NCBI GenBank assembly: GCA_017461545.1
Contig: JAFTXP010000023.1
Coordinates: 1-64,000 of the forward strand
Length of the DNA: 64,000 nt
Reading direction: 5' to 3'
Source of the DNA: Clostridia bacterium
GTDB lineage: Bacteria; Bacillota; Clostridia; UBA1212
Positions 1-64,000 of this stretch are shown piece by piece. Made by a program: the position numbers and the translations under genes. The stretch's first letter is position 1. Each line of letters opens with the position of its first letter. The notes beneath the pieces were generated by a model. It was not told where the DNA came from and did not search any database. It was given only the letters and a program-made list of their open reading frames with translations.

Positions 1-69
1 AATAGTGGAAATTATAAGTAAAAAAACAACAAAACTCTTCAGATGTGTTGTTTTGAAAAATCTATTCAT
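1..69 (-). CDS. N-terminus of a secreted or membrane protein (cut by window edge)
   Basis: An ATG at 69 on the minus strand follows a strong AGGAGG ribosome binding site by four bases. The 23 codons visible begin MNRFFKTTHLK and then turn strongly hydrophobic (SFVVFLLIISTI), the pattern of a signal peptide or first membrane segment. The reading frame stays open to the window edge, so the product cannot be named. It lies 76 bases downstream of the membrane protein ending at 146 on the same strand and may share its transcript. Confidence 0.6.
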   Translation of the reverse strand, partial: MNRFFKTTHLKSFVVFLLIISTI

Positions 70-145
70 GAAATCCTCCTCTTAAAAAGCCTAATCTTAT
101 GTAAAAAAAGTATAAATTCTATGTAGTCAATATATACTTTATATA

Positions 146-1090
146 TCAATTATCATCATTACCTACAAATGCAATTTGTTCTTCAATAACAGGCTGTTTC
201 TCTTGGTAGAGCGCTACAGTATTGTTGGTTGCTTCACTGTTTTGTCTCTTTCTTTTTGAAATACAGACTTTGCAGATGATGGCCGTTATAAGGCAGATGA
301 CTGCGAGAACGGTATATATAATAATTGCAGTGTAGAAGTATTCACCGATTTTGTCTGCGACAAAATTTGAAAAACGTATAATAATTCTATCGGATTCGGT
401 TTGTGGGTCAGCATAAAATAAAATGTTGAGTACAGAGACTAACGTAAGGTTCAGCAATGCGGCGACTCCATAGTCTACGCACAGCCATATGAAACCATTG
501 AATTTTCTGAATGTACATAAAAATATCAAAGCTGTAAAAACAATTATAAGTGCAATAATTATGTAATGGCAGTTTTTTATAAGTCTGATTCCCTGCGCAA
601 TCTCTTCAACTTCAAATACGTCTCGAAGTTCTTCCATATTATTTATAATGTCCGGCGCCGCTTCAGAGAATACTTTGAGAATCGCCTCTTCATACTGTTG
701 TGAAGTCATATCTTTTGCTTCGGGCGTTGTTTTTTTGAAGATTTTTGTCAATTCATCCATATTTCGTTCTGCTATACGGACAATGTCTTGCTCTTTAAGA
801 TCTGCATCTTCATCCCCGTAGACATATGCAAAAACATAATCTGTGATTTCGGTAAGCAAGTCATCGAAGCAATCACTTTTCATAAATTCCTGTGTGAATT
901 CGGCTGTTTGTTCATCCCCGATAGATATGCTGTCTGCCAGTTCCTCTTTGAGCCCTGTATCGGTAATGAGTTCTTTTATATTGTCTTTATTAATGACGGA
1001 CGTCAGAAAAGATGTTGCAGGTGCTATAATCAATGTTATCACCAACAATACTGACAATAATGCCGCAAGTATGTTTAATACAATTTTCAT
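146..1090 (-). CDS. Conserved-type membrane protein of unknown function
   Basis: 314 residues. One hydrophobic segment lies at the N-terminus (about residues 5-30), then a soluble, acidic, helical stretch of about 140 residues. Three further membrane segments follow at about 173-195, 202-225 and 255-277, and the tail after them is short and charged. The topology suggests a long extracytoplasmic domain between the first segment and the rest. No catalytic motif is visible and I do not recognise a named family, although small clostridial proteins with this layout are common. It starts 17 bases after the stop of the upstream RibD_C-type gene, so the two are probably co-transcribed. Confidence 0.8.
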   Translation of the reverse strand: MKIVLNILAALLSVLLVITLIIAPATSFLTSVINKDNIKELITDTGLKEELADSISIGDEQTAEFTQEFMKSDCFDDLLTEITDYVFAYVYGDEDADLKEQDIVRIAERNMDELTKIFKKTTPEAKDMTSQQYEEAILKVFSEAAPDIINNMEELRDVFEVEEIAQGIRLIKNCHYIIIALIIVFTALIFLCTFRKFNGFIWLCVDYGVAALLNLTLVSVLNILFYADPQTESDRIIIRFSNFVADKIGEYFYTAIIIYTVLAVICLITAIICKVCISKRKRQNSEATNNTVALYQEKQPVIEEQIAFVGNDDN

Positions 1091-1106
1091 AATAATCTCC
1101 TTTAAT

Positions 1107-1808
1107 TTACTTTTTTACGTAGTTTAACCAAATAACACTATTTGGATAATTCGTTACTCCTTTTAGTTTAAAATCTTTGATTGTACCATCACAGAACAGA
1201 GGCTTGCTGTCCTTGTCGGCGATAACGGGTGCAACTACAAGGCTCAATTCATCTATGGCATCAGCGCGTTGAAAGGCTCCGTTGATGATGCTGCCTCCTT
1301 CCAGAAGCAACTTTTTCATGCCGAAAAGGGAATAAAGTTTTTTCAGTGCAATGTCTATATCAATATCATCGTTGCCTGCAAAAATATATGATATTTTTGT
1401 TTTTCTTAAATATTCCAAGTAAGCCGGCGATGTATCCTTGCTTAAAACTTCTATTATGTGAGCATTGTCGTACCCGGGATCTTCGTCTGATATTGAAGAA
1501 GTTTTCCAGCCGAGGGTTCCTTTTCTGTCAAAGGCAACTGCAAAAAATGTCGCAGCAGGGTCAGCAATAAAGTCATCAAAATTTTCATCAGCGGAACCGC
1601 TTATTTTACTTAAATCAGCTTTTGCGCCTCCGGTAAAACTTCCTTCCATTGTGACTCTTCCGCAGGCGTATCCGTCAGCTTTGTATGCGCGGTTTATTTC
1701 GTAATAAATATCAATTGCTTTTTCACATTCGGGTCTGTAAAGAAAATCACCGGTAACTTTTCCGTCAATTGATGTTGTCATATGGCAAATAACGTACGGC
1801 TTATTCAT
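1107..1808 (-). CDS. RibD C-terminal / dihydrofolate reductase-like family protein
   Basis: 233 residues that read as a RibD_C domain, an NADPH-dependent reductase fold related to the reductase half of riboflavin enzyme RibD. Visible marks are the N-terminal CHMTTSIDGKVTGDF, the mid-protein reductase core and the nucleotide-binding LLLEGGSIINGAF near residues 165-180. The deaminase half of RibD is absent and no other rib genes are nearby. A stand-alone reductase of this family is therefore more likely than riboflavin synthesis, and its substrate is unknown. A GGAG site ten bases before the ATG supports the start. It heads a short minus-strand group with the membrane protein at 146-1090. Confidence 0.8.
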   Translation of the reverse strand: MNKPYVICHMTTSIDGKVTGDFLYRPECEKAIDIYYEINRAYKADGYACGRVTMEGSFTGGAKADLSKISGSADENFDDFIADPAATFFAVAFDRKGTLGWKTSSISDEDPGYDNAHIIEVLSKDTSPAYLEYLRKTKISYIFAGNDDIDIDIALKKLYSLFGMKKLLLEGGSIINGAFQRADAIDELSLVVAPVIADKDSKPLFCDGTIKDFKLKGVTNYPNSVIWLNYVKK

Positions 1809-1872
1809 AAAATATTTACTCCAATTTGATTAAGTTCGGTCAAAATAGTAAATCCGAAAACCGAATGTACTG

Positions 1873-2073
1873 TTAGTCTTTTGTCTTGTAATAAAGCATA
1901 CAGTGGCAGTATCCTTCAAAGTCGGGGTCTGCTATCTGGTCGCGGAACTCTTTGCATATACATTTGTTTTCTTCGGTTTTCTGAAGACGGCAGGGACAGT
2001 ATCCTCCTTTTGCTTTAAGTCCTTCTTTTATGGTTGCAACGAGTTCTTTGTCTTCGTTCAATCTTATTGCCAT
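1873..2073 (-). CDS. Ferredoxin-thioredoxin reductase catalytic-chain-like protein
   Basis: 66 residues from an ATG placed eight bases after AAAGGAGAG. A longer reading from 2097 has no such site. The cysteine pattern CPC, CIC, CHC (GYCPCRLQ, NKCICKEF, GYCHCMLY) is that of the FTR beta chain, which carries a [4Fe-4S] cluster and a redox-active disulfide used to reduce thioredoxin. The family is known as a stand-alone small protein in many anaerobes without the variable alpha chain, and none is seen here. It follows the HD-domain gene by 16 bases, with the ribosome binding site close behind that gene's stop, so translation is probably coupled. Confidence 0.85.
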   Translation of the reverse strand: MAIRLNEDKELVATIKEGLKAKGGYCPCRLQKTEENKCICKEFRDQIADPDFEGYCHCMLYYKTKD

Positions 2074-2089
2074 ATAAAAATCTCTCCTT

Positions 2090-2593
2090 TTATTCAAAAA
2101 TCAATCCCTCTATCGGAGTTTCAAGTGTTTCTGCCAATTCTTTTACGGCTTTTGGTATTTCAGGTGAAAAGTCCATGAACCATTCAACACTTTCAATAAT
2201 ATATTTTCGTTTAAAGTCTTCGCTTGAAACAGTTGCGCTGCGGAGATTGTGAAGTCTGTCGGCCGCTTTTACCTTGAATGCAATGTCGTTTTTTTTGATT
2301 GCGTCGATATATTCACTCATAATATATCCTTTTTTCTTTGTGAGCAGCCTGACTGCCTCAAGAATGTCTGGTCCGCCCAGCCTGAGAATTTCCTCTTCCG
2401 TAGCGTCGGTGTCCTCGAGCAGGTCGTGAAAAAGTCCGGCAATCTGATATTCCTCCCCGAATCCGAGATTTTTCAATATTTCAGCTACCTCAATCGGATG
2501 TGTTATGTACGGCAAACCGCCTATTCTGAACTGCTGGCGGTGCTTATTGGTTGCGTATTCGAGTGCTTTTTTATATTTATCGGAATATACCAT
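2090..2593 (-). CDS. HD-domain phosphohydrolase (RelA/SpoT hydrolase-like, small)
   Basis: 167 residues when started at MVYSDKYK, which sits six bases after an AGGGAG site. The HD-type metal ligands are clear: ITHPIEVA, GLFHDLLEDT (the HD pair) and DRLHNLRSA near residue 110. This matches the hydrolase domain found at the N-terminus of Rel/Spo proteins, but the synthetase and regulatory domains are missing. It could be a small alarmone hydrolase (SAH/Mesh1-like) or act on another nucleotide; the sequence alone does not decide. It sits just upstream of the FTR-like gene on the same strand. Confidence 0.8.
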   Translation of the reverse strand: MVYSDKYKKALEYATNKHRQQFRIGGLPYITHPIEVAEILKNLGFGEEYQIAGLFHDLLEDTDATEEEILRLGGPDILEAVRLLTKKKGYIMSEYIDAIKKNDIAFKVKAADRLHNLRSATVSSEDFKRKYIIESVEWFMDFSPEIPKAVKELAETLETPIEGLIFE

Positions 2594-2749
2594 TTTTTCT
2601 CCCTTGTGCAGCTTACTGAAGTATTTGATGTTCAATTGTCATCTACGATGATTTTAGTACTTTTCTGTTTCATTATGCAATATTAATTTTAAAGATGAAC
2701 AAAAAGAAGTTTTTTGAAATATATATATTAAACAACAGAAGATGTTGTG

Positions 2750-2778
2750 TTGACCTTAAAAAATTAAAGGAGTATAAT
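2750..2778 (+). promoter_or_regulatory. Sigma-A promoter of serC-serA
   Basis: TTGACC (2750-2755), a 17-base spacer and a perfect TATAAT (2773-2778). Transcription would start near 2785, leaving a very AT-rich leader of about 89 bases before serC. No T-box, riboswitch or attenuator was recognised in that leader. Confidence 0.75.
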
Positions 2779-2873
2779 GATAATTCAATTTGATTTAATT
2801 TTCAGTAATTGGTTAAATTGTAAAAAAATAAAAAATATTTTAAATTTTGTAAAAAATTTTTGGAGGCGTTAGT

Positions 2874-3968
2874 ATGGATCGCGTATATAATTTTTCAGCA
2901 GGCCCTTCTGTTATCGCAGAAAGCGTACTTAAAAAAGCTCAGAGCGAACTCGTAAATTTCGGCGATGCCGGTATGTCAGTTATGGAGATGAGCCACAGAT
3001 CGGCTGTTTATCAGTCTATCATTGATGAGACAGAAGCTCTTCTTCGTCAGATTCTCGGAATTTCAGACGATTATCATGTTCTTTTCTTGCAGGGCGGTGC
3101 TTCTTCACAGTTTGCTATGATTCCTATGAATCTTGCTACAAAAACAGGTAAGATCGACCTCGTTCTCACAGGACAGTGGGCTTCTAAAGCTCAGCAGGAA
3201 GCTTCTAAATATTGTGAGGTAAATGTTGTCGGTTCCAGCAAGGACAAAACTTACAGCTACATCCCGAAACTCGATCCTGCTACTTTTAATAAAGACGCAG
3301 ATTATTTCTACATCTGTTCAAACAACACTATCTACGGAACCCGTTTTGCAGAGCTTCCCGAAGTCGGAAATGTTCCGCTCGTAGCTGATATGTCTTCTTG
3401 CATCTTGTCCGAGAAGATTGATGTTTCAAAATACGGTCTTATTTTTGCGGGTGCGCAGAAGAACATGGGACCTGCAGGTCTTACTGTTGTTATTGTAAGA
3501 AAAGATCTCGTAGGAAACAAAATGGATATCACTCCTACTATGTTTGACTACGAAATTCACGCTAAAAACGGTTCTATGTATAACACTCCGCCTACGTTTG
3601 CTATTTATATGTGCAAGCTCGTTTTGGAGTGGCTCCGTGACCTCGGCGGTATCGAAGTTATGGAAAAGATAAATCATGAGAAGGCTGCTATTTTCTATGA
3701 CTTCCTTGATTCATCAGAACTCTTCAATGCTACTGTTATGGGCGCTGACCGTTCATATATGAACATTCCTTTCGTTACAGGTAACGAAGATATTGATAAG
3801 GATTTTGTAAAAAAAGCAACGAGCAGCGGTTTTGTTAACCTTAAGGGCCACAGATCTGTAGGCGGTATGAGAGCATCTATCTATAACGCTATGCCGGTAG
3901 AGGGTGTTAAGGCTCTTGTTGAGTTTATGAAGCAGTATGAAATGGATTATAAGAAGGGAGCTATTTAA
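2874..3968 (+). CDS. serC: Phosphoserine aminotransferase SerC
   Basis: 364 residues, a normal length for this fold-type I PLP enzyme. It converts 3-phosphohydroxypyruvate plus glutamate to phosphoserine in the cytoplasm, the second step of serine synthesis. The N-terminus MDRVYNFSAGPSVI is diagnostic, LQGGASSQFAM is the phosphate-binding region, and FAGAQKNMGPAG holds the PLP-binding lysine. The C-terminal RSVGGMRASIYNAMP matches the family end. TTTTTGGAGGCG precedes the ATG. serA follows after two bases, so the genes form a tight operon driven from the promoter at 2750. Confidence 0.97.
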   Translation: MDRVYNFSAGPSVIAESVLKKAQSELVNFGDAGMSVMEMSHRSAVYQSIIDETEALLRQILGISDDYHVLFLQGGASSQFAMIPMNLATKTGKIDLVLTGQWASKAQQEASKYCEVNVVGSSKDKTYSYIPKLDPATFNKDADYFYICSNNTIYGTRFAELPEVGNVPLVADMSSCILSEKIDVSKYGLIFAGAQKNMGPAGLTVVIVRKDLVGNKMDITPTMFDYEIHAKNGSMYNTPPTFAIYMCKLVLEWLRDLGGIEVMEKINHEKAAIFYDFLDSSELFNATVMGADRSYMNIPFVTGNEDIDKDFVKKATSSGFVNLKGHRSVGGMRASIYNAMPVEGVKALVEFMKQYEMDYKKGAI

Positions 3969-3970
3969 TA

Positions 3971-5134
3971 ATGGCTAAAGTAAAATTGATGAATAAAATC
4001 GCTTCTGTCGGCGTTGATATTCTTAAAAATGCCGGATATGAAGTAGGAGAAGATGTGGCAAATGCAGAAGGTATCATGGTTCGTTCCGCATCTCTTCATG
4101 AAGTTGAATTTGACAAAGAATTGCTCGGTATTGCAAGAGCCGGTGCAGGCGTAAACAATATTCCTGTTGATGCATGTGCTGAAAAGGGTATCGTTGTATT
4201 TAACACTCCGGGCGCTAATGCAAATGCCGTTAAAGAACTTACTATCGCTGCACTCCTTCTTTCTTCAAGAAAGATAAATGCAGGTATCGAGTGGGCAAAG
4301 ACTCTTAAGGGCGAGCCTGATGCTGCAAAATTGGTAGAAAAAGGAAAGTCTAAGTTTGAGGGCCCTGAGATTCTCGGAAAGAAGCTCGGTGTTATCGGTC
4401 TCGGAGCAATCGGTGTTATGGTTGCTAACGCTGCTAAAAACCTCGGAATGGATGTATACGGTTACGACCCGTACATTTCCGTAAACGCTGCATGGGGACT
4501 TTCAAGAGGTGTTCACAAGGCTGATACTTTGAAAGAAATTTACGAAAACAGTGATTATATCACAATTCACGTTCCGTATATGCCTGCTACAAAAGACTAC
4601 ATAAATGCTGACGCTCTTGCTCAGATGAAGGACGGCGTTCGTATCATTAACTGCTCAAGAGGCGAAGTTGTAAATAACGCTGCTATCGGTGCTGCTCTTG
4701 AGTCCGGTAAAGTTGCTTGCTATGTAACAGACTTTGCTAATGTTGAGTCTTTGGAGCTTCCGAATACGATTTGTATGCCTCACCTCGGTGCAACAACTCC
4801 TGAGTCTGAGACAAACTGTGCTATCATGGCTGCTAAAGAGCTTGATAACTACATAAAGAATGGTATCATCAAAAACAGTGTTAACTTCCCTGATTTTGAA
4901 GATGCAAGAGATTGCGATGTCAGAGTTTGCATTATTCATAAGAACATTCCGAATATGCTCGCAACTCTTTCAGGTGCGTTCTCTAAGAACAATATCAATA
5001 TCGAGCACATGACAAGCAAGTCCAAAAAAGATTTTGCATATACTGTTCTTGATATCAACGGCGATGCTCCGGCTGACATCATTGCTGCAATCGGAGAGGT
5101 TGACGGTGTTATCCGTGTAAGAGTTATCAAATAA
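3971..5134 (+). CDS. serA: D-3-phosphoglycerate dehydrogenase SerA
   Basis: 387 residues. It oxidises 3-phosphoglycerate to 3-phosphohydroxypyruvate with NAD, the first step of serine synthesis. The Rossmann motif GVIGLGAIGVMVANAA lies near residue 140, the NCSRGEVV and MPHLGATTPESE segments carry the active-site arginine and histidine regions, and an ACT-like domain at about 315-387 would give feedback control by serine. It is the short type (one ACT domain, no intervening domain). The pathway order in the operon is reversed (serC first). No serB is in the window. The ATG follows serC by two bases. Confidence 0.96.
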   Translation: MAKVKLMNKIASVGVDILKNAGYEVGEDVANAEGIMVRSASLHEVEFDKELLGIARAGAGVNNIPVDACAEKGIVVFNTPGANANAVKELTIAALLLSSRKINAGIEWAKTLKGEPDAAKLVEKGKSKFEGPEILGKKLGVIGLGAIGVMVANAAKNLGMDVYGYDPYISVNAAWGLSRGVHKADTLKEIYENSDYITIHVPYMPATKDYINADALAQMKDGVRIINCSRGEVVNNAAIGAALESGKVACYVTDFANVESLELPNTICMPHLGATTPESETNCAIMAAKELDNYIKNGIIKNSVNFPDFEDARDCDVRVCIIHKNIPNMLATLSGAFSKNNINIEHMTSKSKKDFAYTVLDINGDAPADIIAAIGEVDGVIRVRVIK

Positions 5135-5162
5135 GAAAACTTGGGAAATTTGTTGATTTAAG

Positions 5163-5194
5163 TCGGGCGGATAGAAATGTTCGTCCGATTTTTT
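5163..5194 (+). terminator. Terminator after serCA
   Basis: A 9-bp stem (5163-5171 with 5180-5188, two G-U pairs) followed by a run of T, 28 bases after the serA stop. Confidence 0.75.
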
Positions 5195-5338
5195 TGCGGA
5201 ATTTCGGGGTAGAGTAGTGCTTTGGAAACGGCAGGGTAGAGGAGTAGAGTGGCGGAGAAGTGCGGTTTTCACGCTCATGTGGTTTGCAGAGTGTCGGATT
5301 TTGTCAAAAAATGTCGGAGAGGGCAAAGATAAAAAAGA

Positions 5339-5535
5339 TTGGAATTTTAATAAGTTGGGCATATTATAATAGCAGATTTTCTGATAAGTTGATGAAAAGT
5401 GTATTAGCTCATTGACTTTCCGAAGAAGATTTGTTAAGCTCTCGTTAGAGAAAGTTTACTACCGACCGACAGGTGGTATATAAATGGTTGGGTTGAAAGT
5501 ATAGGCCTCCGCCGGCATTGGTGGAGGCTTTTTTT
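5339..5535 (+). ncRNA. Candidate structured small RNA with its own promoter and terminator
   Basis: The 555-base gap between serA and the acetyltransferase contains no ORF with a ribosome binding site. A promoter-like TTGGAA (5339-5344), 17 bases, TATTAT (5362-5367) would start a transcript near 5376. It would end at a strong terminator: 9-bp stem 5505-5513 with 5520-5528, loop of six, then seven T. In between are paired segments: ACTTTC 5415-5420 with GAAAGT 5450-5455 enclosing a CTCT/AGAG hairpin, and TACC/GGTA around 5458-5478. The roughly 155-nt size and self-contained transcription unit fit a stand-alone ncRNA. I do not recognise the family with certainty; raiA-motif and 6S RNA are the families I would test first. 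It could also be a leader of the gene at 5690. Confidence 0.5.
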
Positions 5536-5689
5536 ACCGGAGTATTGGGTACATAAAGAAGGCTGTTTTTTATATTATAAAAGATTCCTCTTTGGATGAT
5601 ATGGATGAACCATAACAGCTGGATGTCATGAGAATAATTGAGAAGTTAACTAAGAAATAACGATTTTTGCGAGGTAGAGGATTGGTTTT

Positions 5690-6202
5690 ATGCATAAAAA
5701 TATTTTTAAAATAATTGAAATGACCGAGGCTTTTGCCCGGGAAATATCGTGCTGGAAGTACGAGGGGCAATATTCCGTCTACAGTTTTGACGGAGACGAA
5801 GAAGAGTTTTTACAGCTCATGAACGGGCTTCATCTGCCTGTAGTTTTTCGTAACAGCAAAGAGCTTGCAGGGTTCATTGCTGTAGGCCCTGCGGGTCAGG
5901 TTAAAAATAAAAAATCAGCACGTATATATGCTGATGAAAGTTTTACCGATTTTGCTCTGGGATTGCGTCCTGATTTGTGCGGACAGGGAAGAGGCTACGG
6001 CGATTATCTCTTAAAAGCGTGCATAAGTTTTTTGAAAGATGAATTTCCGGATGACGGTCTGCGCCTGACCGTTGCCTCCGACAATCTGCGCGCCAAAAGG
6101 GTATATGAAAGAAACGGTTTTAAAACTGTTTTTGAATTTAAGAAGTTTACCGATACTCCGGACGGAAGAAAACTTATAAAGTATGAAATAATGCAGCTCT
6201 GA
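5690..6202 (+). CDS. GNAT-family N-acetyltransferase
   Basis: 170 residues. The acetyl-CoA-binding motif A reads LRPDLCGQGRGYGDYLLKA (about residues 91-110) and motif B NLRAKRVYERNGF (about 133-145), both standard for GNAT enzymes of the RimI type. The acceptor substrate cannot be inferred. An AGAGG site lies nine bases before the ATG. It is transcribed toward the XRE regulator with only three bases between the two stop codons, and the hairpin shared by both ends probably terminates both transcripts. Confidence 0.88.
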   Translation: MHKNIFKIIEMTEAFAREISCWKYEGQYSVYSFDGDEEEFLQLMNGLHLPVVFRNSKELAGFIAVGPAGQVKNKKSARIYADESFTDFALGLRPDLCGQGRGYGDYLLKACISFLKDEFPDDGLRLTVASDNLRAKRVYERNGFKTVFEFKKFTDTPDGRKLIKYEIMQL

Positions 6203-6218
6203 AAATCAGGGCTGCATT
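6190..6218. terminator. Shared hairpin over two convergent stop codons
   Basis: AATGCAGC (6190-6197) pairs with GCTGCATT (6211-6218), with an inner CTG/CAG pairing. The hairpin includes the last codons of both the GNAT gene and the convergent XRE gene. T-rich sequence follows on the plus strand. Confidence 0.55.
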
Positions 6219-6880
6219 TCTTCTTGAATTTCTTCGCTTTTTTGCTCTTTCTTTGAGGACTTTGATTTTATATAATCGGAGCCCGCTTTGACTTTCGATT
6301 TTATAAAGGACCAGCAAACGATAATAGCCTGTCCGGGTATTCCGAGTAAGAATATTTCCCAGACGTTAATTCCGCAGAATAACAGGGTTATAAATATCGC
6401 TGAGACTGATGTCCACATTAAAAGTGAAATTATTACAAAATTTCTTCGTTTATTAAACCACATGCACGTGAAAACAAGCCAGACGATAATCGCCACCGGA
6501 ATTGCATAGACGAATGTCAATAATGACGCCTGTAACGATATTGAGGAATCTAGTATAACGAATATCAATGTGGCTATGAGCAGTACGAGAAAAATACTGA
6601 TTATACAAATCGCTACTCTGTTGTTTTTTTGTGTTTTATTATATGTTTTTATTTTATTTTCTTTTTCGTGGTATTCTGAGACTAAATAGTCAAGTGAGAC
6701 TCCGAACAGATCTGCTATGGCTTTCAGAACGACAATGTCCGGCACGGATTCCCCGCGCTCCCATTTGGAAACTGCCTTGTCCGTGTAGCTTAGATTGGCG
6801 GCTAAATCCGCCTGTGTCATGCCTTTCTTTTTTCTCAAATCACTGATATTGTCAGCGATGATAAGTTTTAAATCTTTCAT
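6206..6880 (-). CDS. XRE-family transcriptional regulator with membrane segments
   Basis: 224 residues. The N-terminal helix-turn-helix reads IADNISDLRKKKGMTQADLAANLSYTDKAVSKWERGESVPD, a Cro/CI (HTH_3) domain over residues 8-60. A charged linker and four hydrophobic segments between about 85 and 200 follow, then a Lys/Glu-rich tail. Such membrane-tethered XRE proteins are frequent in Firmicutes; the signal sensed is unknown. The ATG at 6880 is preferred over an upstream in-frame ATG because the promoter at 6924-6953 would start transcription near 6917, and GGTGG lies before this ATG. Confidence 0.82.
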   Translation of the reverse strand: MKDLKLIIADNISDLRKKKGMTQADLAANLSYTDKAVSKWERGESVPDIVVLKAIADLFGVSLDYLVSEYHEKENKIKTYNKTQKNNRVAICIISIFLVLLIATLIFVILDSSISLQASLLTFVYAIPVAIIVWLVFTCMWFNKRRNFVIISLLMWTSVSAIFITLLFCGINVWEIFLLGIPGQAIIVCWSFIKSKVKAGSDYIKSKSSKKEQKSEEIQEEMQP

Positions 6881-6923
6881 ATTAAAATCCACCGTAAATT
6901 TTATAAGTGAAATCGTATAATTC

Positions 6924-6953
6924 ATTATAACATGCAAAAAGCCTTTAATACAA
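6924..6953 (-). promoter_or_regulatory. Promoter of the XRE regulator
   Basis: On the minus strand TTGTAT (6953-6948), 18 bases, TATAAT (6929-6924). It fixes the start of the XRE gene downstream of about 6917. The rest of the 322-base divergent gap (6881-7202) shows only imperfect inverted repeats around 6964-7024 and no clear promoter for the divergent fakA-type gene. Confidence 0.6.
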
Positions 6954-7202
6954 GCAAAAACAAGAATTCTCCCATGAGTAGAATTGCTGAATTTTCACTC
7001 TACCGGGCTGTATTCTTGCGGAATACCCCGGAATTACCGATGTAGATTGAATTTATTTTCCGCATGGATTAATATAATCTCGACAAAGGTGGCGCAAAAT
7101 GAAAGCTTTGCGGCTGATTTGCCGGTGATAAATTTGATAAATCAGAATTATCATGATTGATTGAAAATAACTTGATTTGAATACAATGTTAGGAGAGACG
7201 GT

Positions 7203-8903
7203 ATGGATTCTGCGAATAACAACAATAATACAAATTCTGAAAATGAGAAATTCCTTGACGGAGAGCTTTTTGCCAAGATGGTGAGAGGCGGCGCTGCGCA
7301 GCTTCGCTCAAATGCCGAAGAGGTAAATAACCTCAACGTATTCCCAGTTCCGGACGGTGACACCGGTGACAATATGTGTATGACAATAGAGGGCGGCGTT
7401 GCCGCACTTGACGGAGTATCTCAGTATGACGGTCTTGCAGATGTAATGAAGTCTCTTTCAAAAGGAATGTTGCTCGGCGCAAGAGGTAACTCGGGCGTTA
7501 TTCTTTCACAGATGTTTGCCGGAATGGCAGTAGAGCTTGAGGGTTGTATCGTCGCCGATGTTGATTCGGTAGGTAAGGCTTTGAAGCGCGGCGTAAAACA
7601 GGCTTATGCGTCAGTTCTTACACCTACAGAGGGAACGATTCTGACTGTTGCCCGTGAAGCGGTTGACCACGCGGTATCAAGACTTAACGAAGACAGTACA
7701 ATAAAGACCCTTTTCGACGATTTGCTCACAGAGATGTACGCTTCTCTCCAGAGAACACCGGATCTCCTTGCGGCGCTCAGAGAAGCGTCTGTTGTAGACA
7801 GCGGCGGAGCCGGACTCTTCTACATCATGGACGGATTTAATAAAGTTCTTAACGGACAGAAGCTCGATGCCCTTATGGAGAGCAAGCCGGCGGTAAAGCA
7901 GCCGACTGTTGATCTCAGTTCATTCGGCCCTGACAGCGAGATGGAATTCGGCTACTGTACAGAATTTTTACTTCAGCTCCAGAACAAGAAAGTAGATGTG
8001 GAGGCTTTCAGCGCAGATACAATTACCGAGTATTTGCAGGGTATCGGAAACTCAATTGTTTCCTTCAAGACAGACAGTATTATAAAGGTTCACGTTCACA
8101 CAATGACACCGGGTGCTGTAATAGAGTATTGCAGACAGTTCGGTGAGCTTCTCACTGTTAAGATTGAAAATATGTCCGTACAGCACAACGAGAGCAAAGA
8201 AGTAACTGAAAAACAGCAGATTGACAATACTCCTGCAAAAAAATACGGTATCGTATCGGTTGCACAGGGTGACGGAATCGCACAGATTTTCACAGAGATG
8301 GGTGTTGACGTAATCGTAAACGGCGGTCAGACACAGAACCCCTCAACTGCTGATTTCCTTGATGCGTTCAAAAAAGTAAAAGCAGAACATATTTTTGTTT
8401 TCCCGAACAATGGAAACATAGTACTTGCTGCAAAGCAGGCTGCCGAAATATACGAGGATGCTCAGATTCACGTAATAGAGAGCAAAGACCTCGGCGCGGG
8501 ATATATAGGACTTTCATTGATTGACTTTGAAGCGGAAACCCCTGAGGATATTGAAGCTCAGATTTATGATTCAATGAAAGGTGCCGTTACGGCAAGCATT
8601 TCGCCGTCGATAAGAGATGCGGATATGAACGGTGTTCATGTAAATAAAGGCGAGTTTATCGGAATCATGGCAAAGCAAATCACAGCTTCGGCTGAAAACA
8701 AAATAGATACAGCAAAGGCTGTTCTTCATTCAATATTTGATGGTGGAGAAAAGACAATGCTTACAGTATTTACGGGCAAGGATGCAACAGCTGCAGACGT
8801 TGCAGAGCTCGAATCTGCTGTGGCAAAAGAGTTCCCGGACGTTGAAGCATATTTTGCGGAGGGCGGCCAGGACGTTTATCCGTTCATCTTTGTAGCGGAA
8901 TAA
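7203..8903 (+). CDS. fakA: DAK2-domain fatty acid kinase FakA (YloV family)
   Basis: 566 residues. An N-terminal DAK2 ATP-binding domain is shown by NNLNVFPVPDGDTGDNMCMT (near residue 48), ARGNSGVILSQMFAG and SGGAGLFYIMDGF. The middle region and the C-terminal DegV-like dimerisation domain (about 340-566) match YloV/FakA. FakA phosphorylates a fatty acid held by a FakB (DegV) protein, feeding acyl-phosphate to phospholipid synthesis. A FakB-type gene lies in this window at 27907-28785. Asp-rich PDGDTGDN gives the Mg-ATP ligands. The usual neighbours (rpmB, asp23, recG) are not seen here. AGGAGAG precedes the ATG. Confidence 0.9.
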   Translation: MDSANNNNNTNSENEKFLDGELFAKMVRGGAAQLRSNAEEVNNLNVFPVPDGDTGDNMCMTIEGGVAALDGVSQYDGLADVMKSLSKGMLLGARGNSGVILSQMFAGMAVELEGCIVADVDSVGKALKRGVKQAYASVLTPTEGTILTVAREAVDHAVSRLNEDSTIKTLFDDLLTEMYASLQRTPDLLAALREASVVDSGGAGLFYIMDGFNKVLNGQKLDALMESKPAVKQPTVDLSSFGPDSEMEFGYCTEFLLQLQNKKVDVEAFSADTITEYLQGIGNSIVSFKTDSIIKVHVHTMTPGAVIEYCRQFGELLTVKIENMSVQHNESKEVTEKQQIDNTPAKKYGIVSVAQGDGIAQIFTEMGVDVIVNGGQTQNPSTADFLDAFKKVKAEHIFVFPNNGNIVLAAKQAAEIYEDAQIHVIESKDLGAGYIGLSLIDFEAETPEDIEAQIYDSMKGAVTASISPSIRDADMNGVHVNKGEFIGIMAKQITASAENKIDTAKAVLHSIFDGGEKTMLTVFTGKDATAADVAELESAVAKEFPDVEAYFAEGGQDVYPFIFVAE

Positions 8904-8956
8904 TTTCAAAAAAGGCGGGCTGATAAATCAGCCCGTTATCAATTAGGAGACTCAAA

Positions 8957-9565
8957 ATGAAAACTGAAAAAAAGAATAATTTTGCCCTTAGAATTGCAAA
9001 AATTGTAAGGGTTGGCTCAGTGCCGCCTGTAATGGTCACAATTTTAATAATTTTGCTGAATTTTTGCCGTGATGACATATTCGAAACATGGATTCAAGCC
9101 GTCGTCTCAATCTTCACTCTGGCAATTATTCCTGTCCTTGCATACCCTCTTTCATGGATAATACCGAAGATAAGAGAAAAGGGAAGAGAGGGTCAGCGAA
9201 ACCTTGCGTTTGCTTTGAATCCTGTCGGTTACATCATAGCATTTGCGTACGGACTGATATCAAAGGTCAACGAACCGCTCATGGTTATCTACACCGCATA
9301 TCTTCTTTCCGTAATAGTCTTGCTGGTGTTCAATAAACTGTTCAAATTCAGGGCAAGCGGCCATGCGTGTGCTGTAACGGGTCCCATAGTGATCATTTCA
9401 TACTATTTGGGTCTATGGGGAATCGTAGGCGGCGCTGCCGTATACGCTTTAATCCTGTGGGCATCGCTCGCGCTTAAGCGTCACAATCTGAAAGAGTTTA
9501 TTTTCGGATCTCTGACGAGTACCGTGGCGTTTTTCATAAGTGTACTGTTTTTTGCGGTAATATGA
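8957..9565 (+). CDS. PAP2-like membrane phosphatase family protein
   Basis: 202 residues with about six hydrophobic segments. KFRASGHACAVTGP near residue 135 resembles the PAP2 motif 2 (SGH), and LALKRHNLKEFIFGS near residue 172 resembles motif 3 (R, five or so residues, H). The classical first motif (K, six residues, RP) is degenerate, so catalysis is likely but not proven. PAP2 proteins dephosphorylate phosphatidate or undecaprenyl pyrophosphate at the membrane. A short perfect hairpin (8916-8935) separates it from fakA. GGAGA precedes the ATG. Co-transcription with fakA would fit a lipid role. Confidence 0.65.
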   Translation: MKTEKKNNFALRIAKIVRVGSVPPVMVTILIILLNFCRDDIFETWIQAVVSIFTLAIIPVLAYPLSWIIPKIREKGREGQRNLAFALNPVGYIIAFAYGLISKVNEPLMVIYTAYLLSVIVLLVFNKLFKFRASGHACAVTGPIVIISYYLGLWGIVGGAAVYALILWASLALKRHNLKEFIFGSLTSTVAFFISVLFFAVI

Positions 9566-9594
9566 AAGAGGTAAATTATAATGATAACCGAAAA

Positions 9595-9634
9595 CGCCGC
9601 GAATTCGTTGCTTTTGGGCAACGATTTCGCGGCG
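9595..9634 (-). terminator. Terminator of the amidohydrolase gene
   Basis: 17-bp arms (9595-9611 and 9618-9634) with one mismatch and a six-base loop. Read on the minus strand the stem is followed by TTTT, 66 bases beyond the stop of the gene at 9700-10515. Confidence 0.55.
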
Positions 9635-9699
9635 GCTGTTATGTTGTCTGAATTTTTCAATACGCGGCTGATTCCGTGCGATGTTCTTTTTTGAGGGAT

Positions 9700-10515
9700 T
9701 CAGTCGCCGACAAAGGCGGCGGCATTACGCCAGAGAATTTTGTCCCGCTCGTCGTCTGTGAGTTTGAGTGCCATGAAGCGGTCAAGCTCTGCGGCGTGAG
9801 TCCACATCGGGAAATCTGTCCCCCAAAAAACTCTGTCAACACCGTGTTTTTTTATGATTTTGACAGACTCTTCGGGCGAAAGGAAAGCAAGTGAGCTGCA
9901 AGTGTCGATGTACAGCTGCGGGTTTGAAAGGTAGCCCGGAAGATTTATGACCTCCTCCCAGCTGCTGTAGCCTCCGAGATGAGCTCCGATGCAGGTAAGC
10001 TTTGGGAATTTCTTCATGACGTTCAGCAATCGGAAAGGTTTTGTGCGGTCAAAGCGATAGTCGCCCATGTGAAAAAGTATGGGAAGTCTGCCTTCGGCTG
10101 CACGGTAAATTGCTTCCGCTTTAGGGTCATCAATATCAAAATTCTGAAAATCGGGATGAAGCTTTATTCCTTTGAGTCCCAATGAAATGATTCGGTCAAC
10201 TTCTTCCTCTATTTTATCATAATCAGGGTGCAGAGAGCCGTATGCGATGAATTCCGGATGAGCATGCTGCTCCGATGCAATAAAGTTATTTATCGACACG
10301 ACCTGGTGCGCAGTTGTGGCAGTGGAGCAGACAAGGTATCTCTTTACACCGATAACTTTGCCGCTGTTGAGAAGATTTCGCACAGTGCCGTAGCTATCCA
10401 TATGCAGATCATAGAACTTTCCTATTGAGGAAGCTGCTTTTTCAGCAATTTTATCGGGAAAGATGTGAGTATGCATATCGTAAATATATTTAGCGTCTGA
10501 ATTATTATGTGACAT
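9700..10515 (-). CDS. Amidohydrolase-family metal-dependent hydrolase (TIM barrel)
   Basis: 271 residues. YDMHTHIFPDKIA gives the paired metal-binding histidines at the N-terminus, IKLHPDFQNF the next strand, LFHMGDY and CIGAHLGGY further histidines, and VFWGTDFPMW the C-terminal aspartate. This is the amidohydrolase_2 pattern, which includes decarboxylases of the ACMSD group and uncharacterised hydrolases; the substrate is unknown. AGGAG lies seven bases before the ATG. It stands alone, facing a divergent DJ-1 family gene, with a terminator downstream. Confidence 0.88.
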   Translation of the reverse strand: MSHNNSDAKYIYDMHTHIFPDKIAEKAASSIGKFYDLHMDSYGTVRNLLNSGKVIGVKRYLVCSTATTAHQVVSINNFIASEQHAHPEFIAYGSLHPDYDKIEEEVDRIISLGLKGIKLHPDFQNFDIDDPKAEAIYRAAEGRLPILFHMGDYRFDRTKPFRLLNVMKKFPKLTCIGAHLGGYSSWEEVINLPGYLSNPQLYIDTCSSLAFLSPEESVKIIKKHGVDRVFWGTDFPMWTHAAELDRFMALKLTDDERDKILWRNAAAFVGD

Positions 10516-10688
10516 TTTTATGCTCCTGCAAAATTACGTAAAAATTTATAAATGCCTAGTGATTATAAATCTTTAAAAATTCTTTATCAATAAAATATTT
10601 GATTATTTTTTCATGTCGGATATACTGTAAATATAACTTGTTTTGCGATTGCAAAGCGTATTCATAAAAGATAATCGGAGTGATAGAG

Positions 10689-11255
10689 ATGAAAAGAGTA
10701 TTGATGCTTATATCAGACGGATTTGAAGAGGTAGAGGCACTTTGTACGGTTGACCTGCTTCGCCGTGCGGAGATACATGTAGATGTGTGCAGTATTACGG
10801 GAAAAAGAATGTTAAACGGCGCGCACGGAATAAATGTTGAATCGGACTGCATTATCGAGGAAATCGGCAGTGCTGCGGAATGTGCCGAAAAATACGACGG
10901 TGTAATTCTACCCGGAGGAATGCCTAATTCAACAAATCTGCGTGACGATTTGCGTGTAATTGATTTTCTGCAGTTTTTTGCCGGAGCCGGCAAAATAACT
11001 GCGGCGATATGTGCGGCTCCTATGGCTCTTGAGCGCGCAGGTCTTTTAAAAGACATTGAAGCGACTTCTTATCCGGAGTGCATAGACGAAGCATCATGCA
11101 TTTACCGAAACGATGTGAAAAGTGTTGTTTCGGGCAAAGTTATAACGAGCCGCGGCGTAGGTACAGCAATTGACTTTGCACTGACTCTTATCACGGAGCT
11201 TGGTTATAAAGACAGGGCAGATACGATTTCAAAAGCAATTTTATATACATGTTGA
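10689..11255 (+). CDS. DJ-1/PfpI family protein
   Basis: 188 residues from the ATG at 10689, eight bases after CGGAG; an in-frame GTG at 10680 overlaps that site and is less likely. VLMLISDGFEEVEAL is the family N-terminus with the conserved glutamate, and ITAAICAAPMAL near residue 105 holds the nucleophilic cysteine. Members act as glyoxalase III, protein deglycase or ThiJ-like proteins; the exact activity is not decided by sequence. A bidirectional terminator follows, shared with convergent galK. Confidence 0.9.
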   Translation: MKRVLMLISDGFEEVEALCTVDLLRRAEIHVDVCSITGKRMLNGAHGINVESDCIIEEIGSAAECAEKYDGVILPGGMPNSTNLRDDLRVIDFLQFFAGAGKITAAICAAPMALERAGLLKDIEATSYPECIDEASCIYRNDVKSVVSGKVITSRGVGTAIDFALTLITELGYKDRADTISKAILYTC

Positions 11256-11273
11256 AAAATTTTTTTGAATGAA

Positions 11274-11309
11274 AAAGGCAGGGGCGAAATTCATTTTGCC
11301 CCTGCCTTT
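11274..11309. terminator. Bidirectional terminator between the DJ-1 gene and galK
   Basis: Perfect 12-bp stem AAAGGCAGGGGC (11274-11285) with its complement (11298-11309) and a 12-base loop, with A- and T-rich flanks suiting both directions. Confidence 0.8.
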
Positions 11310-11336
11310 AATGAATTATTTTGCCGGATACCCTTA

Positions 11337-11621
11337 TCAATCCACAAATTCAAAGTCGTCTTTTGCTCTTTCTTTGAAAATTTCAAAAACTTTTTTAAGA
11401 ACTTCCGGGTCTTCTACTCCTAAATAAGACTCATCCTCGCCGTCTTTGCCGTCTTCGACCTGAAGAATAACTACATCATTGTCATTTTCGTCAACGGGTA
11501 AAAGAACTGCGTATTCGATACCGTCATATTCGATTATATCGACAAATTCGAATGATTCTTCATTTCCTTCTTCGTCGCTCAGAATTATTATTCCGTCCAG
11601 CTCTTCATTTTCAATATTCAT
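11337..11621 (-). CDS. DUF1292 (YrzB-like) acidic protein, internal start within the galK frame
   Basis: 94 residues beginning MNIENEELDGIIIL, with AAAGGAGG (11637-11630) eight bases upstream, a textbook start. The sequence is strongly acidic with repeated FEFVD and short beta-like segments, as in the DUF1292 family of small Firmicute proteins of unknown function. The preserved start signals suggest it is translated separately, whether or not the upstream galactokinase really reads into it. Confidence 0.75.
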   Translation of the reverse strand: MNIENEELDGIIILSDEEGNEESFEFVDIIEYDGIEYAVLLPVDENDNDVVILQVEDGKDGEDESYLGVEDPEVLKKVFEIFKERAKDDFEFVD

Positions 11622-12833
11622 TGCTATTTCCTCCTTTAAAAAGATTTCTCTTGCGCCGTCTCCGATTTCACATACGTAGAAAAGCGCTTCGTTGCCGGTT
11701 GATTCAAAATACTTTTTGCCGACAGTCTCTTTGAAATCTTCTATATGATTTTTATTAACGATATTTACTGTGCAGCCGCCGAAACCGCCGCCGGTCATTC
11801 TGCTTCCGATGCAGTAATCGAGTCCTTGTGCCGCGTCAAACATTGCATCAAGCTCATCTCCTGTTGCTTCATACAAATAGCGGATAGACTGATTTGCTTC
11901 TCTGAGAAGTTCGCCGAATTTATTTAAATCGCCTGCTTTCAGCGTATCAACGGCAGTCTTTACTCTCGCATTTTCGCAGATTACATGCTCCACACGCTTT
12001 GCGATTGTCGGATTTTCAATATATTTCAAAAGCTTTTTAAAATCTTCGACACTGTAGCTGCATAAATCTTTCTTTACATTCCCGGGAGCAACGCCCTCTG
12101 CAATTTCCGCCGCCTGCATAATTTTAAGACCTTCTTCAACTTCGGCGCGTCTTTCGTTGTATTTAGACTCGCCGAGTTTGTGTTTTTTGTTGGTATTTGC
12201 CAAGACAAGAACATTGTCTCCGAGTGAAACCGGTACATATTGATATTCGAGCGTAGCACAGTTAAGCATAATGGCGTGGTCTTCTTTTCCCATTGCCGAT
12301 GCAAACTGATCCATTATTCCGCAATTAACACCGCAGAATTTATTTTCTGCACGCTGTCCGGCCTGAGCAAGTTCAATATTATCCATGGTGCCGTTGAAAA
12401 TTTTTGTAAGGGCGATTCCTGTTACAAGCTCTATAGATGCGGATGACGAAAGTCCGCTTCCAAAGGGAACGGTAACCATATAGACCATATCAAGTCCTTC
12501 CAACTTGTAACCTGCCTGCATGAGTTCTTTTGCAACACCTGCCTGATAATTTCCCCATTTGAGACTTTGTGCCGAATCAATGTCGTCAAGGTCTGCTTCA
12601 TAAATTCCGTCAAGCGTGGTGGCGGCCATTCTGAGCTTTCTTGTACCGTTCGGCTTTGCGGCAACAACAGTATCCAATGTGAGAGCTGCCGGGAAAACGT
12701 ATCCTCCGCAGTAGTCAATGTGTTCTCCTATAAGATTTACTCGTCCGGGTGCGGCAAAATACCTGAGTCCGTCTGCATTTCCGAATGTTTTTTCAAATAC
12801 TTCGGTAACTTTTTTTAACTTGTCCTGTTGCAT
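11337..12833 (-). CDS. galK: Galactokinase fused in frame to a DUF1292 protein
   Basis: 498 residues. Residues 1 to about 395 are a full galactokinase, which phosphorylates galactose at C1 (Leloir pathway): GRVNLIGEHIDYCGGY (near 30), PFGSGLSSSASIE (near 125) and MTGGGFGGCTVN (near 345) are the GHMP-kinase motifs. The usual length is about 385-390. Instead of stopping, the frame runs through a perfect ribosome binding site, translated as LKEE, into a 94-residue acidic DUF1292 (YrzB-like) domain with its own ATG. Removing one A from the five-A run at 11638-11642 would place TAA just before that site, so a sequencing error or a real fusion are both possible. No galT or galE is adjacent. Confidence 0.88.
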   Translation of the reverse strand: MQQDKLKKVTEVFEKTFGNADGLRYFAAPGRVNLIGEHIDYCGGYVFPAALTLDTVVAAKPNGTRKLRMAATTLDGIYEADLDDIDSAQSLKWGNYQAGVAKELMQAGYKLEGLDMVYMVTVPFGSGLSSSASIELVTGIALTKIFNGTMDNIELAQAGQRAENKFCGVNCGIMDQFASAMGKEDHAIMLNCATLEYQYVPVSLGDNVLVLANTNKKHKLGESKYNERRAEVEEGLKIMQAAEIAEGVAPGNVKKDLCSYSVEDFKKLLKYIENPTIAKRVEHVICENARVKTAVDTLKAGDLNKFGELLREANQSIRYLYEATGDELDAMFDAAQGLDYCIGSRMTGGGFGGCTVNIVNKNHIEDFKETVGKKYFESTGNEALFYVCEIGDGAREIFLKEEIAMNIENEELDGIIILSDEEGNEESFEFVDIIEYDGIEYAVLLPVDENDNDVVILQVEDGKDGEDESYLGVEDPEVLKKVFEIFKERAKDDFEFVD

Positions 12834-12902
12834 AATTTTCTCCTTTATAAAAGCGAACAGTTTGTTATAAAACGGCGCGCTTGCTTGAAATCTTATTATT
12901 CG

Positions 12903-12935
12903 TAGTATATACTATAAAGGTTTTTAAGTATACTT
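12903..12935. promoter_or_regulatory. Two palindromes in the galK divergent promoter region
   Basis: TAGTATATACTA (12903-12914) and AAGTATACTT (12926-12935) are perfect palindromes sharing the core AGTATA/TATACT, with centres about 22 bp apart, that is two helical turns. They lie between galK (minus) and the membrane-protein pair (plus). A regulator site is plausible; AT-rich chance symmetry is the alternative. Confidence 0.35.
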
Positions 12936-12981
12936 TTTTTTGAGTTGACTGAATTGATATCATTTATAAAAAGGTGATTTT

Positions 12982-13530
12982 ATGAACGAAAAATTTAAAT
13001 TTTGGCTGAAAACATTTGCAATAGGTTTGCTCGGATGTCTTGCGGGCGGTGTTTTTATCGTACTGATACATTATTTTTTGGAATTTACCGGAGGAGTAAT
13101 TTACTTATTGCCCGGTATAGTTGCGGTAATATTCTATCTTAATTTTATTAATAAAGAAGAGAGAACATTGGGTTCGCATATTTCCGTAGATGTTTCGCTT
13201 CTTGTCGGAACATTGATTGTCCAGATGGTTGACTTTGCTATCTGTTACGCAGATGAGTTTACTGTTCCTGATAAGCCGATGGGAGCTATTGGAAAAACTT
13301 TCTACAGATTTTTTTCTGTCGGCGGCATAAATTTATATAAGATCCAGGAAGGCAGTGTAGGTTTACCGACCGAAGCAGGCAAGTTTGAAATATGGACTCT
13401 TTATATCACCTATGTCCTATGCGCGATAATAGGTGCATATATTGTGTTTGGCTGTGTAAAGCTTAATTCCGTTATGTTTCCGGAGGGAAAAAAGGCTGAC
13501 AGAAAGGCAAAGAAAAATAAGAAAAAATGA
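12982..13530 (+). CDS. Membrane protein of unknown function
   Basis: 182 residues. Four hydrophobic segments are visible (about 10-32, 36-52, 66-88 and 138-160), with a polar loop around 90-135 that includes a VPDKPMG turn, and a very basic tail ending in repeated lysines. No family recognised. An AAAAAGGTGAT site precedes the ATG. Its stop overlaps the start of the next gene (ATGA at 13527-13530), so the two products are probably made in fixed ratio and may work together. Confidence 0.75.
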   Translation: MNEKFKFWLKTFAIGLLGCLAGGVFIVLIHYFLEFTGGVIYLLPGIVAVIFYLNFINKEERTLGSHISVDVSLLVGTLIVQMVDFAICYADEFTVPDKPMGAIGKTFYRFFSVGGINLYKIQEGSVGLPTEAGKFEIWTLYITYVLCAIIGAYIVFGCVKLNSVMFPEGKKADRKAKKNKKK

Positions 13531-14342
13531 TTAATACTATCAAAGATATATTAAAAAAATCATGGAGTGTTTATAAAAATAATTTTGCCAAAATTGCTGT
13601 TGCAATTTTAGCAGTATGGCTTCCTCTTGTTTTAATACAGGCATTAATAGTGGATCCATCACTTGATTTAGAAGGACTTAATGAAATTTTAAGCAATCCT
13701 GAGTTATTAGGCACTGCCGAATATGAAAATGCAGCACTTGCTTCATACCGTTCGATGTCGATATATATGATTATGACACTTATTATCTCTTTTTTAGGTA
13801 TTGTGTCAGATATCACAATTATAAAAATTGCAGCAGCTTCTCATAAAAATGAACTGAAAAAGACTGAATCGTCTTTTTCAGACTTTTTCTCAGAAGCAAT
13901 TCCGATATTGCCGCGAAGCATATGGACTTTAATCTTGACAAGCCTGCTCATTGCAGGCGGACTAATGCTTTTTATTCTGCCGGGTATTTACGTATACGTG
14001 ATGTCAGCGCTTGCCATGACTGCGACTGTATTGATTGGGTCAAGGGGTCTTAATTCAATAAAAATTTCTTTTGCTGTTATAAAGAAAGAAATTTTTACTG
14101 TGGCACTTGTGATGCTTTTCTTTATAGTGTTAAACTCGATAATCGGATTTGCTTTTGATTTGATATCGGTTCCGCTTCCGGACAACAAGATTATTACTTC
14201 TGTTTTAGATGCAGTAATAACACTTGCCGGAAAGTTTGTGACAGCTGTTCAGCTTATCTTCTTTGCAATCTTTTTTATAGAGAGAACTGAAGTTATCAAT
14301 AGTGAACACGTGCAAGGTAAAGCCCCTGAGGCGGAGCTGTAA
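13527..14342 (+). CDS. Multi-pass membrane protein of unknown function
   Basis: 271 residues, with about six hydrophobic segments (20-40, 82-108, 130-158, 160-178, 195-215 and 225-250) after an amphipathic KSWSVYKNNFAKI start typical of YciC-like/DUF975-like membrane proteins. The family is not certain. It is translationally coupled to the gene before it. Its last 47 bases overlap the 3' end of truA on the other strand; both reading frames look genuine there. Confidence 0.75.
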   Translation: MINTIKDILKKSWSVYKNNFAKIAVAILAVWLPLVLIQALIVDPSLDLEGLNEILSNPELLGTAEYENAALASYRSMSIYMIMTLIISFLGIVSDITIIKIAAASHKNELKKTESSFSDFFSEAIPILPRSIWTLILTSLLIAGGLMLFILPGIYVYVMSALAMTATVLIGSRGLNSIKISFAVIKKEIFTVALVMLFFIVLNSIIGFAFDLISVPLPDNKIITSVLDAVITLAGKFVTAVQLIFFAIFFIERTEVINSEHVQGKAPEAEL

Positions 14343-15105
14343 TCCCGGCTTTTCTGCGGTCGCGGCTTTCTATAATCTGAGGAACAGCCTGCGGCTCAAT
14401 TTTACCCATACCGACATAAACTGCGGTGCCGACCATGATTCTTACCATATTATACAGAAATCCGTCGCCGCGGACTTCAAAACAGTAAAAATGGTTTTTT
14501 TCGTTACAGTTTTCATTACCTGCGTCCTGTTCGTAATAGGGCGCGGGTATTTCTTTTATTACAGCGTCAAATATCGTGCGCTCCGTTGTAGTGCCGGGCG
14601 TCGCGCCTGTTGCCATAAATGAATCAAAGAAATGACTTCCCGTATAATGTGATACCGCTTCCTGCATTTTTTTGATGTCCAACTCGCTTTTTACATGCCA
14701 AGCTCTGTTTCTCAAAAGCGGCAGAGCCGCTTTTCCCGTATAAAACATATATCGGTACGTTTTGCCTTTGCAGTCAAAACGTGCATGAAATTCTTCCGGC
14801 ACTTTTGCCGACTTTTTCACAACTATGGAGTCCGGCAAAAGATGCCTGACCGCCTCCGCTATCCGCTCCGGCGGTATTGATTCATTCGCCGTATGAAAGC
14901 TTGCGCAGTATCCCGTCGCATGAACTCCTGCGTCTGTTCTGCTGCTTCCGCAGACTTCGATTTTGTCATTGAGAAGCTCAGACAATGCACGGTTGAGTGT
15001 TCCCTGAACCGTGGGCAAGTTTTCCGCAATTTCGCCGTTTCGGTTTTGTATCTGCCAGCCGTAATATTCGGTTCCGTCGTATTCAACGATAAGGGCTATA
15101 TTCAT
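14296..15105 (-). CDS. truA: tRNA pseudouridine synthase A
   Basis: 269 residues. It makes pseudouridine at positions 38-40 of tRNA anticodon arms. The catalytic aspartate is D58 in GSSRTDAGVHATG; YRYMFYTG and GDGFLYNMVRIMVGT are the other family motifs, and the C-terminus ITAPPQGLYLARVHY is typical. The start overlaps the stop of the ROK kinase gene by four bases, giving a ROK-truA operon. The 3' end overlaps the convergent membrane protein by 47 bases, and no separate terminator fits between them. Confidence 0.95.
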   Translation of the reverse strand: MNIALIVEYDGTEYYGWQIQNRNGEIAENLPTVQGTLNRALSELLNDKIEVCGSSRTDAGVHATGYCASFHTANESIPPERIAEAVRHLLPDSIVVKKSAKVPEEFHARFDCKGKTYRYMFYTGKAALPLLRNRAWHVKSELDIKKMQEAVSHYTGSHFFDSFMATGATPGTTTERTIFDAVIKEIPAPYYEQDAGNENCNEKNHFYCFEVRGDGFLYNMVRIMVGTAVYVGMGKIEPQAVPQIIESRDRRKAGITAPPQGLYLARVHY

Positions 15106-16043
15106 AACATCGCGGCTCCTATTATGCCTGCGTCATTTCCGAGTACTGTGCAGTCAATTTTTGTTCTCGGGAGGAAATCTGCTCCGTAAATTTCCTTGTA
15201 TACTTTTTCGCGGAGAGGCTTCAGAAGATTTTCTTTCTGGTTTGCAACGCCGCCTCCGAGGAGTAATATCTCAGGCTGGAATATGTTTATATAATTTATA
15301 ATTCCGACAGCAAGCTCGTCCATATAATTTTCGACAACTTCAGCCGATACTTTGTCGCCTGCTTCTTTTCCGTCAAAGGCAGATTTGCCATTCAATTTTT
15401 CCGTATCTCCGCCGCATATTTTATATAGGTATGAATCGGGATTTTTAACAGCCGCCTCTTTTGTATCTCTAACGAGCGCTGTAGCGGATGCGTATGTCTC
15501 GAAACAGCCTTTTCTGCCGCAATTGCACTGTCTGCCGCCTCTGTGGGTGACCATATGTCCGAGCTCACCGCCTGCGTAATTAAAACCTGCATATATTTTG
15601 GAGTCTATTATGACTCCGCCGCCGACTCCTGTGCCGAGTGTTACGACAAGGGCTGAGTTGCAGCCCTGTGCGGCGCCGGATATCGCTTCGCCGAGCGCCG
15701 CACAATTTGCGTCATTGGCGAGCCTGACCGGTATATCGGTGTAGCGTTTGAATACTTCTGCAATGTTAAAGTTTTTGAAGGGAAGGTTTGCCGTCAGGAC
15801 GCAAATTCCGTTGGCATCGTCAACTGCTCCCGGAACTCCGATACCGATAGAAATGATTTCTTCCCGGGAAATGTTTTCGCTTTCAATCAAGGCAAGCGTT
15901 GCTTCAACCATATTTACGGCAATCTCTTCGGCAGAGCGCTGTGCGTTTGTAGGAGTACTGACTTTTTTCAACAGCTTTCCGTCCTCTGTGACAATTCCCA
16001 GTGCAATGTTTGTTCCGCCTAGATCTATTCCTATTCTGTACAT
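15102..16043 (-). CDS. ROK-family sugar kinase (glucokinase type)
   Basis: 313 residues. IGIDLGGTNIALGI is the ATP phosphate-binding site, VRLANDANCAALGEA contains the catalytic aspartate region, TLGTGVGGGVI and GGELGHMVTHRGG follow, and CNCGRKGCFETYAS is the ROK zinc-binding signature. This fits the clostridial glucokinase group, phosphorylating glucose to glucose-6-phosphate in the cytosol, although other hexoses are possible. It lacks an N-terminal helix-turn-helix, so it is a kinase and not a ROK repressor. It is coupled to truA. Confidence 0.92.
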   Translation of the reverse strand: MYRIGIDLGGTNIALGIVTEDGKLLKKVSTPTNAQRSAEEIAVNMVEATLALIESENISREEIISIGIGVPGAVDDANGICVLTANLPFKNFNIAEVFKRYTDIPVRLANDANCAALGEAISGAAQGCNSALVVTLGTGVGGGVIIDSKIYAGFNYAGGELGHMVTHRGGRQCNCGRKGCFETYASATALVRDTKEAAVKNPDSYLYKICGGDTEKLNGKSAFDGKEAGDKVSAEVVENYMDELAVGIINYINIFQPEILLLGGGVANQKENLLKPLREKVYKEIYGADFLPRTKIDCTVLGNDAGIIGAAML

Positions 16044-16114
16044 ATTTTACACGTCCTTAAATTTAAGATTTTTACAAATTGATTGTATAGTGAAATTGTA
16101 TGTTTTGCAAGCAC

Positions 16115-16136
16115 AAACCCCTATATTTAGGGGTTT
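16115..16136 (+). terminator. Hairpin with T tract upstream of the ROK kinase gene
   Basis: AAACCCCTA (16115-16123) pairs perfectly with TAGGGGTTT (16128-16136), followed by TTGTT. It is 70 bases upstream of the minus-strand ROK gene. On the plus strand it resembles a terminator, but no plus-strand gene ends before it, so its role is unclear. The rest of the 307-base gap holds the rplM promoter. Confidence 0.35.
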
Positions 16137-16248
16137 TGTTGAAATATTAAAAAAATGAAATGAAACTTAAGAAAATGAGAGAAAATGAGAAAAAAAGAGA
16201 GAAACACAGAGAATTAAAGATATATTTACAAAAAAACGCAAAATTGTC

Positions 16249-16277
16249 TTGACGCAATCTCCGGGGTATGGTAATAT
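16249..16277 (+). promoter_or_regulatory. Strong promoter of rplM-rpsI
   Basis: TTGACG (16249-16254), exactly 17 bases, TAATAT (16272-16277). The transcript would begin near 16284 and carry a leader of about 67 bases with a small GTCT-GAAA-AGAC hairpin at 16287-16298. That could be part of an L13-type autoregulatory leader, but the family was not recognised. Confidence 0.75.
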
Positions 16278-16350
16278 TCGTAGGCTGTCTGAAAAGACAT
16301 GCTTTATGATTGAATTGACTTGATACATTATTCAGGAGGTTTATTAAGCT

Positions 16351-16779
16351 ATGAAAACTTATGTAGCAAACATTAATGAGCTGGATAGAAAATGGTATGT
16401 TATCGATGCTGAAGGTAAGACACTCGGTCGTCTTGCATCAGAGATCGCTATGATTCTCTCCGGTAAGAGAAAGCCTACTTACACACCTTTCCTTGATACA
16501 GGCGATTACGTTATCGTTGTAAATGCAGAAAAGATTGCTGTAACAGGTAAGAAAATGACAGACAAACTCTACAGAAGCCACAGCGGTTATCCGGGCGGAC
16601 TTAAGGAAACTAACCTTAAGACTCTTCTCGAAAAACACCCTACTTATGCTGTTGAGTATGCAGTAAAAGGTATGCTCCCGAAGAACTCTTTGGGCAGACA
16701 GATGTTCAAGAAACTCAAGGTTTACGCAGGTCCTGATCACAAGAACGCTGCTCAGAAGCCTGAAGTTTACGAATTTTAA
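16351..16779 (+). CDS. rplM: 50S ribosomal protein L13
   Basis: 142 residues, standard length. [19 protein letters not shown] near the start and [21 protein letters not shown] near the end are the L13 signature. It is an early-assembling large-subunit protein that binds 23S rRNA. A perfect CAGGAGG lies before the ATG. rpsI follows after 19 bases, the usual L13-S9 pair; L13 is known to repress this operon in several bacteria. Confidence 0.98.
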
Positions 16780-16798
16780 TTGGTAGGAGGTTATTATC

Positions 16799-17188
16799 AT
16801 GGCAGATAGATTTTGCGGTACAGGCAGAAGAAAAAAATCCGTTGCAAGAGTAGCTCTCGTTCCCGGAACAGGTAATGTTACAATTAACGGCAAGAGCATG
16901 GATGAATATTTCGGTCTTGAGACTCTTAAGATTATCGTTCGTCAGCCTTTGGCAGCTACAAACAACGAAACTAAATTCGACGTCATCTGTAAAGTACAGG
17001 GCGGCGGTTACACAGGTCAGGCAGGCGCTATTCGTCTCGGCATTGCAAGAGCACTCCTCGAGGCTGATGCAGAGTACAGACCTGAACTTAAGAAAGAGGG
17101 TTACCTCACAAGAGACCCGAGAATGAAAGAGAGAAAGAAATACGGCTTGAAAAAAGCGAGAAGAGCTCCGCAGTTCTCGAAACGTTAA
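16799..17188 (+). CDS. rpsI: 30S ribosomal protein S9
   Basis: 129 residues. [38 protein letters not shown] and the basic end [13 protein letters not shown] with the invariant terminal KR are diagnostic; this tail reaches the ribosomal P site. TAGGAGG precedes the ATG. The last 15 bases of the gene recur twice downstream in diverged form, each followed by terminator-like sequence (see the repeat entry). Confidence 0.98.
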
Positions 17189-17450
17189 TTATGTTATGCA
17201 AAAAACTTTTGTTTTTTGCGGAGATTCTTTTACGTTTCTACACATACGTGATTTCAAGCTAATCGCACAGCGCTTGTAGCTTGTGCTCTTAGGAAATCAC
17301 TTAAGTTCTCAAAACGTTAATCACTTTATCAAAAAACTCCGTTTTTACGGAGTTTTTTTACGTTTCTACACATACGTTCGACATAGCCGTTCAGCCATCG
17401 CAAAAGCTTGGCTTCACGGTGTCTCACTTAAGTTCTCGAAGAGATAATTT
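17174..17450 (+). repeat. Decayed tandem repeats of the rpsI 3' end plus terminators
   Basis: The gene end TTCTCGAAACGTTAA (17174) recurs as TTCTCAAAACGTTAA (17306) and TTCTCGAAGAGATAA (17433), giving periods of about 132 and 127 bases. An identical 19-mer, TACGTTTCTACACATACGT, appears at 17231 and 17359. Hairpins lie inside each unit: GCAAAAAAC/GTTTTTTGC at 17198-17219, a cruciform GTGATTTC/GAAATCAC at 17248-17300, and an 11-bp terminator at 17331-17358. No gene lies in the 413-base gap. Confidence 0.7.
17331..17359 (+). terminator. Rho-independent terminator after rplM-rpsI
   Basis: AAAAAACTCCG (17331-17341) pairs perfectly with CGGAGTTTTTT (17348-17358), six-base loop, T run overlapping the stem. 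Confidence 0.8.
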
Positions 17451-17601
17451 ACAATCATCCAAATTTTCATAGTTTGTTTAGAGGATTGTTATGTCTTCTG
17501 TACATAGTTTTACTTTGTCAGATGGAGATTGTCGGAAATCTATTAGTGTTATTGTGAAATATGGTACACACTCAAATATTATTTGAAGGGAAATAGACGA
17601 A

Positions 17602-20568
17602 ATGAAAAGAATAATAATTTCAATAACTGCATGTGTTGTAGTTTTAGTGATGTTATGCGGATTGTTATTTTTTATTTTTAATAAGGATGATAAAAAAACA
17701 CAACCTGCTGTAGATACTTCAAATATTTTAAGCGTAGATGACGCCATAACGTATTTTGAAGAAACACAGAAAGATTATGGCTATAAAAATGCACTTTCTG
17801 AATTAAGCGTGAAGAACAATTCATCAATAAATGGTGATAGCTATTATAGGTTGCAACAAAATTATAAAGGACTTCCTGTATATGGCAGAAGTGTTGTTTG
17901 TGCTGCTAATAAATCCGGAGAAATTACTTCACTTACAGGAAATTTAATGGATGTGGAAGAAAGTATTAATCTTATTCCTACGGTATCCTCTGAACAGGTA
18001 TCTCAGTCTGTAAAAAAATATCTTTTAGAGCAAGAAGGATATGAGAATGTCGATAGTTTAAACATAGAGTCATTAGATGAAGAAGATTTATGTATTTATA
18101 ACATAGACGGAGTGTATTTAGCATATTGCGTAAATGTCTATGGATATGAAATCCTTGTTGATGCTCATTCTGCTGATTTTTTACTTGGTGTTCCTACGAT
18201 GTTTACAGCAAACGATGCGGAAATTGGCTATATGTTTTCTGATATAAATCGCGAAAAAGGTTTTCCCGTTGATAAAATTGATAACTACTATGTTATGAAG
18301 GATGTAAATAAAGGTTTATCTGTATATACGTTTAAAGGACAGGTATCTAAGGATGAAAATGGATTTCATTCTGAGATAGCAGATGCTGTAGTAAGCGAAG
18401 ATATTTTGTTTGGAAACACTGAAAAGGAAAAAAAATTAGCATATGAGAATGGGTCACAGCTTTTGTTGAACGTTATTGATATACAGGCATTCTTTAATGA
18501 GTTAGGATTTTCAAATGATGTAAATATAAATCTTTATTATAATGATGGATTTGATGGTGGTGAAAATGCACTTGGAGGAACTTCCGGTAATCTTGGTGTG
18601 GTCTCTATGGGAACCGTGATGGGTGTAGACAAAATTGATGTCATAGCTCATGAGTACACTCATTTTGTAAGCAGGAGGACTGTTGATTGGATTGGTCAGG
18701 CAGAAAACGGTGCTATAAATGAAGCTATGTCAGATATTTTTGGCGAGTTAATTGAGGCAAAAATCCAAAACAGAAAAGTTGATTGGAAGATGTATAATTT
18801 CAGAAATATTGCAAAACCTCAAGAATCAAAAAATCCCAGTTCTTATAAAGGAAACTACTGGGGCTCCGCTGAACTTGTTTCAAAAGAAAATGATTATGGA
18901 AATGTTCATAAAAATTCAACTGTCATATCTCATGCTGCATATTTGATGTGGAATGGTATTGATGGGAGTGAGAACAAAAAGTTTTCTACGGTTGAATTAG
19001 CAGAACTTTGGTATAGAACAATGCTGATAATGCCTGCGGACTGTGATTTTAATAGTTGCAAGCAGTTGGTTATTCTTGCAGCTAATTCTATGGAGTTACC
19101 AAAAGATAAGATTAATTGTGTAGTGGAAGCGTTTGATATGGTTGGAATTACCGGTGTCAAAAATGATAATTCGGCCAAGTTGTATGTGGCGTCTTCGAAC
19201 AGCAAATTATATGTTTACGGTGGAGACGGAACATTATATGACAATTATACGGTGTATATTAGTGGAATTAGAAAATTATACGGTCCAATATTGAGCAGAG
19301 TATATAATAAAAAAATAGATATATCTGATAAAGAACCATATACTCTTGAACTCGAAAATGGATTTTATTCTTTTACAGTGTCCGACAATGCTAATCCGAA
19401 GAATATATACACGTTTAATGTACTTATTTTTTTCAATAATGAATCTTTCGATATAGTTGTTCCTGCAAATTTTGGCGGTATTCCTGTGAGGGGATCTGTA
19501 TCGGTTGTCGAAGAAATTGCTGGGATTGAAATAAATAAACCTATATCTGATGCTGCTGTGAAGATATCTTCTGATGGAGGAGCTTCTTATGAATCGGTTG
19601 ACTTTACGGATATAAAAAGTGTTTTTGAAACATATGTATCTGATGGTGATTATTCAATTATTGTTGAATCCAAGGGATACAAAAGGTGGTCAGGTACTTT
19701 TACTGCAGGTTTTGATAAAGATGTTTATATTAATATTTTGCTAGAAAGAGAGATATTTCCTGTATTGGAAGAAAGGTGCTATGATTCGGAAGGAATACTT
19801 AAAAATGAAAAAACTTGTGAATATACTGAAAGAGGTTTACTGAAATGTGAAACTTACAAATCATGTGGTGTTCTGCAAGAAAGATTACAGTATGAGTATA
19901 ACTCTAATGATATATTGATCAGAAAGACTAAAGAATATGGCACACGCAAGACTGTTGAAGAGTATGATGAAACAGGAAAACTAGTTCGTGAAACAATAAC
20001 TGATGGAACATCCGAATGGATTCATAATTATGATAATAATTCTACAGAAACAGAAGGTGAAAAAATTCCCGCTGATGAGTATGTTTATGACGATTCAGGT
20101 AATTTGATAGTTGAAAAATCATGGTATAATAATGAACGCGCGGATATATTCTATTATTATTATGACCAAGAAGGTCGTCTTATATTTTCTTATTTGTCTC
20201 AACATTTTGGTGACATTCCTTCATTGTATGACGAAAACGGACAACTGTTACGTAGAGAATTAACTGAAGAACAGATGTCAACTTGGGGTAGTTATTGTGA
20301 TATTTATGAATATGATGAGAGCGGTAATTTAATTAAACACGAACAACATGCTGAAGATGATTATGTAGATATAACATTGTACACATATGATGAACAAAAT
20401 CGTGTTTCTTCTGTAAAGTCATATGGTGGTGGTATAGATTATGATGATGCAGGAATATATACATATGAATATGATGAGTATGGAAATGTCTTGAGGAAAA
20501 TATGGTCGAAACGGTCAGTAACTCAAAAAATATGGGAATATAAATATGATTATTCTATGAGAGAATAG
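17602..20568 (+). CDS. Thermolysin-like (M4) metallopeptidase with C-terminal accessory domains
   Basis: 988 residues. Residues 5-28 form a signal or anchor segment, about 40-250 an FTP/propeptide-like region, then the M4 catalytic domain. H350-E351-Y-T-H354 and E374 (NEAMSD) are zinc ligands with the exact thermolysin spacing, and H436 in DYGNVHKNS matches the catalytic histidine. After about residue 530 come beta-rich segments, one resembling a carboxypeptidase-regulatory-like fold near 630-710. A C-terminal run of YD-type repeats (EYDESGNL, TYDEQNRV, EYDEYGNV) from about 730 to 985 follows. It should act outside the cell, possibly membrane-anchored since no cleavage site is clear. Codon use is more AT-rich than its neighbours, so it may be acquired. 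Confidence 0.9.
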   Translation: MKRIIISITACVVVLVMLCGLLFFIFNKDDKKTQPAVDTSNILSVDDAITYFEETQKDYGYKNALSELSVKNNSSINGDSYYRLQQNYKGLPVYGRSVVCAANKSGEITSLTGNLMDVEESINLIPTVSSEQVSQSVKKYLLEQEGYENVDSLNIESLDEEDLCIYNIDGVYLAYCVNVYGYEILVDAHSADFLLGVPTMFTANDAEIGYMFSDINREKGFPVDKIDNYYVMKDVNKGLSVYTFKGQVSKDENGFHSEIADAVVSEDILFGNTEKEKKLAYENGSQLLLNVIDIQAFFNELGFSNDVNINLYYNDGFDGGENALGGTSGNLGVVSMGTVMGVDKIDVIAHEYTHFVSRRTVDWIGQAENGAINEAMSDIFGELIEAKIQNRKVDWKMYNFRNIAKPQESKNPSSYKGNYWGSAELVSKENDYGNVHKNSTVISHAAYLMWNGIDGSENKKFSTVELAELWYRTMLIMPADCDFNSCKQLVILAANSMELPKDKINCVVEAFDMVGITGVKNDNSAKLYVASSNSKLYVYGGDGTLYDNYTVYISGIRKLYGPILSRVYNKKIDISDKEPYTLELENGFYSFTVSDNANPKNIYTFNVLIFFNNESFDIVVPANFGGIPVRGSVSVVEEIAGIEINKPISDAAVKISSDGGASYESVDFTDIKSVFETYVSDGDYSIIVESKGYKRWSGTFTAGFDKDVYINILLEREIFPVLEERCYDSEGILKNEKTCEYTERGLLKCETYKSCGVLQERLQYEYNSNDILIRKTKEYGTRKTVEEYDETGKLVRETITDGTSEWIHNYDNNSTETEGEKIPADEYVYDDSGNLIVEKSWYNNERADIFYYYYDQEGRLIFSYLSQHFGDIPSLYDENGQLLRRELTEEQMSTWGSYCDIYEYDESGNLIKHEQHAEDDYVDITLYTYDEQNRVSSVKSYGGGIDYDDAGIYTYEYDEYGNVLRKIWSKRSVTQKIWEYKYDYSMRE

Positions 20569-20840
20569 TAAAAATATGCTGAAAATTCAACGAGAGTAAT
20601 TGCAAAGTTTTCTAAATAGATTCATTTATTATAGAATTTGTGGCATTAGGATGTGATTTGTGGCGTGCAGCGATGATAAAAAGTACTAGATCTGTATTGT
20701 AGATATGGATTTAAGTTTTTTCAAAGCGACGGATGTCATAACCAATATTATAAAATATTGTAGTATTGTATCTCTTTACCACATACGTTACACCAAGCTG
20801 CTTGCTCGTTTTCTGAGGTACAAATATTCAGGAGGAACCA

Positions 20841-21428
20841 ATGTTTTTTCAAATCACAAGCATAGTTATTTTGTTAATTTTTTATGGATGTTATTTTTTG
20901 AAAATGCTTACCCAAAAGAAAAAAGGCATTCAGACTGACCAAATCGGTAAGGGCAAAACAGGTTTAGTAAAAGTTATTGAAGTTATAATGAAAATTGCAA
21001 CTATTTCGGTTCCGGTTGCGGAGATAGTCAGTATTTTATTAGACCTTTCTAAGTTGCCGAGCTTCGTAAGATATATCGGCATTATAATAGCATTGATTGG
21101 TACAGGTGTATTTATTTGTTCTGTAATCACGATGCGGGACAGTTGGCGTGCAGGTGTTCCGGAAACTGATAAGACGGAATTAATTACAGCCGGGATTTAT
21201 CAAATCAGTCGAAATCCGGCATTTTTAGGTTTTGATCTTGTTTATATCGGCATTGCAATGATGTTTTTTAATTGGGTTTTATTTTTAATATCAATCTTTG
21301 CGATATTGATATTTCATCTGCAGATTGTAAATGTGGAGGAAAATCATCTTTTGAAAGTTTTTGGAGCTGAATATTTGAATTATAGAAATACGGTCAATAG
21401 ATACCTTGGAAGAAAACACTACAGATGA
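20841..21428 (+). CDS. Isoprenylcysteine methyltransferase / phospholipid methyltransferase family protein
   Basis: 195 residues. An N-terminal membrane segment and three or four more lie between residues 55 and 165. The C-terminal half carries GIYQISRNPAFLGF and EENHLLKVFGAEYLNYRNTVNRYL, which match the SAM-binding RxP and E-E-x-x-L...F-G-x-x-Y motifs of the ICMT/PEMT family. The substrate in bacteria is usually unknown; a lipid or small hydrophobic molecule is expected. CAGGAGG lies before the ATG. It stands alone between the protease and putP. The 272 bases before it hold no gene with a plausible start site. Confidence 0.82.
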   Translation: MFFQITSIVILLIFYGCYFLKMLTQKKKGIQTDQIGKGKTGLVKVIEVIMKIATISVPVAEIVSILLDLSKLPSFVRYIGIIIALIGTGVFICSVITMRDSWRAGVPETDKTELITAGIYQISRNPAFLGFDLVYIGIAMMFFNWVLFLISIFAILIFHLQIVNVEENHLLKVFGAEYLNYRNTVNRYLGRKHYR

Positions 21429-21489
21429 TTAATGTGTGGCAGATTTATACAAAAATGGTTGTAAAACCCGTCAAACTTGTTATTATTCT

Positions 21490-21518
21490 TTGCATATTTG
21501 TAAAATTAATGTTATATT
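21490..21518 (+). promoter_or_regulatory. Promoter of putP
   Basis: TTGCAT (21490-21495), 17 bases, TATATT (21513-21518). In the leader AAATCAGG (21535-21542) pairs with CCTGATTT (21567-21574), a possible 5' hairpin just before the ribosome binding site. Confidence 0.6.
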
Positions 21519-21589
21519 ATTCCAATATCAGCAAAAATCAGGCGTGGGTAATAAAAGAAAACATTCCCTGATTTGAGAAAGGATAAAAT

Positions 21590-23155
21590 ATGAATAGTAA
21601 AGAAATACAAATTTTAATTGCTATGATAGTGTACATGGCTGCCGTTATTGCAATCGGTCTTATTTATGCTAAAAGAGCAAATAAAAGTTCAGAAGAATAT
21701 TTCCTTGGAGGAAGATCTCTCGGCCCGTGGGTAACTGCGATGAGTGCAGAGGCATCTGATATGAGCGGTTGGCTTCTTATGGGATTGCCGGGTGTAGCGT
21801 ATTGGTGCGGTTTGGCTGATGCTATGTGGACGGCTATCGGTCTTGCAATCGGTACATATCTTAACTGGTTGATTGTGTCAAAGAGACTTCGACGTTACAG
21901 CGTTGTTGCGGACAACTCAATCACACTCCCGGATTTCTTCTCAAACAGATTCAGAGAAAACAAAAAAATTGTTATGACAATTTCGGCGTTGTTCATTTTG
22001 ATATTCTTTACCGTATATGCGGCAAGCTGTTTTGTAACATGCGGTAAACTGTTTTCTACGTTGTTCGGACTTGATTATACTTTTATGATGATATTAGGTG
22101 CGGTATTCGTCCTGGTGTATACAATTTTAGGCGGATTTCTTGCAGAGAGTGCTTCGGATTTTATGCAGGGTATCGTGATGTTTGTTGCACTTGCCGTTGT
22201 TGTCATTGTGGGCATATTCCGGGCAGGCGGTTTGGGAGCGATTGTGGATAATGCGCAGTCTATTCCCGGATTCTTCGAATTCTTCGGATTGGCAAACCCG
22301 ACAGTGGACGCAGACGGCGTACAGGCCGTTGTTGAGAATGCTCCGCAGTTTGGCGCTGCAAAAGATTACGGAATTTTAAGTATATGCTCAATGCTTGCAT
22401 GGGGTCTCGGATACTTCGGAATGCCCCAGGTTCTTCTGCGATTTATGGCTATCCGCAAAGAGACAGAGCTCAAGCAGTCAAGACGTATTGCAATGGTATG
22501 GGTAGTCATTTCACTTGCTATTGCGGTATTTATCGGAATAATGGGAAGACATCTTTTCCCGACGGCACTTACAACTGCATCCGACGCGGAGAATATATTT
22601 ATTTTACTTTCGACAAGCTTTTTCCCTCCGATTCTGGCAGGTTTTGTAATGGCAGGTATTCTGGCGGCAACTATAAGCTCGTCAGACTCGTATTTGCTTA
22701 TCGCGGCTTCGGCTTTCTCAAAGAATGTTTATCAGGGTATTATAAAGAAAAAAGCTTCGGACAAAGAAGTTATGTGGGTAACAAGAATTATACTTCTTAT
22801 AATTGCAATTATCGCTATAGTTATTGCATTGGATGAAAACAGTGTAATTTTCAATGTTGTTTCATTTGCATGGGCAGGCTTTGGTGCTACTTTCGGTCCT
22901 CTTATGCTGTTCTCGCTTTTCTGGAAGCGTACAACAAGAGCAGGCGCTGTTGCAGGCATGATAGGCGGCGGCGGAATGGTATTCCTCTGGAAGCTTGTTA
23001 TCAGTCAGCTCGGCGGCGTTTTCGCAATATATGAATTGCTCCCTGCGTTCATATTCTCGTCAATATGCATCGTAGCCGTTTCTCTTCTCACACCCCGTCC
23101 GTCTGCTGAAATTGAGGCGGATTTTGACGCTGCTAAAAACGGTGTAATGAATTGA
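21590..23155 (+). CDS. putP: Sodium/proline symporter PutP
   Basis: 521 residues with about 13 membrane segments, as usual for sodium:solute symporters. FLGGRSLGPWVTAMSAEASDMSGWLLMG is the family's sodium/substrate-binding region near residue 50, and the C-terminal signature WAGFGATFGPLMLFSLFWKRTTRAGA is that of the PutP subgroup. It imports L-proline with Na+. AGAAAGGATAA precedes the ATG. It is monocistronic, with two strong hairpins behind it and no putA nearby. Confidence 0.93.
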   Translation: MNSKEIQILIAMIVYMAAVIAIGLIYAKRANKSSEEYFLGGRSLGPWVTAMSAEASDMSGWLLMGLPGVAYWCGLADAMWTAIGLAIGTYLNWLIVSKRLRRYSVVADNSITLPDFFSNRFRENKKIVMTISALFILIFFTVYAASCFVTCGKLFSTLFGLDYTFMMILGAVFVLVYTILGGFLAESASDFMQGIVMFVALAVVVIVGIFRAGGLGAIVDNAQSIPGFFEFFGLANPTVDADGVQAVVENAPQFGAAKDYGILSICSMLAWGLGYFGMPQVLLRFMAIRKETELKQSRRIAMVWVVISLAIAVFIGIMGRHLFPTALTTASDAENIFILLSTSFFPPILAGFVMAGILAATISSSDSYLLIAASAFSKNVYQGIIKKKASDKEVMWVTRIILLIIAIIAIVIALDENSVIFNVVSFAWAGFGATFGPLMLFSLFWKRTTRAGAVAGMIGGGGMVFLWKLVISQLGGVFAIYELLPAFIFSSICIVAVSLLTPRPSAEIEADFDAAKNGVMN

Positions 23156-23181
23156 TTTTTAATACGATTTAGTTTTCGGAA

Positions 23182-23265
23182 AAAGCCCGGACAGAGCGTT
23201 TCTACACCCTGTCCGGGCTTTGATCATGGCCCCCGCCGCGATAAGCGGCGGGGGCTGCCTTTTTT
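23182..23265 (+). terminator. Double terminator after putP
   Basis: First a perfect 13-bp stem (23182-23194 with 23209-23221). Then a GC-rich 11-bp stem GCCCCCGCCGC (23229-23239 with 23245-23255) followed by TTTTTT at about 23260. It insulates putP from the holin-endolysin pair. Confidence 0.85.
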
Positions 23266-23318
23266 ATCAGAACATTTCTACGCACTGAAACATAATTTAA
23301 ATTGAAGGTGTGATTAAA

Positions 23319-23585
23319 ATGTTTAATTGGTTAAAAACTGAATGGAACAAAAAAGGCTGCTTTTACAAAGTGGTGAGAACTTTTTTGCAGACCTTTGCCG
23401 TTGCATTGATGACAGAGATTACCGCCGTGCTGTCGGGAGTAATGGAAATATCGTGGCAAATGGTATTGACTGTCGTTTTGATCCCTTCAATTTCGGCCGG
23501 GATTACGGCTGCAATCAATAAGTTAAGCGGCAAAGACTGTAAAGCAACAGAAAATGACGAAAGCGAAGGTGTTAAGAATGAGTGA
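23319..23585 (+). CDS. Holin-like small membrane protein
   Basis: 88 residues from the ATG at 23319, eight bases after GAAGGTG. A basic, aromatic N-terminus is followed by two hydrophobic segments (about 22-42 and 48-68) separated by a short turn, and a charged tail (KDCKATENDESEG), as in phage holins of the two-segment type. It overlaps the endolysin start by eight bases. Holins make membrane holes that let an endolysin reach the wall. No other phage gene lies on either side, so this looks like a remnant or a host-domesticated lysis cassette. Confidence 0.7.
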   Translation: MFNWLKTEWNKKGCFYKVVRTFLQTFAVALMTEITAVLSGVMEISWQMVLTVVLIPSISAGITAAINKLSGKDCKATENDESEGVKNE

Positions 23586-24399
23586 TTATATTGACAGACC
23601 GATTGCGGTGAAGCCTACTGCAACAAAGGAGCAGGCGATTGCCTGGGCGAAAAAAAACGGCGCAGCTCAGGTTATGATTGACCTTGCACCGGCGTTCTGG
23701 GCGACTGCTTCGGCAGTAGGGATAAATCCGGTTTTTTCGTACTGCCAGACGGCGTATGAAACAGCGTATATGACCTTCAGAGGAACTTTACTTGATACTA
23801 CATATAAAAACACTGCGGGAATAAAAAGAACGGATGAGGAAATTAAAAAGATTATGGCGGAGAAATATCCCGATGCTACATCGTCGGACGATATTGCGGA
23901 ATGTCATATGAAATTTAATTCATGGGAGGACAGTATAAAGGCGCAGGTGGATCACTCGGCGCTTTATGCGGGTCTTTCGGGTTATCCGAAAAAATATCCT
24001 GAGGAAACCAATGACCCGAGACATTTTGACTGGTGTTTCGGTATTGGCAAAACTGTTCTCACATGGGCGACGTATTATTCTACAAATTCATATGGTGAAA
24101 GATTGCTTGAAATGATGGCCGAGTTGGAGTCAATGCCTGTTTCTGCCGATGTTGCGTATGTCAACATTACATTGGCACAGCTGAAGTCCGGAATGTATAA
24201 GGCAAGTCCGTATACAAAGCAGGTGAAGGCTATGCAGCAACTTTTGATTGCAAACGGTTTTCCGTGCGGCCCGGCAGGTGCGGACGGAAACTTCGGAACA
24301 ACTACAGAGGAAGCTGTAAAAGCTTTTCAAAGGTCTCTCGGTAAACCTGACAGCGGTGTCTGCGGCATTGGAACATGGTCTGCGCTTCTCGGTATATAG
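23578..24399 (+). CDS. Endolysin: glucosaminidase domain plus peptidoglycan-binding domain
   Basis: 273 residues from MSDYIDRP; the start overlaps the holin stop. Residues about 30-180 are a glucosaminidase-type domain (FSYCQTAYETAYMTF with the likely catalytic glutamate, then KFNSWEDSIKAQVDH, YAGLSGYPKK and DPRHFDWCFG), the form found in clostridial phage lysins. Residues about 200-273 are a PG_binding_1 domain (YTKQVKAMQQLLIANGF, GNFGTTTEEAVKAFQRSLG). There is no signal peptide, so export would rely on the upstream holin. A bidirectional terminator follows. Confidence 0.88.
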   Translation: MSDYIDRPIAVKPTATKEQAIAWAKKNGAAQVMIDLAPAFWATASAVGINPVFSYCQTAYETAYMTFRGTLLDTTYKNTAGIKRTDEEIKKIMAEKYPDATSSDDIAECHMKFNSWEDSIKAQVDHSALYAGLSGYPKKYPEETNDPRHFDWCFGIGKTVLTWATYYSTNSYGERLLEMMAELESMPVSADVAYVNITLAQLKSGMYKASPYTKQVKAMQQLLIANGFPCGPAGADGNFGTTTEEAVKAFQRSLGKPDSGVCGIGTWSALLGI

Positions 24400-24414
24400 T
24401 TGATTTTTCATAAA

Positions 24415-24445
24415 ACCGCCGCCGTGCGAATTGCATGGCGGCGGT
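24415..24445. terminator. Bidirectional terminator between endolysin and GT8-acyltransferase genes
   Basis: ACCGCCGCCGTGC (24415-24427) pairs with GCATGGCGGCGGT (24433-24445), one G-U pair, with a T run on the minus side. Confidence 0.75.
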
Positions 24446-24467
24446 AATGCATATTTGTATATAAATA

Positions 24468-26237
24468 TTATTGAGCTTTTTCTGTAATATAGCTGAGCGG
24501 AATCCCGTAGACATCTTCGTATATGTCTTTCCATGCATTGAAGTTTTTTTCCATCATCTGACTGACACGTTTTCCGTTAGGAAGGTCGGTATCCGGATAG
24601 ATCGGTGCGCTTATGTGGATAGTGTATTCCTGAACATAGAAACCATCGTCACCCATTATATCAGAATCCTGCATTGTGATGAAGCAGGGGAGAATCGGAA
24701 CATTGCTCTTTGCCGCAAAAGTAAAGGCTCCTTTTTTGAACGGCTTTGGTTTTCTGTAGTTCCACCACATGCTCTGCTCAGGGTAAATTAATACAAAGTG
24801 TCCGTCACAGAGAAGCTTTTCGGTTGCTTCCATAAATTTTTTCAGAGTCTGATGATTTGATGAGAGCGGAAGGGTATTGCAGTGGCGCATCAGGAAACCG
24901 TAGAAGCCCGGGAATGATGTGTAGTTGCCCTCACGTATGACTCTGTAGAAGGTTCTGTCAGGCTGGTTTGCGGCTTCATATGCAATCTGAATTGCAAAGC
25001 TGTCAAAAGCATTGAAGTGGTTGCAGGTTATTACTGCGCCGCTTTTGAGGTTTTGAAAATGCTCAATACCCTTTATTTCCTTGATAATCATTTTCTTTTC
25101 GTCGATTATGTTGTTGACGAATTTTCTGGCCATCATGTACGCAAATTTTGTTTTGATCTTCTGACTCATTCCTTTTCTGAAATAGTCAATCTCATCCGGC
25201 ATCAGAACTCTTGACGGCGGGTCATCTTCCACGTCCTGATCGAATTTACCGAGGCGTTCGTATTCCTCTATTTTCTTCAGAATAGAGACTCTGTCATTTG
25301 CCCTTTCAGCTTTGTTTACACGGTTTAAGTAATTGTCCTCTCTGTTTGTCTCCGAAATTGCCATGTTCAAAAGGTTGTCGCATGATTTTATGTCACGTTC
25401 CCTCTCTTCGTCGGTATATGAATCAAGCACTTTTAAAATGTCTTCGTACACGGAGGTTTCCTTTGCGTAATTCCAGAAAATGTCACCGTGTCTGCAATCG
25501 CGGAAGTGCCACGGTTTGCTTACCATTATGTAGTGCAGAACATATGCCTGCTCGATAGGGTACGGAATATCGCCGAATATTTCGGTGTTCCATCTCTGGT
25601 CAAGCCAGTAAACATGGTCCTTGCATATCAGATTGAGATAATCTTCGTCCTGCGTAACGATGAAATCGTATGTGTGAAGATATTGAATGAATTTATCGAG
25701 TACAAAACGCATTCTGAACTGATTGCAGTTTATGAGAAGCAGTCCTGCGTTAAAGAAGGTATATCTTGAAATGCCCAGTACCTTTTCAACATACGTTCCG
25801 TAAACATCTTCCTGTACCATTGCCTGTTCATGGCAGGCTCCGATATATGCGTCTTTTATATCGGTGTCGTAAAGTTTGCTCACATCGCCCTGCACAACGG
25901 TGTCGCTGTCAATGTAGATTGCCTTGTCGTACTCGGGGAACATTTCCGCGATAAAAAATCTGTAATAGGTGGTTTTTGAATAATAATCTCTGAGAGGAAG
26001 CTTTTCGGAGATTGAAACGAGGTAATCGGATACATCGTCAAAAGTAATCTCAAAGTTTTCATTTGAAAGCTCCTGTGTTTTTTCCTTCATCGCGTCTGTA
26101 ATGCCGGTGTGAAGAATGTGTACATGGTACTTTCTGTCCTTTGATGCGTTTTTTATCATTGAATACAAAGAAACTATTGTATATTTTACAAAATTGTCAT
26201 CACATGCGTAAAAAATCGGTATTTCTTTATTTGTCAT
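24468..26237 (-). CDS. GT8 glycosyltransferase fused to a PlsC-type acyltransferase
   Basis: 589 residues. Residues 1 to about 290 are a family 8 glycosyltransferase: the start IPIFYACDDNFVKYTIVSLYS, the metal-binding DSD at 110-112, and the C-terminal HYIMVSKPWH. A charged linker follows. Residues about 365-585 are a lysophospholipid acyltransferase-like domain with NHFNAFD (H407-x4-D412) and VLIYPEQSMWW replacing the usual EGTR-like motif. No membrane segment is clear. Having sugar and acyl transfer in one chain suggests sequential building of an acylated glycolipid. It is the last gene of an operon, overlapping the upstream GT8 gene by 11 bases. Confidence 0.9.
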   Translation of the reverse strand: MTNKEIPIFYACDDNFVKYTIVSLYSMIKNASKDRKYHVHILHTGITDAMKEKTQELSNENFEITFDDVSDYLVSISEKLPLRDYYSKTTYYRFFIAEMFPEYDKAIYIDSDTVVQGDVSKLYDTDIKDAYIGACHEQAMVQEDVYGTYVEKVLGISRYTFFNAGLLLINCNQFRMRFVLDKFIQYLHTYDFIVTQDEDYLNLICKDHVYWLDQRWNTEIFGDIPYPIEQAYVLHYIMVSKPWHFRDCRHGDIFWNYAKETSVYEDILKVLDSYTDEERERDIKSCDNLLNMAISETNREDNYLNRVNKAERANDRVSILKKIEEYERLGKFDQDVEDDPPSRVLMPDEIDYFRKGMSQKIKTKFAYMMARKFVNNIIDEKKMIIKEIKGIEHFQNLKSGAVITCNHFNAFDSFAIQIAYEAANQPDRTFYRVIREGNYTSFPGFYGFLMRHCNTLPLSSNHQTLKKFMEATEKLLCDGHFVLIYPEQSMWWNYRKPKPFKKGAFTFAAKSNVPILPCFITMQDSDIMGDDGFYVQEYTIHISAPIYPDTDLPNGKRVSQMMEKNFNAWKDIYEDVYGIPLSYITEKAQ

Positions 26238-27072
26238 TGTTTAAAACCTCTCTGTTGAATTTTTCTTTTAAGTAAATGTATTCATATAAGATATCGTCAA
26301 ACTGATAATATCTGAATACTTTATGGACCTTGCTCACATGCCATTGCTTGATGTTGTCCGTGTGAGGATACGGAAGCCAGAAGAGTCTTTTTGAAAAGTG
26401 TCTTACAACAGTATGTTTGTGAAGGAACTTCTGGTCATTGAATCTTTGCGGCAGCATTTTCTTTTTTGTCGTTGATCGGATCAATGCGCTCTGGTCTGCA
26501 AAAACAAGCTTTTTTGTTTTGATAAGTTCGCGTGCTTTTTCCAGAATTTTTGTCTCGCGCATCCTTTTCAGGTTGAAGAGCAGAACCCCTGCGTTTATGT
26601 AGTTCGGCTGTATAAGATATTTTCCGTAGTGGTCGCGTGCTGCGGCGTATTCGTAATCGCTGACATCAATATCATACAAAAGATGAATGTCTCTGCTAAA
26701 CATTATATCTGCGTCCAAATACAGTATTTTGTCGGGCAATTCTTCTACATTATCCGCAAAAAGTCTTATCAATGTATACGGCGAACAGTATGCGTCCTCG
26801 TTCGGGCAATTGCTGAATTCGCTCAAATACATATCCGTGACGTCGAGTTTTATTACACGGTTTTCTGAGTTGTATTGTTTTATTACCTGTTCAAAGAATG
26901 ATATCTGCTCCTCCGTGATGGGAACGTATGTGTCCTTTATGTGAGAGACATCCATGGTAAAAACATATATTGTAAAAGGTTCTTTCGAAGATGTTCTTTT
27001 GAGTATTGAAAGAGTGCTTGTTAAAAGTCCGTCAAAGACTTTATCATTTCCGCAAAACAATATGTTAACCAT
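26227..27072 (-). CDS. GT8 family glycosyltransferase
   Basis: 281 residues. VNILFCGNDKVFDGLLTSTLSIL is the family N-terminus, ILYLDADIMFSRDI the D-x-D metal/UDP-sugar site near residue 122, PNYINAGVLLFNLKRMRE the acceptor-side motif and VRHFSKRLFWLPYPH the C-terminal histidine region. GT8 enzymes use UDP-glucose or UDP-galactose with retention; the acceptor is unknown, and the neighbours point to a lipid. It overlaps the acyltransferase gene upstream by eight bases and the fusion gene downstream by 11, so all three are coupled in translation. Confidence 0.9.
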   Translation of the reverse strand: MVNILFCGNDKVFDGLLTSTLSILKRTSSKEPFTIYVFTMDVSHIKDTYVPITEEQISFFEQVIKQYNSENRVIKLDVTDMYLSEFSNCPNEDAYCSPYTLIRLFADNVEELPDKILYLDADIMFSRDIHLLYDIDVSDYEYAAARDHYGKYLIQPNYINAGVLLFNLKRMRETKILEKARELIKTKKLVFADQSALIRSTTKKKMLPQRFNDQKFLHKHTVVRHFSKRLFWLPYPHTDNIKQWHVSKVHKVFRYYQFDDILYEYIYLKEKFNREVLNNDK

Positions 27073-27850
27073 CCGGATCCTCCTTTTTTATATATTGAAT
27101 CATAACAACATCCGAATTTTCCGCTCTTTTGCACATACATTCATATATTTTGTTCCTGAGTACGGTTTTTTGCTCTTTAGCCGGCAGGTTTTTGTCCGGT
27201 AAGAACGGCCCGTCAATATATGTAACTATCCGCGGCTTCTTTGAATACTTTCTCTTTTGGTAAGTATTTGTGAAACAAAATGACGGAACTCCGAGCCTTA
27301 CAGGGTATGCGAACGATGCGTCGGTGAACGGTCTGATTTTAGTGTAATAAGGCCAGATGTGAGCTTCGGGATATATTACCACCGCTTTGTTTTGTGATAT
27401 CCTCTTTTCCACAGCCCTGATGAAATTTTTATAGGCTGTCATATCGTCAGGCAGGGGAAGAGCTCCGAGTGAAGGATTTATCTTTCCGAGCACGGGCATT
27501 GAAACATTATTCGGGTGAACTATAACATAGTCCTCCTGCGGAAAATTCAGCATACTCGGCATGAATGCGTCGCCGATGTCCTGCGTGTGGTTTCCGTACA
27601 TGAAGTATCCTGTTTTTTTATAGTCTTTAAGACATTCTCGTCCTATCACCTTGTGCCGGAATACTGCCTTTGTGTAAAGGTATGCGATAGGTGTCGCTAT
27701 GATTCTGTACCAGAAGAAATGAGTGAAGGCTTTGAAGCGGGATTCGTGGATATATACATAGTTTCCGTCAATTTTCTTGGGTGTTATCTGCGCGAGTGAA
27801 AATTCATCGTTCAACTCATCGCTGTAATATATCACTTTTCTTTTATCCAA
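27065..27850 (-). CDS. Lysophospholipid acyltransferase family protein (PlsC-like)
   Basis: 261 residues. Motif I reads YGNHTQDIGDAF, where the histidine (88) is followed by aspartates at +3 and +6 in place of the classical H-x4-D; this spacing seems to be a subgroup feature. VVIYPEAHIWPYY is the motif III equivalent, and KIRPFTDASFAYP follows. It probably acylates a lipid intermediate at the membrane surface, although only one weakly hydrophobic segment is seen. A TGATATAAT extended -10 at 27895-27887 could drive it apart from the FakB gene, which ends 56 bases upstream. Confidence 0.85.
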   Translation of the reverse strand: MDKRKVIYYSDELNDEFSLAQITPKKIDGNYVYIHESRFKAFTHFFWYRIIATPIAYLYTKAVFRHKVIGRECLKDYKKTGYFMYGNHTQDIGDAFMPSMLNFPQEDYVIVHPNNVSMPVLGKINPSLGALPLPDDMTAYKNFIRAVEKRISQNKAVVIYPEAHIWPYYTKIRPFTDASFAYPVRLGVPSFCFTNTYQKRKYSKKPRIVTYIDGPFLPDKNLPAKEQKTVLRNKIYECMCKRAENSDVVMIQYIKKEDPDG

Positions 27851-27906
27851 GCCGTCCGTCTCCTTTCTTCATATTTAATCTTCGCTATTATATCACAGTA
27901 TCACAG

Positions 27907-28785
27907 TCATTTTAACCTTACATCTTCCGTGCTTTCAAAAAACAGCGCCAAGGCGTCAGGTCCGAGGTATGAGCCTGTGACAGGTTCATATTCTGCAATG
28001 ATTATTTCCCGGGGAGGATTGTTGCGTTTTAAAAGTTTTGCAAGCAACTCCGCGTCCTCATAACTGTTTGCATGGGCAATTCCGACGGTTTGTTTCTCCG
28101 GGTTCTTAACCAATGTATCGTATTTCTCTGCTAATTTTTCAATTACAGATTTGCGTCCCTTTACTTTTCCTATGGTGACTATTTTTCCCTCTTCGTTGCC
28201 CTTTAAAAGCGGTTTGATATTCAGTATCGTGCCGACAATCGCAGAGGCATTTGACAGACGGCCTCCTCTGCGAAGGTGCATAAGATCGTCTACAGTAAAT
28301 ACCTGATAGATGTTTTTCCTGTAGTTTAACAGGAACTCTGCTGTTTCATCGACGCTCATTCCGTTTTTTCTGTATTCTGCTGCTTTCAGGACAACCAATC
28401 CCTCTCCTAGTGATGCTCCTAAACTGTCAATAAGATGTATCTTTCTTTGAGGATATTTTCTTTGAAGTTCCTTGCGTGCAGTCTCTGCTGATGAATATGA
28501 ACCGCTGATTCCCGAGGACATACTCACAAAGAGAATGTCGCTGCCTTCCTCCAAAATCGGTGAAAAGGTTTCAATATATTTCTGCGGCGTAATCTGAGAA
28601 GTAGTAACCCTCATTCCGCCTTTTATCAACTCGTAATATTCTCTGCAATTGAAAGTCTCTGTATCGGTGCAAGTAAATTCTTTTCCGTCAATATAATACG
28701 AAAAAGGAATTGCCTGTATGCCTTCGCTTTTCAGATATGGCGTGGGAAGGTTTGCCGATGTATCGGTTATAATTGTAAAGCTCAC
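27907..28785 (-). CDS. fakB: DegV family fatty-acid-binding protein (FakB type)
   Basis: 292 residues. FTIITDTSANLPTPYLKSEGI is the N-terminal DegV motif. VTTSQITPQKYIETF and FVSMSSGISGSYSSAE form the fatty-acid carboxylate site, VDDLMHLRRGGRLS is the family signature and PVTGSYLGPDALALFF the C-terminus. FakB proteins hold a fatty acid for phosphorylation by FakA, present at 7203-8903. It is placed directly before two acyltransferases and two glycosyltransferases on the same strand, which links exogenous or recycled fatty acids to that pathway. Confidence 0.9.
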   Translation of the reverse strand: MSFTIITDTSANLPTPYLKSEGIQAIPFSYYIDGKEFTCTDTETFNCREYYELIKGGMRVTTSQITPQKYIETFSPILEEGSDILFVSMSSGISGSYSSAETARKELQRKYPQRKIHLIDSLGASLGEGLVVLKAAEYRKNGMSVDETAEFLLNYRKNIYQVFTVDDLMHLRRGGRLSNASAIVGTILNIKPLLKGNEEGKIVTIGKVKGRKSVIEKLAEKYDTLVKNPEKQTVGIAHANSYEDAELLAKLLKRNNPPREIIIAEYEPVTGSYLGPDALALFFESTEDVRLK

Positions 28786-28927
28786 TGTTTCCTCCTTGAT
28801 TCAAACAGATTAATCTTTCTGCCTTGTTTTCTATGCAAGGATATTACTTCCTGCCTTTTTATTCAAGCTACTTAAGTATTTCCCGATTCTATGAATGTAT
28901 TTTTGCGGTGTAGAGAAGAATTTGCTG

Positions 28928-29005
28928 TATTCTACTGCCGGTAGAATAGCGTTTTACGTCCGAAAAATAACGGCAAATCACGCAAAAATGCGAATTTGCC
29001 GTTAT
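28928..29005. other. Intergenic dyads in the 566-base gap 28786-29351
   Basis: TATTCTAC (28928-28935) and GTAGAATA (28941-28948) form a perfect 8-bp operator-like dyad with a 5-base centre. ATAACGGCAAAT (28967-28978) pairs with ATTTGCCGTTAT (28994-29005), with CGCA/TGCG pairing inside; on the minus strand it is followed by TTTTTC and may terminate transcripts from the regulator gene at 29352. The remainder of the gap is AT-rich with no ORF having a convincing start. Confidence 0.5.
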
Positions 29006-29351
29006 CTAAAATAAAATGAAACTTATATAACACTATTAAGTATTATCAATTTTTCGTTAAGAATTTTTGTATGCATCCCGACAATGACCGATACTTAACG
29101 TAAGGATAATCAGCCATCATCTTCGGTTTTCTCAAACAATGCATGTGTAAAAACTTCGACTAATGACAACAAATGAAGTTTAGCATAGCTGTTCGCTAAC
29201 ATTTTTTATTCTGCAGCCCTATTTATAAAGAAATTCGGAGGAGCAAATTTGTCTGACTTTTGCTATCAGCAATACCGGCCAAAATGATAACAATGTAGCG
29301 TATGCATTACAATTTGTTAATATCGATATTTGCCCTGTACTTTTTATCCAA

Positions 29352-30068
29352 TTACGATGTTCGCACGATCATGGCTCCCGCCGGAAATGAGATATCTATT
29401 CCGTATGTACGAATCTGAAACAATCCGATTATTGGGGCTTTAATATATAGTTCAGCGTTAAGCATGTTTTTGTTTTCGTCATAAATAGGTTTTAATTGCA
29501 TTGATCTGATTTTTCTGAAATCCGGATAAACTTCTTCGCAACATGTAAAAATAATATCTTGTTCAAATTCTGTAATTTGGGAAATAGGACAATCTGAAAA
29601 AAAGACAAAATGAGGAACTTTGTAAATGTTGTTGTTAAAAATCTCTATTACTCCAACGTATTTACACTCGGCTGGTATTCTATTTTCTACAACAATCCAG
29701 TCATTTGGCACGATAACATATCCATCAATGATTTTAATTTTCTTCATATATTGATCTTCTGTGACATATCCTTTTCCGTCGGTAAAAAATAAGGTTAAGT
29801 CTTTACATATGTCTATTCTCTTAGATGCTTCTTCTTTTTCATATTCACCTAAATTTGAAAATTCTAATTGTTCTTTTTTTACATTTTCTACACAGCATTT
29901 TGCAAAAATTCTTTTTATTTGTGGAGATAGTTGAAGAAAATGAGATACCAAATAGTTCATAACCGTACTATTTGACTCGCCAATACTTTTGGCAAAAGCT
30001 GTAAGGATATTATAATTACTTTCGGTAAAGTCTATAGATACTTTTATTTTTTTTGTTTTTGAAAACAT
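29352..30068 (-). CDS. Predicted ribbon-helix-helix-type DNA-binding protein with unknown C-terminal domain
   Basis: 238 residues from the ATG at 30068, which follows GGAGG by six bases. The first 55 residues (KIKVSIDFTESNYNILTAFAKSIGESNSTVMNYLVSHFL) have the beta strand plus two helices of an RHH protein. The rest (about 75-238) contains beta-rich sequence with several cysteines and no recognised domain; GYVIVPNDWIVVENRIPAECKYVGVIEIF suggests a small sensory or effector fold. It is monocistronic, AT-rich, and its promoter is covered by a 25-bp dyad, which points to autorepression. This supports a regulator role by inference only. Confidence 0.65.
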   Translation of the reverse strand: MFSKTKKIKVSIDFTESNYNILTAFAKSIGESNSTVMNYLVSHFLQLSPQIKRIFAKCCVENVKKEQLEFSNLGEYEKEEASKRIDICKDLTLFFTDGKGYVTEDQYMKKIKIIDGYVIVPNDWIVVENRIPAECKYVGVIEIFNNNIYKVPHFVFFSDCPISQITEFEQDIIFTCCEEVYPDFRKIRSMQLKPIYDENKNMLNAELYIKAPIIGLFQIRTYGIDISFPAGAMIVRTS

Positions 30069-30096
30069 ATTTACCTCCATTTGATGCATATTATGA

Positions 30097-30137
30097 TTTG
30101 TGTTATAAATAATAACACAAACCATAACACATGTCAA
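30097..30137 (-). promoter_or_regulatory. Operator-covered promoter of the RHH-type gene
   Basis: On the minus strand a perfect TTGACA (30137-30132), 17 bases, TATTAT (30114-30109). A dyad TTTGTGTTAT, five bases, ATAACACAAA (30097-30121) overlaps the -10, and a further half-site ATAACACA (30124-30131) lies in the spacer 12 bp from the first one. Rows of half-sites at about one helical turn suit RHH proteins. The remainder of 30138-30365 is plain AT-rich sequence. Confidence 0.7.
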
Positions 30138-30365
30138 AACTTGTATGCAATAACTATATATTTAAAATATTTCCATGGCATAAACCGTGAGAGATATATA
30201 TTTTATTATGACTTGAACTGTGACCTGCTGTACTGAATTTTCTTGTTATAGAGTTATCAACTGAATTATCGAACATTGACTTCGCTGAAATCAACTGCAG
30301 ATATCAGTTAACTTCAACACTGTCAACTGGGAAATAAAATTTTTCGCTGTTAAAGATTAAAAATA

Positions 30366-30400
30366 AACGTCCGCGATGCATCCTATGCATCGCGGACGTT
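30366..30400 (-). terminator. Terminator of tRNA-Thr
   Basis: A perfect 16-bp stem (30366-30381 with 30385-30400), three-base loop, then TTATTTTT on the minus strand. It begins two bases beyond the tRNA. Confidence 0.85.
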
Positions 30401-30401
30401 A

Positions 30402-30473
30402 AGCCAATGGTGGGAATCGAACCCACGGCCTATTCATTACGAGTGAATTGCTCTACCCCTGAGCCACATTGGC
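30402..30473 (-). tRNA. tRNA-Thr (anticodon CGT)
   Basis: 72 bases on the minus strand. Acceptor GCCAATG pairs with CATTGGC, D-arm GCTCAGGGGTAGAGC, anticodon stem ATTCA/TGAAT with loop CTCGTAA (anticodon CGT, reading ACG), variable loop AGGCC, T-arm GTGGG-TTCGATT-CCCAC. CCA is not encoded. The discriminator is T. No duplicated 3' end (attachment site) was found to the left. Confidence 0.96.
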
Positions 30474-30665
30474 AAATACCACAGGCGAAATTATACCATT
30501 GAATTCAACCTTTTACAAACTAAAAATTTTAATTTTATAATTTTTTATTACATTTTAATTTTGTAAATATATATGCTCCGGTTATTGCTATTTCATCCAA
30601 CACAATATATAGTACATTTGTTGGCTTAATAGCCGAATATGTAGATTATGTGGAGGTCATTGATA

Positions 30666-31133
30666 ATGGAAGAGGAAATGTTGACAGCGTCCTGTTATGA
30701 CGGGGTTTGTAGTAATTATAACGGACATTGCTACAATGCTGTTACAAAAGACAAAAGAAAACTCCTTCATAATACAAAAGATAAGACAGAGAATAAAAAT
30801 ATTCAAATAATGCGTTTGCTTTACGGGGTAGGAGTACATATAACCAGTATAGGCTTTTATTATTTTTATGATGCGATACATATTTGTATGAACGATGTTC
30901 TTGCAGTAACGAATGCACAGAAAAATATCTATATGGTAATAGCGGAAAGATATAATGTATCATACAAAAGCGTTGAAAGAGCAATGAGAGTAGCATTTAC
31001 GGAAGCGGTATCAATGAGAGCTGTTCAACTGTTTAAAAATGAAATGCAAATTTTTTCTGATGGCAAAGGGGACGAAATGACTTCTATAGAGTTTATTTGT
31101 TTAGCGGCGTTTGCCGTTTCAAATTCCAATTAA
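30666..31133 (+). CDS. Orphan Spo0A C-terminal-domain protein (no receiver domain)
   Basis: 155 residues from the ATG at 30666, nine bases after GGAGG. After a short Cys-containing N-terminus (ASCYDGVCSNYNGHCYN), residues about 45-150 match the Spo0A DNA-binding domain: IMRLLYGVGVHITSIGFYYFYDAI, then IYMVIAERYNVSYKSVERAMRVAF, the recognition helix area. The phosphoacceptor receiver domain of Spo0A is missing. It may therefore bind 0A-like boxes without phosphorylation control, compete with Spo0A, or respond through its cysteines. It stands alone between tRNA-Thr and a mannosyltransferase gene, which starts 67 bases after its stop. Confidence 0.85.
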   Translation: MEEEMLTASCYDGVCSNYNGHCYNAVTKDKRKLLHNTKDKTENKNIQIMRLLYGVGVHITSIGFYYFYDAIHICMNDVLAVTNAQKNIYMVIAERYNVSYKSVERAMRVAFTEAVSMRAVQLFKNEMQIFSDGKGDEMTSIEFICLAAFAVSNSN

Positions 31134-31200
31134 TAATTAATTGCAAGGCAAGAGCAATTGTGATATTTTTATTTATGCCCACAAGGAGAACTGCTTTGTT

Positions 31201-32619
31201 ATGAATTTGCATAAAAGATTTTTAGAAGAATTGAAAAAAATTGAGACATGGATTTCACTTGCAGGCGTTACAGTAGCTGTAGTGATATTTGTATGTTGGA
31301 TTTGTAACACAGAGGATATATCGGTACCGGGTGGGATTGCCGCGGCATTAAGCTTGGTAATGTTTCTTGGTGTTTGCCTTAGATTTGTACCTGCATGGAC
31401 AGGTTTTTGGAGAAAAAACATATCAGATATAAACAATATTGAGACTGATATAGAGATAAATAAAAGAGATATAAACATAACCGCTTTGAAAATATTTTTT
31501 GTATTTAATGCCGTTTGTTTTTTTATAATAATATTTGTATATGCGATCAGATCGGCGTTATACGGAGTACAGCCTTTTGGAGAATCATTAGAGTTTTGGA
31601 AGTGTCTTGACAGCGGACATTATCTCGACATAGCAGAAGATTGGTATTTATCAACCGGCGAGTGGGACAGACTGGTTCAGCTTGTTTTCTTACCCGGATA
31701 TCCCTTTATTATAAAAATTTTTAATGTTTTATTCGATAATTATTTATATGCAAGCCTTGCGGCTTCTTCGATGTTTTTCGGAGCAGCAGGTGCAGTATTT
31801 TACAAACTTATGCGACTGGATTACGATAAACAGACTTCCTTGAGAGCTATAAAGTATTTGTGCCTTATTCCCGGGGTCTTCTTTTTCGCGGCGCCGATGA
31901 GTGAAAGTTTGTTTTTGTTTTGCAGTGTTTCCTGTATATATTTTGCAAGAAAGAGAAGGTGGCTCGCGGCTGGCTTATTGGGCGGTTATGCGGCGCTGAC
32001 AAGATCTCTCGGCATTGTATTGCTCGTGCCGTTAATCTTTGAATTTGTTTCATATTTGATAAACAAAGAATATCTGAAGGATACTGACGCAAAAAAACGG
32101 TATACAAAAGCTGTTATGGCTTTACGCGCGGCATCAATACTTTTGATTCCTGCAGGTTTCGGAGTGTATTGCTACATAAATTACCGGGTTTCAGGTGATC
32201 CGTTTAAATTTCTGTATTACCAGAAGGAACATTGGGGTCAGGAGTTTGGCTTGTTTTTTAATACTGCATCATATCAGACGGATCGTATGATAAGTGAGTT
32301 TAGTGATAAATTCAATTTGATGCTCGGATTGTGGCTTCCGAATTTGATAAGTAGTTTTTCGGCTCTTTTGACATTGTTTGTCACGGTGAAGCGGATACGC
32401 CCGAGTTATGTTGCTTATGCTATTGCATACTTCTTTGTCGCAATCGGGGCAACGTGGCTTTTGAGTGCGCCGAGATACCTTGCGGCACTTTTTATTTTGC
32501 CGATGGGATTTGCGGTAATTACGAACAAACCAAAGTGGGATATGACGTTAACGGTGGTTTGTACGGTTGCATCTGTTTTTTATCTTTTCGCATTTGTAAT
32601 GCGTTGGCAGGTATGGTAA
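31201..32619 (+). CDS. PIG-V-like mannosyltransferase, integral membrane
   Basis: 472 residues from the ATG at 31201; an AAGGAGA lies about 12 bases before it, slightly far. A start further upstream (TTG at 31141) would add a polar, unlikely extension. Ten or more hydrophobic segments are visible. DSGHYLDIAEDWY (acidic first-loop motif), FLPGYPFIIKIFN and AALTRSLGIVLLVP match the GT-C mannosyltransferases related to PIG-V, which use polyprenyl-phosphate-mannose on the outer face of the membrane. The acceptor is unknown, perhaps a wall polymer or protein. It is monocistronic with a strong terminator. Confidence 0.82.
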   Translation: MNLHKRFLEELKKIETWISLAGVTVAVVIFVCWICNTEDISVPGGIAAALSLVMFLGVCLRFVPAWTGFWRKNISDINNIETDIEINKRDINITALKIFFVFNAVCFFIIIFVYAIRSALYGVQPFGESLEFWKCLDSGHYLDIAEDWYLSTGEWDRLVQLVFLPGYPFIIKIFNVLFDNYLYASLAASSMFFGAAGAVFYKLMRLDYDKQTSLRAIKYLCLIPGVFFFAAPMSESLFLFCSVSCIYFARKRRWLAAGLLGGYAALTRSLGIVLLVPLIFEFVSYLINKEYLKDTDAKKRYTKAVMALRAASILLIPAGFGVYCYINYRVSGDPFKFLYYQKEHWGQEFGLFFNTASYQTDRMISEFSDKFNLMLGLWLPNLISSFSALLTLFVTVKRIRPSYVAYAIAYFFVAIGATWLLSAPRYLAALFILPMGFAVITNKPKWDMTLTVVCTVASVFYLFAFVMRWQVW

Positions 32620-32648
32620 TTCAGCCCGCCGGCTGAATATGATTGACA

Positions 32649-32690
32649 CGCGGGGGCAGCGATTTTTAATAAATTACTGCCCCCGCGTTT
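32649..32690 (+). terminator. Terminator after the mannosyltransferase gene
   Basis: CGCGGGGGCAG (32649-32659) pairs perfectly with CTGCCCCCGCG (32677-32687), followed by TTT. A second hairpin, GATTTTTGCT (32698-32707) with 32722-32731, follows. Confidence 0.75.
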
Positions 32691-32774
32691 GCGGTGTGAT
32701 TTTTGCTGTGTATAATTTTATAGCAAAAATCGCCCGAATTAGACGCTTTTATATTTTATCGACCCTATGTCGGC

Positions 32775-32803
32775 TGGACTTTTAAATTGAATTATGGTAT
32801 AAT
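32775..32803 (+). promoter_or_regulatory. Promoter of gyrA
   Basis: TGGACT (32775-32780), 17 bases, perfect TATAAT (32798-32803), 44 bases before the gyrA ATG. Confidence 0.65.
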
Positions 32804-32847
32804 TTGTGCGTTAATTTGGCGTATGCGACAAGAAAGGATTTTTTGAT

Positions 32848-35466
32848 ATGGCCGAAAATGATAATGTCGAAAATGTAGAAAAAGTATCAAAAGGTGTGCT
32901 TCTTCCTGTAGATGTTGACAGAGAGATGAAACGCTATTTTATTGACTATTCCATGAGTGTTATTGTGGACAGAGCTCTTCCTGATGTCAGAGACGGACTG
33001 AAGCCGGTTCACAGAAGAATATTGTTTTCACTTTTTGAGCAAGGATTTACACCAGAGAAACCGTACCGTAAGTGTGCTACCACGGTAGGTTATGCGATGG
33101 GTAAATATCACCCTCACGGAGATGCTGCGATTTATGACAGCTTGGTTCGTCTTGCGCAGGATTTCTCTATGAGATATACGCTTGTTGACGGAAACGGTAA
33201 CTTCGGTTCGAGAGATGCTGACCCACCGGCTGCACAGCGTTACACAGAGTGTAGAATGGCTAAGATTACAACAGAGCTTCTTTCGGATATAAATAAGGAC
33301 ACTGTTGATTTCAGACCGAACTACGATGACCACGAAGTAGAACCTTGCGTGCTTCCTGCGAGATTCCCGAACCTTCTTGTAAACGGTTCATCGGGTATTG
33401 CGGTAGGTATGGCTACAAATATTCCTACACACAACCTCGGAGAGGTGATTGACGGTGTTGTTGCGATGATTGACAATCCGGAGATAACTATTGATGAGCT
33501 TATGCAGTACATAAAAGGACCGGACTTCCCGACTGCGTGCAATATTTTAGGCAAACAGGGCATCCGCGAAGCTTACAAGACCGGACGAGGAAGGATCCTG
33601 GTACGTGCTGAAGCTAAGATTGAGGAACTTTCCAACGGCAGACAGCAGATAGTCGTTACAGAGATTCCGTATCAGGTGAATAACGCAAAGCTTGTAGAGC
33701 GTATAGCAGAGCTCCACAAAGAAAAGCGTGTTGAGGGTATCTCCGACTTGCGAGATGAATACAGCAAAAAAGGTATAAGAATTGTTATAGAAGTAAAGCG
33801 TGAGGCAAATGCAAATGTTATTCTTAACCAGCTTTACAAATATACAGATTTGCAGTCTGCGTTCAATGTAAATATGTTGGCGGTTGTCCCGGCAGGTCCC
33901 GACGGAAAGTCGTATGAACCTAAACTTCTCAATCTGAAAGAAGTTCTGGGGTATTATATTGAGCACCAGAAGAATGTTGTTACAAGAAGAACCCAGTTCG
34001 ATTTACAGAAAGACCTTGACAGAGCGCATATTTTAGAGGGTACGCTTACAGCGCTTGATCATATTGACGAGGTCATAAATATCATCAGAAATGCGAGAAC
34101 AGAGGCTGACGCAAAAGCGGGACTTATGGAGCGTTTCGGATTTACCGAAAGACAGGCACAGTACATAGTAGACTTGCGTCTCGGTAGATTGACAGGTCTT
34201 GAGAGAGACAAAGTGCTTCACGAATACGAAGAAAAACAGAAGAATATTGCGTACTACCGTGAAATTCTTGCAGACGAGGGCAAATTGTTCGGAGTTATAA
34301 AAGATGAAATCCTTGCTATAAAAGCAAAATATGCTGACGAGAGAAAGACAAGAATCGTTCCTTTCGAAGGCGAGATAGACATTGACGACCTTATAAATGA
34401 GCAGAATGTTGCTATTACTCTTACACACTTCGGTTATGTAAAGAGAACTGCTGCAAGCACTTATAGAGCTCAGAACAGAGGCGGAAGAGGAGTTATGGGA
34501 CTTTCGGCACGTGATGAAGACTTCGTAGAGCAGCTCCTTATAACATCGTCGCATGATTTGTTGCTTTTTATTACAAACAAGGGTCGTGTATATTCACTTA
34601 AAGGATATCAGATACCCGATTCCGGCAGAACGGCAAGAGGTATGGCTATTGTCAACCTGTTACAGCTTGCCCCCGAGGAGAAGGTTGCTACGATTATCCC
34701 GATAAAGACTTTTGAGGATGCAAAGTATATTGTAATGGGTACAAAGAACGGTATCATAAAGAAAACAGCTCTCGGCGACTATGTAAATATCCGTAAGAGC
34801 GGTCTTATTGCTATCGAGCTCCGTGAGGACGACGAGCTTATAAATGCAAGACTTGCCGATGAAAACGACACGGTAATGTTTGCCACAAGAAAAGGTATGG
34901 CTATAAGATTCAGCGAGAGTGACGTCAGAGCTACAGGCCGTGCGTCAATCGGTGTAAAAGGTATCGAGCTCAAAGACGGCGATTACGTAATAGGAATGGA
35001 TGTTTGCAATAACCCTGACGATACGCTTATGATTGTTACGGAAAAAGGCTTTGGCAAGAAGACTTCAGTTGATGAATACAAGATTCAGAACAGAGGCGGT
35101 AAGGGTCTTATCACATACAAGGTAAGCGAAAAGACCGGCGAAGTTGTCGGAATGCTTATGGTACATGACGAGGACGATATAATGCTTATCACTTCGAGCG
35201 GTGTCATCATAAGAATCCACGTATCAGATGTAAGTACAATCGGCCGTGCTACACGCGGTGTAATACTTATGAAGACAAGCGAAGATAACCTTATCGTAGG
35301 TTGTGCGAAAACTGCACGTGAGGAGGAGTCCGACGGAGCTGATGAAGCTGCTGAAAATTCGGAAGATGTTACAGAAGAAGATTCACAGACTTCAGGAGAA
35401 GGCGAAAGCGGCCCCGACACCCAGGCAGGTCAGGAAATTTTAGAAAAACTCGGATTGGATGAATAA
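32848..35466 (+). CDS. gyrA: DNA gyrase subunit A
   Basis: 872 residues. The breakage-reunion domain has the catalytic tyrosine Y132 in PPAAQRYTECRM, and the C-terminal beta-pinwheel carries GyrA-box-like repeats (QNRGGRGV, then QNRGGKGL). The pinwheel and its box favour GyrA over ParC. The quinolone region reads KYHPHGDAAIYDS: the residue equal to E. coli Ser83 is Ala93, and the preceding VGDVMG-type motif is VGYAMG. A long acidic tail (about 820-872) precedes the end LEKLGLDE. gyrB is not adjacent, so gyrA has its own promoter at 32775. mnmA follows after a hairpin. Confidence 0.95.
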   Translation: MAENDNVENVEKVSKGVLLPVDVDREMKRYFIDYSMSVIVDRALPDVRDGLKPVHRRILFSLFEQGFTPEKPYRKCATTVGYAMGKYHPHGDAAIYDSLVRLAQDFSMRYTLVDGNGNFGSRDADPPAAQRYTECRMAKITTELLSDINKDTVDFRPNYDDHEVEPCVLPARFPNLLVNGSSGIAVGMATNIPTHNLGEVIDGVVAMIDNPEITIDELMQYIKGPDFPTACNILGKQGIREAYKTGRGRILVRAEAKIEELSNGRQQIVVTEIPYQVNNAKLVERIAELHKEKRVEGISDLRDEYSKKGIRIVIEVKREANANVILNQLYKYTDLQSAFNVNMLAVVPAGPDGKSYEPKLLNLKEVLGYYIEHQKNVVTRRTQFDLQKDLDRAHILEGTLTALDHIDEVINIIRNARTEADAKAGLMERFGFTERQAQYIVDLRLGRLTGLERDKVLHEYEEKQKNIAYYREILADEGKLFGVIKDEILAIKAKYADERKTRIVPFEGEIDIDDLINEQNVAITLTHFGYVKRTAASTYRAQNRGGRGVMGLSARDEDFVEQLLITSSHDLLLFITNKGRVYSLKGYQIPDSGRTARGMAIVNLLQLAPEEKVATIIPIKTFEDAKYIVMGTKNGIIKKTALGDYVNIRKSGLIAIELREDDELINARLADENDTVMFATRKGMAIRFSESDVRATGRASIGVKGIELKDGDYVIGMDVCNNPDDTLMIVTEKGFGKKTSVDEYKIQNRGGKGLITYKVSEKTGEVVGMLMVHDEDDIMLITSSGVIIRIHVSDVSTIGRATRGVILMKTSEDNLIVGCAKTAREEESDGADEAAENSEDVTEEDSQTSGEGESGPDTQAGQEILEKLGLDE

Positions 35467-35484
35467 TATTAGAATCTGACAGGA

Positions 35485-35517
35485 GGCGGCACAACAGTCA
35501 AGGGCTGTTGTGCCGCC
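35485..35517 (+). terminator. Hairpin between gyrA and mnmA
   Basis: Perfect 13-bp stem GGCGGCACAACAG (35485-35497) with 35505-35517 and a seven-base loop. The T run is delayed by about six bases, so termination may be partial. Confidence 0.6.
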
Positions 35518-35549
35518 GTATCGGTTTTAATTGCAGGTGAATTATACTT

Positions 35550-36608
35550 ATGAATAAAAAAGTTTTGGTTGCAATCAGCGGCGGCGTTGACAGCTCCGTT
35601 GCCGCAAAACTGTTGATAGAGCAGGGATATGAGGTTGCTGCAGCGACAATGATTCTGTTGCCGGACGATGAGGCGCGTGTGGAAAAAGCACGCAAGGTGG
35701 CAGAGCAACTCGGCGTAAAATTTTATGTGTTTGATTTTATAAAAGAATTTTCCGAAGAGGTAATCGGCTATTTTGTCAATTCGTATTTGAACGGCGAGAC
35801 ACCTAATCCTTGCATCATGTGCAATCAGAAGTTTAAATTCGGAAGATTTTTGGACAAAGCCGAAGAGCTCGGATATGATTTCATTGCAACTGGTCACTAT
35901 GCCAAAATCGGCAGGGACGGAAAAACGGGGCGCATGCTTCTGAAACGCTCCGAGAATTTAAAGAAAGACCAGTCTTATTTCCTGTATGGTATGACACAGC
36001 GTCAGCTTGAAAAAACAATTTTCCCTCTTGAGTCTTTGGAAAAGGATGATGTCAGAGCACTTGCCGCAGAAAGCGACCTTGCAAACGCATCTCAGAAAGA
36101 CAGCCAGGATATCTGCTTCGTTCCGCAGGGTAAGTATGTAGAATTTATAGATAAATTTCTCGAGGAGAAAGGAAAAAAACAAATCCCGGGTAAATTTGTC
36201 GATACCGAAGGAAATATAATAGGAAAGCACAACGGAATTGCAGGATATACAATCGGTCAGAGAAAAGGTGTCGGTATGTCGCTTGGGGCAGGAATCCCTT
36301 TATATGTTGTTTCAAAAGATGCCGAAACCAACAAGGTAATTATGGGGCCTGATGAGCTGCTGTTTAAAAAAGAACTTACGGTTGCGGAACCTAATTTTAT
36401 TTCCGTGGAAATGATTGACAAAGGGATAAACGTTACCGTAAAAACACGGTACAACCAAAAGGATATTCCGGCAACCATAGAATATGACGGCAAAAACAAC
36501 TGTGTAAAAGTTTTTTTTGATAATCCGCAGAGGGCGGTTACTCCGGGGCAGACCGCTGTTTTTTATGACGGTGAAAACGTTTACGGCGGCGGTGTGATAA
36601 TAGGCTAA
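35550..36608 (+). CDS. mnmA: tRNA-specific 2-thiouridylase MnmA
   Basis: 352 residues. It thiolates U34 in the anticodons of Lys, Glu and Gln tRNAs. VLVAISGGVDSSVAAKLL is the PP-loop that adenylates the uridine; C in NPCIMCNQ and C in DSQDICFVPQGKY are the two catalytic cysteines; GIAGYTIGQRKGVG is the central-domain motif. The length is slightly shorter than the 360-370 typical of the family. It starts 83 bases after gyrA, with weak ribosome-binding signals (AGGTGAATTATACTT). Confidence 0.95.
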   Translation: MNKKVLVAISGGVDSSVAAKLLIEQGYEVAAATMILLPDDEARVEKARKVAEQLGVKFYVFDFIKEFSEEVIGYFVNSYLNGETPNPCIMCNQKFKFGRFLDKAEELGYDFIATGHYAKIGRDGKTGRMLLKRSENLKKDQSYFLYGMTQRQLEKTIFPLESLEKDDVRALAAESDLANASQKDSQDICFVPQGKYVEFIDKFLEEKGKKQIPGKFVDTEGNIIGKHNGIAGYTIGQRKGVGMSLGAGIPLYVVSKDAETNKVIMGPDELLFKKELTVAEPNFISVEMIDKGINVTVKTRYNQKDIPATIEYDGKNNCVKVFFDNPQRAVTPGQTAVFYDGENVYGGGVIIG

Positions 36609-36681
36609 AATAATTCACATATGAATATATATCTGTTATAATTTACAGAAGCGATATTCGGAAAGTATGAAAGGAGCAAAA

Positions 36682-37902
36682 ATGAAACGGATCTCGTATA
36701 TAAAAATTTTTTGGCTTGTAGTTGCGGTATTGCTTGCGGCCAAAATGATTTTTGACTTTAATGGTTTTTGGGCGCTTTTCACGATGGCAGGTTCAGCGAT
36801 TGTGTCATTACTCGGATACGTATTAATTGGTTTTATTATTGCGTACATAATAAATTCATATATAAATGTTTGGCGAAATAAAATTTTCAAAAAGTGGACA
36901 AAAAATCCAAAGGCAAAAAAATATATTACCATTGGGATAGGTTATATTTCTTTTATTGCTGTCATATGTTTATTTTTATTTGCAATTATCCCTGCGCTTT
37001 ATTCCAGTATCACGTCACTTGGCAAAGAAATTCCCAGTCTTATAGATTATCTGACGAAGCATTATAAGGATTTTATTTCGTCAGATTCGGTTATTGCAAG
37101 GGCTGTGACTGATTCGATTGATTCGATTCTGTCGATGTTCGGAGAAGCTGCGCTTTCTTTTGTGAACTTTGCCACTATTTCAAACTTTGTATCGGCCACA
37201 ACAAGTGTTATTTTTAATGCTGTCATGGGCATAATGATATCCGTATATATGCTTATTGAGAAAGAGTCAGCCATGGCTGCCACAAAAAAAATAATATTTG
37301 CTTTATTTACTGATAAGACTGCGCGCCGCATAAAATGGGCTCTGAAAAAAATAAATATCATTTTCCAGAAATATTTGTCGGGAAAACTTTTGCAGGCTTT
37401 CTGTGTAATGATAATTTCTTATATCATTTTCTCGATTGCAGGATTGTCGTACGCTATTTTGTTTGCGGTAGTACTGGCTTTACTGAATATGATTCCGTAC
37501 ATAGGTCCATGGGTCAGCGCAGTGCCGATTGTTGTCATATGCCTTGCCGAAAGCTTCTGGTCAGGAGTTATTGCGGTAATTTGTATTCTCATAGTACAGG
37601 CGATAGATAACTGGCTGATAAGCCCGAAAGTGATAGGCAATACAATAGGTGTGAGTCCCCTGCTTGTTCTGATAGGATTATGTATCGGCGGTGCATTATT
37701 CGGCGTTGTCGGGATGATTATAGGCGACGCTATGGCGGCTGTCGTAAAAGTCTTTTTCTATGATACATATATTGAGATAAGACGCAGAAGAAAGGCAATA
37801 GAGAAAAAAGCAAAAGGTGAAATGATTCCGGAGACGCTTCCGGAGGATGAAAAGTATGAGTCTGACGATGATGAATTAGACCGTATTTTTGTTCAGGATT
37901 GA
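36682..37902 (+). CDS. AI-2E family transporter (PerM/TqsA-like)
   Basis: 406 residues from MKRISYIK, five bases after AAAGGAG. There are eight or so membrane segments with a soluble region between about 110 and 150, and the family signature LAVVLALLNMIPYIGPWVSAVP appears as VVLALLNMIPYIGP. NWLISPKVIGNTIGVSPL and the glycine-rich LCIGGALFGVVGMIIGDAMAA follow. Members export AI-2 or act as sodium/proton antiporters; the substrate is not decided here. The tail is charged and acidic. A strong bidirectional terminator follows. Confidence 0.9.
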   Translation: MKRISYIKIFWLVVAVLLAAKMIFDFNGFWALFTMAGSAIVSLLGYVLIGFIIAYIINSYINVWRNKIFKKWTKNPKAKKYITIGIGYISFIAVICLFLFAIIPALYSSITSLGKEIPSLIDYLTKHYKDFISSDSVIARAVTDSIDSILSMFGEAALSFVNFATISNFVSATTSVIFNAVMGIMISVYMLIEKESAMAATKKIIFALFTDKTARRIKWALKKINIIFQKYLSGKLLQAFCVMIISYIIFSIAGLSYAILFAVVLALLNMIPYIGPWVSAVPIVVICLAESFWSGVIAVICILIVQAIDNWLISPKVIGNTIGVSPLLVLIGLCIGGALFGVVGMIIGDAMAAVVKVFFYDTYIEIRRRRKAIEKKAKGEMIPETLPEDEKYESDDDELDRIFVQD

Positions 37903-37918
37903 TTTTATAATACAGAAT

Positions 37919-37962
37919 ACAGCAAAAATGAGCAGTCCGTATGGGCTGCTCATTTTTGCTGT
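37919..37962. terminator. Bidirectional terminator
   Basis: A perfect 17-bp stem (37919-37935 with 37946-37962) with CAAAAATG/CATTTTTG near its base, serving both the AI-2E gene and the convergent DUF3793 gene. Confidence 0.85.
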
Positions 37963-38008
37963 GCGTTCGGCACGCGTTACAACTTGACGGTGAAAGTCTG
38001 CTCGGGCT

Positions 38009-38560
38009 TCAAACGGCAACAGTGAGACGCTCGATAGATCTTCCTTTTGAAAGCTGTGTGCAATATACATCAGTGCATTTCTTGTATTTTGCAAAGGTTT
38101 TCCGAGCTGCCTCCGCATCTCCGTAAACTTTCCAGCAGCCGACGCATTTGCAACCTCCTGCCTTGTTTTCTATAAATCCAAGAACATCCTCCGGCGGATA
38201 TCCGAGAAACAGTCCTATTTCATGAGGAAATTCTTCGCTTTCCTCCAACCGTTTCATCAGATGGAGGATACATCTGTCAGGTGATTTATTGCAGTATCCG
38301 CAACTGCGCAGTAGCTGTTCCGCCGTACTGTTTTCTAAGTCTGCTGAAAGGCGCTTGGGGCGATAAACATAGATTAGCGCTTTATTGTTTCGGAAGCGCA
38401 ATGGCAGAATGCGAAGACCTTTCTTTGTGAGCAGTGTATTCCAATTACGGATGCTACCATACATTTTGTTCTTGTCAGCAAAAGAGCAGGTAAATATATT
38501 TCCTGTTTTCATTCCGGCAAGGGTAGGCGAGCAGTATCGCACAATCAATTCATCAGACAT
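38009..38560 (-). CDS. DUF3793 family protein
   Basis: 183 residues. CSPTLAGMKTGNIFTC, KGLRILPLRFRNNKALIYVYRP, FPHEIGLFLGYPPEDVLGFI and GCKCVGCWKVYGDAEAA are features of DUF3793, a clostridial family of unknown function often found near iron, flavodoxin or anaerobic redox genes. Four or more conserved cysteines suggest metal binding or redox use. It follows DUF2325 by 12 bases, and the pair lies behind a GTTAGC-N4-GCTAAC site, linking it to the feo genes. Confidence 0.85.
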   Translation of the reverse strand: MSDELIVRYCSPTLAGMKTGNIFTCSFADKNKMYGSIRNWNTLLTKKGLRILPLRFRNNKALIYVYRPKRLSADLENSTAEQLLRSCGYCNKSPDRCILHLMKRLEESEEFPHEIGLFLGYPPEDVLGFIENKAGGCKCVGCWKVYGDAEAARKTFAKYKKCTDVYCTQLSKGRSIERLTVAV

Positions 38561-38572
38561 TTTTGCGCCTCC

Positions 38573-38851
38573 TTACACTGCATGTTCTTCTAAAATGTTC
38601 TTAAGGGCTGATACAGAGCTGGTGTGAGATCTGGCAATTCTGACGTTTTGCCCCTTGGTTTCACTCAATACACATCGTATCATCTTGTGAGATACAGTAT
38701 TTGTAAATAGGACAAGAAGATCCGGCGACCCGATATCTTTCAGTCCGTTTGTCATCTTAGGATATATCTTTGCTTTACATTTGTATTCCTCGCACAAATT
38801 TTTGTATTGGCGTATCATACATTCATTTCCGCCTATTATTACAACACTCAT
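38573..38851 (-). CDS. DUF2325 family protein
   Basis: 92 residues. SVVIIGGNECMIRQYKNLCEEY, the middle DLLVLFTNTVSHKMIRC and the end RIARSHTSSVSALKNIL match DUF2325, a small Rossmann-like family without known biochemical function. A GGAGTGAT site precedes the ATG. The iron-type dyad at 38868-38887 lies only 17 bases upstream of the ATG, so the promoter it controls must give a very short leader. It is co-transcribed with DUF3793. Confidence 0.85.
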   Translation of the reverse strand: MSVVIIGGNECMIRQYKNLCEEYKCKAKIYPKMTNGLKDIGSPDLLVLFTNTVSHKMIRCVLSETKGQNVRIARSHTSSVSALKNILEEHAV

Positions 38852-38867
38852 TTATATCACTCCTATT

Positions 38868-38887
38868 GAGTTAGCCGTTGCTAACTC
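38868..38887. promoter_or_regulatory. Putative iron-type operator, site 1 (DUF2325-DUF3793)
   Basis: GAGTTAGCCGTTGCTAACTC, perfect 8-bp arms around a 4-base centre. It has the same GTTAGC-N4-GCTAAC core as the sites at feoA and feoB. Confidence 0.75.
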
Positions 38888-39000
38888 GACGATTTAAAAA
38901 AAGGGGTTTAATTCCCTCTTACATCCTCCGTTGCATCCGGCATACTCCTTGTTTTCTTTATGATATTGACAAAACAAGAAGTCCGGACAGCAAGGGGCTA

Positions 39001-39348
39001 TTATATTTCTGTTACAGTATATCCGGCTTTTTCAAGTCTATTCTTAATTAATTCATCATCGACTTTTTCTGCGTACGATACAGTCAATTCTTCTTTTTTC
39101 AAGTCGGCTTTACCTGAAATGCCTTTTATATCATTAACGATTTCCTCGACTCTGCATTTGCAATGCTCGCAATGCATGCCGCTTATTTTAAATGTTTTGC
39201 TGTAAATTATATTTGCAAGTTTTTTCTTTTTTGACTTGTAGCTACCGCCGCCGCAACATCCGCTCTGCCCTCTAAAATGCTTGACAGCCGAATATATTCC
39301 TATGACAGCCGCAATAACCAGTATTCCGATAATAATATAATTTTCCAT
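39001..39348 (-). CDS. Membrane-anchored heavy-metal-associated (HMA) protein
   Basis: 115 residues. An N-terminal membrane segment (3-22) is followed by SGCCGGGSYKSKKKK, like the small FeoB-associated Cys-rich proteins. An HMA domain from about 50 has KISGMHCEHCKCRVEEIV (metal-binding CxxC) and ends in the usual betaalphabeta pattern. It probably binds iron, copper or another soft metal at the inner face. AGGA precedes the ATG. A terminator at 39379-39413 separates it from the feoB operon, so it may have independent transcription; no dyad of the feo type was seen directly before it. Confidence 0.85.
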   Translation of the reverse strand: MENYIIIGILVIAAVIGIYSAVKHFRGQSGCCGGGSYKSKKKKLANIIYSKTFKISGMHCEHCKCRVEEIVNDIKGISGKADLKKEELTVSYAEKVDDELIKNRLEKAGYTVTEI

Positions 39349-39378
39349 AAAAATCCTGATATATCTTACTGTTAAAAT

Positions 39379-39413
39379 AATGGGATGCGAACATTAAGGT
39401 AGCGCATCCCATT
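39379..39413. terminator. Terminator after the feoB operon
   Basis: AATGGGATGCG (39379-39389) pairs with CGCATCCCATT (39403-39413); on the minus strand ATTTTAAC follows. Confidence 0.75.
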
Positions 39414-39422
39414 AAATAAATT

Positions 39423-39644
39423 TTACGTGTCGTTTTCGTTTTTTGTATTATTGCATCCGCTGCTGCAACCGTGACAACCTCCGTTGCACCTTCCACCACA
39501 GCTGTTGGAATTATTACTGCTGCTGCATTGCTTGGAGTACGGGCATCCGATGCAGGTTTCACCGCGCTTTTTGGCTCTGTACAGGTAAAATACAATGCCG
39601 ACGATAATACATAAAACTATTGCAATGATTATGTAGTTTTCCAT
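39423..39644 (-). CDS. FeoB-associated Cys-rich membrane protein
   Basis: 73 residues. One membrane segment at 4-22 is followed by KKRGETCIGCPYSKQCSS and a cysteine/glycine/serine-rich tail with nine more cysteines or so. This small protein is typically encoded directly behind feoB in clostridia and may assist iron entry or hold iron at the transporter. It starts two bases after the feoB stop with no separate ribosome binding site, so translation should be coupled. Confidence 0.88.
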   Translation of the reverse strand: MENYIIIAIVLCIIVGIVFYLYRAKKRGETCIGCPYSKQCSSSNNSNSCGGRCNGGCHGCSSGCNNTKNENDT

Positions 39645-39646
39645 AA

Positions 39647-41647
39647 TTATTTACTCAATGCATATTCTGCGTTTATTTTTTTATTTGAGTTATGAATAAG
39701 CAATCCGACAACAGCAACCATGACTGCTATAGCTGCAAGTCCTGCAATTGTAGCGCCTATGTTGAGTGTAGAAGGTGCTGTGATAAGTGTACCGATTGTG
39801 TATACCAAGTAAGCAACCGTGTAGCCTACACCAAGCTGGAGAGCGATACCGCCCCATACCCACTTAGCGCTCTTCATTTCGGCATTCATAGCACCGATAG
39901 CGGCAAAGCAAGGAGGTGTGTAAAGGTTGAACATCAAGTAAGCAAGAGCTGCGACTTTTGTGATAGCCATTACGCCTGCAACTTCTGCACCGGCACCTTC
40001 CATGAGGGCGAGCTCTTCTGTGTCAATGAGGTTCTCAAGTCCTACGAAGCAAACTGCCAATGTACCTACAACGTTTTCCTTTGCAATAAAGCCTGTAACA
40101 GCGGCTGCAGCGAGCTGCCAACTGAGAACACCTACAATAGGTACGAGCAGATAAGCAAACGGTCCGGCAATAGATGCAAGGATTGATGAGTCAGCAGTTT
40201 CAGCAACGCTGAAGCTCCAGTCGAATGTCTGCATGATCTGTACTGCTGTATTACAAAGCAAGATAATAGTAGCTGCTTTAACTATGTAAGCCCATCCGCG
40301 GCTGCACATTGATTTGAATGCTCTCCAGAGAGAAGGAGCTTTGTATTCGGGCAATTCGATGATAAAGAATGACTTTCTTGCCTTGTATCCGGTAATCTTA
40401 TTTACGAGCAATGCGCCTAAGAAAATAAGCACAATACCTGAGAGGTACATCACTGTGCTGACCCAGCCTGCGTTGTCAAAGAATGCGCCGGCAAAGAGGG
40501 CAATTACAGGAATTTTTGCACCGCAGGGCATAAAAGGAGCAAGCATCGCAGTTGCTCTGCGCTCACGCTCATTACGGATGGTACGGCTTGCCATGATACC
40601 GGGAACCGCACAGCCGATAGTAATAACAAAAGGAATAACAGATTTACCTGAAAGACCTACTTTTTTGAAAATAGGGTCGAGTACGACTGCAACACGTGCC
40701 ATATAGCCGCAATCTTCGAGAATTGCAATCAGGAAATACATTATCATAACAAGCGGGAGGAAGCCTATAACCGCGATAACACCGCCGATAACACCGTCAA
40801 CCAGAAGAGCTGTAAGCAATGGTGATGCGTTTTCCAGCAAACCGCCGACCCAGCCTTGGAAGGATTCAAGCCACGCTACCAATGTGTCAGCGATAAACGG
40901 TCCTACCCATGCCTGTGATATCTGGAACACGAGGAACATTACAACCGCAAATATCGGAATACCGAGCCATTTATTCGTCAGGACAGCATCGATTTTATCT
41001 CCGACATTTTTGTCTTTTGTCAAAATTTTACGTGTTTCAACACTTTTTACAATACTGTTTACGAATTCAAAACGTTTGCGGTCTGCAGCTTCAACAGCCG
41101 CTTTGTCCGTCAAATCAACTTCGCCCTGATTGTACGGAGCTTTCTGCTCTGTATTTGCCTGCGTTACAACTGTGGAAATTACTGCTTTGAGTCCTTCTGC
41201 AGAAGTTGAAACTGTATTGATAACAGGGCAGCCGAGTTTTTTTGATAGAGCTTCTGTGTCGATTTTGGTTTCTTTCTTCTCGTTGATGTCGCTCTTATTA
41301 AGCGCTACAACAACGGGAACGCCAAGCTCCAAAAGCTGTGTTGTGAAGAAAAGGCTACGGCTCAAGTTCGTAGCATCCACAATATTGATGATAACATCGG
41401 GATTTTCTTTTCTTACATACGAACTTGTGATGCTTTCTTCGCTTGTGAATGGAGACATCGAGTAAGCTCCGGGAAGGTCAACGGCGATAAGTTGCAAGCC
41501 GCCTTCGTAGTATGCTTTTTTAATGGGGTGTTCTTTCTTCTCTACGGTGACACCTGCCCAGTTACCGACTTTTTCGTTACGGCCGGTCAGCGCATTGTAC
41601 ATCGTAGTTTTACCGGAGTTAGGGTTACCGGTCAAAGCAATTCTCAT
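39647..41647 (-). CDS. feoB: Ferrous iron transporter FeoB
   Basis: 666 residues. The N-terminal G-protein domain has GNPNSGKTTMYNALTG (P-loop), DLPGAYSMSP (switch/G3) and ALNKSDINEK (G4). After about residue 215 come two Gate domains with about eleven membrane segments, including VIPFVITIGCAVPGIMASR and CGAKIPVIALFAGAFF. It imports Fe2+ across the membrane. The length is shorter than the 700-770 residues of many FeoB proteins, mainly in the linker, and an AAGGAGG site precedes the ATG. An operator (41714-41729) lies between it and feoA, which suggests its own iron-regulated promoter. Confidence 0.96.
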   Translation of the reverse strand: MRIALTGNPNSGKTTMYNALTGRNEKVGNWAGVTVEKKEHPIKKAYYEGGLQLIAVDLPGAYSMSPFTSEESITSSYVRKENPDVIINIVDATNLSRSLFFTTQLLELGVPVVVALNKSDINEKKETKIDTEALSKKLGCPVINTVSTSAEGLKAVISTVVTQANTEQKAPYNQGEVDLTDKAAVEAADRKRFEFVNSIVKSVETRKILTKDKNVGDKIDAVLTNKWLGIPIFAVVMFLVFQISQAWVGPFIADTLVAWLESFQGWVGGLLENASPLLTALLVDGVIGGVIAVIGFLPLVMIMYFLIAILEDCGYMARVAVVLDPIFKKVGLSGKSVIPFVITIGCAVPGIMASRTIRNERERRATAMLAPFMPCGAKIPVIALFAGAFFDNAGWVSTVMYLSGIVLIFLGALLVNKITGYKARKSFFIIELPEYKAPSLWRAFKSMCSRGWAYIVKAATIILLCNTAVQIMQTFDWSFSVAETADSSILASIAGPFAYLLVPIVGVLSWQLAAAAVTGFIAKENVVGTLAVCFVGLENLIDTEELALMEGAGAEVAGVMAITKVAALAYLMFNLYTPPCFAAIGAMNAEMKSAKWVWGGIALQLGVGYTVAYLVYTIGTLITAPSTLNIGATIAGLAAIAVMVAVVGLLIHNSNKKINAEYALSK

Positions 41648-41713
41648 TGGATTTTCCTCCTTATATGTTTAAAACATTGTTTATTAATCCTCTCGGATAA
41701 ATTATATAATAAA

Positions 41714-41729
41714 GTTAGCGAGTGCTAAC
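41714..41729. promoter_or_regulatory. Putative iron-type operator, site 2 (feoB)
   Basis: GTTAGC (41714-41719), GAGT, GCTAAC (41724-41729), 67 bases upstream of feoB. A leftward terminator-like hairpin (41745-41751 with 41757-41763) follows feoA, supporting separate control of feoB. Confidence 0.75.
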
Positions 41730-41767
41730 CTATAAACAAAACAATCAGCAGACAACCTGCTGACATT

Positions 41768-41980
41768 TTAAATAATAATAGCTTCAGCTAACTGATTGTC
41801 GATGTTGTACCGTCCGTCTTTAATGGATACTATGCATCCGCCCTTTATGTGGGATACTACAGTAATGGTTTCGCCGCTGTAGCAACCAAGGGAAAATAAA
41901 AACGCGTTGAGCTCTTCGTCGTCAGTCTCTATCTGCTTAATAATGTATTCTTTGCCTTCTACGGCATCTTTCAAATTCAT
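41768..41980 (-). CDS. feoA: Ferrous iron transport protein FeoA
   Basis: 70 residues from MNLKDAVEG, which follows GGTGAT by four bases; a GTG nine bases earlier would overlap that site. The SH3-like fold is indicated by EYIIKQIETDDEELNAFLFSLGCYSGETITVV and GGCIVSIKDGRYNIDNQLAEAI, the FeoA pattern. It is a cytosolic partner needed for FeoB function. Two operator dyads sit 50-100 bases upstream. Confidence 0.9.
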   Translation of the reverse strand: MNLKDAVEGKEYIIKQIETDDEELNAFLFSLGCYSGETITVVSHIKGGCIVSIKDGRYNIDNQLAEAIII

Positions 41981-42029
41981 ATGTATCACCGCTCATCTTC
42001 TTTTTTGAACTGTTATTACAAGAACTTTG

Positions 42030-42079
42030 ATTAGCAAACGCTAACTATCTCATAAAAAATATGATTAGCAATTGCTAAC
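42030..42079. promoter_or_regulatory. Putative iron-type operators, sites 3 and 4 (feoA)
   Basis: ATTAGC-AAAC-GCTAAC (42030-42045) and ATTAGC-AATT-GCTAAC (42064-42079), centres 34 bp apart, in the promoter region of feoA. A DtxR/IdeR-family repressor is the natural candidate, by inference from gene context. Confidence 0.75.
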
Positions 42080-42171
42080 TGAAGGCTATTGTACTTTCTT
42101 CTGCCGTATTTGTCAACACTTTACAGAACTTTTTATAAAAAATATTGAATAATATTGGACTATGTTTACAA

Positions 42172-42939
42172 CTATTCAGTGCACAGCTTTGAATGTGCGT
42201 CGGTTTTCTGATTGTCCGTGTATTTTTTTGAACTAATATAATAGATAAATTCTTTTTCTATTTCACTTAAAGAACGTCCGTAAATTTTAAAAAATTCAAC
42301 TTTCCAATTAGTTCCGTTGTAAGAATACAAACGAAGAAAGTTATCTGCGCCCTTTTGTTCTACTAAAAAAGCAACAAATGCGCCCATAATAGGGTATGAG
42401 TAGCAATCATCTATATCGAGAAAATATTCTTCATCATTGCTGTTGCGTTCACATATCATTCTCTCCACAGAAACATAAATGTTGTTTTCAATATAAACAA
42501 AAGTGCATAATTCGTTTTCAACAGACCACCATCTTTTATCCATGTACATGGCCAAACCCTCTGCAAGGGCGTTTGAATTGATATCGTTATAAAAATAGGC
42601 AACAGCATGAGTATCTTCATGATAACCTGTGCATTTCATATTTTCTGAATATACACAATAGATATTTACCGTACCATCTTCACAGCAGGTGATTCCGTTA
42701 CATTCCGGACTATTGCTTTTTTGTCCGACTTCTTCTGCTGAATCACACAGCCAGTATTGAATTTTTTGTACAGGTACGGTTCGAAGTAGTTGTGAAATAT
42801 CTTTGAAACACTGTTCTTGTTCCGAAATAACTATGTCAATCAATTTTGAAGCATAGGAATTCTTTTTGAAATGGAATAAATAGTGTTGACTTTCTTTTTC
42901 TAACCATATTTCTCTGCTGTTTATGTTAGCTTTTTTCAT
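42172..42939 (-). CDS. Putative gluzincin-type zinc metallopeptidase, unrecognised family
   Basis: 255 residues from MKKANINSREIW. A longer frame reaching into the methyltransferase gene is unlikely. H107-E108-D-T-H111 in KCTGYHEDTHAVAYFYND is a HExxH zinc motif, and ALAEGLAMYMD supplies a likely third ligand, E127, the arrangement of gluzincins. The remainder is not recognised; IVISEQEQCFKDISQLL before the motif resembles the N-terminal part of peptidase MA-like proteins. No signal peptide is seen, so it would be cytosolic. It is AT-rich, with no good ribosome binding site, and lies 50 bases after the TrmH gene on the same strand. Confidence 0.6.
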   Translation of the reverse strand: MKKANINSREIWLEKESQHYLFHFKKNSYASKLIDIVISEQEQCFKDISQLLRTVPVQKIQYWLCDSAEEVGQKSNSPECNGITCCEDGTVNIYCVYSENMKCTGYHEDTHAVAYFYNDINSNALAEGLAMYMDKRWWSVENELCTFVYIENNIYVSVERMICERNSNDEEYFLDIDDCYSYPIMGAFVAFLVEQKGADNFLRLYSYNGTNWKVEFFKIYGRSLSEIEKEFIYYISSKKYTDNQKTDAHSKLCTE

Positions 42940-42989
42940 TATTTTTATATTTATGCATTTTGTATCCCAACAAAATGCTCTTATCAATT

Positions 42990-43838
42990 TTATTTTCTTT
43001 TCAGCAAACCTTTTTGCGTCAGGGAACATTCGTATGCTACAAGGGTAGATGCAAAGCCTACATTTAAAGACTCGCAACTTCCGAGCATAGGTATTATTAT
43101 CGGAATTGCGTTTGGCATTGTGCGCCAACCGGCAGAAATACCGTTAAACTCGTTTCCGGCAACGATTGCCACGCGTCCGCTATAATCCACATCACAGTAA
43201 TTCTGTGTCGCGGTCAAGTCGGTAAGAACTATTTTAAAGTCATTTTCGTGAAGCCATTTTGCAAGAGTATCCATATCCACTTCTGCAACAGGCATTGTGA
43301 ATGCCGCACCAAGACTTGAACGTATAAGTCTGCTGTGTGTCATCTTTACACGCTGATTCGTCATCACTGCAAAATCGCCGCCGGCGCCGTCGAGCGAACG
43401 GATAATTGCGCCGACATTTCCGGGTTGTTCTTGTCCGTCAAGGATTATCGCAGTCATATTGTCCTTCAATTCAATATCGCAGAGCGTGTATCTCGGAAGC
43501 TCCGCTATGATGAAAAAGCCGTCAGCTCCGTCTCTGTCGGATATTTTGCTGCAAATTTTCTGTGAGATTATAAAAGTTTTTGCGGCATAGCGGCTCAGCG
43601 CCTCCACGTCGGAGCTTTCCTTGTCGGTTTTAATCATATCCGGACAATAGAAGAAATACGGCACGGGAATATTTTTTTCGATAAGCTTTTCTGCCGCCCA
43701 TATTCCTTCGCATATAAAAAGTCGATCTTCTTTAAATCCTTTTATGATTTCGATGCCACTCGGTATTTTTTTGTTTGAATGGAGTGCTTTTGCGAGTTTA
43801 ACCTCGGGAGCGGATATTCCTATACATACGGGATTCAT
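42990..43838 (-). CDS. TrmH/SpoU family RNA methyltransferase (first of a pair)
   Basis: 282 residues from MNPVCIGI, nine bases after AAGGAG. An N-terminal substrate-binding part is followed by the knotted SPOUT domain: ILDGQEQPGNVGAIIRSLDGAG (motif 1), VAIVAGNEFNGIS (motif 2) and IPMLGSCESLNVGFASTLVAYE (motif 3). These enzymes 2'-O-methylate rRNA or tRNA. It is separated by one base from a second, clearly different TrmH gene. It starts right after that gene's stop, so the pair is coupled. Confidence 0.92.
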   Translation of the reverse strand: MNPVCIGISAPEVKLAKALHSNKKIPSGIEIIKGFKEDRLFICEGIWAAEKLIEKNIPVPYFFYCPDMIKTDKESSDVEALSRYAAKTFIISQKICSKISDRDGADGFFIIAELPRYTLCDIELKDNMTAIILDGQEQPGNVGAIIRSLDGAGGDFAVMTNQRVKMTHSRLIRSSLGAAFTMPVAEVDMDTLAKWLHENDFKIVLTDLTATQNYCDVDYSGRVAIVAGNEFNGISAGWRTMPNAIPIIIPMLGSCESLNVGFASTLVAYECSLTQKGLLKRK

Positions 43839-43839
43839 T

Positions 43840-44601
43840 TTAAAAGTCTCCTTGTGTAAAGTTATATATGCCGATTGCAGCGGCAATAGTTAAATTAAGT
43901 GAGTCAACCGTGTCCAGATGCATTATTCTGACCGGTGTCCCTATCGACAAAAAACTGTCATCAAGACCGCTGGCCTCGTTTCCGAAAATCAATGAGAAAA
44001 CACCGCTTTGCGGCTTCTTGGCCGTCTCCAAAGGCTGTCCGTTAAGCATAAACGGAAAGTAACTTCTTTCGACAGTGTCCTGTAAAAATTTTCTGTAAGC
44101 ATCAAACGAGTCAAACATCTGAAAGCGTATTTTAAAGACTGCACCCATTGACGCACGGATGACTTTTGGGTCATAAATATCTGCTGCAGGCGATATTATG
44201 GCAATATCCTCGATTCCGAATGCAGTAAGTGTTCTGATTATCGTGCCTAAATTGCCTTTGTCCGAAGGATTCACCAGTACAATGTGGTTTTTATCCGGAC
44301 AAAGAGAGCAGGTGTATTTATTAAAAGCGCCGATTGCGTAGCTGTTTTCCTTGGGATAAAGTCTTTCTGCGGTTTTGGAGTCCACTGTGTACGGGATACC
44401 TTTTTGCTCAGCAATCGTTATCAGTTTCTGAACTCCGCTGTTTGAAAGACCTTTTTCTGTGATTATGAGCTTTATAACATCATCAGGGCAGGATGTAAGA
44501 AGCTCTATCGTGGGAAAAACCCCACAGGAATAAGAATATGTAAAATCTTTCCGGTAGGGTTTTAATCTCATGTCATTATTGTTTGTCTTAAAATCTGACA
44601 T
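43840..44601 (-). CDS. TrmH/SpoU family RNA methyltransferase (second of a pair)
   Basis: 253 residues from MSDFKTNN; a TTG six codons earlier is possible but weaker. SPOUT motifs read VLVNPSDKGNLGTIIRTLTAFG, SLIFGNEASGLDD and HLDTVDSLNLTIAAAIGIYNF. The motif 1 residues differ from those of the downstream paralogue, so the two are not a recent duplication and probably modify different sites. It lies 21 bases after the flavodoxin gene, in the same direction. Confidence 0.92.
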   Translation of the reverse strand: MSDFKTNNNDMRLKPYRKDFTYSYSCGVFPTIELLTSCPDDVIKLIITEKGLSNSGVQKLITIAEQKGIPYTVDSKTAERLYPKENSYAIGAFNKYTCSLCPDKNHIVLVNPSDKGNLGTIIRTLTAFGIEDIAIISPAADIYDPKVIRASMGAVFKIRFQMFDSFDAYRKFLQDTVERSYFPFMLNGQPLETAKKPQSGVFSLIFGNEASGLDDSFLSIGTPVRIMHLDTVDSLNLTIAAAIGIYNFTQGDF

Positions 44602-44622
44602 ATTATGTATAACTTCCAATTA

Positions 44623-45174
44623 TCAGAATTTGTAAATAGTTTTGCGACGCTCGAATTCTTCCTGTTCGATCATCTTTTCTGCTTCGTCAGCAATGCCCTG
44701 TGCCCATTCAGCAGCGTCAGCAAGAATCTTTTCTGTAACGGCCTCGTCATCTTCCCAGATAGGCTCAATACAGTGAAATCTTCCTAAAAGAACTGATTCG
44801 TGAAGCTTTTCTGCTAACTTATCAAGTGCTTTTTCTTTGTCAGTCTCACCTGTTGAGAAGATAGCAATCTTTCTGTCGTAGATTTTGATAACTTCGAAAA
44901 GTGTATTAAATACGGGGTTATAAGAGTCATACCATACCGGAGTACCGATGAAAATCAAATCGTAGTCACGCGGGTCATGCTTAAAAGGGAAAATGCCCGG
45001 ACGTTTTTTGAACATAACCTCAAAACGGCTTTTGAGCATTTGGAAGAAACCGTATCCGTATCTTTTATTTACGCGAACAATTTTAGACATATCCGCACCG
45101 ACCTTATCCGCAATGCTTTTAGCAACTGCTTCGGTGTTTCCGTCAACTGTATTATATAAAATAAGAATCTTCAT
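44623..45174 (-). CDS. Flavodoxin family protein
   Basis: 183 residues. ILILYNTVDGNTEAVAKSIADKV is the FMN phosphate-binding loop (T/S-x-T/D-x-N-T), YDLIFIGTPVWYDSYNP the isoalloxazine-contacting loop and IAIFSTGETDKEKAL the third FMN site. The C-terminal part (about 140-183) is a charged helix beyond the normal flavodoxin fold. It is likely a low-potential electron carrier or a quinone-reductase relative. GAAAGGGG precedes the ATG. It may form an operon with the two TrmH genes behind it. Confidence 0.9.
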   Translation of the reverse strand: MKILILYNTVDGNTEAVAKSIADKVGADMSKIVRVNKRYGYGFFQMLKSRFEVMFKKRPGIFPFKHDPRDYDLIFIGTPVWYDSYNPVFNTLFEVIKIYDRKIAIFSTGETDKEKALDKLAEKLHESVLLGRFHCIEPIWEDDEAVTEKILADAAEWAQGIADEAEKMIEQEEFERRKTIYKF

Positions 45175-45302
45175 GTTAATGAAAAACCCCTTTCGATAGA
45201 TATAAAATTACGTGCCAAATAGACTATTTAAATGTACAACTTTTTGCAATATTTGTCAATTTATATTAGAGATATTGCAAATAAATGTAAATTTTTATCA
45301 AA

Positions 45303-46547
45303 TCAATACTCGGCCAACGCCTCATTATCGATAAGTTGTGAATTTTCTGTGAATATTTCTCTGATTTCGTCAATACTTCCTGCAGCAATGAGGTAGCTGT
45401 ATTCGATCGGTTTAAATGATTTCATAATCATTCCTCTGAGCGGAGCCACAAAACTTGTGGACGGATCTGAAGAATCTGCCGAACCGTCATACATAAAACG
45501 ACCTGCGAGATATGTTGTAATCTTCGGAACAAAAAGACCGAGTCCGAAATCGTATTCGGGATCATCATTTGTCCAGGCGCACCATGTCTCTGTGTTTTCG
45601 GGTTTTAGATTGAAATATCCGTCATAGTACATCCAGTAGTTAAGCTCGCGTTCTTCTCGCAATGCCTCTCCCTGCCACGGATTAACACCGTCGTAGAAGG
45701 AGAATTTCTTAAGAGCGCTGATTGTATAGAAAGCCGGCAACTTCTGTTGTCTGTTGCTATCGTGTTTATAACCGCTGAAGTCGACGAATCTGTTATCAAC
45801 TTTAATATATTTTCCCTCAAGACTGTAGACATTTTCCATATACGAATCAGTAAGAGCGCCTCTCTTGGCCCAGTCCCTCGGTCTGCACTTTATGTACAGC
45901 TTTGTGTCGGTCAACTCAAAATCGATAAGTTTGCTCTTATTATTATACTGGTCGCCGCCCTGAACCGGATTATAAGGCCATTTATTATTCATATAAGACT
46001 CAACTCTGTAAGGCTCGTGAATAATGCCGTAATATGACTGCTGTACCAAACGTCCTGCGTCGTATCTGTTGAGAAGATTACAACTTCCGTAAGGACAGTT
46101 CTTTTTATAGCTGATATGGCTGAGTCCGCCGCCCCATGCGAGGAATGCTCCTACGCAAAAATAGTCATTTTCTATATATGCCATACTCTTTGAGAGAACA
46201 GGTACAAGTTCTGTATTCAGGTCGGATATATTAACAACACACTCGGAATCACAAAGGTTTATGAATGTAAACTCTTCTATTCCGTATGCTTTACCCTCGG
46301 TGAGAAAAGAGTCTATAAAGCTTTTAAATGTTTTTTCTGTATCTGTAGCTTCTAAAAAAAGTATCTCTTTATACTTTTCTTCATTATAAATATAAGTGAT
46401 AGAGACCTTTAACGGATTGGTACTTGTATATTTGAACATATAACGGTTAAATCCGTCCTCTAAATTCATACCTACATAAACTGTAGTCTCTTTGTCGAAT
46501 TTTGCGGTGAGTCCGTTAGCTGAATAGCTTATACACTTGTCATTCAT
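45303..46547 (-). CDS. Unknown protein, probably beta-sandwich
   Basis: 414 residues without signal peptide or membrane segment, rich in aromatic residues and beta-type sequence. Notable segments are LLNRYDAGRLVQQSYYGIIHEPYR, NKWPYNPVQGGDQYNNKSKLIDF, CRPRDWAKRGALTDSYMENVYSL and LNYWMYYDGYFNLK, which resemble uncharacterised carbohydrate-associated proteins with a conserved GRLVQQSYYG...PVQGGD core. No named family is recognised. An AAAGG site about eleven bases before the ATG supports the start. It is separated from the ABC-transporter operon by 112 bases. Confidence 0.75.
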   Translation of the reverse strand: MNDKCISYSANGLTAKFDKETTVYVGMNLEDGFNRYMFKYTSTNPLKVSITYIYNEEKYKEILFLEATDTEKTFKSFIDSFLTEGKAYGIEEFTFINLCDSECVVNISDLNTELVPVLSKSMAYIENDYFCVGAFLAWGGGLSHISYKKNCPYGSCNLLNRYDAGRLVQQSYYGIIHEPYRVESYMNNKWPYNPVQGGDQYNNKSKLIDFELTDTKLYIKCRPRDWAKRGALTDSYMENVYSLEGKYIKVDNRFVDFSGYKHDSNRQQKLPAFYTISALKKFSFYDGVNPWQGEALREERELNYWMYYDGYFNLKPENTETWCAWTNDDPEYDFGLGLFVPKITTYLAGRFMYDGSADSSDPSTSFVAPLRGMIMKSFKPIEYSYLIAAGSIDEIREIFTENSQLIDNEALAEY

Positions 46548-46659
46548 AAAATAAAAACCTTTCAGAGAAAATTTGCGTCACATATATTTATAGACAAAAA
46601 TCTTTATAAATGATACCACACGGAACATTTTTTAGCAACTTTTAAAATATGGTATTTTT

Positions 46660-47244
46660 TTACAAACTTATAATTTCCGATGCTAAATTTTCTGCTTCCG
46701 TGATATCGTGAGTAACCATTATTATAAGACGGGTCTCCGATTCGCCTTTAATAACCTTATAAAGCATTTCACGTGTGTCTTTGTCCTGACTTTTGAAAGC
46801 TTCATCGAGGAGTATTATATCTGCGTTGACAGACAAGGCTCTTGCTAGTGATACACGCTGTTTCATACCGCCTGAAAGTTCCGCCGGAAGGTAGTCACAA
46901 AATTCTGACAGGTTGACTTTTTCCAAAAGTTCTCTCGCCTTTGCGGAATCGTCGCAACAACATTCCACATTTTTAAGCGCGGAAATTGACGGGAAGAGAC
47001 GATCTTCCTGAAATGCGTAAGAAATGCTTGTATCAGATGATTTTTCGATTGTTCCGCGATCCTGCTTTTCAAGCCCTGCAATAATCCTCAGAAGAGTAGT
47101 TTTTCCGCAGCCGGAGGGTCCCATGATTGCAATAATTCCGTTTGACGGAAACGAGTAGGAAAAATCTGAAAGAACTTTTTTCTTATTAAAAGATTTGCAT
47201 ATATTTTTCAGTATTAAGATATTTTTTCTTTGCATAACCGTCAT
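46660..47244 (-). CDS. ABC transporter ATP-binding protein (SsuB/TauB type)
   Basis: 194 residues, shorter than the usual 240-260 because the C-terminus ends soon after the H-loop. GPSGCGKTTLLRIIAGL is Walker A, YAFQEDRLFPSISALKNV the Q-loop, AELSGGMKQRVSLARAL the signature, DIILLDEAFKSQD Walker B and IIMVTHDITEAENLASE the H-loop. It powers the permease whose gene lies upstream and overlaps it by four bases. It is the last gene of the crp-SBP-permease-ATPase operon. Confidence 0.92.
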   Translation of the reverse strand: MTVMQRKNILILKNICKSFNKKKVLSDFSYSFPSNGIIAIMGPSGCGKTTLLRIIAGLEKQDRGTIEKSSDTSISYAFQEDRLFPSISALKNVECCCDDSAKARELLEKVNLSEFCDYLPAELSGGMKQRVSLARALSVNADIILLDEAFKSQDKDTREMLYKVIKGESETRLIIMVTHDITEAENLASEIISL

Positions 47245-48023
47245 TTCCTGCCTTTCCTGTTTAAAAGATTGATGAAAAACAGTAATATTTTTTCAATTAA
47301 AATGCTGACAATTATTGTTACGGCAGTCCATGCGAAAAGCTCGGGGATTTCAAGATAGACTTTCGTGTCATAAATTTTTCCGCCTATCGTGTTTGCAATA
47401 TTGCAGATGACTTCTGCGGCAATGCCTGCTTTCCAAGCCATTCCGAAAGTTGCCTTAAATGCAGGGATGTAAAAAGGCATAATTGAAGGCATATAAAAGT
47501 ATTTAATCTTTTTTTTCAGTGAAAAATTATATATTTTTGTGACTTCCCACAGCTTTTTGTCAAAGGATTTTATCCCCGAGGCAATATTTTCCCAGACTGT
47601 CGGGAGAACTATCAGAAATGCCGCCGTCTCGGGAACTGCTTCTTTGCCGAGCATAACAAGCAAAAGAATAATAAATGATGCAATAGGAGTTGCTTTGATT
47701 ATTGCCATGACAGGCGCAAAAACAGCGTCTGCAATTTTTGACCTTGCGGTAATCCGCGCAAGAAAAATACCTGTGATCTGAGCGAGTAAGAATCCTTTGA
47801 AAATATTTACAAACGATGTGGCAATTGTGAGCCAAAACTCGCCGCAAGCGGCGAGTTTTGCTGCCGTCGCCCCTACCGATAAGGGCGACGGCAGTATGTA
47901 CATATTGCCTATATGAAGATACAGCAGTTGCCACACCGCAATCCAGAAGGCGGCAACTGCTGCAAAAATTGAGAGCTTTTTTATAATATTTTTAATCTTA
48001 GACTTGTTAATATTATCCTGCAT
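47241..48023 (-). CDS. ABC transporter permease (SsuC/TauC type)
   Basis: 260 residues from MQDNINKSK; an ATG four codons earlier is an alternative, and both overlap the 3' end of the substrate-binding protein gene. There are six or so membrane segments. The coupling-helix EAA-type motif is at ENIASGIKSFDKKLWEVTKIYNFSLKKKIKYFYMPSIMPF, and GMAWKAGIAAEVICN is conserved in the sulfonate/taurine/nitrate subgroup. It forms the membrane channel for the solute delivered by the lipoprotein. Confidence 0.92.
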   Translation of the reverse strand: MQDNINKSKIKNIIKKLSIFAAVAAFWIAVWQLLYLHIGNMYILPSPLSVGATAAKLAACGEFWLTIATSFVNIFKGFLLAQITGIFLARITARSKIADAVFAPVMAIIKATPIASFIILLLVMLGKEAVPETAAFLIVLPTVWENIASGIKSFDKKLWEVTKIYNFSLKKKIKYFYMPSIMPFYIPAFKATFGMAWKAGIAAEVICNIANTIGGKIYDTKVYLEIPELFAWTAVTIIVSILIEKILLFFINLLNRKGRK

Positions 48024-49032
48024 AATAAATTTCATCTGTCGGCATAGCTCCGCCTACCGATTTTGGGTTGGCGTCAAAGAGAACCTTTAAGAAATCATTG
48101 AGTTTTGATTTCATTTCATCTCCCGTGATAAAGCAGATATTACATGTAGGAATTGCCTGTTTTGCAATAGCTGCGGAAGGAATGATTTCGTAAGATGCAA
48201 TGATCTCGGCAGCTTCGTCGATGTTGTTGTTTACGTATTCAACCGATGCTTCGTAATCCTTGAGGAAGTTTTTGACCGCATCGGGATTATTTTTCGCAAA
48301 TGTCTTGTTTACAACAATACAGCCCTGAACAACGTCGCTCTTGCCGTCAGAAACTTTATTGAATTCTTCTGTAAGGTCAAGCGCGATTCTGAGGTCACTG
48401 TTTTTTGTCATTGCGGTAGTTACGTTGGGCTGGGGAAGCATACCTATTGCAACTTTGTTTGAAACCATCTGAGTTACGAGCTCTGCATGTTCTGTGAAAT
48501 ATTCTACTGTTACATCTGTTCCCGGTTCGAGACCGTTGGAGCGGAGAATGTAATTTAAAATATATTCCGGTGTTGAAGCCTGTCCTGTTGCGTATATTGT
48601 TTTGCCGCGGAGATCTTCGACTGAGTTTATTGTGTTTCCGTTTTCAAGAACATAGAGTACGCCGAGGGTGTTGAGTGCGAGCACCTGCATATCAGCGCCT
48701 TTGTTGAAAAGAGTAGCTGCAAGGTTTGTCGGAACTGCCGCAATGTCAAAGTCGCCTTTCAGAACTGCCGCAGACACAAGTGTCGGGTCTGATTCGATGG
48801 TTTTTTCGTATTTGTTGAGAGCAACATCATCGTCTGAGTCCTTAAAAAGCTTTGCCATACCCATTCCTGTGGGGCCTTTGAGAGCTGTTACGCGTACTGT
48901 TGTCTTTTCAGCTGCCGGACTCTGGGCGGTAGTTGCCTGATTATTGTTTTCCTCGGTGTTTTTGCATGCGCAGATACCGAGAACCATAACGATTGTTAAA
49001 ATAATTGATAATATTTTTGTGATTTTTTTCAT
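48013..49032 (-). CDS. ABC transporter substrate-binding lipoprotein (NMT1/SsuA-like)
   Basis: 339 residues. The signal peptide KKITKILSIILTIVMVLGICACKN has a lipobox-like ending (I-C-A-C), then a Thr/Ala-rich spacer. The mature part has VRVTALKGPTGMGMAKLF, SVEDLRGKTIYATGQASTPEYIL and YVNNNIDEAAEIIASYEI, the pattern of NMT1/TauA-like binding proteins. The GPTGMGM segment is typical of the clostridial group annotated as possible sulfonate, nitrate or aromatic-compound transporters; the ligand is unknown. It starts 30 bases after the crp-type gene, in one operon. Confidence 0.92.
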   Translation of the reverse strand: MKKITKILSIILTIVMVLGICACKNTEENNNQATTAQSPAAEKTTVRVTALKGPTGMGMAKLFKDSDDDVALNKYEKTIESDPTLVSAAVLKGDFDIAAVPTNLAATLFNKGADMQVLALNTLGVLYVLENGNTINSVEDLRGKTIYATGQASTPEYILNYILRSNGLEPGTDVTVEYFTEHAELVTQMVSNKVAIGMLPQPNVTTAMTKNSDLRIALDLTEEFNKVSDGKSDVVQGCIVVNKTFAKNNPDAVKNFLKDYEASVEYVNNNIDEAAEIIASYEIIPSAAIAKQAIPTCNICFITGDEMKSKLNDFLKVLFDANPKSVGGAMPTDEIYYAG

Positions 49033-49062
49033 GTTATCCCTTCTTTTCTTATTAATTTAATT

Positions 49063-49725
49063 TTATATATTTTGCGGCAAACTGATTGAAGTGCCGTTTT
49101 TTGTAATTTTATTTTGGCTCTGAAGTGAGTCGAGCGCCCTGTAAAGCGATGCTCTGCTGATTCCGAGAGCGTTTGCGAGGCTTCTCATATCCGTTCCGAT
49201 TACCGTGTGTCCGTCCGATGCAACCGGCTGTGATTTAAGATATTCAAGCACTCTGTCCTCCGGAGTTTTTGCGGTAAATCTGTTTATTTTCCTGTTCAGA
49301 AATCTTATTCTGTCGGAGAGGAAAATGATGTAGTTTTTTGCGAAATTACTATCCTTCTTTATAAATTCCTCTGCCTGTGCCTGAGAAATGAATATTATTA
49401 CGCAGTCGACAGAGGCAACGATTTCCGAAACATAACATTCTTCGTCGGTAAAAAGAGCTGCCGCGCCGAATATGTCTCCGCGGCGGAATTCGTTTAAAAG
49501 AACAGATTTATTACCGCTATTATTTTTTGCCCTGCATATACCGTCCGCAACGATTCCGAGACTTCTGCTGAATTTTTCGGGGGCATAAATAGTTTCGCCT
49601 TTTTTTATGAGTTTAACGGCGTTTTTATCCTCCGAGAGTTTTTTTATAATCTTCTCATCAACTTCGCGGAAAAGGGCGGTGTCTTTTAAAACTTCGTATA
49701 TTGAATTTGAATCAATCTGCGCCAT
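49063..49725 (-). CDS. Crp/Fnr family transcriptional regulator
   Basis: 220 residues. The N-terminal cyclic-nucleotide-binding-type beta-roll (about 20-120) has LNEFRRGDIFGAAALFTDEECYVSEIVA, a long dimerisation helix follows, and the C-terminal helix-turn-helix reads IGTDMRSLANALGISRASLYRALDSL (about 175-203). It lacks the CxxC-type cysteines of oxygen-sensing FNR and the cAMP-contact RS pair, so its ligand is unknown. It is the first gene of the transporter operon, and a 28-bp palindrome at its own promoter suggests it regulates itself and the transporter. Confidence 0.92.
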   Translation of the reverse strand: MAQIDSNSIYEVLKDTALFREVDEKIIKKLSEDKNAVKLIKKGETIYAPEKFSRSLGIVADGICRAKNNSGNKSVLLNEFRRGDIFGAAALFTDEECYVSEIVASVDCVIIFISQAQAEEFIKKDSNFAKNYIIFLSDRIRFLNRKINRFTAKTPEDRVLEYLKSQPVASDGHTVIGTDMRSLANALGISRASLYRALDSLQSQNKITKNGTSISLPQNI

Positions 49726-49758
49726 GTCCGCACCTGTCCTTTCGCGGTAAAATAATCA

Positions 49759-49816
49759 GGGATGTGTCTCATTTGAGACACATCCCATTCTAAACATATA
49801 TAAGGCATATTGTCAA
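49759..49816 (-). promoter_or_regulatory. Promoter and 28-bp palindrome of the crp-ABC operon
   Basis: Minus strand: TTGACA (49816-49811), 18 bases, TAGAAT (49792-49787). A perfect palindrome with 13-bp arms, GGGATGTGTCTCA (49759-49771), TT, TGAGACACATCCC (49774-49786), spans the start of transcription. TGTCTCA-TT-TGAGACA has the size of a Crp/Fnr site but not the classic TGTGA core. Confidence 0.75.
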
Positions 49817-50046
49817 TACTTTCGTTTGTCATTTGAAATCCGTGAGCTACTAAACGATAGTCACAAGCAGTATCGTTGAAATTTATTTCTTGGGAAATAA
49901 TTAACATCATTTACAAGAAAGGTCTGTTATGGCATTATCTTCTTGCGGAGCAATGCTTCGTGGGCATTGCCCTGAAAGAGTTGCAGTCATTCTCCTTGGA
50001 GGTTGCTTGCTTTTTGCAGGCAGACAGAAAAAGGGGGGTGGTGTAT

Positions 50047-50154
50047 ATGAAAGATTACGAAATTCTTACGGTTATACTTTACATAATCGAGCTTATTCTC
50101 TTAATCGGATTTTATACTGACCGAAAAAATGACTGCGCCCTCCAATCCAAATAA
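50047..50154 (+). CDS. Small holin-like toxin-type peptide (35 aa)
   Basis: 35 residues, MKDYEILTVILYIIELILLI then a charged GFYTDRKND and a short polar end. One membrane helix with an acidic start and basic end is the pattern of the putative holin-like toxins (Hol_Tox) and TxpA-type peptides of type I toxin-antitoxin loci in Firmicutes. A strong purine-rich GGGGGGTGG site precedes the ATG. An upstream promoter-like pair TTGAAA (49876) and TAATTA (49898) would give a long leader of about 140 bases, also usual for such toxins. An antisense RNA was not demonstrated. The rest of the leader has a hairpin AACGATA/TATCGTT (49853-49877). Confidence 0.5.
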   Translation: MKDYEILTVILYIIELILLIGFYTDRKNDCALQSK

Positions 50155-50247
50155 GAGACGCAGCCGCACCATATGCTTTATAAATATTTTAGCAATTAAA
50201 AATTAACAATGAAATAAAAAAGCGAAAGCTACAACCAAAATCTATGT

Positions 50248-50373
50248 TTACCGCGACAGCGGTAACCGCAATACCAAGCTGCCAAAACTTTCTTAAAGCA
50301 ACAATGAGACGGCGCAGAAGTTATGTTTATCGCTTTAGCGGTAAGCCATAACTTCAAGGCGCCTCATTGCTGC
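50248..50373 (-). terminator. Long terminator hairpin and a related repeat behind the phosphoesterase gene
   Basis: GCAACAATGAG (50298-50308) pairs with 50363-50373, then GGCGC with GCGCC (50311-50315/50359-50363) and GAAGTTATG with CATAACTTC (50317-50325/50347-50355), ending in a CGCT/AGCG cap. A weaker relative with TTACCGC/GCGGTAA (50248-50265) lies just before it; the shared TATGTTTA-CGC...AGCGGTAA core suggests two diverged copies of one element. Confidence 0.6.
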
Positions 50374-51791
50374 TTCGTGATTCCCCATGCATCTATCAGT
50401 GTTGTCGTGCCGTCCTCGTCAACGGTATATGTTTTTATTATCAGTCGGTTTCCTTCAACAGTACAGTAACTGTAGCTCGGTAGTTCCGTTAAAAATGCTT
50501 CGTCGGGATAAACTCCGTCCACCTCATAAATCTTTCCGATGTGCTGTTTCACACCTGAACTGCCGTTTATGAAATAGACCGTTCCGCCTTTTATATCCGA
50601 AAGTATTTTAACAGTGTCGCCGTCGATTACAACATCTTCTGCTTTGTATTCAGCCACACCGCTTGCCGTCATCGGCTCTGAGCGGAAGAAGTAGTGGTCG
50701 TGTCCCGTTATCACCGCATCAACATTGTACTTATCTATGACGGGCAAAATCTGTTTTCGAAGTGCGACAATCTCCGTGTCATTGTAATGGTTTGCATTTG
50801 AAACGGGGGATTTGTGCATAAGTACGATGTTCCACTGTTTAGTGCTGTTTTCAAGGTCATCTTCAAGCCATTTGAGCTGGCTTTTTGAGAGATCCTTGTC
50901 GTTATCGCCCGTGTACAGTACCGAGAAATGAATGTTATTACATTCGAATGAATAATATCCCGAAATCCACGCCGTTCTGTTTTCTTCGGAGCCGAAAGTA
51001 AAGTGTTCCATGACGCTTTTTTTGTCTTTATTTCCCGAGACGGAAACAAAAGTGTTGTTTCTTACGACTTCCAATGCAGTTTCGGTGAACATCTTCCATT
51101 GATTTTGGTTTGTATTTTCTTCAACAACATCGCCTAAATTTAATATGAAGTCAATATCGGTGTGATTTTCGACAGCGGTTGCAATTAAATTTCCCCATAT
51201 GTTGTAATCGGACTGAGTGAAGCCCTGCGGGTCGGTTACGTATAAAAATGATGTCTCTTCGGATTCTTCTGCTGTGGAAAACGTCGCCGGCTCGGACCAT
51301 TTATTTTCTGCTGTATCGCCTACACGGTATGCGTATGTTTTGCCGGGAGTGAGGCTGTTCAGCCAGACTCTGTGAACAAGACCTGCTTTTTCCTCAAGCA
51401 CGGGATTTTTCAGATTGCTCTCTCCGGCGGGAAGGAATATAGACATAGCCTCCGAAGATGATTTTACCGTGATTATGTTTTGGGAGTTTGTATCTGCAAA
51501 GGTGTTTTCTGCATCAGTGCCGTTAATCTCCGCGTACTGCAATGCTCCGGATGTGTAGCCGTCAAAAGTCTGCCAACAGAAGTTTGTTGTTGTGTGAGCA
51601 TTTTCTCCTGCCGAGACTGTAATGCACATTGCACTGTATTCGGTTGTTGTGATAGGTGCCGGTGTCGATATAGAAGGGTTGCTTCCGGTTGGTGAAGAAG
51701 ATCCTCCGCTGATTACGATTATTGCAGCTATGGCAGCGATTAAAATTGCAGACAGACAGCTTCCTAATATAATTAATGCTTTTTTATTCAT
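50364..51791 (-). CDS. Secreted metallophosphoesterase with purple-acid-phosphatase-like N-domain
   Basis: 475 residues from MNKKALII, six bases after GAGGTG. A membrane anchor or signal (5-28) and a Ser/Pro/Thr linker come first. A fibronectin-III-like PAP N-domain (about 55-175) ends in LNSLTPGKTYAYRVGD, and the calcineurin-type phosphoesterase core runs to about 400. Metal motifs are YVTDPQGF, ILNLGDVVEE, SVSGNKDKK, VLMHKSP and ITGHDHYFF. The usual GNH(D/E) is GNKD here, so the histidine that assists catalysis is replaced by lysine. It probably acts outside the cell on phosphate esters, with reduced or altered activity. Confidence 0.87.
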   Translation of the reverse strand: MNKKALIILGSCLSAILIAAIAAIIVISGGSSSPTGSNPSISTPAPITTTEYSAMCITVSAGENAHTTTNFCWQTFDGYTSGALQYAEINGTDAENTFADTNSQNIITVKSSSEAMSIFLPAGESNLKNPVLEEKAGLVHRVWLNSLTPGKTYAYRVGDTAENKWSEPATFSTAEESEETSFLYVTDPQGFTQSDYNIWGNLIATAVENHTDIDFILNLGDVVEENTNQNQWKMFTETALEVVRNNTFVSVSGNKDKKSVMEHFTFGSEENRTAWISGYYSFECNNIHFSVLYTGDNDKDLSKSQLKWLEDDLENSTKQWNIVLMHKSPVSNANHYNDTEIVALRKQILPVIDKYNVDAVITGHDHYFFRSEPMTASGVAEYKAEDVVIDGDTVKILSDIKGGTVYFINGSSGVKQHIGKIYEVDGVYPDEAFLTELPSYSYCTVEGNRLIIKTYTVDEDGTTTLIDAWGITKQQ

Positions 51792-51845
51792 AAGAAACAC
51801 CTCAAAATCATATTAGCAAATCCGGCTTTCAAAGGCAATTCTTTG

Positions 51846-51873
51846 TTGCATTTTGAGAAAGCGGTGGTATACT
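51846..51873 (+). promoter_or_regulatory. Promoter of the SDR-DeoC-PfkB operon
   Basis: TTGCAT (51846-51851), 16 bases, TATACT (51868-51873). The transcript would start about 40 bases before the SDR gene. No repressor gene is adjacent. Confidence 0.55.
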
Positions 51874-51917
51874 TCAAATTGTATTTATATACCTAATTAA
51901 GGAAGGGAAGTATCTTT

Positions 51918-52706
51918 ATGAAAGTTGATTACAGCGGAAAAACCGTAGTCATAACAGGAGGAGCCGGTGCGATCGGTTCTGCGATGGCAGAAGCTTTTGC
52001 TGCAAACGGCGCTAAAGTTGCGGTTTGCGGAAGAAATGTTGCAAAAGGAAAAGAAGTAGCGGATAAGATAAAGGAGGCAGGCGGCATCGCTGAGGCGTTC
52101 AAGCTTGACGTTACAGACCGTAATCAGGTTCCGCAGTGCGCAGCCGAGATAGAAAAAGTTTTCGGCACAATCGATGTTCTCATAAATAACGCAGGTGTGA
52201 ACGTAGGCCCCGATGACAGAGGTCCGATTCACGAATTCAAGGAAGATAAGTGGGACTGGATAAGAAGCGTTGATCTTGACGGTGTTTACAACTGTTCAAA
52301 AGTATTTATTCCTTATCTTAAAAAGACAGGTGCCGGTAATATCATAAATATCAGTTCAATTGTCGGTGTTGTACCTCTTCGCAATCAGTGTGCTTTTGCT
52401 GCATGCAAGGCTGCTGTTGTAAATCTCACAAAAGCTATGGCGATAGAGCTTGCTCCCGAGAATATCAGGGTGAATGTTATTGCTCCCGGTTCTATTCTTT
52501 TTGAGGGAACAAAGGCATTGTTCTATGCGGATCCCGAAAAGGCTGAAAAGATGCTCGTAAACATTCCACAGCACAGAGCGGGCAGCGGAAATGATATTTC
52601 AAATGCAGCTCTTTACCTCGGTTCTGACGCTGATGCAGGATATGTAACAGGTGCGTCACTTGTCGTTGACGGCGGTTGGACCTGCGGATTTGCAAGAGAC
52701 TTCTGA
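51918..52706 (+). CDS. Short-chain dehydrogenase/reductase with altered active site
   Basis: 262 residues, classical SDR length. TVVITGGAGAIGSAMAEAF is the NAD(P) site (T-G-x3-G-x-G) and VLINNAGVN the stabilising motif. IINISSIVG carries the catalytic serine. In the S-x(n)-Y-x-x-x-K motif the tyrosine is replaced: CAFAACKAAVV has F160 and K164. The end YVTGASLVVDGGW is normal. The subgroup resembles gluconate 5-dehydrogenase-like enzymes. The loss of the tyrosine suggests a changed mechanism, a non-redox role or a binding function. First gene of the operon, after AGGAAGGGAAG. Confidence 0.9.
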   Translation: MKVDYSGKTVVITGGAGAIGSAMAEAFAANGAKVAVCGRNVAKGKEVADKIKEAGGIAEAFKLDVTDRNQVPQCAAEIEKVFGTIDVLINNAGVNVGPDDRGPIHEFKEDKWDWIRSVDLDGVYNCSKVFIPYLKKTGAGNIINISSIVGVVPLRNQCAFAACKAAVVNLTKAMAIELAPENIRVNVIAPGSILFEGTKALFYADPEKAEKMLVNIPQHRAGSGNDISNAALYLGSDADAGYVTGASLVVDGGWTCGFARDF

Positions 52707-52732
52707 TAGAGGGCTGAACGGAGATATTTAAA

Positions 52733-53497
52733 ATGAAAGATTTTGCCGAATATATAAAAAATACAGTTGTTCCGGATGGCCGTGCAGGTATCTTCTTTAT
52801 GGGACAGGCCGGATTTATTCTTAAGGATTCCGAAGGACATCTGGTTGCGTATGATATTTATCTTTCGGATTGCTGCGAGAGGGAATTCGGTTTTAAGCGT
52901 ATGCTTGCAAAACTCTTAGAGCCATCTGATATAACATTTGATGCCGTTATATGCAGCCACGGACATTACGACCACTTTGACAAAGATGCGATTCCGGAGC
53001 TTATAAAGGACGAGACAACCGCTTTATATACAACAAAAGACGGTATTGACGAGCTTGTTGCTCTGGGAATTTCGGCAGAGCGTGCGAATCTTATCGAAAG
53101 AGGCGGATCACTTGCGCTTTTTGACGGTGCAATTAAAGCTTCTTTCGTATATTGCGACCACGGCGAACTTGCGCCGCATGCGGTAGGTGCGGTTTTTGAG
53201 ATTTCAGGAAAGAAAATTTACTTTGCGGGAGATACGGCATACAGACCTGCTGAACTTGTAAATGACAAAACGGTGGGCTGTGATTTTGCGGCGCTTCCGA
53301 TAAACGGTGCTTTCGGAAATCTTAATGAAACTGAAGCTGCTGATATTGCCTCGGAAATAAAAGCAGGTATCACCGTACCGTGCCATTTCTGGAACTTTGC
53401 AGAGCACGGCGGAGACCCCATGAAATTTATGGAGAGAGCTAAAGATTTGGGTGTAAATTATAAACTTATGTCTCAGGGCGAATTTATATTGATTTAA
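52733..53497 (+). CDS. MBL-fold hydrolase, UlaG-like lactonase family
   Basis: 254 residues. ICSHGHYDHFDKD is the HxHxDH zinc motif, CDHGELAPHAVGAVF and IYFAGDTAYRP supply further ligands, and FWNFAEHGGDP near the end matches UlaG-like proteins. UlaG hydrolyses L-ascorbate-6-phosphate lactone, so a sugar-acid lactone is a plausible substrate. It follows the SDR gene by 26 bases. A small hairpin (53516-53522 with 53535-53541) lies between it and deoC and may mark an mRNA processing site. Confidence 0.88.
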   Translation: MKDFAEYIKNTVVPDGRAGIFFMGQAGFILKDSEGHLVAYDIYLSDCCEREFGFKRMLAKLLEPSDITFDAVICSHGHYDHFDKDAIPELIKDETTALYTTKDGIDELVALGISAERANLIERGGSLALFDGAIKASFVYCDHGELAPHAVGAVFEISGKKIYFAGDTAYRPAELVNDKTVGCDFAALPINGAFGNLNETEAADIASEIKAGITVPCHFWNFAEHGGDPMKFMERAKDLGVNYKLMSQGEFILI

Positions 53498-53561
53498 AAT
53501 AAAGAATAAATTTACAGGATGCGGGGCGTATATTGCATCCTAAAGAACGGAGGATTTTAAA

Positions 53562-54215
53562 ATGATTGAAAATTTGAACAAGTACGTTGACCACACAATT
53601 CTTAAGCCTTTTGCTCAGCAAGCCGCTATTGAGAAACTTTGCGCAGAGGCTGCAAAATGGGATTTTGCATCTGTTTGCATTAACCCCTGCAATATCGAGC
53701 TTGCTAAAAAACTTCTCGCAGACACAAATGTAATGGTTTGCACAGTTATAGGTTTCCCTTTGGGAGCAAACACAACAGAAGTAAAAGCTTTTGAGACAGC
53801 TGACGCGTATGCTAAGGGCTGTGACGAATTTGACATGGTAATTAACATCGGCGCTCTCAAAGACGGCCGCTACGACTATGTAAGAGACGATATCAAGGCT
53901 GTTGTAGAGGCTGCTAAGGGTAAGACAGTTAAAGTAATTATCGAGACAGGTCTTCTTACAGAAGAAGAAAAAGTTATGGCTACAAAGCTTTCATGCGAAG
54001 CAGGCGCTCATTTCGTTAAAACTTGCACAGGATTTGCTGAGGGCATTGCGGAAGTAGAAGATATAAAGCTTATGAAGGCTAACGTTACAGAGGGAGTAAA
54101 GGTAAAAGCTTCTTCCGGCATCAGAGATTTTGCAAAGGCTGAAGCTTTGATAAACGCGGGTGCCGAAAGACTCGGAACATCTGCCGGTATTGCAATTATT
54201 GAAGGTGCGAAATAA
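53562..54215 (+). CDS. deoC: Deoxyribose-phosphate aldolase DeoC
   Basis: 217 residues, a normal length. It cleaves 2-deoxyribose-5-phosphate to glyceraldehyde-3-phosphate and acetaldehyde. DHTILKPFA is the N-terminal motif, [17 protein letters not shown] the central strand, and K in HFVKTCTGF (Schiff-base lysine) and K in [11 protein letters not shown] complete the active site; the more usual AAGG is ASSG here. AACGGAGG precedes the ATG. A kinase gene follows after 13 bases, giving the kinase-aldolase pair of deoxyribose use, although no deo nucleoside genes are near. Confidence 0.92.
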
Positions 54216-54228
54216 TAGGAGGACCAAA

Positions 54229-55152
54229 ATGGGGAAAGTAGTTGTTGTCGGTTCGTTTATTACCGATATAGCGGTATATACACCGAGATTTCCGGTTGAC
54301 GGAGAGTCGGTAATCGGTGAGAGAATGAAGTTCGGCCCCGGCGGAAAAGGCTCAAACCAGGCTACTGCCGCACACCGCGCAGGCGCTGAGGTTACTATGG
54401 TGACAAAGCTTGGCGGCGATTTTATGGCTGAGATTGCACTTAATCACTATAAAAATGAAAAAATGGATATGAAGTATGTCTACCGTGACAACGAGTGCGA
54501 GACGGGAAGCGCTGTTATTGAAATTCACAAGGAGACAGCTGAGAACAGAATCATTGTTACTACTGCAGCGAATGAAAAAATTACACGCGAAGAGGTTTTT
54601 GCGGCTGAAAAAGAATTTGCCGAGTGCGACGTTGTTCTTCTCCAGCATGAAACAAGCCCCGAATCATTAGCAGCTGCTATTGACCTCGGAAACAAATACA
54701 ACAAAAAGATTATTCTCAACACTGCTCCTATGCGTGAAGTTGACCGTTCTCTTTTTGCAAAGGTTGATTTCGTAACTCCTAATGAGACAGAAGCAGAGTA
54801 TTATTCAGGCGTAAAGGTTACAGACCTTGAGTCAGCTCGCAAGGCTGCTGCCGTATTCAAAGAAATGGGTGCTAAAAACGTACTTATCACTTTGGGAAAA
54901 GCAGGTGCATATGTAAAAGCAGGAGATATCGATGAGATAGTTCCGCCGTTTACTGTAAAGGCTGTAGATACAACAGGTGCCGGCGATGCGTTCAACGGCG
55001 GTTTTGCTGCAGCGCTCAGCGAGGGAAAAGATATTATCTCTGCGGTTAAATTTGCAAGCGCTCTTGCGGCTGTTTCGGTGACAAGACCGGGAACTTCTCC
55101 CGCGATGCCGTACAGAGAAGAAATAGACGCATTTTTAGCAGAGCGTGCATAA
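54229..55152 (+). CDS. PfkB-family carbohydrate kinase (ribokinase type)
   Basis: 307 residues from MGKVVVVGSF, after AGGAGG. MKFGPGGKGSNQATAAHRAGA is the sugar-binding GGKGxNQA motif and VDTTGAGDAFNGGF the ATP/catalytic aspartate motif, both closest to ribokinase. Beside deoC it could phosphorylate 2-deoxyribose (a deoxyribokinase) or another pentose or tetrose. The gene overlaps nothing, and the operon spacing is 13 bases. Confidence 0.9.
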   Translation: MGKVVVVGSFITDIAVYTPRFPVDGESVIGERMKFGPGGKGSNQATAAHRAGAEVTMVTKLGGDFMAEIALNHYKNEKMDMKYVYRDNECETGSAVIEIHKETAENRIIVTTAANEKITREEVFAAEKEFAECDVVLLQHETSPESLAAAIDLGNKYNKKIILNTAPMREVDRSLFAKVDFVTPNETEAEYYSGVKVTDLESARKAAAVFKEMGAKNVLITLGKAGAYVKAGDIDEIVPPFTVKAVDTTGAGDAFNGGFAAALSEGKDIISAVKFASALAAVSVTRPGTSPAMPYREEIDAFLAERA

Positions 55153-55183
55153 TACAAAATTTATTTGGTAACGGAGAGTAAAA

Positions 55184-56236
55184 ATGATAGAAGAAATGAA
55201 AGCCGTAACTGTTTACGGCCCCGGCGACATAAGAATGGAGACCGTAAAACTCCGCCCTTTAAAGCCGGATGAAATGCTTATAAAAGTTGCATACACGGGC
55301 ATTTGCGCCACAGACCTTGCAATTTACACAGGAGAGTGCAGTTTTGTAAAATCGGGGCAGATAAAATACCCTTGCAGAATCGGCCACGAGTGGTCAGGTA
55401 TTGTCTGTGAGTGCGGAAGCGAAGTTAAAAATTTCAAACCGGGAGACCGTGTTATAACTGATAACGGTGTTTCCTGCGGTTATTGTGAAAAATGTCTTGA
55501 GGGCGACTACGGAAACTGTCTGAACAATAAATCAGTAGGAACTATTGACTGCTGGGACGGTTGTTTTGCAGAGTATATGTATATGCCGGAGCGCCATACA
55601 TATCATATTGACGATTCAATGTCTCTCAAAGATGCGGCACTGGTTGAGCCGATGTCCATCGCTTTGGCAGGCATAAAAAAATATGATATTACAAGCGACA
55701 GCAGAGTTGCCGTTATAGGCACGGGTGCCATAGGTATCGGCGCGGCAGTTCTGGCAAAGCATCTGGGTGCAAAGCAGGTAATAATAGTTGGCAGAGGAAA
55801 GGCAAAACTTGAATCTGCGCTGAAATGCGGCATCGATGCCGCGGTGAGTACACACGACGGCGACGTTGTAAAGCAGGTCATGACCTTGACGGACGGAGAG
55901 GGCGTTGACTTTACGATTGAGACATCGGGCGGAGAGGAAACTATAATGAATTCCGTTCACATCACAAAAAAGCACGGAACGATTGCGTTGCTTGCATTCT
56001 ATGAAAAAATGATAAACAACTTCGATATTGATGCCTTCGTAGGAAAAGAGCAGATAATCAAAGGTGTTATGGGTGAATTCGGTCTGGTGGAAAAGGCCGG
56101 AAAGATTATGGAACAAGGTCTTCCTCTTAACGGAATTATCACACACGAAATTCCGTTTGCGGAATGTGTGGATTTTATCCGCAACTATAAAGATACAGCG
56201 AGCACCAGAATTAAGGCGCTTGTGAAATTTGATTGA
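55184..56236 (+). CDS. Zinc-dependent alcohol/polyol dehydrogenase
   Basis: 350 residues, medium-chain dehydrogenase. YTGICATDLAIY and GHEWSGIVCECG carry the catalytic zinc ligands, CGYCEKCLEGDYGNC the four structural-zinc cysteines, and VAVIGTGAIGIGAAVLAKHLGA the NAD-binding motif. This resembles sorbitol, threonine or galactitol-1-phosphate dehydrogenases; the substrate is unknown. It starts 31 bases after the kinase with an ACGGAGAG site. Confidence 0.92.
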   Translation: MIEEMKAVTVYGPGDIRMETVKLRPLKPDEMLIKVAYTGICATDLAIYTGECSFVKSGQIKYPCRIGHEWSGIVCECGSEVKNFKPGDRVITDNGVSCGYCEKCLEGDYGNCLNNKSVGTIDCWDGCFAEYMYMPERHTYHIDDSMSLKDAALVEPMSIALAGIKKYDITSDSRVAVIGTGAIGIGAAVLAKHLGAKQVIIVGRGKAKLESALKCGIDAAVSTHDGDVVKQVMTLTDGEGVDFTIETSGGEETIMNSVHITKKHGTIALLAFYEKMINNFDIDAFVGKEQIIKGVMGEFGLVEKAGKIMEQGLPLNGIITHEIPFAECVDFIRNYKDTASTRIKALVKFD

Positions 56237-56268
56237 TTATTTATTTGAATTGAAAGGACTTGAATAAA

Positions 56269-56697
56269 ATGAGTGACAAGAAAAAACTTGATCCGTTGGT
56301 AGTAGATGTTGCAAAAGTTAAACCGCTTCAGATGGGCGCGGAATATCAGTCAAGAATGATACTTGACCACGTTATAACAGGCAGAGACGGCGTTATACAG
56401 ATTAATCACGGCACAGTGGCTCCCCATTCAGCTTTGGGCGGCGGCGTACATGAGGAGGATGAAATATACTACATCCTTTCAGGTAAGGGCAAACTTCAGC
56501 TTGGTGACGATATCGTAGATGTTTACGGCGGCCAGGTTATATTCATTCCCGGCGGATGTTTTCATGCTCTCGACAACTCCGAAAGTGACGAAGAGTTGAC
56601 AATCCTCACTTTCTGGAAGGATTATAGAGACAACGAAGCGTATGCAGAGCGAGTAAGACAGTGGGGTAAGTCTTTCAAGACTATCGATGAAGACTGA
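56269..56697 (+). CDS. Cupin-domain protein
   Basis: 142 residues from MSDKKKLDP. The cupin motif 1 reads GGGVHEEDEIYYILSGKGKLQ and motif 2 VIFIPGGCFHALDN, with the usual metal-binding H, E and H. Small single-domain cupins act as sugar isomerases, epimerases or lactonases in catabolic operons. AAAGGA lies eleven bases upstream of the ATG. It sits 32 bases after the dehydrogenase gene. Confidence 0.88.
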   Translation: MSDKKKLDPLVVDVAKVKPLQMGAEYQSRMILDHVITGRDGVIQINHGTVAPHSALGGGVHEEDEIYYILSGKGKLQLGDDIVDVYGGQVIFIPGGCFHALDNSESDEELTILTFWKDYRDNEAYAERVRQWGKSFKTIDED

Positions 56698-56730
56698 TTA
56701 AACTTTTTCAAACGGAAGAGGTTTATAATT

Positions 56731-57429
56731 ATGATAATGGATATTCATTCTCACACGTTTTTTTCGAAGTGCGGGCGGGATCATCCGGATAAAACAATAC
56801 AGGCCGCGATTGACGGAGGTATTGAGCTTTTCGGCATATCCGACCACAACTACGGAATTGCTGAGCGAAAAAGGGAATATTACAACTACATCTGCCGCTT
56901 CAAAGAAAAGTACGACGGAAAGCTGAAGCTTTTATGCGGAATCGAACTTGCGACAGTTCTTAATTTATGGCTTCGCGATGACGAGGATATATCATTCTTT
57001 GATTACTGCCTTATTGAGCATATTGACCGACCGGACAGCTCGGTCGGAAATACTTTTACAGAGTATGCAAAACGCACGGGCTGTAAAAATGTCGGAATTG
57101 CACATACTGATTTGTTTGCGTATGCAGACAGAATCGGACAGCCTGCGTATGATTTTTTCAGCAGACTTGCAGAGAATAATATTTTCTGGGAGATGAATGT
57201 AAATTATGATTCAATACACGGCTATAATGAACATCAATATGTAAAGAATTTTGTTGAAAACGAAGAACAGCAGGACATAATCCGCAGATGCGGTGTTAAA
57301 ATAAGTGTAGGCTTTGATGGGCACCGCGTTGAGGATTACGACCCGAGCCGTGTCATTAAAATGTGTCGTTTTTTGGAAGAAAAAAATATTGAAATGCCTT
57401 TCGGTAATTTTGCCGCAGAAAAGGTGTAA
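56731..57429 (+). CDS. PHP-domain metal-dependent phosphoesterase
   Basis: 232 residues. MDIHSHTFFSK gives the N-terminal H-x-H, GISDHNYG the next histidine, GIELATVL the metal-bridging glutamate, NVGIAHTDLFAY and KISVGFDGHRVEDY the remaining ligands. PHP proteins of this size are histidinol-phosphatase-like and cleave phosphomonoesters; a sugar phosphate is likely in this operon. GGAAGAGG precedes the ATG. The next gene starts 22 bases later without a terminator. Confidence 0.88.
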   Translation: MIMDIHSHTFFSKCGRDHPDKTIQAAIDGGIELFGISDHNYGIAERKREYYNYICRFKEKYDGKLKLLCGIELATVLNLWLRDDEDISFFDYCLIEHIDRPDSSVGNTFTEYAKRTGCKNVGIAHTDLFAYADRIGQPAYDFFSRLAENNIFWEMNVNYDSIHGYNEHQYVKNFVENEEQQDIIRRCGVKISVGFDGHRVEDYDPSRVIKMCRFLEEKNIEMPFGNFAAEKV

Positions 57430-57450
57430 AAGATTTTGGAGTTTTGATGT

Positions 57451-59049
57451 ATGAATAATTTTTTGAAAAAGACAATCAGTTTCATTTTGGTTATGATAAT
57501 TTCCGCAGGGATATTTATTTCCGGAGATAATTTCGGCGTAAAGGGTGCGGAGCCTATCGAAATAGGATACAGCATTTCGACAGAGTCTCTTTATCAGGGC
57601 GATACTGTCGAGGTAAAGTTCTTTTTCAAAAATTTTGAAGAGGTAAACGTTGATTGTACAGCTTTTCAGCTTGATGTGTATGTTGATCCTGCAATCTTCT
57701 CCGTCGGCACGATGAAATGCAATCTTGACGGAACAGATGCGATGATGTACACAACTAAGTTAAACGAGTCGGAAAATAAAGTAAAAACAATCTACTTTAA
57801 TACAAGATCGTCGCTCCCGAAGGACAGCAGTGATATTTCCACTATGACATTGACACTTAAAAAGGATTTCGCGGAGATAACCGACGTTCAGCTCAACATC
57901 ACTTTGGCTATGGCACTGGATGCTGATAACAACCGTTTTGACGTGACGTATTCCTCTCCTGTAGTAAAATGTCTGCCTTTGTCCGAAAAACCGGCAGAAC
58001 CGACTGTGACTCCTCCGGTTTCACCGTCTGCTGCAGCATCGACTGCTCCGTTTGTAACTTCTTCTGCTGCTCCATCTGTGACAGACAAACCGCCCGAAAC
58101 AATTCCGCCTACTGATGTTGTGCCGTCTGCGACTCCTGTTGCGACAGAATCAGTAAATTTGCCTACAGCAACTACAGATTCGTATGATGCACCTGTTGGG
58201 ACTGCAAATTCCGGCAGCGCCCCTGCTGTGACTGAGGATTCCGCCGACACACCTTCAGAAACTGTAAAAAAAGAGTTTACAGTGACATATCTTGATTCTA
58301 ATGGAAGAGTAATTAAATCTGAAACAGTTGAAGAAGGAAATGCAGCGACAAACAGCAAAGTTCCTTACAGACCGGGATATGATTTTTTGGGCTGGACTGT
58401 AAGTTCAGGCACATTAAAAAATATAACATGTGACGTAACGGCTGTTGCCGTGTACGAAATAAGTGATGTACTTTACACAATAAATGTGACAGGCGGAACG
58501 GTAAACGGAAATAATACAAGCGTAAAAGTAAAATACGATGATTGCGTTATCGTGAAAGTAGATGAGTCTGTGATTCCTGAAAATAAATACTTTGTCGGCT
58601 GGAAAAAGACAGGCAGCGATAAAGTTGTAAGTTACAATAAAATCTACAGTTTTCTTGTAACAGGAAGCGATGATGTGGTTGCAGTATACGGAGATACAGT
58701 TTCTGATGTTTTGCCGCAGACTGTGTTGTTTGAACGATCTGTAAATACTGAGGCCGTGATCTTTACCTGTGAAAGCTTTATTCCTGCCGGATGTTCGTAT
58801 TCAGGTTCGGGTATTATCGTTACAAAAGATGAAAATATAGGGAAATCCGTAGATTTGTTTATTTTAAATGCGGAAGGAACGACTTCGTACCGTGCAAATA
58901 ACAATTCGATAAACTCTCAGTTTTCGGTTATAAATCATAATTTAGCAGAAGTTTTTTATGCAAGATCGTATCTCATTTATAGCGATGCAAACGGTGATAA
59001 AGTTACTGTTTACAGCGACATAAATATTTATAATCCTGAGATTTTCTGA
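57451..59049 (+). CDS. Secreted protein with beta-sandwich domain, Thr/Pro linker and InlB-type repeats
   Basis: 532 residues. A signal peptide (1-33, FILVMIISAGIFISG) is followed by a cohesin-like or similar beta-sandwich (about 35-170). A Pro/Ser/Thr/Ala-rich linker runs to about 270. Two Listeria-Bacteroides repeat-type units follow (FTVTYLDSNGRVIKSETVEEG, PGYDFLGWTVSSG; and IVKVDESVIPENKYFVGWKK), then a C-terminal region without an LPxTG motif or membrane anchor. It is likely exported and surface-associated or free. Placement at the end of the operon suggests co-expression, although a separate role is possible. Confidence 0.8.
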   Translation: MNNFLKKTISFILVMIISAGIFISGDNFGVKGAEPIEIGYSISTESLYQGDTVEVKFFFKNFEEVNVDCTAFQLDVYVDPAIFSVGTMKCNLDGTDAMMYTTKLNESENKVKTIYFNTRSSLPKDSSDISTMTLTLKKDFAEITDVQLNITLAMALDADNNRFDVTYSSPVVKCLPLSEKPAEPTVTPPVSPSAAASTAPFVTSSAAPSVTDKPPETIPPTDVVPSATPVATESVNLPTATTDSYDAPVGTANSGSAPAVTEDSADTPSETVKKEFTVTYLDSNGRVIKSETVEEGNAATNSKVPYRPGYDFLGWTVSSGTLKNITCDVTAVAVYEISDVLYTINVTGGTVNGNNTSVKVKYDDCVIVKVDESVIPENKYFVGWKKTGSDKVVSYNKIYSFLVTGSDDVVAVYGDTVSDVLPQTVLFERSVNTEAVIFTCESFIPAGCSYSGSGIIVTKDENIGKSVDLFILNAEGTTSYRANNNSINSQFSVINHNLAEVFYARSYLIYSDANGDKVTVYSDINIYNPEIF

Positions 59050-59074
59050 TGTTATATAATATCGAATACTACGG

Positions 59075-59104
59075 TGCAGCAGTTTTCGGACTGCTGCATT
59101 TTTA
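59075..59104 (+). terminator. Terminator of the catabolic operon
   Basis: TGCAGCAGT (59075-59083) pairs perfectly with ACTGCTGCA (59090-59098), six-base loop, then TTTTTT. No other terminator was found between 51918 and here. Confidence 0.85.
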
Positions 59105-59172
59105 TACAATAAAAAGGATGAAAAAAATAAGAAGGAATAAATAAAAAACTTTTAAATAAAAATGCCTTGTGA

Positions 59173-59178
59173 TATAAT
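59173..59178 (+). promoter_or_regulatory. Extended -10 promoter of the PP2C-like gene
   Basis: TGATATAAT with TATAAT at 59173-59178; the -35 region is weak. Transcription from about 59185 rules out start codons before that point and supports the ATG at 59261 (or 59240). Confidence 0.55.
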
Positions 59179-59260
59179 GACAATATCTGTAATTGTCATT
59201 ATGGATAGTAGACTGTTTTTTATAAACATAAAACAAATTATGGAGCGAAAAAGAATCGAT

Positions 59261-61024
59261 ATGGTTACATTCAGAGCGGCAGTTGCCTCCTGCCCAAGAA
59301 AATCAGGCGATCATAACGGAGATAACTTTTATTTTAACTCTAAGTTTATAACAGAAGAGTTGACTTCATCTCAGGTGATGTTGGCTCACAAAAAGAGTCA
59401 GAACGGAATACAGATGTATGCCGTTACAGACGGAAATATGGCTGAAGAGTATAAAGATGAAATATCGTTGATGTTAGTTCGGGGATTAAAGAAATACCAT
59501 GCACGGTTAATAGATGACCCGGATTTATACGCTGTAGATGTAATTGACGAATATAATAGAGAAGCGTACGCTGCTGCAAAAAGGCGGTCTCTTGCTAACG
59601 AAAAACGACCGTTTTCGTCTTTGGGACTTATGTACATAAACGGAGAGTCGCTGGCATTCAGTAATACCGGTAATGTAAGAATATACCGCATAAGAGACGG
59701 TGTTGCAGAGATGTTTTCTGTTGACCACACGCAGGCTCAGAAAATGGTTGAGCTTGGCCTGATGACTTCGGACAGAGCAGCAACTCATCCTCAGAGAAAG
59801 AAACTTACTCAGTTTTTCGGTGTGATGCCGGACGAAGTGTCTTTTCGCCCCGTTGTATTTGAGGAAAAAGCAGAATCCGGAGATGTGTATGTTCTTTGTT
59901 CGAGCGGTTGTTATGAAAATGTTTCTATGGCACGTATGGCAGAGATAAGTGACGAATCTGATACTGTTGCTGATTTTGTAAAAACTGTGTTTGCCGAGGC
60001 TGCGTCTGCAGGATGCCGTGAGGATATAACGGTTCTTGCAGTAAAAGCAGAAGATCCTAATGCTGTAGTTATGCCGATTGGGGACTCGCATTCCCATAAT
60101 GTATCAGCACACTCTGATGATGCTGCTGCGGCAGCTGCTGCGACGGGAGCAACTGCTGTTGTTGGAACTAAGAAATCAGGTACAGCTTCTAAACCGATAT
60201 CTAATGCAGAGAAAAAGGCTCAAAAATCAGAAAAGAATTCGTCCTCAAAAAAGACTTCAAAAAATACAGCTAACTCCGTTTCTGTGTTAGCATCCATAAA
60301 GTCGTTTTTGGGAATTGGTGATTCAAAGGATGGCGAAAATAACGAAAAAATATGGCCGGCATTATTGGTATTTGTCGTATGTCTTGTATTGATTATTGTT
60401 TTGACTGTATATGGAATAAAAATTTATAACAGCAATAAAAAATCAGATCCTATGACAGGATATACTCCGTACGGAACAGTTTCGACCGATACAGAAGCAT
60501 CTGATACGGCTTCTTCTGAAACGGAATTGCCGACCGTAGAAAATACGGCTACGCCGGATGGAACAAATGCAACAACTGCTCCGGCAGTGACTGATAATAT
60601 AACAAATACAGCAGTGCCTGTGACAGAAGTTCCTGCGACAGAAGCTCCCGTGACGGAGGCTCCTGTGACGGAGGCTCCTGTGACAGAGGCTCCGGCGACG
60701 GAGGCCCCGGCTACAGAAGTTCCTACAACAGTAGTGCCTACTACAGCAACAGTAGCGCCTACTACAGCAACAGCAGCGCCTACTACAGCAACAGTAGCGC
60801 CTACTACAGCAACAGCGGTGCCTACTACAGCAACAGCGGTGCCTACTACAGCAACAGCAGCGCCTACTACAGCAACAGCAGCGCCTACTTCTACTGCAAC
60901 GGCAGAGCCTACTTCTACGGAAACAGCAGCGCTTACTCCTACAGAAACAGCAACACCTGTTCCTTCAGCGACAGATGAAACAGGCATTGGAGGCGAAGGC
61001 GGTGGGGAAACTGTTTCGGAATAA
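59261..61024 (+). CDS. Membrane-anchored PP2C-like protein with Thr/Pro-rich exterior
   Basis: 587 residues from MVTFRAAVASC; a GGAG lies 15 bases upstream, so MERKRID at 59240 is also possible. Residues about 1-275 form a PP2C-type fold: GDHNGDNFYF, YAVTDGNMAEE, FSNTGNVRIYRIRDG, KLTQFFGV, LCSSGCYENV and GCREDITVLAV. The aspartate of the usual SDG motif is serine here (SSG), and the DGMG turn is DGN, so metal binding is probably impaired. A charged Ser/Lys linker leads to a single membrane segment (about 367-392), and about 180 Thr/Pro/Ala residues lie outside. It may sense or bind phosphoproteins and not dephosphorylate them. Confidence 0.8.
   Translation: MVTFRAAVASCPRKSGDHNGDNFYFNSKFITEELTSSQVMLAHKKSQNGIQMYAVTDGNMAEEYKDEISLMLVRGLKKYHARLIDDPDLYAVDVIDEYNREAYAAAKRRSLANEKRPFSSLGLMYINGESLAFSNTGNVRIYRIRDGVAEMFSVDHTQAQKMVELGLMTSDRAATHPQRKKLTQFFGVMPDEVSFRPVVFEEKAESGDVYVLCSSGCYENVSMARMAEISDESDTVADFVKTVFAEAASAGCREDITVLAVKAEDPNAVVMPIGDSHSHNVSAHSDDAAAAAAATGATAVVGTKKSGTASKPISNAEKKAQKSEKNSSSKKTSKNTANSVSVLASIKSFLGIGDSKDGENNEKIWPALLVFVVCLVLIIVLTVYGIKIYNSNKKSDPMTGYTPYGTVSTDTEASDTASSETELPTVENTATPDGTNATTAPAVTDNITNTAVPVTEVPATEAPVTEAPVTEAPVTEAPATEAPATEVPTTVVPTTATVAPTTATAAPTTATVAPTTATAVPTTATAVPTTATAAPTTATAAPTSTATAEPTSTETAALTPTETATPVPSATDETGIGGEGGGETVSE
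60636..60883 (+). repeat. In-frame tandem repeats coding PTTATxA and VTEAP units
   Basis: Seven near-identical 21-bp units starting CCTACTACAGCAACA (60737-60883) encode PTTATxA/V heptads. Just before them are about six 15-bp units coding (V/A)TEAP (60636-60720). Both lie in the extracellular part of the PP2C-like protein and could vary in copy number. Confidence 0.85.
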
Positions 61025-61167
61025 TTCTGTCGCGATAAAAAAGATAATGTGTTATAGTGTTATAGTTTTATAGTAAATTTTATACATTGATTAAGTTCCG
61101 CATAGGTGATTTAATACTTGTGCGGAACGTTTATCAAATAGATTCTTAGTAATTTTGGAGGTTTTTT

Positions 61168-61683
61168 ATGGATTGTTGTCCCGAGTGTAAAAACAACAAA
61201 AGTGATTTATCCCTTTTAGAGCCTGTCTTTAAAGAATTGGCAGACGAGAAGGGAAGTCTTATAGCAATATTGCAGCAAGCTCAGGAAATATACGGCTACT
61301 TGCCGACAGATGTTTTAAGATGCATTGCCGACAGAACAGGAATTAAGCCTGCTAAGGTTTACGGAACTGCCACGTTCTATACTCAGTTCAGATTTAAGCC
61401 TGTAGGAAAGTATCTGATTATGCTTTGTCAGGGAACTGCTTGCCACGTTAACGGCGCGGATATGGTGCTTGACGCAATAAGCTCAGAGCTTGGAATAGGT
61501 GACGGAGATACAACAGAGGACGGGCTGTTCTCTATAAAATGCGTTGCATGTCTCGGTTGCTGCAGTTTATCACCTGTTATGATGATAAACGAAGAAACAT
61601 ACGGTACTCTTACTCCCACTAAGGCAGTACAGATTATCCGTGATATCAAAGAATCCGAAGCAAACGGAGGTGCTGCACAATGA
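61168..61683 (+). CDS. NADH dehydrogenase/hydrogenase subunit E-like (thioredoxin-like [2Fe-2S])
   Basis: 171 residues. The NuoE fold is shown by LIAILQQAQEIYGYLP and by the [2Fe-2S] cysteines in LCQGTACHVNG (C-x4-C) and CVACLGCCSLSP (second pair). In anaerobes this subunit partners NuoF-like proteins in electron-bifurcating hydrogenases (HydA/B/C) or formate dehydrogenases. TTTTGGAGG precedes the ATG. Its stop overlaps the next start (ATGA). The 143 bases upstream contain an inverted repeat GTTCCGCA/TGCGGAAC (61095-61128) and three 8-bp direct repeats ending TATAG (61050-61073). Confidence 0.93.
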   Translation: MDCCPECKNNKSDLSLLEPVFKELADEKGSLIAILQQAQEIYGYLPTDVLRCIADRTGIKPAKVYGTATFYTQFRFKPVGKYLIMLCQGTACHVNGADMVLDAISSELGIGDGDTTEDGLFSIKCVACLGCCSLSPVMMINEETYGTLTPTKAVQIIRDIKESEANGGAAQ

Positions 61684-63458
61684 GTAAGATGAAAATAGTA
61701 ATCGGACAGGGTAGCTGCGGTATTGCAGCAGGCGCCGCTAAAGTATACGACGCGCTTGACAATGCGATAAAAGCAGGCAAATTGGACGCAGACCTTTCCA
61801 TCACCGGATGTATCGGAATGTGTTATCTTGAGCCTATCGCAGATGTGTTCACCGAAGAAAAAGGTGCGGTTGTAAAACGTACATATGTACAGCTAAACGG
61901 CAGTGATGCGGCTGATGTTTTCGCGCTTATACAAAAGGGCGACTTTGAAAACGAAGCTGTTAAAAAATATGAAATCTCAGAAGAAGATGAAAACAACCTT
62001 AAGAGTCAGACCCGTGTTGCCTTGAGAAACTGCGGTAACATTGACCCTGAGAACATTGATGCGTACATCGCAACAGGCGGTTACGAAGCTTTGAAAAAAG
62101 TTGTCAGCGGAATGACGCAGGACGAGGTCATCGATGTTATAAAAGTTTCAGGTCTTGCAGGCCGCGGCGGTGCGGGATTCCCCACATGGTTTAAGTGGAA
62201 TGCTGCAAAGTCTTCTCCCGGAGATGAAAAGTACCTCATCTGTAATGCAGACGAGGGAGACCCCGGAGCATTTATGGATAGAGCGGTTATCGAGGGCGAT
62301 CCCCATACACTTATTGAGGGTATGCTTATCGGTGCGTATGCTATCGGTGCAAAAGAAGCTATCGTGTATGTCCGTGCCGAATATCCTTTGGCTATCATCC
62401 GTCTCAAAAATGCTATTAAACAGGCAAATGAGCGCGGTTATCTCGGCGACAACATTATGGGTTCAAACTTCTCATGTAAGATGAGAATCAAAGCAGGTGC
62501 AGGAGCATTTGTATGCGGCGAAGAGACTGCCCTTATCGAATCACTCGAAGGTCAGAGAGGCATGCCGAGACTTAAACCTCCGTTCCCTGCTGCAAGCGGT
62601 TATTTCCAGAAACCGTCCAATATAAACAACGTTGAAACTTTCGCAAACGTTGCATGGATTATAAACAACGGCGGCGAAGCTTTTGCCGCAATGGGTACAC
62701 AGGACAGCAAGGGTACAAAGGTATTTGCTCTTACAGGTAAGATAAACAAAGGCGGTCTTGTAGAGATTCCTATGGGAAGCACTCTCCGCGACGTTATATA
62801 CGGTATCGGCGGCGGTATAAGAGAAAATAAAAAGTTCAAAGCCGTACAGATGGGCGGCCCTTCGGGCGGATGTATCCCGGCAGACTTGCTCGACACCGTA
62901 ATCGACTACAAGAAACTTTCCGCGACAGGCGCTATTATGGGCTCCGGCGGTATGGTTGTTATGGACGAGAGCACATGTATGGTTGATATGGCGAGATTCT
63001 TCCTCGACTTTACTGCAAAAGAATCATGCGGAAAATGTGCACACTGCCGACTCGGTACAAAGAGAATGCTTGAAATTCTTGAGCGTATAGTAAACGGCGA
63101 AGGTAAAGACGGAGACATTGAGCTTTTGGAAGAGCTTTGCGTATCTATAAAAGACGGTGCGCTCTGCGGACTCGGACAGACAGCTCCGAACCCCGTTCTT
63201 ACGACACTCAAATACTTCAGACATGAATATGAGGCTCATATATATGAGCACAAATGTCCTGCAGGTCAGTGCCGCAGCCTTGTAACATACACAATTGATG
63301 CAGACAAGTGTAAAGGATGTACACTGTGTGCAAGACAATGTCCTGTACAGGCCATTTCAGGCAGCGTAAAGAATCCGCATGTTATTGATACGGAAAAATG
63401 TATCAAGTGCGGCAAATGTATTGCAAACTGTAAATTCGGCGCAATCAGCGTAAACTGA
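61680..63458 (+). CDS. NADH-binding NuoF-like subunit (bifurcating hydrogenase HydB type)
   Basis: 592 residues. An N-terminal thioredoxin-like [2Fe-2S] domain (about 1-120, GQGSCGIAAGAAKVYDAL) is followed by the NuoF core. GRGGAGFPTWFKW and CNADEGDPGAFMDR are the FMN/NADH sites and ESCGKCAHCRLGTKR the [4Fe-4S] ligands. Residues 535-592 hold two C-terminal [4Fe-4S] ferredoxin motifs (CKGCTLCARQCP and CIKCGKCIANCK). The extra N- and C-terminal clusters are the mark of HydB/bifurcating proteins as opposed to respiratory complex I. Electrons would pass between NADH and ferredoxin in the cytosol. Confidence 0.94.
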   Translation: MSKMKIVIGQGSCGIAAGAAKVYDALDNAIKAGKLDADLSITGCIGMCYLEPIADVFTEEKGAVVKRTYVQLNGSDAADVFALIQKGDFENEAVKKYEISEEDENNLKSQTRVALRNCGNIDPENIDAYIATGGYEALKKVVSGMTQDEVIDVIKVSGLAGRGGAGFPTWFKWNAAKSSPGDEKYLICNADEGDPGAFMDRAVIEGDPHTLIEGMLIGAYAIGAKEAIVYVRAEYPLAIIRLKNAIKQANERGYLGDNIMGSNFSCKMRIKAGAGAFVCGEETALIESLEGQRGMPRLKPPFPAASGYFQKPSNINNVETFANVAWIINNGGEAFAAMGTQDSKGTKVFALTGKINKGGLVEIPMGSTLRDVIYGIGGGIRENKKFKAVQMGGPSGGCIPADLLDTVIDYKKLSATGAIMGSGGMVVMDESTCMVDMARFFLDFTAKESCGKCAHCRLGTKRMLEILERIVNGEGKDGDIELLEELCVSIKDGALCGLGQTAPNPVLTTLKYFRHEYEAHIYEHKCPAGQCRSLVTYTIDADKCKGCTLCARQCPVQAISGSVKNPHVIDTEKCIKCGKCIANCKFGAISVN

Positions 63459-63471
63459 CGGAGGCATACAA

Positions 63472-64000
63472 ATGGAAGATAAGAAAATGTTTAATATTAC
63501 AATTAACGGAAAACAGATAGAAGCAGAAGCAGGAAAGAGTATACTTCAGGTTGCGACAGAGAACGGCATTGATATTCCTAATCTCTGTTACAGCGATATG
63601 GTAAAAGTTTACGGTTCCTGCGGTGTCTGCGTAGTAGAAGTAGAAGGCGCTCCGAAACTTTTCAGAGCGTGCGCAACAAAAATTTCAGACGGAATGGTAG
63701 TAAATACCGAGACAGACAGAGTAAAGAGAGCAAGAAAAACAGCTCTTTCACTCATGCTTTCTGACCACAGCGGTGATTGCCGTCCTCCTTGCGTAAGAGA
63801 ATGTCCGGCAGGTACAGACTGTCAGGGTTATGTAGGTTTGATTGCAAACGGACTTTTTGAAGAGGCAAATGAGCTTATAAAAGAGAAGCTTCCGCTTCCC
63901 GCATCGATAGGACGTGTATGTCCTCATCCGTGTGAAACAGCCTGCAGAAGAAAAGCTCTCGAAGAACCTGTTTCGATAATGCAGCTCAAGCGTTTTGCGG
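63472..64000 (+). CDS. FeS / GltD-like oxidoreductase subunit, 3' end cut by window
   Basis: 176 codons visible, after GGAGG. The N-terminus is a plant-type [2Fe-2S] domain (INGKQIEAEAGKSILQVATENG, CYSDMVKVYGSCGVCVVEV, FRACATKI). A His-Cys region follows (SDHSGDCRPPCVRECPAG). The last visible part (GRVCPHPCETACRRKALEEPVSIMQLKRFA) is the start of a GltD-type FAD/NAD(P) oxidoreductase domain. Known clostridial gene clusters with nuoE/nuoF carry either an [FeFe]-hydrogenase or a formate-dehydrogenase-linked subunit of this build; the missing part decides. Confidence 0.85.
   Translation, partial: MEDKKMFNITINGKQIEAEAGKSILQVATENGIDIPNLCYSDMVKVYGSCGVCVVEVEGAPKLFRACATKISDGMVVNTETDRVKRARKTALSLMLSDHSGDCRPPCVRECPAGTDCQGYVGLIANGLFEEANELIKEKLPLPASIGRVCPHPCETACRRKALEEPVSIMQLKRFA

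Follow-up and report, generated by a model that had tools for sequence, protein, structure and literature searches.

Three genes on the minus strand of the window, the 64,000-nucleotide stretch of DNA analysed here (lying on contig 16 of a source genome of 1.37 Mb that is 69% complete), form a conserved unit. They encode PlsC1, an acyltransferase of the LPLAT superfamily; GT8a, a stand-alone GT8 glycosyltransferase; and GT8b::PlsC2, in which a second GT8 domain is fused to a second acyltransferase. The arrangement recurs at 74 of 80 loci, those of the best 80 of 384 fusion relatives, which is far beyond chance. We propose, with a probability of roughly 0.58, that the cassette encodes a dedicated pathway of two modules, each combining a GT8 enzyme with an LPLAT, that makes an acylated diglycosyl lipid, with acyl-ACP as the probable acyl donor. 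The enzyme families are known; what is new, as variants, is the way they are combined, the fusion of GT8 with an LPLAT, and the PlsC1 subfamily with its H-x5-D motif. No description of this gene set was found among the titles listed for glycolipids, GT8 enzymes and acyltransferases in the open-licence literature, and the operon core, which is real and conserved, is apparently undescribed there.

Gut and rumen Clostridia are abundant, and their membrane-glycolipid and teichoic-acid-anchor enzymes are mostly without assignment; the report on UgtA and UgtB of C. difficile dates from as late as 2025 (PMC11898633). This gap becomes directly testable with a compact, conserved cassette that includes a fusion of sugar- and acyl-transferring enzymes and that at least one cultured strain carries. 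Acylated glycolipids would be plausible ligands of the host immune system, and the PlsC1 group offers an LPLAT subfamily with a catalytic motif that is one residue longer.

Organisation and conservation of the cassette

The fusion gene (26237-24468, minus strand; 589 aa) is the last of four consecutive minus-strand genes and is preceded by GT8a (27072-26227; 281 aa), PlsC1 (27850-27065; 261 aa, TTG start) and a DegV gene (28785-27907; 292 aa, GTG start), the latter being an optional neighbour outside the conserved cassette. The ends of PlsC1 and GT8a overlap by 8 bp and those of GT8a and the fusion by 11 bp; the gap from DegV to PlsC1 is 56 bp. ORFs and Pfam matches thus confirm the original prediction of four same-strand genes, the last three overlapping. 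A promoter-like site between DegV and PlsC1 (27887..27915, minus strand; TTAAAA-17-TATAAT, with TG before the -10; 10/12) could allow transcription of the cassette without DegV. The two best promoter-like matches in the region (10/12) lie around this gap, but 23 such sites were found in the region versus 12 expected, so that the match in the gap is only suggestive. A terminator-like hairpin lies 3' of the fusion (24411..24445, minus strand; ACCGCCGCC, a 13-nt loop and GGCGGCGGT, then TTTT); it was read by eye and is absent from the scan output, its loop exceeding the maximum of the scan. The search for RNA elements near the operon found none, with only a tRNA at 30402, and a phage origin was rejected since comparison with viral contigs gave no match. 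Elsewhere in the window, a glucosaminidase with a peptidoglycan-binding domain is encoded at 23310-24399, convergent with the fusion gene and with a small holin-like ORF before it. A stand-alone Spo0A C-terminal domain protein (30648-31133) adjoins the gene for a PMT_2-type membrane glycosyltransferase (31141-32619), and a thermolysin-type (M4) peptidase of 988 aa (17602-20568) has RHS/YD-like repeats at its C-terminus.

Scanning one genome per species yielded the 384 fusion relatives, and all counts out of 80 given here refer to the best 80 of these. Nearly all of the 80 are named as Clostridia, the majority being MAGs from gut or rumen; the isolate genome Lachnospiraceae bacterium AC2029 is among them. 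The 74 loci have PlsC1, GT8a and the fusion on the same strand in the order seen in the window, and 67 of them also keep the GT8a/fusion overlap. PlsC1 and GT8a are retained together: 74 loci have both, 6 have neither and none has just one. One of the six loci without them is at a contig end; PlsC1 is absent genome-wide from the other five lone-fusion genomes, which may be incomplete. Since either both or neither of PlsC1 and GT8a are present and lone fusions exist, PlsC1 plus GT8a look like one module and the fusion like another. The fusion does not occur mostly in unrelated contexts, an outcome that would have spoken against the original prediction; its context is constant at 74 of the 80 loci, supporting the view of PlsC1, GT8a and the fusion as one functional unit. 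At one locus (L108:8919-11764) the fusion gene is partly tandem-duplicated, with a 350-aa piece preceding a complete copy.

Within the class, a PlsC1 profile matches 49 of 391 genomes, approximately 20 of them strongly, and a set of 398 genomes from across the phylum gave just one weak match outside the window's own genome. In other families of Clostridia, the four domains are unfused in three genomes with the gene order of the window (G095, G670 and G682) and in three with the order GT8a-GT8b-PlsC2-PlsC1 (G532, G542 and G594); three further genomes have the fusion within this second order (G575, G652 and G719). That rearranged and split versions stay together is strong evidence for one pathway. 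An apparent fusion in G095 was rejected because it consists of two ORFs separated by a stop; G670 and G682 are likewise split.

Motifs and structure models of the enzymes

Both GT8 proteins score above the PF01501 cut-off (GT8a, 69 bits; fusion, 156 bits). GT8a has the motifs D120-A-D122, D193-Q194 and H225, and the GT8 half of the fusion (residues 7-245) has D110-S-D112 and H235...KPW243; in homologue alignments the metal-binding and active-site motifs, including D120/D122 and D110/D112, are invariant in both proteins. For the GT8 half, the structure model of the fusion (pLDDT 87.5) gave LgtC and WbbM as matches; the acyltransferase half was modelled too, the match list consisting of GT8 proteins only. 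The best solved-structure match, at 27% identity, is the GT8 galactosyltransferase LgtC, which shares the DxD and the C-terminal H...KPW with the fusion but has lipooligosaccharide as its target and lacks an acyltransferase domain. The acyltransferase half (residues 388-520; PF01553, 57.6 bits) has a canonical H-x4-D motif I (H407-x4-D412; 85 of 87 rows). Its motif III, YPEQ-x-M-WWNYRKP, is invariant over the 87 rows except for S489 (80/87) and M490 (86/87), so that the predicted replacement of EGTR by E487-QSM is borne out, E487-Q being invariant.

PlsC1 is more divergent, with a PF01553 score of 24.8 bits (cut-off 23). Of two proposed readings of its unusual motif I, H88-x5-D94 holds (76 of 78 PlsC1 proteins) and H-x2-D was rejected, D91 being variable and kept in only 54 of 78. 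H-x5-D is also present in distant PlsC1 relatives, and two remoter homologues align as H-x4-D with a one-column gap; judged from these alignments, H-x5-D looks like a one-residue insertion into H-x4-D. Motif III lacks EGTR as well and reads YPE(162)AHIW, whose P, E, A, H and W are the same in all 78 proteins. A sequence search against solved structures gave nothing useful for PlsC1, and its structure model (pLDDT 82) best matches PatA (E 1e-6), followed by LpxM and Thermotoga PlsC. The resemblance to PatA is distant (TM 0.47, 10-11% identity) and the two differ in motif I, which is H-x4-D in PatA, but the distance from the histidine to the motif III glutamate is 74 residues in both (H88-E162 in PlsC1, H126-E200 in PatA). 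PatA acylates a mannose of PIM, and its catalysis relies on a glutamate of block 3 instead of the acid of H-x4-D (PMC4792965). PlsC1 might employ the same glutamate chemistry, although the His-Glu spacing alone is not discriminating. In another LPLAT, VexE, the acyltransferase for the Vi antigen anchor, motif I has Tyr at the position of the acid (PMC9597891), showing that this acid can be absent from a working enzyme.

An LPLAT fold is not enough to tell which acceptor PlsC1 uses. In PlsC and GPAT enzymes, the EGTR motif faces a phosphate-bearing acceptor; it is absent from both cassette acyltransferases, which score 39.8 and 12.9 bits with TIGR00530, below its cut-off of 102.95. This shortfall, together with EAHI and EQSM in place of EGTR, sets both enzymes apart from PlsC proper, i.e., 1-acyl-G3P acyltransferase, and two other PlsC-like genes in the source genome match the PlsC family better.

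Neighbouring genes

An MdoB/LtaS-like membrane phosphoglycerol transferase of 680 aa is encoded next to 16 of the 80 cassettes (best 80 of 384), in three arrangements: downstream in either orientation, or upstream of the cassette. All 16 fall within one 19-row clade of the tree, and the association was probably gained once, yet it survived rearrangement. The MdoB-like gene is not found in the nearest cassette-bearing relatives of the window, except in G025, which has a lone fusion. Genes of the sulfatase fold are absent from the source genome of the window, which is 69% complete. Three lone fusions are directly followed by a gene for a membrane protein of 184-203 aa (L117:4159-4713, L118:10511-11065 and L119:270-881), and both proteins tested (L117 and L119) belong to CrtO, glycosyl-diaponeurosporenoate acyltransferase. 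Like the proposed cassette enzymes, CrtO acylates a sugar, but it belongs to another protein family and is not encoded in the window. A gene for a flippase-like protein, one of two having been tested, precedes GT8a in two cassettes of family f192. Outside the cassette, PlsC1 relatives adjoin GT4 genes or a GT8::MGDG-synthase fusion; better family matches of the GT4 neighbours include glycolipid synthases, but well below the cut-offs of those families. Together, the MdoB/LtaS-like, CrtO, flippase-like and GT4 or GT8::MGDG-synthase neighbours favour sugar-acylated glycolipids. PlsC1 relatives paired with GT4 and with no adjoining GT8 occur in several families (L172, L174, L175 and L169).

The original prediction included a fatty-acid carrier, the DegV protein, in the gene set and held that the set could use FakA-made acyl-phosphate products. 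A DegV gene adjoins about 5 of the 80 cassettes (best 80 of 384). The DegV protein of the window belongs to the DegV fold family (Pfam DegV, 236.6 bits; TIGR00762, 259.8 versus a cut-off of 99.7) and falls below the cut-off of the FakB1 equivalog NF038249 (148.5 versus 350), a comparison with FakB1 that leaves room for other FakB subtypes. In an alignment it keeps Thr62 and Ser95 of FakB1 and has Tyr273 in place of S. aureus His270, which acts with those two residues in the carboxylate network of FakB1 (PMC8892158). The DegVs encoded downstream of the fusion and one from another family with another gene order form one subfamily (55-76% identity), which is only 21-25% identical to the window DegV. 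This subfamily lacks the usual C-terminal H-x-GPG stretch and, to judge by that, may not bind fatty acids as FakB does; three of the linked DegVs (L035:8522-9355, L067:12483-13325 and L176:7414-8250) end in GLCSFYAEKGG instead. A link with DegV thus turns up repeatedly, though at few loci, and the window DegV is a separate case; DegV was rejected as a core cassette member on frequency and subfamily. The window does contain a FakA/YloV gene (TIGR03599, 531 versus 396; NF038248, 443 versus 975). However, FakAB acyl-phosphate feeds PlsY, which uses acyl-phosphate, and PlsC uses acyl-ACP (PMC12594616), making direct use of acyl-phosphate by the cassette acyltransferases unlikely; FakAB could possibly supply the cassette indirectly, through PlsX.

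Proposed pathway and alternatives

We infer substrates, step order, acyl donor and product as follows. The fusion would place a first sugar on an acceptor lipid in the membrane, in the simplest case diacylglycerol, and acylate it, and GT8a and PlsC1 would add and acylate a second sugar. The product would be an acylated diglycosyl lipid at the cytoplasmic face, with acyl-ACP as the probable donor; in one clade the MdoB/LtaS-like enzyme would then add glycerophosphate, giving a (phospho)glycolipid or an LTA-like anchor. An acylated glycolipid, as originally predicted, is retained as the best-supported product class for PlsC1, GT8a and the fusion, without a core role for DegV. To our knowledge, glycolipid synthases do not usually belong to GT8, which counts against this reading. 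The PatA system resembles the cassette in that glycosyltransferases (PimA/PimB') work with an LPLAT whose target is a sugar within a membrane glycolipid, but it differs in acceptor family and glycosyltransferase families (PimA is GT4) and has no GT8 fusion. LTA anchor synthesis in Firmicutes (LafA/LafB, UgtP, BgsA/BgsB; UgtA/UgtB in C. difficile) likewise involves two sugar additions that yield a dihexosyl lipid, and the clade adjoining an LtaS/MdoB-type enzyme adds to the likeness. The known LTA glycolipid-anchor enzymes are GT4 or GT28, whereas the cassette has GT8 enzymes plus two acyltransferases.

Polysaccharide assembly is a frequent role of GT8 enzymes, and the acyltransferases might instead modify a nucleotide sugar or growing glycan. 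The cassette would then make the acyl-bearing terminus of a surface polysaccharide or of a secondary polymer, not a free membrane glycolipid. VexE provides a precedent: it has the LPLAT fold, acylates C-6 of UDP-GlcNAc for an anchor lipid and has PatA and LpxM as its nearest structures, as does PlsC1 (PMC9597891). VexE itself has a TPR-LPLAT architecture, a UDP-GlcNAc substrate and a place in a Gram-negative capsule locus. Neighbour clustering revealed no polysaccharide export or polymerase family recurrently beside the cassette, those recurrent neighbours that can be named being lipid-type; we therefore consider such a role unlikely. It is rather improbable, too, that the two acyltransferases are LPA or glycerol acyltransferases supplying diacylglycerol to the GT8 enzymes, for an ordinary diglycosyl-diacylglycerol with unacylated sugars. 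They share their fold and Pfam family with PlsC, and one relative adjoins the GT8::MGDG-synthase fusion, but the loss of EGTR and the two better PlsC candidates in the genome argue against it.

Direct feeding of both acyltransferases with FakA-phosphorylated, FakB-bound exogenous fatty acid has in its favour the DegV gene 56 bp upstream, the FakA/YloV gene in the window, the distinct DegV subfamily beside cassettes of two families and differing gene orders, and a MarR gene near some loci. Given the rarity of DegV at cassettes, the different subfamily of the window DegV, which lacks the FakB1 histidine, and the use of acyl-ACP by PlsC, we regard this as very improbable. Finally, alternating GT8 and LPLAT steps could place fatty acids on the disaccharide's own sugars, yielding a Gram-positive lipid-A-like lipid that makes up much of the membrane or anchors a polymer, a reading that we consider a long shot; the host gut Clostridia are mostly without MGDG-synthase-type glycolipid enzymes.

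PF06925 is absent from 13 of 14 fusion-bearing genomes (Fisher p 0.003). Complementarity with MGDG synthase was nevertheless rejected, as the whole order is nearly without PF06925 whether or not the cassette is present (1/31) and the exclusion is confounded by ancestry. A second kind of GT8 fusion occurs in a glycolipid-like setting at L182:5995-8754, where a GT8::MGDG-synthase (GT28) gene is directly followed by a PlsC-like gene.
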